Positions 1-28,823 of a DNA stretch of 28,823 bases are shown one piece after another. A model generated the notes under the pieces. That model was not told the origin of the DNA and ran no database searches. It saw nothing but the letters and a program-made list of their open reading frames with translations. Every line of letters begins with the position of its first letter. Within the stretch, counting starts at the first letter, position 1. The translations under genes were made by a program, and so were the position numbers. Origin of the DNA: a virus. Location: positions 1-28,823 of IMG/VR virus record IMGVR_UViG_3300027852_000141; one strand, 5' to 3'.

Positions 1-10
1 AAGCCATTTG

Positions 11-39
11 TTGACGCGGCGCCAATAAATGGCTTATAC
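11..39 (+). promoter_or_regulatory. sigma70-like promoter with operator dyad over the -10
   Basis: TTGACG (11-16) and TTATAC (34-39) are separated by 17 bases, and the first gene starts at 73. The dyad AATAAATGGCTTATAC (24-39) overlaps the -10 box. AAGCCATTT (1-9) is the exact inverse of AAATGGCTT (27-35), so a second operator copy upstream of the -35 is probably cut by the window edge. The same kind of dyad recurs at other promoters in the window. Confidence 0.75.
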
Positions 40-72
40 GTCGTGGCATCAACTGATCAACGGAGAAACGAC

Positions 73-201
73 ATGAAAACCTCAACACCCAAAACCGCGC
101 CCGTAAAAGGCACCAAAGAATATGAAGCCGCCAAGGAGCGTGAGATCGCTCGCCTCGTTGACGACGCTTTTGCAAAAGGTCTTTTCGAGGAGCTGGTATA
201 A
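73..201 (+). CDS. hypothetical 42-aa protein, first gene of the early operon
   Basis: A 42-residue, charged, probably helical protein (Lys/Glu-rich; EYEAAKEREIARLVDDA in the middle) with no recognisable domain. The start is supported by an AACGGAG ribosome site that recurs in front of many leader genes of this phage. The stop codon overlaps the helicase start (TAATG at 199-203), so the two are translationally coupled. It lies directly behind the promoter at 11-39. It may be an early regulator or helicase partner, but nothing in the sequence shows this. Confidence 0.7.
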   Translation: MKTSTPKTAPVKGTKEYEAAKEREIARLVDDAFAKGLFEELV

Positions 202-1841
202 TGGCTACTTTCAAACCATCACCCGCACAGCAAGCCTTCTACGACTGGGTCAACGACGACCGCGGTCACGCGATCCTCAACGCTGTTGCAGGCGCCGGCA
301 AAACCACGACGATCCTCAACGGCATCGCAATGATGCGCGGGAAAGTCTGGTTCGGCGTTTACAATAAAAAGATGGCCGACGAGATCAAAGGCAAATTGAA
401 CGAAAGCGCATCGTTGCGCGAACGTGCCGACTTCGCGAACAAAACCGACCGCGTCGAGTCGTCAACCTTTCACTCACTTGGCTTCGGTATCGTGCGCGGC
501 ATGACCTACCCGAACAAACCAGAGATCGACGACAAAAAGGTGAAACGTATCGTTGACCTGATCGTTGCCGAAAAAGAGGCCGTTGCTCAACAGGAACGCG
601 CCGACCTGCGCGAACTCGTCCCCACAATCCTCAAATTCGTTTCGATGGCTAAAAACCGCGGCTTCGTTCCGGCTGAACGCGTGACCGAGGGCCTGACCGA
701 TTGGGACAACGTGGACGCATGGTACGACATGGCCTACCGTTTCGATATTGGCGAAACGCTCGAAGACGATCAAATCAATATCGCGATCAACTTCGCACGC
801 ACCGTCCTGCGCAAATCGAATGCCGACCTGTCGACCATCGACATGGACGACATGGTTTATCTGCCCCTGGCGAAACGCGTCAACCTGAAGCCGTGGCACA
901 AATTCAATTGGGTGCTTGTTGACGAAGCACAAGACACCAACCCAACACGTCGCGCACTCGCTCGCATGGTGATGGCTGGTGGCGCTCGTTTCGTTGCTGT
1001 TGGTGACCCGCATCAGGCCATCTACGGCTTCACGGGTGCCGACAACGACTCGCTCGAGCAAATCAAGTCGGCCTTCAACGCAATCGAATTGCCGTTGACT
1101 GTGACATACCGTTGCCCGAAAGCAATCGTTGCGCACGCTCAGAATTGGGTGTCGCACATCACGGCACACGAATCCGCTCCTGAGGGCGAAGTCGTTTCGC
1201 TGCCTTATGCCGATCTCATGGATCAGCTGAAAGCCACCGACGCTGCTGACTATTCGGAAAACGCGATCCTGTGTCGCTACAACAAGTACCTCGTCGGCCT
1301 GTGCTTCAAAATGATCCGCGAGGGCCTGCCCGCGAAGATCGAAGGCCGCAACGTCGGCGAGGGCCTGATCAAGCTGGCCACACGTTGGAAGTCGGCTAAA
1401 ACGATCAACGGCCTCGAAACCAAACTGCGCGAATATGAGGACCGCGAAGTCGCGAAGGCTCTGAAGAAAGAGCAAGAGCAGAAAGCTGACCGCATCATTG
1501 ACGAAGTCGCGACCATCATGACTGTGATCGAACGCGTCCGCGCCAATGGCCTTGATCGTGTCACCGACGTGGTCGACGCAATCGAAGAAATCTTCGCTGA
1601 CGGTGTTTCCGATTCCGGCCTGATCACACTTTGTTCCGCGCACAAGTCGAAAGGCATGGAATGGAATCGCGTGTTCTTGCTTGATCGTGAGGCGCTGATG
1701 CCGTCGAAGATGGCGAAACAGGAGTGGCAGGTCGAGCAGGAGTTCAACCTGATCTACGTTGCTGTCACTCGCGCAAAAGAAACGCTGGTCGAAGTGACTG
1801 GCGTCGCCGAAGAAAAAGATCCTACGAAAGGGGAGGAATAA
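201..1841 (+). CDS. UvrD/Rep-like superfamily 1 DNA helicase
   Basis: A 546-aa SF1 helicase, expected to unwind DNA in the cytoplasm using ATP. Motif I (Walker A) is AVAGAGKTT at residues 28-36 with Lys34; motif II is VDEAQD near 240-245; motif III is GDPHQAIYGFTGA at 268-280; motif IV contains TYRCP near 302; motif V is HKSKGMEW in the last 80 residues; motif VI is YVAVTRAKE near 519. All are intact. It is shorter than cellular UvrD (about 720 aa), lacking much of the 2A/2B insertions, as is common in phage versions. It is coupled to genes on both sides by TAATG overlaps and probably acts in replication or recombination. The exact subfamily (UvrD, Rep or PcrA-like) cannot be fixed. Confidence 0.93.
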   Translation: MATFKPSPAQQAFYDWVNDDRGHAILNAVAGAGKTTTILNGIAMMRGKVWFGVYNKKMADEIKGKLNESASLRERADFANKTDRVESSTFHSLGFGIVRGMTYPNKPEIDDKKVKRIVDLIVAEKEAVAQQERADLRELVPTILKFVSMAKNRGFVPAERVTEGLTDWDNVDAWYDMAYRFDIGETLEDDQINIAINFARTVLRKSNADLSTIDMDDMVYLPLAKRVNLKPWHKFNWVLVDEAQDTNPTRRALARMVMAGGARFVAVGDPHQAIYGFTGADNDSLEQIKSAFNAIELPLTVTYRCPKAIVAHAQNWVSHITAHESAPEGEVVSLPYADLMDQLKATDAADYSENAILCRYNKYLVGLCFKMIREGLPAKIEGRNVGEGLIKLATRWKSAKTINGLETKLREYEDREVAKALKKEQEQKADRIIDEVATIMTVIERVRANGLDRVTDVVDAIEEIFADGVSDSGLITLCSAHKSKGMEWNRVFLLDREALMPSKMAKQEWQVEQEFNLIYVAVTRAKETLVEVTGVAEEKDPTKGEE

Positions 1842-1999
1842 TGGCTTGGGAAAAGTTCAAAGGTGACTTCAATTCGATGTCTGACGACGAGATAGAAACT
1901 GAAACGCGCGAGGCGCAAGAACGCATAGACACCGAGACCGATTGGGTCGAGGCGGTTGCGTCATGGAAAGCCGCTGGCAAACCTCGGGAGGACTCGTGA
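1841..1999 (+). CDS. hypothetical acidic 52-aa protein
   Basis: A 52-residue protein rich in Glu, Asp and Thr (ETETREAQERIDTETDW) that is likely helical; no known domain. The start ATG overlaps the helicase stop in TAATG, with GGGAGG at 1831 as ribosome site. The stop TGA overlaps the ATG of the next gene. A longer in-frame start inside the helicase is not needed, because the coupled ATG has a better ribosome site. Confidence 0.75.
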   Translation: MAWEKFKGDFNSMSDDEIETETREAQERIDTETDWVEAVASWKAAGKPREDS

Positions 2000-2337
2000 T
2001 GCTCGTCTACCACCTGACCAAAAACGGCGGCTACCATCGTTGGGCATTCGTGCCCTTCGACGATAGCCACACCCCTTTCCTGCGCGACGGCGACTCGTGG
2101 CGTTTCGTCTGGCCTGCGTGCCATGCGAGTCCTACGCCTGTCGGGCCCGCTGACATGACCGAGGAGATGACGCGCGAAGTGTCGTCCTTCGTCCTGTATC
2201 GTTTCACGTTGAAGCACCCACCTAACTTTTATCCGCAAGCCAATTGGGCAATCCGCGCGGATGATGTAGCAGCGAAACTGATCGAGTGCGAACACGTCGC
2301 CTCCTTCCCTTATGCAAGGACCTTGAATTATGGCTGA
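1999..2337 (+). CDS. hypothetical 112-aa protein
   Basis: A 112-residue soluble protein of unknown function, with several Trp, His and Phe residues and no signal or membrane segment. The ATG at 1999 overlaps the preceding TGA and follows GGGAGG; a GTG one codon upstream is an alternative. Its 3' end overlaps the next gene by 8 bases. Its place between the helicase and small membrane proteins gives no clear functional hint. Confidence 0.75.
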   Translation: MLVYHLTKNGGYHRWAFVPFDDSHTPFLRDGDSWRFVWPACHASPTPVGPADMTEEMTREVSSFVLYRFTLKHPPNFYPQANWAIRADDVAAKLIECEHVASFPYARTLNYG

Positions 2338-2539
2338 GATACTTCAATTCCCGACACTCGCAGAGCGCCCGTCTAAGGCGGATAGAGCGTTTTCGCCCAT
2401 AGTCAGTCAGGAAACGCTTGACCGCCGCGTCAACGTCGAGAAATACCTGGTTGCTCTGCGATATGTGCGCCACGCTATCATCTGGGGCGTCATCTGGATG
2501 ACCACACTCGTAGCAATAGGAGTATTTACCAATGTCTGA
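2330..2539 (+). CDS. small membrane protein, one C-terminal transmembrane segment
   Basis: A 69-aa protein with a polar N-terminal half and a C-terminal hydrophobic helix (about residues 46-68, HAIIWGVIWMTTLVAIGVF) that should anchor it in the inner membrane. It overlaps its neighbours by 8 bases on each side and is followed by a second protein of the same build, suggesting a pair. Function unknown; a host-takeover or exclusion role is possible but not shown. Confidence 0.7.
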   Translation: MAEILQFPTLAERPSKADRAFSPIVSQETLDRRVNVEKYLVALRYVRHAIIWGVIWMTTLVAIGVFTNV

Positions 2540-2675
2540 CCGACCTGACCCACTCGCATCGTTGCGAGAAGAATTTCGCCGCAAGGCCGCGTTTAAACGG
2601 TTCGTCCGCGAACGCGTCATCTACTGGACCTTAACCGCGCTGATCCTCGGCGCACTCATCTGGAGTATTGCATGA
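2532..2675 (+). CDS. small membrane protein, 47 aa
   Basis: A 47-residue protein with a basic N-terminal half (REEFRRKAAFKRFVRERV) and one C-terminal hydrophobic helix (WTLTALILGALIWSIA). It has the same architecture as the gene before it, and both ends overlap neighbours by a few bases (ATGA with the exonuclease). One GTTTAAAC copy lies inside it at 2591-2598, encoding part of Ala-Phe-Lys-Arg. Function unknown. Confidence 0.7.
   Translation: MSDRPDPLASLREEFRRKAAFKRFVRERVIYWTLTALILGALIWSIA
2590..2599. repeat. CGTTTAAACG palindrome, copy 1 (coding)
   Basis: Perfect 10-base palindrome inside a small membrane protein gene. It is one of ten GTTTAAAC copies in the window. Confidence 0.85.
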
Positions 2676-3238
2676 CTTTTGGAATCTCGCTGGACATCGA
2701 AACGCTGTCCACGCACAAGAACGCCGTCGTGTTGTCGATTGGTGCCTGCACCTTGTCGCTCACGAACGAACCACGCAACACCTTCCACGTCCTCGTTGAC
2801 GCGCAAAGCCAGATTGATGCTGGTCGGCATGTTTCATTCGACACGCTCAAGTGGTGGATATATCAGCAGCAGGAAGCACGAGATGCCGCGTTCGAAGGCG
2901 AACGGATGCCCATCGACACGGCACTGACTTCGTTGCGCCTTTGGATGGCGAACTTCGGTGATGCGCCGGTCTGGACAAAAGGTCCTGGCTTCGATGGTGC
3001 GATCCTCGAGTCACTGGCCGAGACGAACGGCTTGCAGCCTGCATGGCATTTCCGCAATCACCGCGACGTGCGCACGATTGAGGATGCTGTCCAACGCTCG
3101 CACGATGACCAGCTCTATGAGCGTTTCTACCAGGTCGTGTCGAAGGCACGGACAAAAGGTGTCGCCCACAACGCACTCGACGACGCGATCTCGCAAGGCG
3201 CTGTTGTCGAATGGTGGTATAAGGAGCTCGAGGCATGA
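2672..3238 (+). CDS. 3'-5' exonuclease, Rv2179c-like (DEDDh fold)
   Basis: A 188-aa protein with RNase H-like exonuclease residues in the expected order: Asp8 and Glu10 in SLDIETLS, Asp108 in KGPGFDGAIL, Asp132 in RDVRT and the final HNALDDA motif (His166, Asp171). This matches the Rv2179c-like family (Pfam Exonuc_X-T_3 / DUF5051), whose members degrade single-stranded nucleic acid 3' to 5' with two metal ions. It could serve in DNA repair, nucleotide recycling or RNA turnover. It starts in an ATGA overlap and ends in an ATGA overlap. Length is normal for the family, and all catalytic residues appear intact. Confidence 0.85.
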   Translation: MTFGISLDIETLSTHKNAVVLSIGACTLSLTNEPRNTFHVLVDAQSQIDAGRHVSFDTLKWWIYQQQEARDAAFEGERMPIDTALTSLRLWMANFGDAPVWTKGPGFDGAILESLAETNGLQPAWHFRNHRDVRTIEDAVQRSHDDQLYERFYQVVSKARTKGVAHNALDDAISQGAVVEWWYKELEA

Positions 3239-3588
3239 TCAAAGCACCGACTGAAGACGGCGAACCCGTAGGCCCTGGAGAGATCACGCGTGATGCTGAG
3301 TTGCATTCTGTGTCTCAACGAGGTCTCAACGCCGCACACCGCAACGGCTTCGATCTGTCACACTGGGCCGTCGCTGTGACGATGGGCGGACGTCCGCAGA
3401 TCAATGCTCCTGGATGGGAGATCACTGAGGTCGTTGACAACGTTTGGCAAGCGATTGCGATCAGCAGCCGGTACCGCTTCTGCGGTCAAGGCAACACGCC
3501 ACGCGAGGCACTCAATCGCTCCTACAGCGAGATGCGCGAATTCTCGAAGGAGCTGAAGGCGCACATGGACGCAACGTCGAATGAGTGA
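3235..3588 (+). CDS. hypothetical 117-aa protein
   Basis: A soluble 117-residue protein with no recognised domain. The middle (HWAVAVTMGGRPQINAPGWE) is probably beta-rich and the C-terminal part helical (TPREALNRSYSEMREFSKEL). It is coupled to the exonuclease by an ATGA overlap and to the next nuclease by 8 overlapping bases, so it belongs to a nucleic-acid-processing gene group by position only. Confidence 0.75.
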   Translation: MIKAPTEDGEPVGPGEITRDAELHSVSQRGLNAAHRNGFDLSHWAVAVTMGGRPQINAPGWEITEVVDNVWQAIAISSRYRFCGQGNTPREALNRSYSEMREFSKELKAHMDATSNE

Positions 3589-4021
3589 GACAAACGCCAC
3601 GCGCACGCTTCGAAACCATCTTGCTGCTGGCGGTGCACACTGCCAGCGGTTCGAGGACAAACTGTCGCCTGGCATCCCGGACACGGGTTGCGGCAAGCAC
3701 GGCGTCTACTGCTTCCTTGAGGGGAAGTTCATCAAGGCGCTGCCTGCACGCGAAAAGACCTTGGTCATGTTCGGCACGAAAGGCGAACCACGCCTCGCGC
3801 ATCAAAGGAACTGGCTCACAGCGCACGCGAAAGCGGGCGGTCTTGCGTTCTGGTGGGTTCGCGTTCGCGACGGCGCCTGGTACCTGTTCACTGACCGCTA
3901 TGACCTGTTGCGCGACGGCATCCCGAAGGATCAATTGCTCCTCGAGAAGAATTGGGGCTCGGCAAAAGCGATTGCTGCTCAGATTGACTCGTTGATGCTC
4001 GATCAGGCGTCGCGGGTATGA
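3581..4021 (+). CDS. VRR-type PD-(D/E)xK nuclease-like protein
   Basis: A 146-aa protein resembling phage proteins with a short PD-(D/E)xK/VRR-NUC core. Evidence is the GIPD motif (Asp34) followed by CFLEGKF (Glu47, Lys49), giving D-x12-E-x-K, and a conserved N-terminal part with RFEDKLSPG. A later HAKAGGLAFWWVRV segment resembles the core strand and helix that follow. Such enzymes cut branched or nicked DNA in repair and recombination. It is shorter than Holliday-junction resolvases of the family, and its substrate cannot be told from sequence. It overlaps the genes on both sides. Confidence 0.7.
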   Translation: MSETNATRTLRNHLAAGGAHCQRFEDKLSPGIPDTGCGKHGVYCFLEGKFIKALPAREKTLVMFGTKGEPRLAHQRNWLTAHAKAGGLAFWWVRVRDGAWYLFTDRYDLLRDGIPKDQLLLEKNWGSAKAIAAQIDSLMLDQASRV

Positions 4022-4254
4022 GGACCCAGGACTACGTCAACAAGTGGCTGCTCGATGCGCTGAAACCCGGCGACGAGCACCTCTGTGGCGATCTTGCGGT
4101 CCTGTGCGGTTGCACGCGCAAGCAGATCATCGACGCCGCGGACGATCTGGCCGACTTCGAATTCCACCTGCATGTCGCTGACGGTGTGATGGGTGGGGGC
4201 GTGTTCGAACGCCCGAAGAAACTGTGGACCTTATTTCGCGATCACAGTGTCTAA
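4018..4254 (+). CDS. hypothetical 78-aa protein, possible DNA-binding
   Basis: A 78-residue protein. Residues about 22-45 (LCGDLAVLCGCTRKQIIDAADDLA) look like a helix-turn-helix or winged-helix segment, so DNA binding is possible. It begins in an ATGA overlap with the nuclease gene and is the last gene of this operon section; its stop lies in the operator dyad at 4253-4268. Without a structure prediction the binding role remains a guess. Confidence 0.65.
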   Translation: MRTQDYVNKWLLDALKPGDEHLCGDLAVLCGCTRKQIIDAADDLADFEFHLHVADGVMGGGVFERPKKLWTLFRDHSV

Positions 4255-4300
4255 TAAATGGCTTATAGCGCGCGGGTGAGTGTGCTATAACCAAGTTATC
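4253..4300. promoter_or_regulatory. two operator-like dyads before the next gene block
   Basis: AATAAATGGCTTATAG (4253-4268) is nearly identical to the dyad at 24-39, and TATAACCAAGTTATC (4286-4300) is a related dyad. They sit in the only gap between 4254 and 4318, which ends with the AACAACGGAGA leader of the next gene. I see no good -35 box at the right distance, so promoter activity is less certain than at 11-39 and 9066-9094. Confidence 0.5.
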
Positions 4301-4317
4301 AAACAACGGAGACAACC

Positions 4318-4548
4318 ATGCCAGAAGCCAGATTAGAAATTCACAAAACTATCGTCGAGCGCGGAACGTTCAAGGCGACGGTTCGCACGGCAATGCTGCG
4401 ATGGGCCGCATTGGTCGAGCAGTACAACATTCCTGAGAACGCGACGATCCAAGTCGAGATCCCGGGCGGCGGTGATTGGTCGTCGTGTCGCGTTGATGCG
4501 GACGAGATCGACGTGGTCGTGACGTGGGAGACGCATACCGATGGATAA
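4318..4548 (+). CDS. hypothetical 76-aa protein
   Basis: A 76-residue soluble protein of unknown function; the C-terminal half alternates hydrophobic and polar residues as in beta strands (ATIQVEIPGGGDWSSCRVD). The start is fixed by the AACAACGGAGA ribosome leader shared with other operon-first genes. It is the first gene after the dyads at 4253-4300 and overlaps the next gene by 8 bases. Confidence 0.75.
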   Translation: MPEARLEIHKTIVERGTFKATVRTAMLRWAALVEQYNIPENATIQVEIPGGGDWSSCRVDADEIDVVVTWETHTDG

Positions 4549-4894
4549 GAAATGGATCCGCCTGCCACAAGGCGAGCAGAAACGACACGAAGGCAATTGG
4601 GTCGAGGTTCGTGGTGACAAGATGTCAACCGATTGGGACAAATGCTCACGCACATTCTTCCTACCTGTTGCGCGAATGTTCCCGGATCGTGGATTGGTCA
4701 AGGATGACCGTGAGAAGCGACCGACTTTCGTGATCGAAGGCGGCTGGATGATCAATCAATTCCACAACGTCGGCGTGAAGATCGCCGGCGGCGACCCGCG
4801 CTCATTGCAACGCGCACAACTGCAACTCAAAGACCTGCTTGAGCAGTGTCTTGTGATCGAACACGAAGGAGACGACAATGATTCCGAAACCTAA
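4541..4894 (+). CDS. hypothetical 117-aa protein
   Basis: A 117-residue soluble protein without a known domain; Trp-rich and basic in the first half, helical with LQRAQLQLKDLLEQC in the second. It overlaps both neighbours (8 bases upstream, 17 downstream). Nothing in the sequence points to a function. Confidence 0.75.
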   Translation: MDKKWIRLPQGEQKRHEGNWVEVRGDKMSTDWDKCSRTFFLPVARMFPDRGLVKDDREKRPTFVIEGGWMINQFHNVGVKIAGGDPRSLQRAQLQLKDLLEQCLVIEHEGDDNDSET

Positions 4895-5153
4895 GCACAC
4901 GCCCATGAGTCAACACGGGTGGAAGCAATTGCCGTTCCGTCGTCGCTTGGACATCTGGGTCTCGTCGTGGTGTCCTGGATGGATCATCGGCCTCGTTGTG
5001 TCGATGGCGTTCTCGCTGATCTTCACCATTGGCATCACGTCGGTGATTGCACTCGCGGCATGGGACCTGTCGTGGTACTGGGGCGTCACGTCCCGCGCGA
5101 TCTTCGGCGGCTTGACCGCGTTGTTCTCGCTTATCGTCTGGAGCAACACCTGA
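4878..5153 (+). CDS. membrane protein with two transmembrane helices
   Basis: A 91-aa protein: a basic N-terminal region, then two hydrophobic segments (about residues 34-60 and 68-89), predicting a two-pass inner membrane protein with a short loop. Two-helix small proteins in phages include holins and superinfection-exclusion proteins, but there is no lysis gene beside it. The stop overlaps the next start in TGATG. Confidence 0.75.
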   Translation: MIPKPKHTPMSQHGWKQLPFRRRLDIWVSSWCPGWIIGLVVSMAFSLIFTIGITSVIALAAWDLSWYWGVTSRAIFGGLTALFSLIVWSNT

Positions 5154-6196
5154 TGCTCGTATTCCAGAACGACGGCATCCTGCCCATTGAGGGCTTCACC
5201 ACTTTCGGCATGTCGGCAAAGCCGGGATCGACGAACCCAATTGGGAAGTTCGGCACAGGACTCAAGAACGCGGTCGCGATCATCCTGCGACTTGGCGGGA
5301 CCATTCGCGTATTCCGCGGCCTTGAGGAGTATGTGTTCTACACGAAAGACGTTGACTTCCGTGGGCAGACGTTCGCAAAGGTGCGCATGAAACGACGCCA
5401 CGGCCTGTTGCCTTGGAAGTACGAGGCGCTACCTTTCACGACCGAACTCGGCAAGCATTGGAAACCGTGGATGGCGTTCCGAGAGCTCGAGGCGAACACG
5501 CGCGACGAGGAAAACGGTGAGACGCACTACATTGGCACGGAGGGTCCGCTCGGGTTCTTGCCTCGTGAGAACACCACACTGATCTTCGTCGACTGTCCTG
5601 AAATGGACGAGGCCTATGCGGACATCGACAACATCTTCCTGCCAGAAGGAAAGGTGCCATTCTTCGAGAACGACGACGTGCGCATCTTCGAGGGCGAGAA
5701 CAATCATATCTTCTACCGTGGGATGCGTGTCACCGATACGCGTAAGCCAACGCTCTACACCTACGAGATGAAGCACGTGTTCTTGACCGAGGATCGAACG
5801 TCCCAGTATACTTTCATCGACAACGGGAACATGATGAAGGGCCTCCTTGCGTGCGATGATCGAGAAGTTGCTTGGAACGTCGTCCATGCGGCGAAGGATC
5901 ACCACGAGGAAACATTCGAGTGGGACAAGAAGAAGCCGAGCGTTGGACGTGGCTGGCATGGCGCGTTGTCGGGTTCGGGATTGTCGCCACGCTTCTCGAC
6001 ACTGCGCGACAACTTGAACTATGGCTTGGGGCGGTCTGAAGACGTCGAGGTGTGTCTTGAGGTCCACGAATGGGAGGACCTGCTTTCGATGCTCCCGGGC
6101 GATCATGAATTGGTCGCTGCTATTCGTGACCAACTCGACGACGCCGGTTGGAAACCCAAAACCGAATGGGACGAGATTGCGAGGGCACATGGCTAG
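5153..6196 (+). CDS. GHKL (Hsp90-like) ATPase-fold protein
   Basis: A 347-aa protein resembling a family of uncharacterised phage proteins annotated as ATP-binding. The N terminus has a TTFGMSAKPGS segment followed by PIGKFGTGLKNAV (residues 29-41), which fits the GxxGxG ATP-lid glycine motif of GHKL ATPases (gyrase B, Hsp90, MutL, histidine kinases). The usual N-box (ExxxN) before it is missing or shortened, because the motif lies only 30 residues from the start; ATP binding is therefore inferred. The rest (about residues 60-347) has no recognised domain. The start is coupled to the preceding stop (TGATG). It is the largest unknown gene of the early region. Confidence 0.65.
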   Translation: MLVFQNDGILPIEGFTTFGMSAKPGSTNPIGKFGTGLKNAVAIILRLGGTIRVFRGLEEYVFYTKDVDFRGQTFAKVRMKRRHGLLPWKYEALPFTTELGKHWKPWMAFRELEANTRDEENGETHYIGTEGPLGFLPRENTTLIFVDCPEMDEAYADIDNIFLPEGKVPFFENDDVRIFEGENNHIFYRGMRVTDTRKPTLYTYEMKHVFLTEDRTSQYTFIDNGNMMKGLLACDDREVAWNVVHAAKDHHEETFEWDKKKPSVGRGWHGALSGSGLSPRFSTLRDNLNYGLGRSEDVEVCLEVHEWEDLLSMLPGDHELVAAIRDQLDDAGWKPKTEWDEIARAHG

Positions 6197-6428
6197 TCCT
6201 GAAGCAGAGGAGATTGCTGCCTGTTTAAACGGGACGGCGGATGGCGACCTGTTCGCGTTGATCGAAGAACGCGGATTGACGCTCGAGGAAGACCGCATCT
6301 GCAACGAGGTGGATCAGCTGGTGTTCCAGTGCACCGCCTGCGGTTGGTGGTGCGGAATTGAAGAAGAGGCGTCCGAGGATCATGGCCTCGACGAATGGAC
6401 GTGCTCGCAATGCTGTGAGGAACTATGA
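6189..6428 (+). CDS. zinc-ribbon-like small protein
   Basis: A 79-aa acidic protein with a C-terminal CTACGWWC and CSQCC pair, giving CxxC and CxxC spaced about 24 residues apart, as in a zinc ribbon. It may bind nucleic acid or a protein partner. It overlaps the ATPase-like gene by 8 bases and the next gene by 4. A GTTTAAAC copy (6223-6230) lies within its coding sequence. Confidence 0.75.
   Translation: MASPEAEEIAACLNGTADGDLFALIEERGLTLEEDRICNEVDQLVFQCTACGWWCGIEEEASEDHGLDEWTCSQCCEEL
6223..6230. repeat. GTTTAAAC palindrome, copy 2 (coding)
   Basis: Eight-base palindrome inside the zinc-ribbon-like gene, flanked TG...GG, so the outer CG is not kept on the left side. Confidence 0.85.
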
Positions 6429-6664
6429 CTGACAGAACGAAACGCACAAAGCCGCGGAAGTTCGTGATCGGCAAACAGGTGGTCTGCACGAGCGCAGCCT
6501 CCTCGGCCTATCGCGTCGGTGAGACCTACGACGTGGTCAAGCATCCGCAAACCGAAGGCGCCGCGATCAAGGCGCGCGACGGATTCCTGGACCTGCCTTC
6601 GCTGGTCCTGTCAACGTTCGAACCCGTAGGAGGAACCAATGATCAAGCACCACCCGCTGTTTGA
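6425..6664 (+). CDS. hypothetical basic 79-aa protein
   Basis: A 79-residue protein with a basic N terminus (DRTKRTKPRKFVIGK) and a central stretch like an SH3-like barrel (VGETYDVVKHPQTEGAAIKARDG). It is coupled by ATGA to the zinc-ribbon gene and overlaps the next by 26 bases. No function can be assigned. Confidence 0.7.
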   Translation: MTDRTKRTKPRKFVIGKQVVCTSAASSAYRVGETYDVVKHPQTEGAAIKARDGFLDLPSLVLSTFEPVGGTNDQAPPAV

Positions 6665-7079
6665 CCGTGAGAAGGTCACCAAGCTGTACTCGGAAAAGGA
6701 CGGCGTGCCTGTGTCGTATGTCTGCACGTCGGCCCTCGGGTCGGAAGACGCATATGCTCGCGACATCTACTTCCGTGCGACGCCACATCCCGACTTTGGC
6801 AATCGCTACTTCGCGTTGTTCTACGACATGCGCCCGCGATTGACGAAAGAACAGCAGCTGCTCATCTGTTCGGCGGACATCATTGAGGAGCGAACGTTCT
6901 CGATGATCAAAGGCACGAATGGTTGGGAGTATTCGCAGCATCGGCATGACTTTCGGGAAGTTCCTGGATCAGGCCTTGCGATTGATGGCGGTCGGTCGTA
7001 CTGTCGACTGGTCGGTGACATTCATGGACAGGAGCCGCGCGAGTTCGTTGTCCGAGATGGAAAGATGGTGAAAGCATGA
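6639..7079 (+). CDS. hypothetical 146-aa protein
   Basis: A 146-residue soluble protein, mixed alpha/beta, with aromatic-rich segments (RDIYFRATPHPDFGNRYFALFYD). No known domain is recognised. The start is preceded by AGGAGG (6619) at a good distance, which supports it despite the 26-base overlap. It ends in an ATGA overlap with a 47-aa gene. Confidence 0.75.
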   Translation: MIKHHPLFDREKVTKLYSEKDGVPVSYVCTSALGSEDAYARDIYFRATPHPDFGNRYFALFYDMRPRLTKEQQLLICSADIIEERTFSMIKGTNGWEYSQHRHDFREVPGSGLAIDGGRSYCRLVGDIHGQEPREFVVRDGKMVKA

Positions 7080-7219
7080 TACCTGCACACTTGCCCAACG
7101 TATCAATCGAAACGAATCCGCGCGGTGGCCTCGTTGTCGTCGTTCCGAACATGCCCGGCATGAACATGCGGTGGGATGAAAAAGAGCAGGCGTGGGTCCT
7201 GCTGCTTGTGATCAAATAG
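7076..7219 (+). CDS. hypothetical 47-aa protein
   Basis: A short ORF starting in ATGA overlap with the gene before it. The product has a VVVVPNMPGMNMRWDEKEQAW core and ends LLLVIK, probably a small beta-sheet protein. Codon choice is like its neighbours. Function unknown; its reality rests on coupling and spacing. Confidence 0.6.
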   Translation: MIPAHLPNVSIETNPRGGLVVVVPNMPGMNMRWDEKEQAWVLLLVIK

Positions 7220-7228
7220 GAGACTGAA

Positions 7229-8173
7229 ATGGAAAAAGACACAAACCCGAAAGATGCAATTGGTCGCGCGAAATGGCGCAACTACTTCACGGTCCCGCGG
7301 CAGGTGCTGTGGGCTCTCGGCATTGCGATGCTCGAAGGTGCGTTGAAATACGGTCGGCACAACTATCGAGGGGCCGGCGTTCGCGCGTCGGTTTACGTCG
7401 ATGCTGCCATGGGACACATTGACCAGTGGGTTGAGGGGGAGGACAACGATCCGGACTCCGAGGCCAACCTGTCGCATATCATCAAGGCGATTGCATCGCT
7501 AACGGTCCTTGCCGACGCGATCATGAACGACTTCCTGGACGATGATCGACCGCCGAAGATCAAAGACCTGCCCGGCTTGCGTGCGCAGTTGCAGGAAGCG
7601 GCTGATCGACTTCACGACGAACACGCGGACAAGAACCCGCACCACTATTCGCACTTGGAGGATGGTGAGCCATATCGCGACAACTGGAACGCGGAACAAG
7701 CTGACTTTGACGACGACGAGATCCTTGCGTCACCACGCATCTCGGTCAGTTTCGCGCCTCCGTCAATCGAGTCGTGCGCTGCTCATGTTGAAGACCCAAC
7801 GTACTTGCCCGGGATCCTGAAATGCCTGTCCGACGATGATCCCGACCAGATCCTGTATCTGTCGCCACAGCATCCGGAATACGATCAGGCGCACATTGTC
7901 GAGGGGCTGACCATGAAGCAGATCGACCGACTCGTTGCCCATGAGGCTGACCAGATCGGTTGTTTGCTCGTCGATGGGGACGAGGTGGTATTCGACGCCG
8001 TGTTGCGTCGCGTGCTGCTGAGGCTTAAAGAGCGGTTGCAACTATGGCACACCGTCTACTTCGCGCAAGGCGGCACAGATCGACGCTTTTCCCGGTTACG
8101 CAACGCAGAATGGCAGATCGCTATCCCGGGTTGCATTGCTGATCCTGACATGATGCCGCGGACGTTCGCATGA
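7229..8173 (+). CDS. MazZ-like dATP/dGTP diphosphohydrolase domain with C-terminal extension
   Basis: A 314-aa protein. Residues 1-110 match the phage family DUF5664 (dATP/dGTP diphosphohydrolase N-terminal domain): TNPKDAIGRAKW, LEGALKYGRHNYRGAGVRA, YVDAAMGHIDQW, EGEDNDPD and a final LSHIIKAIASLTVL helix. These hold the acidic metal-binding residues of the MazG/MazZ fold. The enzyme is expected to convert purine dNTPs to dNMP plus pyrophosphate, shaping the phage nucleotide pool. After an acidic linker (about 120-170) comes a second region (about 185-314) that I do not recognise. No purZ or dedicated DNA polymerase is in the window, so a modified-base role is untested. The gene follows GGAGA and is coupled by ATGA to a membrane protein gene. 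Confidence 0.75.
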   Translation: MEKDTNPKDAIGRAKWRNYFTVPRQVLWALGIAMLEGALKYGRHNYRGAGVRASVYVDAAMGHIDQWVEGEDNDPDSEANLSHIIKAIASLTVLADAIMNDFLDDDRPPKIKDLPGLRAQLQEAADRLHDEHADKNPHHYSHLEDGEPYRDNWNAEQADFDDDEILASPRISVSFAPPSIESCAAHVEDPTYLPGILKCLSDDDPDQILYLSPQHPEYDQAHIVEGLTMKQIDRLVAHEADQIGCLLVDGDEVVFDAVLRRVLLRLKERLQLWHTVYFAQGGTDRRFSRLRNAEWQIAIPGCIADPDMMPRTFA

Positions 8174-8406
8174 TCGAACACGGCCTACCATATGTGCTGT
8201 CCGCGTTCACCATCGCTCAGATGTGGCTCGCGGGCAGTGTGTCGCGTTGGACCTGGGTCGTCGCGCTCGTTGCGCAGGTGCTTTGGTTCTTCTGGATCAT
8301 ATGGGTTGGGCAGTGGGGCCTCATGTTAGGAAACATCGTCCTCACTGTCGTTTTCGTGAGGAATTACAACAAGTGGAAACAGGATGCTATTCGGACTGAC
8401 ACCTAA
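8170..8406 (+). CDS. membrane protein with two transmembrane helices
   Basis: A 78-aa protein with two long hydrophobic stretches (about residues 7-24 and 28-66, rich in Trp, Val and Leu) and a polar basic tail (RNYNKWKQDAIR). It starts in ATGA overlap with the MazZ-like gene and overlaps the next gene by 23 bases. Function unknown. Confidence 0.7.
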   Translation: MIEHGLPYVLSAFTIAQMWLAGSVSRWTWVVALVAQVLWFFWIIWVGQWGLMLGNIVLTVVFVRNYNKWKQDAIRTDT

Positions 8407-8554
8407 GCAATGGAAATGGCTCACGAACGCCTACTTGGTGTTCGTTGGACCACTGCCTGACTACGACGACGCGCGGCCCTATCTGTGGGAACTCACGATG
8501 CGGAAATGGGCACGCATGGATGAAACAATTTGGAACGCATTGGAGCGGATATGA
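8384..8554 (+). CDS. hypothetical 56-aa protein
   Basis: A Trp-rich 56-residue protein (LTPKQWKWLTNAYLVF... LWELTMRKWARMDETIWNAL) beginning within the 3' end of the preceding gene and ending in ATGA overlap with the next. The pattern suggests amphipathic helices. It is too short for family assignment. Confidence 0.6.
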   Translation: MLFGLTPKQWKWLTNAYLVFVGPLPDYDDARPYLWELTMRKWARMDETIWNALERI

Positions 8555-8760
8555 ACGTTAAGGAACTGAACGCGGCGCTTGCCGGCATGATCGAAGATGG
8601 TCATGGCGATGCTGAAGTGTCAACAGTCAACGGCACGGGAAAAGTCGTCCGTGTCATGGGTTGGGAACTGGCGATCAATGGGCGCTACGAACCGACTCGA
8701 GGGGTCGAACAACAGCCGCCTAAGAAGTCATTGCGCTTCTACATGACCGCGCGCTTCTGA
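8551..8760 (+). CDS. hypothetical 69-aa protein
   Basis: A 69-residue soluble protein with an N-terminal segment (VKELNAALAGMIEDGHGDAEV) resembling the short alpha-beta unit common in small phage proteins, followed by beta-like sequence. The ATG at 8551 follows GGAG and overlaps the preceding stop. The stop overlaps the next start (TGATG). Confidence 0.7.
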   Translation: MNVKELNAALAGMIEDGHGDAEVSTVNGTGKVVRVMGWELAINGRYEPTRGVEQQPPKKSLRFYMTARF

Positions 8761-9014
8761 TGTGGGCGACGGCGATCTTCTTTTTGTGTCCTGATGTGGG
8801 TTCGACGATTGAAGCCGCTCATCTGATTGCGACGGACCCGAACCTTTTGCCCCCTGCGTGTGAGTGGGTGACAGGTGAGAAGAACGGTCATGTGATCGAG
8901 GTTGCTGACATTATCGAACTCGAAGATGGGCGGCTGATCATGATCGGTGAAGTGACGCTCGTCTACCCGTTTAAACGCGGATACTCAGCTGGACATTTGC
9001 CGCTCATTTCATGA
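8760..9014 (+). CDS. hypothetical 84-aa protein, last gene of the first operon
   Basis: An 84-aa protein of unknown function; first residues are hydrophobic (WATAIFFLC), but this is not a convincing signal peptide. It starts in TGATG overlap. Its 3' part holds a GTTTAAAC copy (8969-8976) encoding Pro-Phe-Lys-Arg. It ends just before operator-like dyads. Confidence 0.7.
   Translation: MWATAIFFLCPDVGSTIEAAHLIATDPNLLPPACEWVTGEKNGHVIEVADIIELEDGRLIMIGEVTLVYPFKRGYSAGHLPLIS
8968..8977. repeat. CGTTTAAACG palindrome, copy 3 (coding)
   Basis: Perfect palindrome near the 3' end of the last early gene, read as Phe-Lys-Arg like copy 1 and the copy at 24229. Confidence 0.85.
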
Positions 9015-9057
9015 CTAAGTTATGTCAAGCACAGCATGAGGATATAAGTCGCTTATC
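9013..9057. promoter_or_regulatory. operator-like dyads upstream of the 9066 promoter
   Basis: TATAAGTCGCTTATC (9043-9057) is a near-perfect dyad, and TGACTAAGTTATGTCA (9013-9028) is a related imperfect one. Neither has a clear -35/-10 arrangement of its own on either strand. They lie 9-50 bases upstream of the promoter at 9066 and may give cooperative binding of the same regulator. Confidence 0.55.
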
Positions 9058-9065
9058 GAATGTGC

Positions 9066-9094
9066 TTGACAGGTGATCAATAAGTCGCTTATAC
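9066..9094 (+). promoter_or_regulatory. strong sigma70-like promoter with operator dyad
   Basis: TTGACA (9066-9071), 17-base spacer, TTATAC (9089-9094); this is the best promoter in the window. The dyad AATAAGTCGCTTATAC (9079-9094) covers the -10 region. Expected transcription start is near 9101, just before a stable hairpin. It would drive the 9183 gene and the RNA candidate at 9318. Confidence 0.85.
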
Positions 9095-9105
9095 GTTAAT
9101 AGAAG

Positions 9106-9155
9106 GCGACGCGCTACTGGCGTAACCCGGGAAACCCATGATGGGAACGCGTCGC
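9106..9155 (+). promoter_or_regulatory. structured 5' leader with 8-bp hairpin and mini-ORF
   Basis: GCGACGCG (9106-9113) pairs perfectly with CGCGTCGC (9148-9155). The loop holds CCCGGG and CCC...GGG blocks (9126-9145) that can form an inner stem with AAA as loop. The hairpin starts about five bases from the predicted 5' end of the transcript, which would protect the mRNA. A seven-codon ORF (ATG 9138, stop 9159-9161) begins in the loop. The gene itself starts at 9183 after ACGGAGAAG. Confidence 0.5.
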
Positions 9156-9182
9156 TCTTGAAACTGAAAACGGAGAAGAACA

Positions 9183-9317
9183 ATGACTAAGATTTATGAA
9201 ATGACTTTCGGTGCGCTTTTTGCTGTTGCTGTCGTGTGGGGCGCCTATGGTGCTGTTGTAGAACCTGCGCTGGACAACCTGGAACAATCGCTCGCGTCTG
9301 TTTCGATCACCAATTGA
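9183..9317 (+). CDS. small membrane protein, 44 aa
   Basis: A 44-residue protein with one N-terminal hydrophobic helix (MTFGALFAVAVVWGAYGAVV, about 7-26) and a polar C-terminal tail. It stands alone behind the strongest promoter, has its own structured leader and AAACGGAGAAG ribosome site, and is followed by non-coding DNA. That arrangement suggests high expression, so the product or the RNA downstream is probably important. Function unknown. Confidence 0.7.
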   Translation: MTKIYEMTFGALFAVAVVWGAYGAVVEPALDNLEQSLASVSITN

Positions 9318-9452
9318 GTTACCGACCCATCGCTCTTTCGCGGTTGTTGCCTAGCAGCCGTCATAGGCCTGAGATTGCAGGCGAAGGAAGTCGGTTTGAT
9401 AGTTGCATGCTGCGATCTCAGGATAGGCGTTCGATCCTTTTGGGTCGGTGAA
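9318..9452 (+). ncRNA. candidate structured RNA, multi-stem junction
   Basis: No credible gene lies here, but complementary segments nest neatly. A closing stem of 9 bp joins ACCGACCCA (9321-9329) and TGGGTCGGT (9441-9449). Inside are an 8-bp hairpin, 9341-9348 with 9353-9360 (loop GCCT, two G-T pairs), and a 13-bp stem, CCTGAGATTGCAG (9368-9380) with CTGCGATCTCAGG (9410-9422), one G-T pair, 29-base loop. A small hairpin may form at 9425-9438. It lies between the 9183 gene and a terminator, so it would be transcribed from the 9066 promoter. I do not recognise it as a known RNA class. Confidence 0.55.
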
Positions 9453-9492
9453 ACGGTACGAGAAACCATAGAAGCGCGCTCGTCGTGTAGGT

Positions 9493-9530
9493 CGCCCGAT
9501 TCTGGGTCGCCTGATCGGCGGGCGCGTTTT
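9493..9530 (+). terminator. rho-independent terminator candidate
   Basis: CGCCCGAT (9493-9500) can pair with 9514-9524 (three-base bulge), or a shorter CGCC/GGCG hairpin forms at 9508-9520. GC-rich sequence then runs into TTTT (9527-9530) and another T-rich stretch (GCGTTATTTT). It would end the transcript from 9066, releasing the structured RNA region. Confidence 0.55.
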
Positions 9531-9552
9531 GCGTTATTTTGTTGGGTTTTGT

Positions 9553-9716
9553 GGCATGCAGAACTGCGTCACGCGTGCGCGTGTCCTTTTCGGATTTTTT
9601 TCTCATTAGACCTGCAGGACGCGCAGGGCGTGCAGGGACCGTGGTTTTCTGTCGAAAGTTCAAGGACGTAGGTTCCAGAGATTCCCTGCATGTTCCCTGC
9701 ACGGCATGCACGAACT
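9553..9716. repeat. GCAGGG/CCCTGC iterons and GGCATGCA repeats upstream of terS-like gene
   Basis: Three GCAGG units at exact 9-base steps (9614, 9623, 9632) are followed by two inverted TTCCCTGCA units 11 bases apart (9682-9690, 9693-9701). CGTGCAGGGA and TCCCTGCACG form a 10-bp inverted pair. The set is bracketed by near-identical GGCATGCA(C)GAACT copies (9553-9565, 9703-9716). A T-rich run lies at 9587-9604. Such iterons beside terminase genes suit a packaging (cos/pac) site or a replication origin; which one is not shown. Confidence 0.5.
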
Positions 9717-9822
9717 CAAGATCAACAGGTTTGAAATTGTCCTTTTGTGCGTGTGCGCATGTGAAAAACCGGCGTTTGCCTCAGCACGCACGCTGTTTCT
9801 GTTTCGGAACCTTTGATCGACG

Positions 9823-9890
9823 TTGCATCAATCGAGCGCCTTGGGTATAAGTAACTTAGGTTTTCTGGAAGAGAAATATAGTACCTTATC
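9823..9890 (+). promoter_or_regulatory. promoter and operator dyads before terS-like gene
   Basis: TTGCAT (9823-9828), 17-base spacer, TATAAG (9846-9851). The dyad TATAAGTAACTTAG (9846-9859) overlaps the -10, and a looser one, TATAGTACCTTATC (9877-9890), follows. The ribosome site GAAAGAAGG comes next. This links the packaging operon to the same regulator as the early genes. The -35 is weak. Confidence 0.5.
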
Positions 9891-9908
9891 CGAAAGAAGG
9901 TGGAGCTG

Positions 9909-10382
9909 TTGGCTAAAAAGAAAAAAGACGATCCTGGAAACGAGGTCACGGTCACGTCGTCGAAGCGCGTTGCTGCCGATGGCTCACAACGAGGCCTCAC
10001 CCGCAAAGGATCGAAGAACAAGCTGACTTTGCTCCAGGAGAACATTGCTGCCGCCATCACACGAGAAGGCGGGCACGGCGAATCTTGGGACGAGGTGGTC
10101 ATGCTGAACGTGATCGCTTACCGCCTCATGAACGGCTACGGTGCGACCGACGACAAAGGCATGCCAATCATCGACGTTGAGACGGGATCCCAAGTCATGG
10201 TACCTCCTGACTTGCCCGCAGCTGCTGCTACCTTGGCGAAGGCTGCGCCATATACGCACCAGCACCTGAAACCACGGGAGTCGGATGCTGACGACGAAAC
10301 GCAGACCGATCCGAACGAGGAGAAAGAACAGTTCCTCACGGCGCTCGAGAACATGGGCGTGAAGGTGGAACGGGACGAGTGA
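9909..10382 (+). CDS. terminase small subunit-like protein
   Basis: A protein of about 157 aa with a Lys-rich N terminus (AKKKKDD), then a GLTRKGSKNKLTLLQENI segment like that in phage small-terminase-type proteins, and VPPDLPAAAATLAKAAPYTHQHLKP, a pattern often seen next to large terminases in alphaproteobacterial phages. The C-terminal third is acidic. Small terminase subunits recognise the packaging site and hand DNA to TerL. The TTG start at 9909 is chosen because AGAAGG lies 8 bases upstream; a GTG at 9900 is the alternative. Unusually, tRNA-Trp and eight genes separate it from TerL. The iterons upstream fit a binding-site role. Confidence 0.55.
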   Translation: MAKKKKDDPGNEVTVTSSKRVAADGSQRGLTRKGSKNKLTLLQENIAAAITREGGHGESWDEVVMLNVIAYRLMNGYGATDDKGMPIIDVETGSQVMVPPDLPAAAATLAKAAPYTHQHLKPRESDADDETQTDPNEEKEQFLTALENMGVKVERDE

Positions 10383-10395
10383 ACGTTTAAACGTT
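10382..10395. repeat. AACGTTTAAACGTT palindrome, copy 4 (intergenic)
   Basis: A perfect 14-base palindrome that begins on the last base of the terS-like stop codon and ends two bases before tRNA-Trp. Confidence 0.85.
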
Positions 10396-10397
10396 GA

Positions 10398-10475
10398 GGG
10401 GGTGTAGCCAAGTCAGGTCTAAGGCTCCGGTCTCCAAAACCGGGATCCGCGGTTCGAATCCGCGCACCTCTGCCA
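10398..10475 (+). tRNA. tRNA-Trp (CCA)
   Basis: Cloverleaf with anticodon loop CTCCAAA on a CCGGT/ACCGG stem, T arm CGCGG-TTCGAAT-CCGCG, acceptor GGGGGTG paired with CACCTCT (two G-T pairs), discriminator G, and encoded CCA. It decodes UGG. It stands apart from the other 15 tRNAs, inside the packaging operon. Confidence 0.88.
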
Positions 10476-10513
10476 CCTTATTCTAGACCTTGCGCGATCA
10501 ACGCGGGATCCGT

Positions 10514-10795
10514 ATGCTCGCACCCATGACACATGAGACACATCCTGAGACCCCTGACCAAGAAGTCGCGATGCGCTTGACTGATGCACGCGTCTGGGCA
10601 TTCGTCGTAGGATTGGTGTACTTGTTCTTGAAATTGATTGCTCATCCCGTCGCGAACATGTGGCTGGTTCACAACGCATACCGACCGCTGGTCGAGTTCC
10701 CACCCCTTGAGACATTGGACGTCCTTTTGCTGATCGCTATGCCGATGGGCCTTTCCGCGTTCAACACACTCCTGAATAAGGTAGTTCCCAAATGA
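10514..10795 (+). CDS. membrane protein with two transmembrane helices
   Basis: A protein of about 93 aa with hydrophobic segments near residues 28-50 and 64-86, and a Thr/Glu/Pro-rich N terminus. The two-helix topology would suit a holin, but there is no lysin beside it, so this is only a possibility. The start is uncertain: ATG at 10514 or 10526, neither with a strong ribosome site. Its stop overlaps the next start (ATGA). Confidence 0.6.
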   Translation: MLAPMTHETHPETPDQEVAMRLTDARVWAFVVGLVYLFLKLIAHPVANMWLVHNAYRPLVEFPPLETLDVLLLIAMPMGLSAFNTLLNKVVPK

Positions 10796-11193
10796 CCAAA
10801 GAAGCACATGACGCCTTAGATGCCGCAATCGAGCAGGCACGCGAGGAAGGCCGCAAACAAGGCCATGGTGAGGGGCGCAAGGAAACGGCACAGCAAGCCA
10901 CCGCAATTGTCAACGAACAACGGACGGCTCTGCTCGACCAAGGTCGTGAACAGGGGCGCAATGAGACTCTGCCTCAGATCGAAGCAGCCCGCGAGGAAGG
11001 CCGTGTCCAAGGTGTCGCAGATGGCCGGTCACAAGCTGAGGCGACTGCCGAGAACAAAGTCAAGATAGCGGCCTACAAAGAAGGACAACGTGTCGGTGAC
11101 CGTGAGGGCTTCAAACGTGGACGCGGTGAGGGCTACAAGGCTGGCTGGAATGACGCGATCAACACGCCTGCACGAGATCACAAACCAAAGTGA
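10792..11193 (+). CDS. Arg/Glu/Gly-rich repetitive helical protein
   Basis: A 133-aa highly charged protein with repeated EEGRKQGHGEGR, DQGREQGRNE, EEGRVQGVADGR and FKRGRGEGYKAGW units at roughly 11-residue steps, likely a long helix or coiled coil. The similarity to the Glu-Gly-Arg helical arms of FliH/YscL-type proteins is only compositional. It is coupled by ATGA to the membrane protein gene, so the two may act together at the membrane. Function unknown. Confidence 0.65.
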   Translation: MTKEAHDALDAAIEQAREEGRKQGHGEGRKETAQQATAIVNEQRTALLDQGREQGRNETLPQIEAAREEGRVQGVADGRSQAEATAENKVKIAAYKEGQRVGDREGFKRGRGEGYKAGWNDAINTPARDHKPK

Positions 11194-11200
11194 GTGAGCG

Positions 11201-11443
11201 ATGCGATCATCCGACCGCATTGACTCAGCAGACGGTGCAGTCGAAGTAGCATTCGACACAGACCTAGATCCAAACATCTTCGCGCTGAATGTAGCCACCT
11301 CCGGGTGGCTTTATTTCGTTGGACATGACGACAAGGACGGGTCGGTGTTCATCGCCGCCGGAATCGTGTTCCCGATCAAGGTGCGCCAGATCCAGTCACA
11401 GAACACGACGATCCCAGCTGCTGACATTAGGGGCCTCGTATGA
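11201..11443 (+). CDS. small structural (spike-base-like) protein candidate
   Basis: An 80-aa beta-rich protein. The layout, DPNIFALNVATSGWLYFVGHDDKDGSVFIAAGIVFPIKVRQI...NTTIPAADIRGLV, matches small phage proteins that end in an 'aGtilPirvrrv...tattivaL' pattern and are often annotated as structural or spike-base components. Evidence is the overall pattern only. Its stop overlaps the next start. Confidence 0.5.
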   Translation: MRSSDRIDSADGAVEVAFDTDLDPNIFALNVATSGWLYFVGHDDKDGSVFIAAGIVFPIKVRQIQSQNTTIPAADIRGLV

Positions 11444-11613
11444 TCGGCATAGGCGTCAGCCCCTCGCTGCTGCAATATGCGGGCACGTCTCTCGATCCAT
11501 CGACATGGACGCCCAGCCAGTACCGCGAGATCGTCAAGCTGCTGGTGTTCAATCGTGCAAGGCGGGCAATCGGTCTGCACTGGGCATTGAATTGGCAGTA
11601 CCCGAGAACCTGA
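11440..11613 (+). CDS. hypothetical 57-aa protein
   Basis: A 57-residue protein starting in an ATGA overlap; mixed composition (PSTWTPSQYREIVKLLVFNRARRA), basic C-terminal half. It is likely translated with the beta-rich gene before it. No family recognised. A DnaA-box-like sequence lies just after its stop. Confidence 0.6.
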   Translation: MIGIGVSPSLLQYAGTSLDPSTWTPSQYREIVKLLVFNRARRAIGLHWALNWQYPRT

Positions 11614-11617
11614 TTGA

Positions 11618-11638
11618 GTTATCCACAGTCTTGTGATA
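11618..11638. promoter_or_regulatory. DnaA-box-like hairpin
   Basis: TTATCCACA (11618-11626) is a consensus DnaA box. TGTGATAA (11631-11638) is its near inverse, giving an 8-bp hairpin with one bulged C and loop GTCT. A single box pair in a 62-base gap is weak evidence for an origin. Confidence 0.3.
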
Positions 11639-11675
11639 AAGGTGCCGCACTCATGGAGCGAAAAGGAGAACACTC

Positions 11676-11825
11676 ATGACATGGCGCGCCCATCTTCAAG
11701 GGATCATCCGATCCTGGATCATGAACTCGCTCGTGGCAGGTGTCGTTTCTGATATCTCGACCAACGGCCTCTCGGTCGCGGACGAGGCGATCATCGACGC
11801 ATATCTGGACACCACGATGCCATAA
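11676..11825 (+). CDS. hypothetical 49-aa protein
   Basis: A 49-residue protein with an AAAAGGAG ribosome site 8 bases before its ATG. The N-terminal two thirds look like an amphipathic helix (WRAHLQGIIRSWIMNSLVAGVV), the rest is acidic. No family recognised. Confidence 0.6.
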   Translation: MTWRAHLQGIIRSWIMNSLVAGVVSDISTNGLSVADEAIIDAYLDTTMP

Positions 11826-11852
11826 AGCGGGACCTGTTTCCGCAATTGACGG

Positions 11853-11870
11853 TAGGCGCTCGTGCGCCTA
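11853..11870 (+). terminator. hairpin in intergenic gap, terminator or processing site
   Basis: TAGGCGC (11853-11859) pairs perfectly with GCGCCTA (11864-11870) around a TCGT loop, followed by TTGTCGTTT. The T tract is interrupted, so termination is likely partial. The ribosome site of the next gene (AAGGAG) follows directly. Confidence 0.45.
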
Positions 11871-11894
11871 TTGTCGTTTCGAAGGAGACCTCAG

Positions 11895-12083
11895 ATGGCT
11901 AATCAATTCGAGAACGGCATTTCCGCAGGCATGATCCCGGACAGCCTCAAGACACCCGCATGGTGGAAACTGCAGAACGACATATCCGTGGCAGCAGCCA
12001 AAGGCAACGACGCGAAGCAGGTCAAGCTCCTGCGCACGCAACGCACCATGGAACGTGAACTCATGGCGAAGGCAAAGAAGTAA
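11895..12083 (+). CDS. hypothetical 62-aa protein
   Basis: A 62-aa, mostly helical protein (WWKLQNDISVAAAKGNDAKQVKLLRTQRTMERELMAKAKK) with a basic C terminus. It has AAGGAGA 7 bases upstream of its ATG, which supports this start. Its stop overlaps the next start (TAATG). In this place, just before TerL, it could be a packaging accessory, but no family is recognised. Confidence 0.65.
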   Translation: MANQFENGISAGMIPDSLKTPAWWKLQNDISVAAAKGNDAKQVKLLRTQRTMERELMAKAKK

Positions 12084-12406
12084 TGGCTAAGATGGAAATC
12101 GACCTCGGTCCCATGATGCGGGAAGCAATGATTGCATCCGTGGCAGGCCTCGTCGATGCTGTGCCACAGTATCGCTTTGCCGTGATCCTTGAGCTCCTGC
12201 GCACGGACAGCCTGTCTCGTGTGATGATCATGGAAGCCTTGGGCGAGCGTGCATTGCTCGAACGTGCGATAGATGAGCAGAATCAGAAGAACGTCGATGC
12301 GGGTATGCCAGCCGACTCCTACAGCGAAAAGTCGTGGGACGACATTGCCCGCCTAGTCATCGACGAATTGAAGGAGACTCCTGGTGGCCGAGCAGAGTGC
12401 GTCTGA
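12083..12406 (+). CDS. hypothetical 107-aa protein
   Basis: A 107-residue protein, mainly helical (LLERAIDEQNQKNVDAGM near the middle), acidic, without a recognised domain. It is coupled by TAATG to the preceding gene. It lies one small gene upstream of TerL and could be an alternative small-terminase candidate, though it lacks an obvious DNA-binding segment. Confidence 0.65.
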   Translation: MAKMEIDLGPMMREAMIASVAGLVDAVPQYRFAVILELLRTDSLSRVMIMEALGERALLERAIDEQNQKNVDAGMPADSYSEKSWDDIARLVIDELKETPGGRAECV

Positions 12407-12524
12407 AGACCCAATTGAAGGCTGGAGCGGTCTGTTCGAACTCCTTGACGACGAGGACCGCCACCGCTATGCTAGGCCCAAGCCAGTTATAAGGACCCGG
12501 CATGCCTTTCGACTTCCATTTTAA
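12384..12524 (+). CDS. hypothetical 46-aa protein with GTG start
   Basis: A 46-residue ORF starting GTG, with AAGGAGA ending 8 bases upstream. The acidic N-terminal two thirds (EDPIEGWSGLFELLDDEDRHRY) is typical of coding sequence. It overlaps the preceding gene by 23 bases and TerL by 23 bases, which fits this phage's compact style. Function unknown. Confidence 0.5.
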   Translation: MAEQSASEDPIEGWSGLFELLDDEDRHRYARPKPVIRTRHAFRLPF

Positions 12525-13977
12525 AAGTTCAGAATTCGACGCCTTGCACCCAGGGCGTTCTTTTCGCAATGCGGGTCTTACGATTGAGCACCTGCGCGAA
12601 GAGCCCGCGTTCGCAAAAGACCTGTCCTCGTTCCTACAGCCATTCCCGGGCCTGCAAGCAAAGCTGGTCAACGATTGGCAGTTCCTTGCACGCGACGAAC
12701 AGTTGCCGCCTGCTGAGGTCTACAAGTTCTGGTTGTATCTCGCGGGACGTGGTTCCGGCAAAACACGAACAGGCGCCGAATGGTCGAAGGACCTCGTGCG
12801 CCGTGGCTACAATCGTGGTGGGTTGATCGCTCCCACAGCAGCAGATGCTCGGGATGTGATGATCGAAGGCGAATCTGGCCTTCTCGCCGTATGCAACAAA
12901 TGGGATACCGACTACAAAGGCAACTTGATGGGCAGGCCCGTCTACGAACCGTCAAAGCGTCGCGTGACGTGGGAGAACGGTGCGATGGTCACGCTCTACT
13001 CAGCAGATGAACCCGAGCGACTTCGTGGGCCCCAGCATTCGTTCCTGTGGATGGACGAGCTTGCAGCCTGGCGACGCATGGAGACCTTTGACCAAGCAAT
13101 GTTTGGCTTGCGCCTCGGTAAGTCGCCCAAGGTGTTCATTTCGACGACACCTAAACCCAAGCCCTTGATCAAGCGCCTATATGCGCGGGCCCTCAATGGG
13201 GCGGACGCGGACGTCGTCATGACCACGGGTTCTTCCGAACGCAACAGCGTGAACCTCGCGCCTGGCGTGATCGAAGAGCTCCGGGACATGTATGGCAACA
13301 CCCAATTGGGACGCCAGGAACTCGACGGCGTGCTGCTCGAGGAGCTCGAAGGCGCATTGTGGACGCGTTCAGCGATCAACAAGAATCGCTTCGACGTGAT
13401 GCCCACGCTTCTCGATCCTGAGTTCTATTTCCTGCGCATCGTCGTGGGCGTCGATCCTGCAACGACGGACAAAGAAGGTTCTGACGAGACGGGCATCATT
13501 GTCGCGGCCCTTGGGTCGGACAATCGCGGTTATGTGCTGGCTGACTACAGTGGGAAGTACTCGCCTGCTGCTTGGGGGCTGAAAGTCGCCGAGGCGTTCA
13601 ATACGTGGCAGGCAGACAGTGTTGTTGCCGAGGTCAACCAAGGCGGTGACATGGTGAAGCACGTCCTGCAAGGTGCTGACGACATGATGCCAGTCAAGAT
13701 GGTGCACGCGTCACGCGGTAAGCTGGCTCGAGCAGAACCCGTCGCCCAGAAATACGAACAAGGCAAGATCTCACACGTTGGGAATGCCGTCGTCCATGCT
13801 GACGGGACGAAGAACGAAGGACACCTCGACAACCTTGAGGATCAGATGTGTACTTGGGAGCGACTCAGCGCAACGTACTCGCCTGACCGCATCGACGCAC
13901 TGGTGTGGTGTTTCCACGATCTCATGATTGATGGCGCCAAGGAGATCATCACGTCGAAACTGCGTGGAACGCACTGA
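12502..13977 (+). CDS. terminase large subunit (TerL)
   Basis: A 491-aa DNA packaging motor resembling the COG5323/Terminase_6 type found in alphaproteobacterial phages and gene transfer agents. ATPase: Walker A AGRGSGKT at 81-88 (Lys87), Walker B FLWMDE with Asp185-Glu186, and motif III ISTTP near 213. Nuclease domain: GVDPA with Asp318, followed by GSDETGIIVA, then YSPDRIDALVW near the C terminus, giving the RNase H-like acidic set that cuts concatemers. Length and motifs are complete. It pumps DNA into the prohead through the portal. The small subunit is about 2.1 kb upstream rather than adjacent. Confidence 0.95.
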   Translation: MPFDFHFKSSEFDALHPGRSFRNAGLTIEHLREEPAFAKDLSSFLQPFPGLQAKLVNDWQFLARDEQLPPAEVYKFWLYLAGRGSGKTRTGAEWSKDLVRRGYNRGGLIAPTAADARDVMIEGESGLLAVCNKWDTDYKGNLMGRPVYEPSKRRVTWENGAMVTLYSADEPERLRGPQHSFLWMDELAAWRRMETFDQAMFGLRLGKSPKVFISTTPKPKPLIKRLYARALNGADADVVMTTGSSERNSVNLAPGVIEELRDMYGNTQLGRQELDGVLLEELEGALWTRSAINKNRFDVMPTLLDPEFYFLRIVVGVDPATTDKEGSDETGIIVAALGSDNRGYVLADYSGKYSPAAWGLKVAEAFNTWQADSVVAEVNQGGDMVKHVLQGADDMMPVKMVHASRGKLARAEPVAQKYEQGKISHVGNAVVHADGTKNEGHLDNLEDQMCTWERLSATYSPDRIDALVWCFHDLMIDGAKEIITSKLRGTH

Positions 13978-13979
13978 CC

Positions 13980-13989
13980 CGTTTAAACG
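13980..13989. repeat. CGTTTAAACG palindrome, copy 5 (intergenic)
   Basis: It lies three bases after the TerL stop and two bases before a TTGACA box, so it marks the border between packaging and the next transcription unit. Confidence 0.85.
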
Positions 13990-13991
13990 TG

Positions 13992-14019
13992 TTGACAACC
14001 GCAAAAGAAGGTACTAAAA
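13992..14019 (+). promoter_or_regulatory. weak promoter candidate
   Basis: TTGACA (13992-13997) is followed at 14 bases by TACTAA or at 16 by CTAAAA. No operator dyad is present, unlike the other promoters. The -35 is good and the -10 poor; the gene at 14055 with its AACAACGGAGA leader is the likely target. Confidence 0.35.
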
Positions 14020-14054
14020 GCGAAGGATCAACAACGAAACAACGGAGAAACACA

Positions 14055-14285
14055 ATGTCTACTGAAATGAAAAGCGTCCGCACCGAACGCAACGGCGAAG
14101 TTACCATGACTCAATTCTGGGGCGGTACTGATTCCGGCAAATGTATGCAATTGACTGCACGTTCGCAGCGCACCGAGGAAGATCCTGTCAATGGCTTCGA
14201 CGTTGTTCAATTGACGAAAGCCGACGCTACCCAATTGGCCTTTGCTTTGTTGGAGTGGGCGTCGGATCAACGCGAAGAGGCATAA
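14055..14285 (+). CDS. hypothetical 76-aa protein, single-gene unit
   Basis: A 76-residue protein with a beta-rich first half (NGEVTMTQFWGGTDSGKCMQLTARS) and a helical tail (TKADATQLAFALLEWASDQ), a layout common in small phage proteins of unknown role. It has an AACAACGGAGAAA ribosome leader, its own possible promoter and a strong terminator, so it forms a one-gene unit. An upstream in-frame start is not supported by a ribosome site. Confidence 0.75.
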   Translation: MSTEMKSVRTERNGEVTMTQFWGGTDSGKCMQLTARSQRTEEDPVNGFDVVQLTKADATQLAFALLEWASDQREEA

Positions 14286-14307
14286 CTTCCTCAACATCGA
14301 CATGCGG

Positions 14308-14333
14308 AACGGCGTCTTCGGGCGCCGTTTTGT
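14308..14333 (+). terminator. rho-independent terminator with UUCG loop
   Basis: AACGGCGTC (14308-14316) and GGCGCCGTT (14321-14329) form a 9-bp stem with one G-T pair, capped by the very stable TTCG tetraloop, followed by TTGT and further T-rich sequence. It ends the rightward 14055 unit before the convergent leftward cassette. Confidence 0.85.
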
Positions 14334-14345
14334 CGTTTAAACGAC
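14332..14345. repeat. GTCGTTTAAACGAC palindrome, copy 6 (intergenic)
   Basis: Perfect 14-base palindrome immediately after the terminator, at the meeting point of convergent transcription units. Confidence 0.85.
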
Positions 14346-14377
14346 TGAGGTCGCTCACCGACCAATCGTCGCAGGGG

Positions 14378-14686
14378 TCATCCGAGCACATATGGGTCCT
14401 TGCCGGCCTGCATGTTCGCAGCAACGCGGGCCTCGATACGGGAAAGGTCCATGGCTTGCAGCCTCGGAACGTCAACGACACGTCGAACGGTGTCGAGGTT
14501 TGCGCCATACATGCGCGAGAACGTCAACGCCTTGACCTGTGACCGCGTCAATTCCTGCACAGCAGGCACGGTAGACGTCCAGCGGCCCGTGATCGTGCCC
14601 GAAGACGCGACAACCGCCTTAGAAACCGGCAGCGCTGCGACGATAGGCGCGGCAAACAGGCCTTTGAGGAATGATCTGCGTTCCAT
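14378..14686 (-). CDS. small protein with twin-arginine-like N terminus and Pol A-like snippets
   Basis: A 102-aa protein. The N terminus (MERRSFLKGLFAAPIVAALP) has the RRxFLK pattern and hydrophobic stretch of a Tat signal. Two later pieces resemble family A DNA polymerase motifs out of order: QVKALTFSRMYGANLDTV (like motif B) and LSRIEARVAANMQAGKDPY (like motif A and the following region). It is far too small to be a polymerase. The start is supported by ACGGAGA. It is the last gene of the leftward cassette. The polymerase likeness may be chance. Confidence 0.6.
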   Translation of the reverse strand: MERRSFLKGLFAAPIVAALPVSKAVVASSGTITGRWTSTVPAVQELTRSQVKALTFSRMYGANLDTVRRVVDVPRLQAMDLSRIEARVAANMQAGKDPYVLG

Positions 14687-14687
14687 G

Positions 14688-14891
14688 TCAGTAATCTCCG
14701 TCTAAAAGTACGTGAACGTGAGGCTCTGTCGTGTCGATCTCGACGAAAGTCAAATCCTGGTACCTGTCGAGGTTGCCGCCTTCGAGAGCGTTGCGCATAT
14801 CGAGCTCCGCCTGCTGTTCGTCAATTGCGACGATCACAGCGCACGCGCCCACAGGATAGTGACCCGAGAATGTGCAGGAGAAGGTTTTCAT
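14688..14891 (-). CDS. hypothetical 67-aa protein
   Basis: A 67-residue acidic protein (KTFSCTFSGHYPVGACAVIVAID... DLTFVEIDTTEPHVHVLLDGDY), probably a small alpha/beta fold. The ATG at 14891 overlaps the previous gene's stop region; a longer upstream start would overlap that gene far more. Function unknown. Confidence 0.65.
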   Translation of the reverse strand: MKTFSCTFSGHYPVGACAVIVAIDEQQAELDMRNALEGGNLDRYQDLTFVEIDTTEPHVHVLLDGDY

Positions 14892-15079
14892 GTGATCAAC
14901 CCCCATGCTAGGAGCACGAACACCGAGCACGCGAACCGGACCCATTTGTCGTCCCACCACGTCGCCCAGTCGTCGCGCGTCAGGCGCTCCCACCAAGGTT
15001 CTGATCCCGGGACGCTAGGCGCCAGGAGGTAGGTTGCGACAAACGACGCAACGCCGAGTGTGATAGTAAACCAGATCAT
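14888..15079 (-). CDS. membrane protein with two transmembrane helices
   Basis: A 63-aa protein: an N-terminal hydrophobic helix (WFTITLGVASFVATYLLA), a Trp-rich polar middle (EPWWERLTRDDWATWWDDKW) and a C-terminal hydrophobic helix (FACSVFVLLAWGLI). Both ends should sit in the membrane. It starts in an ATGA overlap with the gene upstream on this strand. Function unknown. Confidence 0.65.
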   Translation of the reverse strand: MIWFTITLGVASFVATYLLAPSVPGSEPWWERLTRDDWATWWDDKWVRFACSVFVLLAWGLIT

Positions 15080-15327
15080 ACGTCCCTCACTTGCAACATC
15101 GTGCGCGGGATCAGGATGAAAGCGTCTGGGTGCTTCATCGACACAATGTCGTGCTTGTCGATCTCAGGACGTGCGCCCATCTCGATCAGTTCACGGATGC
15201 AGACATTCGCGTTCTCGATGTGTCGGCGGAATTCAGTCGCCTTTTCTTCGACGGTCGTGGGACGTGGAGCGGGTTCTTTTTGATCAAAGCCGCCATAGGG
15301 GTCGAGGTCTGGATGAGACATAGCCAT
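15076..15327 (-). CDS. hypothetical 83-aa protein
   Basis: An 83-residue protein with a Pro-rich start (DPYGGFDQKEPAPRPTTVEEK), a helical centre and a C-terminal beta-like stretch. The AACAACGGAGA leader before its ATG marks it as a possible internal operon start, but I see no promoter there. Function unknown. Confidence 0.7.
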   Translation of the reverse strand: MAMSHPDLDPYGGFDQKEPAPRPTTVEEKATEFRRHIENANVCIRELIEMGARPEIDKHDIVSMKHPDAFILIPRTMLQVRDV

Positions 15328-15353
15328 TAGTATTCTCCGTTGTTTCGAAAATG

Positions 15354-15656
15354 TTAGTCGCGCGGCGTCATGCTGCCCAACCAGTTAATCAGATCTTGAT
15401 TGCGCAGGCTCTGCCACGGTACGTCGATGTAGTCGGGCATCCACCCACAGCCTTCGCCTGTGTCGCGGTGCTTGTAGTAGTTCGAGTCGTTCGTTGTGGA
15501 TTCCTGGAATCGAATCTCGTCGCGTTTGCGCATCTCGCGGTAGGCCATATGCGACTTCTGATCCTCCGACCACATGCGTTCCTCGAATTCCGACATAGGA
15601 CGGACAACGCGTTCGCCTGTGCTCGGGTTCGTGTAGGTGATCATAGGGGCGCCCAT
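15354..15656 (-). CDS. hypothetical 100-aa protein
   Basis: A 100-residue hydrophilic protein with many Arg, Glu and Asp residues and a C-terminal DVPWQSLRNQDLINWLGSM segment. CTGGAG lies 7 bases before the chosen ATG; a second ATG four codons in is possible. No family recognised. Confidence 0.7.
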   Translation of the reverse strand: MGAPMITYTNPSTGERVVRPMSEFEERMWSEDQKSHMAYREMRKRDEIRFQESTTNDSNYYKHRDTGEGCGWMPDYIDVPWQSLRNQDLINWLGSMTPRD

Positions 15657-15660
15657 TGCG

Positions 15661-15795
15661 TCACTCCAGGAATAGGGGCAGATACATCATGCCCACAGTC
15701 AACAACGTTATTGCAGCGGCACCCAAGACATCTTTCAGGAGTTCCCACGGGTTGTCGCGGTAGTGTTCGATTGCGTCGCGCACAGCATCAAGCAT
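15661..15795 (-). CDS. small membrane protein, 44 aa
   Basis: A 44-residue protein with an amphipathic start (LDAVRDAIEHYRDNPWELLKD) and one hydrophobic helix (AAAITLLTVGMMYLPLF). It overlaps the preceding gene by 8 bases and has GGAGG 7 bases before the ATG. It fills what would otherwise be a gap in the cassette. Confidence 0.65.
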   Translation of the reverse strand: MLDAVRDAIEHYRDNPWELLKDVLGAAAITLLTVGMMYLPLFLE

Positions 15796-16030
15796 CTGCT
15801 TGCCTCCGCGTCTTGAAAACGAACCCGGGTTTCTTGATCGGGTTGCCCCAATCGTCTTCCGTGGCGTTGCCTTCGTACTTCGTCACACGATACGAGCGCA
15901 ACGGTGCGATGGTCACCGGCTTATTGCAGCAGGCGGTCACGACCAGGTTGACGTTTTGGTAGATGTCGGCGTTCATGAAGGCGTTGCCTTTCACGTCGGC
16001 GTTCTCGGTTTCACACCATGGGCACTTCAT
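15788..16030 (-). CDS. small protein with CxxC and CC zinc-ribbon-like start
   Basis: An 80-aa protein beginning KCPWCETENADVKG and containing ACCNKP near residue 33-38. CxxC plus CC at about 28 residues suggests a zinc ribbon. The C-terminal part is basic. It overlaps its upstream neighbour by one base. It may bind nucleic acid, but the second half of the motif is atypical. Confidence 0.65.
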   Translation of the reverse strand: MKCPWCETENADVKGNAFMNADIYQNVNLVVTACCNKPVTIAPLRSYRVTKYEGNATEDDWGNPIKKPGFVFKTRRQADA

Positions 16031-16248
16031 TACTGCACCTCCTGCAATGCTTCGCGCACGATGTAGGCGAAGTCAGCGCACTGCAATTGATGCGCGACAC
16101 CGTTGAGCGCGGACGACACGTCCGAGTTCATGCGTTCGTCGTTTCGTGCGTCGTTTTCGAGCTCCTCAGCCACCGAGGTGGCGAAGGATTCCAGAACCTT
16201 TTCGATCAGGGGCGCGACGGCCTCCAGTATGCGTGCGTCGGTAGTCAT
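16030..16248 (-). CDS. hypothetical acidic 72-aa protein
   Basis: A 72-residue, mainly helical acidic protein (ILEAVAPLIEKVLESFATSVAEELEND). It starts in an ATGA overlap and ends in a TAATG overlap. No domain recognised. Confidence 0.7.
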   Translation of the reverse strand: MTTDARILEAVAPLIEKVLESFATSVAEELENDARNDERMNSDVSSALNGVAHQLQCADFAYIVREALQEVQ

Positions 16249-16466
16249 GATGCAGTCTCCATGATTGCGTCGAGGCGTTCGCCTGTGCGCGTGTTGATGA
16301 ACTGTTCCGTGTCAAAGACGAAACGGTAGCCGCGTTGATGCGGGTTCGTGTCGGGCCCTTCCTCGGTCAGGATGTGAGCGTCTTCCTCACCGAGCATGTT
16401 GATGCGGATCGAGTGTGCGTCGGGCAATGTCGCCCAAGCAATCGCGGTGATGCGTTTGCGGTTCAT
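16245..16466 (-). CDS. hypothetical 73-aa protein
   Basis: A 73-aa protein with a beta-rich pattern (RKRITAIAWATLPDAHSIRINML... RYRFVFDTEQFINTRTGERL-like). It is coupled by ATGA overlaps at both ends. The phrase NTRTGERLD is echoed in the NPSTGERVV of the 15354-15656 product, a faint hint of relation. Confidence 0.65.
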   Translation of the reverse strand: MNRKRITAIAWATLPDAHSIRINMLGEEDAHILTEEGPDTNPHQRGYRFVFDTEQFINTRTGERLDAIMETAS

Positions 16467-16711
16467 TTGATGCCCCTTTTCTGAAGGCGTTTGCCGAGTG
16501 ACGACGTGGGCGGCACGACGGCGAGTTTCTGGATCCCGCGGCGTTCGACCTCGTCGGCCATCGCGTTGGCGTTGTCGGCGACGCGGCGGATCGCGGCATC
16601 GTCGAGTTTCAGTTTGCGTTGTTCAATGTCGAGCATCGTCGTCGCGGTCGAGTGCAGCATGGCAATCAGAGCGGTGTCTTTCAGCTCGGTGAGAAATGCG
16701 TGGTCGTTCAT
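16463..16711 (-). CDS. hypothetical helical 82-aa protein
   Basis: An 82-residue helical protein (LKDTALIAMLHSTATTMLDIEQ... IRRVADNANAMADEVERRG) with a basic C terminus. GGAGG lies 7 bases upstream of the ATG at 16711; a TTG two codons earlier overlaps the preceding stop and is less likely. Function unknown. Confidence 0.65.
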   Translation of the reverse strand: MNDHAFLTELKDTALIAMLHSTATTMLDIEQRKLKLDDAAIRRVADNANAMADEVERRGIQKLAVVPPTSSLGKRLQKRGIK

Positions 16712-16713
16712 GA

Positions 16714-16965
16714 TCAAGCCTCCATCATGGATTCGAGGTCGGCGCGGAACGCGTCGAAGTCAGCGTGGGTCGTGTCGGATGTGTCGTCGAAGATCGAGCC
16801 GTTGTCGTTGATGATCAGAGTCCCAACACAGGCGCCTGACAGCACAGGCGCGGGATACGTGAAGCGCACAGTGTTTTCGTCTTCGGCAGCGTCACGATTG
16901 GACAGGCCGTTGTAGAAAGCGGCGTCAGAGTTCAGCAGGTCGATGATTTGGGTTGAAAGTGTCAT
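16714..16965 (-). CDS. hypothetical 83-aa protein, first gene behind the 17003 promoter
   Basis: An 83-residue acidic protein (beta-rich middle GACVGTLIINDNGSIFDD). AACAACGGAGACTGAC precedes its ATG, the same leader as in front of 17483 and 25588. The leftward promoter at 17003-17030 lies about 40 bases upstream. Function unknown. Confidence 0.75.
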   Translation of the reverse strand: MTLSTQIIDLLNSDAAFYNGLSNRDAAEDENTVRFTYPAPVLSGACVGTLIINDNGSIFDDTSDTTHADFDAFRADLESMMEA

Positions 16966-17002
16966 GTCAGTCTCCGTTGTTCGTTCAGTTGATGTGACAA
17001 CG

Positions 17003-17030
17003 TATAAGCGAGTTATAGATGGGTGTCAAC
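17003..17030 (-). promoter_or_regulatory. leftward promoter with operator dyad
   Basis: On the minus strand, TTGACA (17030-17025), 16-base spacer, TTATAC (17008-17003). The dyad GTATAAGCGAGTTATAG (17003-17019, plus strand) covers the -10. It drives 16965 to 14378. Confidence 0.8.
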
Positions 17031-17050
17031 AAAAGAATTGACACCCACCG

Positions 17051-17060
17051 CGTTTAAACG
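17051..17060. repeat. CGTTTAAACG palindrome, copy 7 (intergenic)
   Basis: It lies between the end of the 17062-17313 gene (reading leftward) and the next leftward promoter, so again at a transcription-unit border. Confidence 0.85.
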
Positions 17061-17061
17061 A

Positions 17062-17313
17062 TCAGGCCAGTTCGACGTACCACGGGAACAGGTGCGCGAT
17101 TGCGACCTCAAGCGTTTTGTAGCCGATAGGCGCATACCACCACGCGTGGACGAAATACTCGCCACCTTTTTCGTGGATCAGGTTGCCGTCAGCGAACGCA
17201 AAGCATTCGTCGCGCGATACGTCAGCGGGAATGTGCTCCTGAACCTGTGCCCACAGTTCATCGTCGGGCGTGCGTTGCGTTGCGGCGAATTGTGCGAAAG
17301 TCAAAGTAGTCAT
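17062..17313 (-). CDS. hypothetical 83-aa protein
   Basis: An 83-residue protein with aromatic-rich C-terminal half (EYFVHAWWYAPIGYKTLEVAIAHLFPW-like, split here as YFVHAWWYAP and AIAHLFPWYVE). AAGGAG lies 7 bases upstream of the ATG at 17313, favouring it over a TTG at 17328. Function unknown. Confidence 0.7.
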   Translation of the reverse strand: MTTLTFAQFAATQRTPDDELWAQVQEHIPADVSRDECFAFADGNLIHEKGGEYFVHAWWYAPIGYKTLEVAIAHLFPWYVELA

Positions 17314-17324
17314 GTCGTGCTCCT

Positions 17325-17483
17325 TCAAGCGTATTTTGCGGGATCGGATTCAACGTCGAACGTCGCGGGCAACGTTTCGAGTAATTCGAACGCGTCGCGC
17401 ATAGCAGCAATTTCCTGTTCATCAAGGTTGCCAGCAACCAATGCGTCGTCGAGTGCGGTTTCGATGGCTTGTCTAGGTGTCAT
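17325..17483 (-). CDS. hypothetical acidic 52-aa protein, first gene behind the 17523 promoter
   Basis: A 52-residue acidic helical protein (RQAIETALDDALVAGNLDEQEIAAMRDAF split over two helices). It carries the AACAACGGAGACTGAC leader and lies 40 bases from the leftward promoter at 17523-17550. Function unknown. Confidence 0.7.
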   Translation of the reverse strand: MTPRQAIETALDDALVAGNLDEQEIAAMRDAFELLETLPATFDVESDPAKYA

Positions 17484-17522
17484 GTCAGTCTCCGTTGTTT
17501 GTTTGTGTTGATCGTAAGACGA

Positions 17523-17550
17523 TCATAACTTAGTTATAGACATATGTCAA
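17523..17550 (-). promoter_or_regulatory. leftward promoter with operator dyad
   Basis: Minus strand TTGACA (17550-17545), 16-base spacer, TTATGA (17528-17523); dyad TCATAACTTAGTTATAG (17523-17539, plus strand). The upstream AAAAGAAGGTGTTGACA block is shared with the 25625 promoter. Confidence 0.75.
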
Positions 17551-17630
17551 CACCTTCTTTTTGTGTTGCGTCGTTTCGTGCGTTCGTTACTATGCCCGCT
17601 ATGAAACGTTTGACCACATACCTTACGACA

Positions 17631-17725
17631 TTGCAGCGAGCGACGCTGCAACATCCGCTACCCGCCTAGGGAGCGCAAGGTCTAGTCACGTTTACGTCCA
17701 GAAATCGTTGATCACCTGCGCTCCC
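17631..17725 (+). other. two inverted repeats upstream of the tRNA array
   Basis: TTGCAGCG (17631-17638) pairs with CGCTGCAA (17644-17651) around AGCGA. GGGAGCGCAAGGT (17669-17681) pairs with ACCTGCGCTCCC (17714-17725) with one bulged A. The second ends four bases before tRNA-Gln. It could be a leader, a processing signal or a decayed tRNA-like element. I see no gene in 17551-17729. Confidence 0.5.
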
Positions 17726-17729
17726 TCAT

Positions 17730-17804
17730 TGAGGAGTAGCCAAGTGGTAAGGCATGTGGCTTTGATCCACAGTACCGCAGGTTCGAATCCTGCCTCCTCA
17801 ACCA
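17730..17804 (+). tRNA. tRNA-Gln (TTG)
   Basis: Acceptor TGAGGAG/CTCCTCA, anticodon loop CTTTGAT on TGTGG/CCACA, T arm GCAGG-TTCGAAT-CCTGC, A73, CCA encoded. Decodes CAA/CAG. First of the 15-tRNA array. Confidence 0.93.
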
Positions 17805-17814
17805 AACATAGCCT

Positions 17815-17890
17815 CAGGGCATAGCTCAGCTGGAAGAGTGCCGCACTTGGAATGCGGAGGTCGCAGGTTCGAGCCCTGCTGCCCTGACCA
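17815..17890 (+). tRNA. tRNA-Pro (TGG)
   Basis: Acceptor CAGGGCA/TGCCCTG, anticodon loop CTTGGAA on CCGCA/TGCGG, T loop TTCGAGC, A73, CCA encoded. Decodes CCN by wobble. Confidence 0.92.
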
Positions 17891-17898
17891 ACACATAT

Positions 17899-17975
17899 GC
17901 CCCCTTGGGCAAATTGGTAAAGTCGACCGGCTCAGACCCGGTAGTTTCCCAGTTCGAATCTGGGAGGGGGTACCA
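17899..17975 (+). tRNA. tRNA with Leu anticodon CAG but short variable loop
   Basis: Acceptor GCCCCCT/AGGGGGT, anticodon loop CTCAGAC on ACCGG/CCGGT, T arm CCCAG-TTCGAAT-CTGGG, A73, CCA encoded. The anticodon reads CUG (Leu). Bacterial tRNA-Leu normally has a long variable arm; here only about five bases (AGTTT) separate the anticodon stem from the T stem. Confidence 0.85.
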
Positions 17976-17980
17976 ATAAC

Positions 17981-18056
17981 GCCGCGCTAGCTCAATTGGC
18001 AGAGCAGCGCTCTTGTAAAGCGAAGGTTCCGGGTTCGATGCCTGGGCGCGGCACCA
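17981..18056 (+). tRNA. tRNA-Thr (TGT)
   Basis: Acceptor GCCGCGC/GCGCGGC, D arm GCTC/GAGC, anticodon loop CTTGTAA, T loop TTCGATG, A73, CCA encoded. One mismatch at the top of the anticodon stem. Decodes ACA/ACG. Confidence 0.9.
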
Positions 18057-18063
18057 AACATAT

Positions 18064-18139
18064 TCCGGCCGTGGTGTATCGGTGGCATTCGCTCGCTGTG
18101 AACGAGCAGGAGAGGGTTCGAGTCCCTCCGCCGGGACCA
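18064..18139 (+). tRNA. tRNA-His (GTG), alphaproteobacterial type
   Basis: Anticodon loop CTGTGAA on GCTCG/CGAGC, T arm GAGGG-TTCGAGT-CCCTC, acceptor TCCGGCC with CGCCGGG. The discriminator is A73, and the base before position 1 is T, not G. Most bacteria need G-1 and C73; many alphaproteobacteria do not. Confidence 0.88.
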
Positions 18140-18141
18140 AA

Positions 18142-18214
18142 GGGGCGCGCCGTTGGGCGGCAGCTGATCCTTGCAAGATCGGCCTTCTGGGTTCGAAACC
18201 CAGGCGCTCCACCA
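18142..18214 (+). tRNA. tRNA-Ala (TGC), short D arm
   Basis: Acceptor GGGGCGC/GCGCTCC, anticodon loop CTTGCAA, T arm CTGGG-TTCGAAA-CCCAG, A73, CCA encoded. The D arm is three bases short, and position 8 is G instead of the near-universal U. It may be a decaying copy or have an unusual fold. Position 3-70 is G-T(U), the classic Ala identity pair. Confidence 0.75.
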
Positions 18215-18357
18215 AGACCTTCTTTTCTGCTTGTGCGACATGCAGGCCCGTGCGATCAATCGCGCATGGCCGGCGGCTAGTGAGGTCGCCTTCAAACATC
18301 CACGGACGACTTCAGTTGGCCAAACAGACGAAACACTCTCCGCGAAAGGGGGACACA

Positions 18358-18417
18358 ATGAAACGCAGTTATCGAAATATTATGTCCCGCTCAATGCGGA
18401 TCGAGGAACGCTCCTAA
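18358..18417 (+). CDS. possible 19-aa basic mini-protein between tRNAs
   Basis: ATG after AAAGGGGG with good spacing encodes a basic 19-residue peptide (five Arg and a Lys among 19) ending three bases before tRNA-Glu. The ribosome site is strong for such a short ORF. The preceding 18215-18357 holds no gene or tRNA I can recognise. It may be chance. Confidence 0.3.
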   Translation: MKRSYRNIMSRSMRIEERS

Positions 18418-18420
18418 ACA

Positions 18421-18498
18421 GGAGCCGTCTTCTAGCCAGGTCCAGGAAAGCGCCCTTTCAAGGCGACAACGCGAGTTCGAATCTCGTCGGCCCCACCA
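18421..18498 (+). tRNA. tRNA-Glu (TTC)
   Basis: Acceptor GGAGCCG with CGGCCCC (one A-C mismatch), anticodon loop CTTTCAA on GCGCC/GGCGA, T loop TTCGAAT, A73, CCA encoded. Decodes GAA/GAG. Confidence 0.87.
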
Positions 18499-18517
18499 GA
18501 CCTAATCTTCTCATCTC

Positions 18518-18604
18518 GGAAAATGAACCTACCTGGGTAGGCGTCGATTGCTAATCGGCAGGCACGTTTAAACGTGTGGGGATCAAGGCCTCCGTTTTCC
18601 GCCA
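18518..18604 (+). tRNA. tRNA-Ser (GCT) with GTTTAAAC palindrome in its variable arm
   Basis: Acceptor GGAAAAT/GTTTTCC, anticodon loop TTGCTAA on GTCGA/TCGGC, long variable arm, G73, CCA encoded. The variable arm contains the perfect 14-base palindrome CACGTTTAAACGTG (18563-18576), copy 8 of the recurrent motif. The T loop (ATCAAGG) departs from TTCRA, and position 8 is G, so the tRNA is divergent. Confidence 0.75.
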
Positions 18605-18605
18605 T

Positions 18606-18681
18606 ACCTGAGTAGCTTTAGTGGCAGAGCAGTCGGCTGTTAACCGAAAGGTCGCTGGTTCGAATCCAGCCTCAGGTGCCA
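18606..18681 (+). tRNA. tRNA-Asn (GTT)
   Basis: Acceptor ACCTGAG/CTCAGGT, anticodon loop CTGTTAA on TCGG/CCGA, T loop TTCGAAT, G73, CCA encoded. Decodes AAC/AAU. Confidence 0.92.
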
Positions 18682-18688
18682 AAACAAC

Positions 18689-18764
18689 GTCGCGGTAGCT
18701 CAGAGGTCAGAGCGCTGGGCTCATAACCCAGAAGTCGCAGGTTCGACTCCTGCCCGCGCCACCA
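18689..18764 (+). tRNA. tRNA with CAT anticodon (Met, possibly elongator)
   Basis: Anticodon loop CTCATAA on CTGGG/CCCAG, D arm GCTC/GAGC, T arm GCAGG-TTCGACT-CCTGC, A73, CCA encoded; acceptor GTCGCGG with CCGCGCC, one mismatch at 2-71. Three G-C pairs next to the loop resemble an initiator tRNA, but the paired 1-72 and elongator-like D arm argue against it. tRNA-Ile2 (modified CAT) is also possible. Confidence 0.85.
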
Positions 18765-18774
18765 ATTCGTTCGT

Positions 18775-18850
18775 TGAGGATTAGCTCAGCAGGTAGAGCA
18801 GGCGACCGATAATCGTCAGGCCACTGGTTCGATCCCAGTATCCTCAACCA
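18775..18850 (+). tRNA. tRNA-Ile (GAT)
   Basis: Acceptor TGAGGAT/ATCCTCA, D arm GCTC/GAGC, anticodon loop CCGATAA on GGCGA/TCGTC, T loop TTCGATC, A73, CCA encoded. Decodes AUC/AUU. Confidence 0.92.
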
Positions 18851-18857
18851 ACGAATT

Positions 18858-18933
18858 GCCTCAGAAGCTGAACTGGATCAGCACCCGGCTACGAACCGGA
18901 AGGTTGTGGGTTCGACTCCTACCTGGGGCGCCA
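18858..18933 (+). tRNA. tRNA-Arg (ACG)
   Basis: Acceptor GCCTCAG/CTGGGGC, anticodon loop CTACGAA on CCGG/CCGG, T loop TTCGACT, G73, CCA encoded. A34 must be deaminated to inosine by host TadA to read CGU/CGC/CGA. Position 8 is A rather than U. Confidence 0.87.
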
Positions 18934-18940
18934 AAACAAT

Positions 18941-19028
18941 GGGCGGGTGACCGAGTCTGGCTGATGGTGTCGGATTGTAAACCCGATTGGGAAACCACGC
19001 GTAGGTTCAAATCCTACTCCGCCCACCA
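18941..19028 (+). tRNA. tRNA-Tyr (GTA)
   Basis: Acceptor GGGCGGG/TCCGCCC, anticodon loop TTGTAAA, long variable arm as expected for bacterial Tyr, T loop TTCAAAT, A73, CCA encoded. One mismatch (31-39) closes the anticodon loop. Decodes UAC/UAU. Confidence 0.87.
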
Positions 19029-19030
19029 AT

Positions 19031-19105
19031 GCGCCGGTAGCTCAGCGGCAGAGCAGGGGCCTTTTAAGCCCTAGGTCCTGGGTTCGAGTCCCAGTCGGCA
19101 CACCA
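19031..19105 (+). tRNA. tRNA-Lys (TTT)
   Basis: Acceptor GCGCCGG with TCGGCAC (one mismatch), anticodon loop CTTTTAA on GGGGC/GCCCT, T arm CTGGG-TTCGAGT-CCCAG, A73, CCA encoded. Decodes AAA/AAG. Confidence 0.9.
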
Positions 19106-19107
19106 GT

Positions 19108-19194
19108 GGATGGTCCCGCGTCGTGGGATGCAGCCGGTCTCGAAAACCGGAGGCGACCGAAAGGTTGGGGGTTCGACTCCTCGGCCATCCGCCA
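19108..19194 (+). tRNA. tRNA-Ser (CGA)
   Basis: Acceptor GGATGGT/GCCATCC, anticodon loop CTCGAAA on CCGGT/ACCGG, long variable arm (GGCGACCGAAAGGTTG region), G73, CCA encoded. Decodes UCG. Last tRNA of the array. Confidence 0.9.
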
Positions 19195-19266
19195 CCTTCT
19201 TTCAGCGATTGCGCGAACGCGCCTACTTGCTTATGATCGGCGACGAACCTTGCAAGGAGTTCTACC

Positions 19267-19392
19267 GTGATCAATTTCGCACTCGGATTTGCTGCCGCTG
19301 TCGGCATCGCAATCGTTTTCCCAACCACATTCGCAATGCTTCTGTTCTGGGTATCAGAGCAATGGGCGAAAATCTTCAAGCCCAAGTCCTAA
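19267..19392 (+). CDS. small membrane protein, 41 aa, GTG start
   Basis: A 41-residue protein that is one or two hydrophobic helices (FALGFAAAVGIAIVFP and TFAMLLFWVSEQW) with a basic tail (KIFKPKS). AAGGAG lies 8 bases before GTG. It ends 9 bases before the portal start and shares its mRNA. Function unknown. Confidence 0.65.
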   Translation: MINFALGFAAAVGIAIVFPTTFAMLLFWVSEQWAKIFKPKS

Positions 19393-19401
19393 GGATACGT
19401 C

Positions 19402-20919
19402 ATGACCACAACAGTCGCCAACAACCATGCTGACTTTACCCGCCGCCAGATTCAATGGGCGCGGATCCGCGACGCGTTGGAGGGCCAGGACGAGATCAAA
19501 GAAAACGGCGAGGCGTATCTGAAGAAGCCGGACGGCATGACTTCGACCGCCTATGACGCCTACAAGGATCGAGCGCAATACTTCCCAGTCGCCGAGCGCA
19601 CGTTGCGCGGCATGTCCGGGATGGTGTTTCGTCACCCGATCAAAGCCGAGATGCCAAAGCGCCTCGAGCCGTTGAAGGAAGCCGCGACGACTGACGGGCA
19701 CTCGCTCGAAGTCATGGCCGAGAACGTCGTGAATGAGGTGCTGTCCATTGGCCGGTACGGAATTCTGGTCGACTTCCCAGCAGCCAACACCACCGCGAAC
19801 TCGATCCCATACCTTGCGACCTACACCGCAGAGAACATCATGGATTGGAAGGTGCAGCTGGTCGACGGTATGCGGACGTTGACTCGTGTCGTCCTCAAAG
19901 ACGACTTTGACAACGACGACGAGGACGTGAACGACCAAGCAGAAACGCGGCTCGAGTTGATCCTGAACGAGGACGGCAATTATGAGGTCCGCAAATGGAT
20001 GTCGAGCGACGCGAAGAAGTCGACGAAGGAGAATCTGGGCACTTACGTCATGGTAGGCGAGCCTGTTGTGCCGACCGTCAACGGAAAGCCGCTGAAGAAG
20101 ATCCCGTTCGTGTTCATCAACCCCTATGACCTGCGGCCAGACGTTGAGAAGCCGCCTATGCTGGATCTCGTCGGCGTCAACCTTGGTCACTATCGCAATT
20201 CGGCTGACTACGAGCACGCGCTCTACCTGACGGCGCAGCCTACTCCCGTGGCAATTGGCGCGATCACCGAGAAGACAAAGCCGACCGCAATCGGATCGGG
20301 TGCATTCTGGATTCTTCCTGAAGGATCCCAGGCTCTGTTCCTCGAATTCTCAGGTGCTGGGATCGAAGCACAGCGGAACGCGATGCTCGACAAAGAAAAC
20401 CGCATGGCCGCACTCGGTGCGCGTATGATCCACGAAGGTCAGAACCGCAACGAGGCAGCAGACACGGCAAAGATGCGCGGCAAAGGCGAAATGTCGCTCC
20501 TGACCAACGTTGTGAACATGGCCGAGGCGGGCATCGAGCGCGCGTTGCGCATTGCAGCCGAGTGGGTCACGGGAACACCCGACGACGTTGAGGTGAAACT
20601 GAACCGCGACTGGGTTGAAGTCAAAATGGACGCGCAGACGCTGACCGCGCTCGTGAAAGCATGGCAGGCTGGCGGCATGTCGCACCAGACGCTTTACGAG
20701 AACCTTCAGCAAGGCGAGATCGCTCCTGTGGATCGCACGTTCGAGGACGAGAAAGACTTGATCGAAGAAGAGGGAGGCGACTTGGGCCTCACACCTGCGG
20801 AAGCGGCCTTAGCAGCTGCGGCACAACCGCCCGGTGCACCAGCGGCCCCTGCAGCCACCCCCAAACCTGAAGGCGACGAAGAGGCTGCGGGCACAGAAGG
20901 CGCGTCGCGGGATGCGTGA
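19402..20919 (+). CDS. portal protein (DUF4055 type)
   Basis: A 505-aa protein matching the DUF4055 family of phage portals: an N-terminal EAYLKKPDGM...AYDAYKDRAQYFPVAERTLRGMSGMVFRHP stretch (split here; residues about 35-80), GRYGILVDFP near 118, and a central KIPFVFINPYDLRPDVEKPPMLDLVGVNLGHYRNSADYEHALY region (about 232-275). The C-terminal tail is Ala/Pro/Glu-rich and disordered. Twelve copies would form the ring at one head vertex through which TerL pumps DNA. AAGGATACGTC precedes the ATG. It is separated from TerL by the leftward cassette and the tRNAs, which is unusual. Confidence 0.88.
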   Translation: MTTTVANNHADFTRRQIQWARIRDALEGQDEIKENGEAYLKKPDGMTSTAYDAYKDRAQYFPVAERTLRGMSGMVFRHPIKAEMPKRLEPLKEAATTDGHSLEVMAENVVNEVLSIGRYGILVDFPAANTTANSIPYLATYTAENIMDWKVQLVDGMRTLTRVVLKDDFDNDDEDVNDQAETRLELILNEDGNYEVRKWMSSDAKKSTKENLGTYVMVGEPVVPTVNGKPLKKIPFVFINPYDLRPDVEKPPMLDLVGVNLGHYRNSADYEHALYLTAQPTPVAIGAITEKTKPTAIGSGAFWILPEGSQALFLEFSGAGIEAQRNAMLDKENRMAALGARMIHEGQNRNEAADTAKMRGKGEMSLLTNVVNMAEAGIERALRIAAEWVTGTPDDVEVKLNRDWVEVKMDAQTLTALVKAWQAGGMSHQTLYENLQQGEIAPVDRTFEDEKDLIEEEGGDLGLTPAEAALAAAAQPPGAPAAPAATPKPEGDEEAAGTEGASRDA

Positions 20920-21169
20920 GTTCGTCACTGGCACAGAATACGAATTGATGACCACGGCTTCGGTCATGCAGTTTCAAAACGTGGGTGGCGGTACGCTCGT
21001 AGTCAAACGAGCGGCAACACAACCAGCAGCATCCGAGTTCGGGTGGAAGTACAAAGACGGCTTCGGTGAACGCGGACACCTGGATGACCTTTACCCGACC
21101 GAGACCGGAAGCCTGTGGGCACGTTCCGACGAGTCGACGGTCGTCCTTGTCGAGGAGCTTGCTCCCTAA
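20912..21169 (+). CDS. small beta-rich structural candidate, 85 aa
   Basis: An 85-residue beta-rich protein (VMQFQNVGGGTLVVKRAATQP and SLWARSDESTVVLVEELAP). The ending resembles small tail or head-decoration proteins in which strands alternate with Gly/Thr turns. It overlaps the portal stop by 8 bases and the next start by one. Start and coding are well supported; the role is inferred from position. Confidence 0.6.
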   Translation: MREFVTGTEYELMTTASVMQFQNVGGGTLVVKRAATQPAASEFGWKYKDGFGERGHLDDLYPTETGSLWARSDESTVVLVEELAP

Positions 21170-22023
21170 TGGCTCTCAGGTCCCCCTTTGGCGAAACGGT
21201 TACGGTCACACGAGCGAACCGCGTTGAGACGCTCTATATCACGGGCGACGAGTACACGGACGGGTCTATGCGCATCGTGCGGGACGCAGACGAACCGTGG
21301 AACGCAGAATTCGAATATCGAGACAACGGCGCCTGGAACAAGACAGGTCTCGAAACAGGCGGGCCGCTGCCAGTTCAGATCGGTGAACTGCTCGGGATCA
21401 CGTCAATAGGTCACCACCTCACGACGATTGACCAAGCCGAAGGTCACCGCCACATCATTCCCCACATTGAGTTCAACGGTGGCATGTCCGCCGAGGCAGC
21501 GATCTTTCCCGTCGTCCATCCGGACGTCACGCGTTCGATCTTGCAGCCTGACGACTCAGGCGTGATGTCTGGGTCTACGATCTCATGGACAACGACGTTG
21601 GTGCATAGCAACCGCTTCATCATGAAGATCTACCTGAACATCGAAACGGCTCCCACCGATCTCGTGGAATTGCACATCCGCGACACCAATGGGAGCGGTC
21701 CCGAGCTTTACGAATTGACACTTGCACCGGAATCGCTTCCCGTGGGCGAAGTCGAGTTGACCATTGACCAGTGGATCAACGAGGAAGACATCGGGTCGGT
21801 GACCTGGTTCGAGTTCATTTGCGCGTCGGGCACCATCTCACTAAAATCTAACATAGGCGGCACCGTCCCGTGGTACGCTTATGATTACCGCCTTGAGGAG
21901 CATCAGAGCCTCGCACCGCTTGACTATATCAGCGACTCCTTCGTCACTGATCCCGACACGTTCGAGCTACTTCTGACAACAGACGGAAACGTCATAAACA
22001 CCAAGCCCACAGGGGAGCTCTAA
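21169..22023 (+). CDS. hypothetical virion-associated protein, 284 aa
   Basis: A 284-aa acidic, beta-rich protein. Its centre contains a HRHIIPHIEFNGG segment and a possible jelly-roll-like series of strands (about residues 130-240). It starts in TAATG overlap with the gene before and ends one base before the fibre gene, so it is probably a fibre- or tail-associated protein. No family recognised. Confidence 0.6.
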   Translation: MALRSPFGETVTVTRANRVETLYITGDEYTDGSMRIVRDADEPWNAEFEYRDNGAWNKTGLETGGPLPVQIGELLGITSIGHHLTTIDQAEGHRHIIPHIEFNGGMSAEAAIFPVVHPDVTRSILQPDDSGVMSGSTISWTTTLVHSNRFIMKIYLNIETAPTDLVELHIRDTNGSGPELYELTLAPESLPVGEVELTIDQWINEEDIGSVTWFEFICASGTISLKSNIGGTVPWYAYDYRLEEHQSLAPLDYISDSFVTDPDTFELLLTTDGNVINTKPTGEL

Positions 22024-22024
22024 C

Positions 22025-24220
22025 ATGCCTTTTCACACGAATCTCGGCGACGGCCAAATCCACCGCATTTATGACCAGTCCTACGCGAGTGACGCAGCGC
22101 GCGACGCGGACACCGCCTGGAACGGCGCTGCCGCGAACGTAGGAAAGACGGTTCTTATCACCGGAACAAACGCCGTCCACATGCTGCTCTCGACGGGACC
22201 GACCTGGTTCACGTTCGGTGGCGCTGTCGCAAACCCAAACACGATTTACAACGCGGACGACGACATTGCTGGCGACCGGACAATCACTGCACCTAGCGGG
22301 CGTCAACTCGAGTTGCGTGCCCTCGACCTACTCGCATCTACTTACCTGAAGGCTGCGGACATCACGCTGCACGAGGACACGGTAGACATTGAGGCCCGTG
22401 TTGGTGACGGCGCTGGCGGTATCGCGTCGATTTCTCGGATCCTGATCAACAACGCCACGATGCAGATCCTTGACCAAACGAATAGCAAAGGTCTCGTTTA
22501 CGGCGCCGACTACAGCGTGAACTACTCGGATCGCTCGCTCGTGGACAAAGGCTTTACTGACAACTACGGGTTGTCGCAAACGAAAGACGCGGACGCGGGA
22601 ACGCAGATGACGGACCTCGCGGCTCTCGGATTCAAGGTTGCGTCTGCATCGGACGCAAAGGTCATGCTGAAGCACACAGATGGTGCTGCTGATCTGAAGC
22701 AGGTCAACATGGAATACCACGGTGGCTTGTTCCGCATCAAACAGGTTGACGACGACCTGTCTACCAAAACAGATCTCGCCGTGATCAACGCGGCAACGAA
22801 GTCCTTTTTCTCGCTTGGTTCGGTGAACCAACAACACGTCACTGGTGGGTCGCGTGTTGTGCGGAATACCGCAGACGACGAGATCGAAATCTGGGGCGAG
22901 GCTGACTTTGGTACTGCGGTCGCGGGCGAGATCACGCTGGTGGGCGGACGGACCTATGACATTATGGACTCCTTCACGTTGACGAGTTCGCTCGTGATCC
23001 CGACCGGCGCAAGCGTTCAATTCCGCACGCCGAACAGAAGCAATGCCATCACCTACACTCACGCGACGAAAGCCATGTTCCAAGGAACGAACATCGGCAC
23101 ACTTGCGCTCCTGGACATCGTGCTCGACGGAAACAGCACAGGCACCTTGCTCAACATCGACGGCGGTGTGCTTTCGTTCAAGTTCCCAGATTTCAATTCC
23201 TGGTCAAGCCTCGGAACGGTCGACAATCTGGTCGACTTCTTCGCGCCGGGCATGTTCATCGACACGTCGACCGGTCTCGACATGACCAACTGCGCAAGCT
23301 GCACCATCGTTGATACGCTCGCGCTGATCTCGACGTCTGGCGCGGCAGTGTTCGTGATCAACGGAGCGAGCTCCGGTGACTTGCAATTCTACAACAACAT
23401 CCTAGAAGCATCGAACGCCAACAACTCGCTCGTGAACATCGACGGCGCGACCTTCCCAGCGACCAAAACGGTCAACCTCGGTGGCAACAACATCGTGGTT
23501 GGGCAAATGTTCCACTCCTCGTCAATCGACAAAACAGACGACCGCGTGATCTCTCGCGGCAACAAAGGGACCGGCGCAGCTGATAGCACGGCGAGCGCCG
23601 TTGGTACTGCGTTCGATCAAGCGGCAACAGCGACTTTGCTTGATCAAAACATTCCTAACTACATCAACGCGACTTTCACCGAGCAGTCGGTCGAACGCTT
23701 CGACGTGTTGTCGTCAGGCGTGTTCCACCATATTGGCTCGCAGTCGATCACGACGCAAGTCATGGCGTCGATCACAGGCAAGAACACGACCGGCACAGCG
23801 ATCAGCATGAACTTCTATCTTGGCCTCGCCATATTCGGAAACGGGATAACAGCCTTTGCCGATGCAGGCGGTGGGCAGATCACCGTGACCACCACCGTCG
23901 CCCACGGGTTCTCGAACGGCGACCGGGTCAACCTGCAAGGCACGACGAACCACGACGGCACCTGGACAATCGCGAACGTGACATCCACGACGTTTGAGAT
24001 CACGGACACCTTCGTCGCCACAGGCACAGGTTTCGCTCCTCGCAAGATCCTGGAACAAACCAAAGCATCGAACTCGTTTTCGAACGCCGACAAAAACACG
24101 ATGCTGATTGCTCAAGTCGACATGGACGAGGATCACTTCCTTCAACTGTTCGTAGAAAACACGGACAGCGTTGCCGAATGGGAAACCACGGACATCAACG
24201 TGACCATAGCGAAGATCTGA
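22025..24220 (+). CDS. tail fibre / tailspike-like protein
   Basis: A 731-aa protein of low-complexity beta type, rich in Thr, Asn, Gly and Ser. About residues 300-520 read like a right-handed beta-helix (repeated strand-turn pattern with Asn/Asp turns, e.g. LLNIDGGVLSFKFPDF, SLVNIDGATFPAT). Near residue 617-660 a small domain GQITVTTTVAHGFSNGDRV... TWTIANVTSTTFEI matches a repeat common in phage fibre and adhesin proteins. Such proteins bind, and sometimes cleave, host surface sugars. No catalytic residues are evident. It ends at a convergent border with the HNH gene. Confidence 0.7.
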   Translation: MPFHTNLGDGQIHRIYDQSYASDAARDADTAWNGAAANVGKTVLITGTNAVHMLLSTGPTWFTFGGAVANPNTIYNADDDIAGDRTITAPSGRQLELRALDLLASTYLKAADITLHEDTVDIEARVGDGAGGIASISRILINNATMQILDQTNSKGLVYGADYSVNYSDRSLVDKGFTDNYGLSQTKDADAGTQMTDLAALGFKVASASDAKVMLKHTDGAADLKQVNMEYHGGLFRIKQVDDDLSTKTDLAVINAATKSFFSLGSVNQQHVTGGSRVVRNTADDEIEIWGEADFGTAVAGEITLVGGRTYDIMDSFTLTSSLVIPTGASVQFRTPNRSNAITYTHATKAMFQGTNIGTLALLDIVLDGNSTGTLLNIDGGVLSFKFPDFNSWSSLGTVDNLVDFFAPGMFIDTSTGLDMTNCASCTIVDTLALISTSGAAVFVINGASSGDLQFYNNILEASNANNSLVNIDGATFPATKTVNLGGNNIVVGQMFHSSSIDKTDDRVISRGNKGTGAADSTASAVGTAFDQAATATLLDQNIPNYINATFTEQSVERFDVLSSGVFHHIGSQSITTQVMASITGKNTTGTAISMNFYLGLAIFGNGITAFADAGGGQITVTTTVAHGFSNGDRVNLQGTTNHDGTWTIANVTSTTFEITDTFVATGTGFAPRKILEQTKASNSFSNADKNTMLIAQVDMDEDHFLQLFVENTDSVAEWETTDINVTIAKI

Positions 24221-24224
24221 CGCC

Positions 24225-24728
24225 TCACCGTTTAAACGAGTAGACGGACGATATGTCGTCGGGATCGTAGCGGTTACCTTTTGCACGATTCTCGCTCGCG
24301 GTTATCGCTCGCAGGTTCCACGGAACATGCCAGCCGCATACGTTGACGCCTTGCAGCGGTATGATGTGGTCAACGTCGTGCTTCTCACCGGTCACAGCCT
24401 CAAGACGCTTAGCCTCTGCGAAGATGGCTTCCTCAGCCGCCATGTGCGTTTCGTTGTACCAAGGTGGGACGGCTCCGCGCTTAGCTGCGCGGTGTCGAGC
24501 AATCGACGCTTTATCCTTTTCACCAGCCTGCCAATCTTTCTCACACGCTTTGCAGCGCCCGCCCGTTTTGTTGCGCCCACGTTCGCGCGGTGCGACGTGT
24601 CCATACTTGCACGGCACGCCGGTGAAGAAGGTCGTTTTGTTCACAACCCAGCATTCGGGATTAGTCGCGGGAAGGTCAGCCCAAGAGGGCTGACCTGCGT
24701 CGATTGCGGCTTGTTTACGATTTACCAA
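24225..24728 (-). CDS. HNH endonuclease
   Basis: A protein of about 167 aa. A Cys-rich half (CKYGHVAPRERGRNKTGGRCKAC, described as CKYGH...CKAC) binds zinc. The HNH core is EKHDVDHIIPLQG...WNLRAITASENRAKGNR, with the DxDH His, central Asn and ENRAKGN tail that are typical of phage HNH nucleases. It may be a homing endonuclease or a packaging-related nick enzyme; it lies between two convergent/divergent units rather than next to TerL, favouring a mobile origin. The start is uncertain: TTG at 24728 overlaps the upstream stop; GTG at 24782 is possible. Confidence 0.85.
   Translation of the reverse strand: MVNRKQAAIDAGQPSWADLPATNPECWVVNKTTFFTGVPCKYGHVAPRERGRNKTGGRCKACEKDWQAGEKDKASIARHRAAKRGAVPPWYNETHMAAEEAIFAEAKRLEAVTGEKHDVDHIIPLQGVNVCGWHVPWNLRAITASENRAKGNRYDPDDISSVYSFKR
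24229..24238. repeat. CGTTTAAACG palindrome, copy 9 (module border)
   Basis: It sits at the convergent border of the fibre and HNH genes and encodes the last residues (Phe-Lys-Arg) of the HNH protein on the minus strand. Confidence 0.85.
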
Positions 24729-25588
24729 AACGACTTGCCCGTGATGCGCTTCGCAGCCGACGTCCACGCGACGCGGACACAATCGTCGGTAAGGTTCGAC
24801 ATGACGGAAGTCGAGCGCGACACAGCGCGGTCAGCTTTGTTGAACATGCTGGTCAGAATTTCGTCTTTCATGTCGTCGAACGCAACACCGGCTTCGAACA
24901 GTTCAACGAGGTACTTTGCCACGTCGTTGTCAGCAGCCGATTGAACGAAGTCGCCAGACCAGCCCAAAGCGTAAGTCGGGTTGGCGGTCAGCTTTTCAAC
25001 GTGCGCGGCGAGCGTCGCAGGGAACGTGTCAACCTCATTGTAGGCCCAACGCATTGCAACACCGAGCGCGTAGTCGTCGCGGTCGTCGTTGCGTGCAGCG
25101 CGAGCAATTTGCGACCACGCGTCGAAGTCCTTGCGCTCCTCAGCGCGTGCTTCGCGAGACTTTTGAGCGGCTTCGCGTTCGGCGTCGCGTTCGAGGTTCA
25201 GGCGTTCGATTTCCAGCTTGGCAGCAATCGCGGCTTCTTTGTGCTCGACGAGGTGACGCAGCGACATGTTGCGGCGAACGTCGGCGCCTTCAGCAATCGC
25301 GGCTTCGTAAGCGATTTCTTTCGCGACGCGCAGCGCATCGGTCCAACCGCCAACACGATATTCCGAGCCGTCGAAATTGCGCGAGTTCGATTTGTAGTGA
25401 GTGACGTCCGCGTGCTGTGCTTTGATCACATCGCGCAGCGTGTCAATGTTCGAGCATTCGAAGATGTCGGTCACGGACAACGCGTCGGTGTCGGTATCGT
25501 TTTCAAAGATGATTGCACGAGCGGCAAACTCGCCACCTTCAGGTGTTGCGTTTTCGATGATCAGGATTTTGCGTGCTTCGTAGGTCAT
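24722..25588 (-). CDS. hypothetical 288-aa protein with coiled coil
   Basis: A 288-aa protein of unknown family. The N-terminal third is alpha/beta. The middle (about 115-165) is a strongly charged coiled coil with repeated EIERLNLERDAEREAA and KSREARAEERKDFD segments. The C-terminal third is helical and acidic. The ATG at 25588 is fixed by the ACGGAGACTGAC leader; an upstream in-frame start would lie beyond the promoter -10. It overlaps the HNH gene slightly and shares the regulator dyad promoter at 25625. Confidence 0.75.
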   Translation of the reverse strand: MTYEARKILIIENATPEGGEFAARAIIFENDTDTDALSVTDIFECSNIDTLRDVIKAQHADVTHYKSNSRNFDGSEYRVGGWTDALRVAKEIAYEAAIAEGADVRRNMSLRHLVEHKEAAIAAKLEIERLNLERDAEREAAQKSREARAEERKDFDAWSQIARAARNDDRDDYALGVAMRWAYNEVDTFPATLAAHVEKLTANPTYALGWSGDFVQSAADNDVAKYLVELFEAGVAFDDMKDEILTSMFNKADRAVSRSTSVMSNLTDDCVRVAWTSAAKRITGKSFW

Positions 25589-25624
25589 GTCAGTCTCCGT
25601 TGTGTTCAGTTGATGTACCACGAC

Positions 25625-25652
25625 GTATAAGCGACTTATAGATCGGTGTCAA
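25625..25652 (-). promoter_or_regulatory. leftward promoter with operator dyad
   Basis: Minus strand TTGACA (25652-25647), 16-base spacer, TTATAC (25630-25625). The dyad GTATAAGCGACTTATAG (25625-25641, plus strand) is the most symmetric copy in the window. The upstream block AAAAGAAGGTGTTGACA matches that of the 17523 promoter. Confidence 0.85.
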
Positions 25653-25759
25653 CACCTTCTTTTAGGAATAACTGATTTAGGTTGCTCCTGCGATTGCCAA
25701 TTGATCGACGCGAGCAGATTTGACATTGTGGGAGTTCGCGCGTTTGCGTACTCACATCA

Positions 25760-27685
25760 ATGGAAAAGGAACTCCCAAGAATGTATGGGCCAAGTCACCC
25801 GGTCAGCATAGACCAGCACATCCAGAAATACCGGATCAACGAGAACGAAACCTACGTCGAAGTATGCGACCGCAACAGCAGCGTGCTGGCAGACAGCGAA
25901 GAACATCGACGAGACATCAGGCTCACCCAATTGCACCAGAATTTCATGTATGCGGGACGCGTGACACGCGCAGTCGGCGCGCCCATGCAGATTTGCGCTC
26001 ACAACTGTTTCGTCTCGGGCGACATTGCAGACGACTCGATTGATATCCAGGACAAGCTCAAAGAAGCATTCATGACGATGCGCATGGGCGGTGGGATCGG
26101 ATACAACTTCGGGACGCTGCGTCCTCGCATGTCAATGATTGCCTCCTTGAAGTCGACCGCCTCGGGTGCTGTGTCCTTCATGGAAATCTACAACTCGAAT
26201 TGCAAGACAGTGCGATCAGCAGGCGGGCGTCGCGGCGCACAAATGGGCGTCCTGCCGATCTGGCATCCAGACATTGTCGAGTTCATCGAAGTGAAGACAG
26301 TCGCGCTCGCTGACGACTTGCAGAAAGCGCAGATGCTCATCTCGATGTATGAGAACGAGAAGGTAGGCGACACGTCGGAAGGCGCCGAGGATCGTCGCGC
26401 ATACTTCGAGGAGCTCAAACCATTCATGATCGACATGGTCGAGAAGGTTTCGATCCAGAATCGCCTCAACGCGTTCAACCTGTCGATTGCCATCACCGAC
26501 GACTTCATGAGAGCGGTCGAGGACGACACCGACTGGGATCTCGTGTTCAACGGGAAAGTCTACCAGACGTTGCGTGCGCGTGATCTCTGGGACAAGGTTA
26601 TGCTTGCGACGTGGGATTGGGCAGAGCCTGGCGTGTTGTTCATTGATCGGATCAACGAGATGAACAACCTATACTATTGCGAAACGATCAGCGCAACGAA
26701 CCCCTGCGGCGAGCAGCCATTGCCGCCTTATGGCGCGTGCTTGCTTGGCTCCTGGAATATGGTCAAGTACATCGTCACTTTGCCTGATGGTTCGCGACAC
26801 CTCGATCTCGAGGCGCTGAAGGCCGACATTCCGGGCATGGTTCGCGCATTGGACAACGTGATCGACGTTGCCAAGTATCCGCTGCCTCAGCAGGAAAAAG
26901 AAGCCAAAGACAAACGACGCATGGGCATGGGCGTCACGGGCATGGCGAATGCCATCGAAGCGCTCGGTGCACCATACGGCACGGACGAGTATCTCGAAAT
27001 CCAAGCCTTGATCCTGCGCACGATTGCGAACGAGACCTACCGCGCGTCGGCAATGCTCGCGAAAGAAAAAGGCGCCTTCCCATTGTGGGACGCCGAGAAG
27101 TACATGGCAGGCAAGTTCGTCAACAGCGGTGTGCTCGACGACGACGTGTTGGAGCTGATGTGGAAATGGGGCTTGCGCAATTCGCACCTCCTGTCCATCG
27201 CACCGACTGGTACAATCTCGTTGACCGCGGACAACATTTCGTCAGGCATCGAACCGGTCTTTGCCTACATGTCAGGCCGCGACATTATCAACCAGGATGG
27301 CGTCACCAAGCAGTACGTTGAGATTCCTGACTACGGCGTGTCCGTGTTCGGTGTCGAAGGCGTTCGTTCTGACGACCTGCCTGTGCTCGATCACGTCAAG
27401 GTTCTGTGCCATGCTCAGCAGTTCGTTGACTCGTCGATCTCGAAGACGTGCAACGTTCCGGGAGACGTTTCGTTCGACGACTTCAAAGAGGTTTACATGA
27501 CGGCATGGCGTGGTGGCGCGAAAGGCTGCACCACGTTCCGCCTCGACGGCAAACGGTTCGGCATGATGCGTTCGCTTGACGAGGTAGTAAATGAGGTGGA
27601 GCCCGTGTCTGCGGTTGATGCTGCGGAAGTCTGTGGCTACGATCCAAGTACCGGCAAGGCGACTGGGCCATGTGCCGACGATTGA
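25760..27685 (+). CDS. nrdJ: class II (adenosylcobalamin-dependent) ribonucleotide reductase
   Basis: A 641-aa enzyme that reduces ribonucleotides to deoxyribonucleotides. Key parts: HNCF with Cys83 (one of the redox pair), RMGGGIGYNFG near 108-118, the catalytic NPCGEQ at 314-319 (Asn314, thiyl Cys316, Glu318), SIAPTGTIS near 480, KTCNVP near 560 and a KGCTTFR ending. NPCGEQ and TCNVP point to the B12-dependent class II (NrdJ) rather than class I; no separate small subunit gene follows. The C terminus has a VCGYDPSTGKATGPC pair for re-reduction. Start 25760 or 25781, the latter with AAAAGGAAC upstream. No obvious promoter or B12 riboswitch precedes it in 25653-25759. Confidence 0.88.
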   Translation: MEKELPRMYGPSHPVSIDQHIQKYRINENETYVEVCDRNSSVLADSEEHRRDIRLTQLHQNFMYAGRVTRAVGAPMQICAHNCFVSGDIADDSIDIQDKLKEAFMTMRMGGGIGYNFGTLRPRMSMIASLKSTASGAVSFMEIYNSNCKTVRSAGGRRGAQMGVLPIWHPDIVEFIEVKTVALADDLQKAQMLISMYENEKVGDTSEGAEDRRAYFEELKPFMIDMVEKVSIQNRLNAFNLSIAITDDFMRAVEDDTDWDLVFNGKVYQTLRARDLWDKVMLATWDWAEPGVLFIDRINEMNNLYYCETISATNPCGEQPLPPYGACLLGSWNMVKYIVTLPDGSRHLDLEALKADIPGMVRALDNVIDVAKYPLPQQEKEAKDKRRMGMGVTGMANAIEALGAPYGTDEYLEIQALILRTIANETYRASAMLAKEKGAFPLWDAEKYMAGKFVNSGVLDDDVLELMWKWGLRNSHLLSIAPTGTISLTADNISSGIEPVFAYMSGRDIINQDGVTKQYVEIPDYGVSVFGVEGVRSDDLPVLDHVKVLCHAQQFVDSSISKTCNVPGDVSFDDFKEVYMTAWRGGAKGCTTFRLDGKRFGMMRSLDEVVNEVEPVSAVDAAEVCGYDPSTGKATGPCADD

Positions 27686-27697
27686 AAGGAGGTGATC
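27685..27697 (+). promoter_or_regulatory. perfect 13-base anti-16S Shine-Dalgarno sequence
   Basis: AAAGGAGGTGATC, starting on the last base of the RNR stop codon, is fully complementary to the 3' end of bacterial 16S rRNA. It precedes no standard start codon at the usual distance; the mini-gene at 27736 has its own AAGGAG. Confidence 0.7.
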
Positions 27698-27735
27698 TTT
27701 ATCTGCCCCTTCAACCAGTAAAGGAGAACCTCATT

Positions 27736-27789
27736 ATGGCAAAGAAATCTTGTGGCCCCAAATCATGGAAAGGCGGCAAGAAGAAATGA
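27736..27789 (+). CDS. 17-aa basic mini-protein
   Basis: ATG after AAAGGAG with 9-base spacing encodes MAKKSCGPKSWKGGKKK, a Lys-rich peptide with one Cys. The ribosome site is strong and the stop overlaps the next start (AATGAC), so it is likely translated. Its composition suggests nucleic-acid binding. Function unknown. Confidence 0.5.
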   Translation: MAKKSCGPKSWKGGKKK

Positions 27790-28124
27790 CGTGTCAGGCC
27801 CGTGCATTGTCGATCCTTGCGCGGGCCTCCATCATGGTCAACCGGCGCATTGGGCGCTTCCCACATCTCACCATCTGCGCAGAATTGTGGATCCTGGATC
27901 GACGATTGCGCGTGACCGCAATGGATGCGATAGTGCTCGCACTCTTCTGGGAAAAGGAACACTGCAAAAAGCAGTACTTGCGATATGGTATCAATCAACG
28001 AACGCTTCATGGATTTTCAGGTCGCACAACAAGTGCGCTGGATTCGGCTTCAGAACAACGACGTGCGCGAGGCGCTTCGGTACCTACGCGCAGCAGAAAA
28101 GAACATCACGCGAGCGCTGATTGA
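27786..28124 (+). CDS. possible 112-aa protein overlapping MuF start
   Basis: An ORF coupled by ATGA to the mini-protein. The first 65-70 residues (ARALSILARASIM..., RRLRVTAMDAIVLALFW) look coding with GC-rich third positions, whereas the last 45 overlap the MuF gene in another frame and look non-coding. A 10-bp hairpin (27796-27805 with 27819-27828) lies within its start. Either the gene really overlaps by 140 bases or it contains a lost stop. Confidence 0.4.
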   Translation: MTCQARALSILARASIMVNRRIGRFPHLTICAELWILDRRLRVTAMDAIVLALFWEKEHCKKQYLRYGINQRTLHGFSGRTTSALDSASEQRRARGASVPTRSRKEHHASAD

Positions 28125-28823
28125 TTCCGACATGGACGAGGGCCGGTTCACGGTAGCCCGTTTAAACGCGCTCAAGATTCAGCTCAACAACATCATCCAG
28201 AACCTTAGTACACAATTGACACCAGTCCTGACCAACAACCTGCGCGACGCGTTCAAGTTGGCTGCTGAGATTGAGCAGCAAGCGTTTGTGCGCATCCTGC
28301 CCGCGGGCCTTGATGTGACGACACCCAACCTAGGCGTCTTGCAATCAGCAGTCGTCTCGTCGCCGTTCAACGGTGCACCGATTGGCGATTGGGTTGACTC
28401 GTTCCATCGCTCATTGACCAAGACGTCGTGGGACACGATAGTCACTGGGATCACGGAAGGCGCGACACGCTCGGACATCACGCGCACGCTGATGGGCACG
28501 CAAGCGAACAACTACAAAGATGGGTCGATGCAGGCACGTCGTCGCGGCCTCGAAGCGCTCGTGCGCACATCGACGAACCACGCAACCAATCAAGGCCGAC
28601 AAAAGGTCTGGGAGGCAAACAGTGACCTACTCAAAGGAGTCCGCTGGGTTTCGACACTCGACACGCGGACAACACCGATATGCCAGGAACGGGACGGCAA
28701 AGTCGGTCCCGTCGTTGACAGTCCCAACTGGCGTCCGCCCGCTGGGGCTTCTCGTCTCGATCCGCCATTCGCGCGTCCGCCCGCGCACATCAATTGCCGA
28801 TCAACAACGGTGGCAGTCACGAA
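27985..28823 (+). CDS. MuF-like head morphogenesis protein (partial)
   Basis: At least 279 codons, open at the window edge. The N-terminal 100 residues are helical (NNDVREALRYLRAAEKNITRAL), then comes the Mu F domain: VRTSTNHATNQGRQKVW, WVSTLDTRTTPICQERDGKV and, near the edge, RPPAHINCRSTTVAV. The Thr-Asp-Thr-Arg-Thr, CxxxDG and H-x-N-C-R residues match the family, which acts in head assembly beside the portal and in some phages carries effector domains. The ATG has only a weak ribosome site. A GTTTAAAC copy is inside. Confidence 0.88.
   Translation, partial: MVSINERFMDFQVAQQVRWIRLQNNDVREALRYLRAAEKNITRALIDSDMDEGRFTVARLNALKIQLNNIIQNLSTQLTPVLTNNLRDAFKLAAEIEQQAFVRILPAGLDVTTPNLGVLQSAVVSSPFNGAPIGDWVDSFHRSLTKTSWDTIVTGITEGATRSDITRTLMGTQANNYKDGSMQARRRGLEALVRTSTNHATNQGRQKVWEANSDLLKGVRWVSTLDTRTTPICQERDGKVGPVVDSPNWRPPAGASRLDPPFARPPAHINCRSTTVAVT
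28159..28168. repeat. CGTTTAAACG palindrome, copy 10 (coding)
   Basis: Perfect palindrome within the MuF gene, read as Arg-Leu-Asn, a different frame from the Phe-Lys-Arg copies. Confidence 0.85.

Follow-up and report, generated by a model that had tools for sequence, protein, structure and literature searches.

Comparative evidence for a conserved structured RNA between a short operon and the terminase-like genes of Nanhaivirus-like roseophages

Organization of the locus

The stretch of DNA considered here (the window) comprises the 28,823 nt of IMGVR_UViG_3300027852_000141, a 28.8-kb virus fragment belonging to a marine, Nanhaivirus-like roseophage. In its portal protein it shares 81 % identity with Dinoroseobacter phage R26L and 72 % with each of the relatives R5C and Pan1, all three of which are classed as Nanhaivirus. 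The locus runs from an operon of small ORFs through the element under study, initially delimited as positions 9318-9452, and on through a non-coding stretch to a small-terminase-like gene and then the large terminase (Table 1). As had been supposed, no credible gene lies within 9318-9452, which begins immediately after the stop of an ORF of 44 codons. The name ‘small terminase’ is given by position only, PHROG having returned no match, and the promoter/operator-like element that precedes this gene is kept in R26L, R5C and Pan1, as well as at the loci L020 and L021. Upstream of the same gene, a repeat-rich non-coding stretch (9609-9723) contains TGCAGGG motifs and a 35-nt imperfect inverted repeat; similar stretches occur in R26L and Pan1, making it a candidate packaging or replication site. 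ARAGORN and Rfam place no tRNA or tmRNA in the element and 15 tRNA genes elsewhere in the window, 14 of them clustered (coordinates 17730-19194 and 10398-10475), while R5C and R26L are reported to have none and one, respectively (PMC5454422, PMC11806900).

Ahead of the operon lies a putative sigma-70-like promoter with two copies of an operator-like palindrome, the pattern of which, ATAASNNNSTTAT, occurs six times in the window (at 4287, 9044, 9080, 17004, 17525 and 25627), with none expected in shuffled sequence. Similar sites are found on promoter-like sequences in the window, R26L, R5C, Pan1, L019, L020 and L021, and the palindrome is thus apparently a phage-wide, putative operator for some regulator. 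TTGAC(A/G)-17-TATAAG together with the operator is present upstream in R26L and L020, and L193 has a similar site. The original prediction had set the element downstream of the strongest promoter; a putative promoter does lie approximately 225 nt upstream, but an ORF intervenes and a consensus scan omitted that promoter. Separately, the 5′ leader contains a hairpin (GCGACGCG...CGCGUCGC, 9103-9178) that includes ACUGGCG and is similar to the first half of the ZMP/ZTP riboswitch (RF01750). The score of 17.5 bits is, however, below the gathering score of 39, and the hairpin is outside the element; no comparable hairpin was seen by eye in the leaders of the homologues.

Table 1. Features of the locus, with positions in the window
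Feature	Position	Strand	Remarks
Operator-like palindrome ATAAGTCGCTTAT, first copy	9044-9056	+	Identical copy at 9080-9092
Sigma-70-like promoter, TTGACA - 18 nt - TATACG	9066-9071, 9090-9095	+	Overlapped by second operator copy (9080-9092)
44-codon ORF	9183-9317	+	Small hydrophobic peptide; stop codon 1-13 nt 5′ of the RNA helices
Outer helix ACCGACCC / GGGUCGGU	9321-9328 / 9442-9449	+	8 bp, extendable to 11; extends P1
P1 closing helix, CGCU / GGCG	9331-9334 / 9426-9429	+	Homologous, 4 bp
P2 hairpin, GCGGUUGUU-GCCU-AGCAGCCGU	9340-9348 / 9353-9361	+	9 bp
P3 helix, CCUGAGAUUGCAG / CUGCGAUCUCAGG	9368-9380 / 9410-9422	+	13 bp, apical loop variable
P4 small hairpin, GGU-ACGAGAA-ACC	9454-9468	+	Loop RCGAGA in 5/5 members
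P5 long terminator hairpin and U-rich tail	9471-9541 (hairpin 9471-9530)	+	Fold z -4.6
Promoter/operator-like element TATAAGTAACTTAG	about 9845-9859	+	Separate, next transcription unit (feature 9840-10382)
Small-terminase-like ORF	9900-10382	+	Homologues found

Architecture of the element

The three complementary segments (8, 9 and 13 bp) on which the original prediction was built are present where it had placed them and fold as one unit. The reference fold of 9318-9452 has a minimum free energy (MFE) of -56.1 kcal/mol (z -3.7), equalled by none of 200 shuffled sequences; it ranks sixth among the 1,064 stretches of 135 nt obtained by scanning the whole window, and the energy alone is therefore suggestive, not decisive. 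The top-ranked stretch starts at 9451 and represents the element's own downstream hairpin, and the stretches at 4159, 11179, 17605 and 5671 (135 nt, fold z < -3.8) also outrank the element. For the cores of R26L, R5C and L193, the energy z-scores are small.

Judging from the homologues, the helices meet in a three-way junction (P1-P2-P3) and not in the four-way junction first proposed, since the extra small helices of the window's MFE fold are not conserved. P1 reads CGCY/GGCG in all five sequences, with 20 of 20 cells paired, although its sole change, a C-to-U wobble, makes for weak covariation support; an outer extension comparable to that of the window occurs in L193 and in none of the other three relatives. 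Among the five members, the consensus of J1/2 is pyrimidine-rich and J3/1 is short. P2 is near-identical in four phages, shows one compensatory series (UG/CG/UA) and carries UGCCU in its hairpin consensus; directly 3′ of it stands the conserved CAUAG (9362-9366), a joint with the consensus CAYAG that is changed in L193. P3 varies between 11 and 13 bp and has a variable cap. A pseudoknot pairing UGCCU of the P2 loop with the GGGCG strand is possible on paper; it would compete with P1, and the bases concerned are invariant.

The conserved parts do not stop at 9452, where the element had been thought to end, and run on to about 9540, taking in the hairpins P4 and P5. In the window, P4 has a stem of only 3 bp and is outside the MFE fold. 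In all five members P5 forms a stable hairpin, with an apical loop that reads AAUGAG in the four relatives and is changed in the window (i.e. conserved in 4/5 overall). A U-rich tail follows P5 in the window and L193; the other members have a weaker one, and in R5C and L020 the U-tract is faint or lacking.

Relatives and distribution

The same RNA is found at the same locus in four relatives, namely R26L, R5C and two IMG/VR contigs, bringing the membership to five. In R26L and R5C, the intergenic site contains the motif GGCTGYTGCCTMGCAGCCGTCAYAG, behind which comes a long stem whose sequence differs. The fourth member, IMG/VR contig 3300036715_002351 (L020), was obtained by a pattern scan, whereas contig 3300032253_000015 (L193) was reached by a scan with an alignment of the neighbouring small-terminase-like protein. 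A covariance model made from the other four members identifies the RNA of L193 at the corresponding site, with a score of 48 bits and an E-value of 4e-11, and, because that contig was found via the protein and not via the RNA, it constitutes an independent, non-circular confirmation. Scores with model R1 range from 48 to 121 bits for the five members, four of which built the model, with L193 being the independent one. The family, as defined for models R1/R2, is marked by a P2 hairpin with a UGCCU loop, a CAYAG-type joint, a covarying P3 and a GGCG closing strand, and the element of the window displays them all.

At the same locus in Pan1, L021, L026 and the distant L196, the RNA is absent, which indicates that members of the group can do without it. 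Exact-pattern scans yielded at least 59 IMG/VR and at least 20 bacterial-genome stretches; those inspected are, apart from the known R5C and L020, chance matches lacking the helices. A pattern for the GGGCG and P4 portion recovered the known members plus three chance matches only. The covariance model found nothing in 86 terminase- or portal-bearing loci and pieces of Pan1. It also uncovered no relative in 394 genomes from one Rhodobacteraceae family group plus 385 from its class, in a scan that had no positive control; the best score among these approximately 780 alphaproteobacterial genomes (29.6 bits) came from a match without the P2 loop and was taken as chance. The lack of a host relative in these scans, run as they were without a positive control, makes a captured host RNA unlikely. 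The distribution of the family is so far confined to part of the genus Nanhaivirus.

At the gathering score, Rfam 15 reports tRNAs only for the window and no family match in 9318-9541; in a permissive Rfam search, the element is touched only by a chance match of 12 nt and 15 bits, and three homologues gave nothing meaningful. No description of this RNA was found in the open-access literature on Nanhaivirus, roseophage non-coding RNA and similar subjects, and the passages found in the R5C and R26L papers (PMC5454422, PMC11806900) cover proteins and tRNAs only. As far as could be searched, the RNA family is apparently undescribed.

Comparative support for the structure

When the first four sequences were aligned, 93 % of cells were paired and nine pairs had changed on both sides; with five sequences, the values are 92 % and twelve pairs, eight of these in P3. 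The compensatory changes for which the original prediction had proposed to look in homologues are, therefore, present. P3 itself keeps 93.8 % of its cells paired across the five sequences despite changes on both sides in 8 of its 13 pairs, and MAFFT, which is blind to structure, gives the identical P3 register. Controls in which the helices were slid gave 28-55 % pairing, versus 92 % in the real register. In simulations along a FastTree tree, with the window's own paired sequence as root, no structural constraint and three rates, pairing averaged 56 % (sd 4.5) and reached 92 % in 0 of 3,000 runs at any of the three rates; for P3 alone, simulated pairing was 59 %, and the observed 94 % was likewise attained in none of 3,000 simulations. 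The number of double changes over all pairs was matched in 249 of 3,000 simulations at scale 1.0 and 1,591 of 3,000 at scale 1.5 and is, as such, less discriminating at high rates, so that the claim depends on the retention of pairing. Several conserved U-G pairs on the plus strand favour that strand, and not every length change inside the element is a multiple of three. On this comparative evidence from five phages, which is strong, the element is a real conserved RNA structure on the plus strand, and the original prediction of an undescribed structured RNA is borne out.

Proposed role and alternative explanations

The distance from stop codon to RNA is 2-20 nt in all five members, and the ORFs that precede it are partly unrelated between members while the RNA is constant. 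Those of the window, R5C and L020 encode short hydrophobic peptides, and those of R26L and L193 encode proteins of 92 and 136 aa, respectively; Pan1 has a small-peptide ORF and lacks the RNA. Since the RNA is kept behind unrelated ORFs and, in Pan1, the ORF exists without the RNA, the RNA is not the trailer of one gene, and its placement 2-20 nt behind unrelated ORFs gives it the appearance of an autonomous module that closes an operon at the 3′ end. Transcription of the element is suggested by the promoter, the terminator and the strand-specific G-U pairs taken together.

The best explanation, to which we assign a probability of roughly 55 %, is an autonomous, stable, trans-acting phage RNA of approximately 200 nt that is terminated and binds protein; the conserved structure is observed, and what follows for transcription and mechanism is what we infer from it. 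An operator-controlled promoter would drive a short operon of which such an RNA forms the 3′ end, and the RNA's own terminator hairpin, P5, would end the operon transcript; processing would then free the stable RNA from that transcript, and the RNA would bind in trans to a protein of the phage or of the host. Its autonomy would be based on the three-way junction, the conserved P2, the CAYAG joint and the RCGAGA and AAUGAG loops. Conservation is concentrated in the loops and joints while the helices drift, a pattern seen in RNAs that bind protein or make tertiary contacts. A role as a regulatory RNA or as a decoy, both raised in the original prediction, is possible, and nothing was found to support its third suggestion, a ribozyme-like element. 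A link to the product that is annotated as ‘ribonuclease III’ in both R26L and R5C, and not in Pan1, was considered and dropped, as no RNase III features were recognized by eye; the genes in question, R26L gp75 (L197, 28594-29307) and R5C gp68 (L199, 28460-29173), lie amid GTA-like tail genes and are probably misannotated.

The RNA could instead act only in cis, as a structured 3′-UTR in which the junction and hairpin end the operon cleanly and shield the mRNA from 3′ exonucleases. Its start just behind the stop codon in 5/5 members and the strong hairpin at its end agree with this; however, a simple stabilizer needs neither conserved loops nor an elaborate three-way junction, P5 alone being sufficient, and the upstream ORFs are completely different among some members, so we regard this explanation as unlikely. 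Going further than the autonomous, protein-binding RNA favoured above, the element might be the first representative of a functional class not seen before among phage RNAs, e.g. one that binds and redirects an enzyme of the host (RNA polymerase, a ribonuclease or a ribosome factor) or that becomes part of the packaging machinery, with recognition occurring via the conserved RCGAGA and AAUGAG loops; this we consider decidedly doubtful.

Cis antitermination, in the manner of HK022 put or lambda nut, whereby polymerase would pass P5 and go on to transcribe the packaging genes, is improbable. The element does stand directly before a terminator and upstream of the terminase-like genes, and the window has a boxA-like CGCUCUUU at 9331-9338, ahead of hairpin P2, but that stretch is absent in the other four members, leaving no conserved boxA; furthermore, a conserved promoter/operator element of its own precedes the downstream gene, and the arrangement downstream is unchanged in relatives that lack the RNA. 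Highly improbable is a DNA-level packaging or replication site whose inverted repeats merely look like RNA. The repeat-rich stretch beside the terminase-like gene, a few hundred base pairs off, would accord with such a site; against it, the many conserved G-T wobble pairs would be mismatches in DNA cruciforms, the loop sequences are conserved, and Pan1 retains the repeat-rich stretch and lacks the element. The GC-skew minima are not at the locus, and a replication origin there was rejected, as the skew shows no extremum. Finally, a fold due to chance or a coding stretch, for which one might cite the modest energy rank and the ORFs that overlap the stretch in the window, is scarcely credible given the covariation relative to slid, shuffled and tree-simulated controls and the indels that break the triplet frame, and conflicts with the comparative data as long as the five sequences are correctly aligned, in favour of which stands the P3 register that MAFFT reproduces.

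Phage annotation covers almost only proteins and tRNAs, and a structurally constrained RNA was overlooked even in R5C and R26L, which have been isolated and sequenced. Since both phages grow in the laboratory on Dinoroseobacter shibae, transcript, structure and partner are directly testable, and the presence of the RNA in some members and its absence from Pan1 provide a natural contrast.

Comparison with known phage RNAs

The put antiterminator RNA of phage HK022 consists of two adjacent hairpins near the start of the transcript. Like the roseophage element, put comprises phage RNA hairpins upstream of a terminator; the roseophage element, however, forms a three-way junction and would stand where a transcript ends, with read-through a hypothetical effect. 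The pRNA of phi29 is a structured phage RNA with a three-way junction. This junction is common to both, and the roseophage RNA gene adjoins packaging genes, but the phage groups differ, interlocking loops would be hypothetical in the roseophage RNA, and this RNA is absent from relatives that have the same packaging genes; moreover, neither the gathering-score nor the permissive Rfam search matched the phi29-type pRNA family. Small RNAs encoded by phages have been reviewed (PMC12197685). Small RNAs derived from 3′ ends are also known. With these the roseophage element has in common that it is a terminator-ended RNA in a phage genome, behind a short ORF. The RNA described here differs in being a multi-helix junction with conserved loops instead of a short antisense seed, and in having no Rfam match. 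It is, then, a new family within a known general kind, the structured non-coding RNAs of phages.
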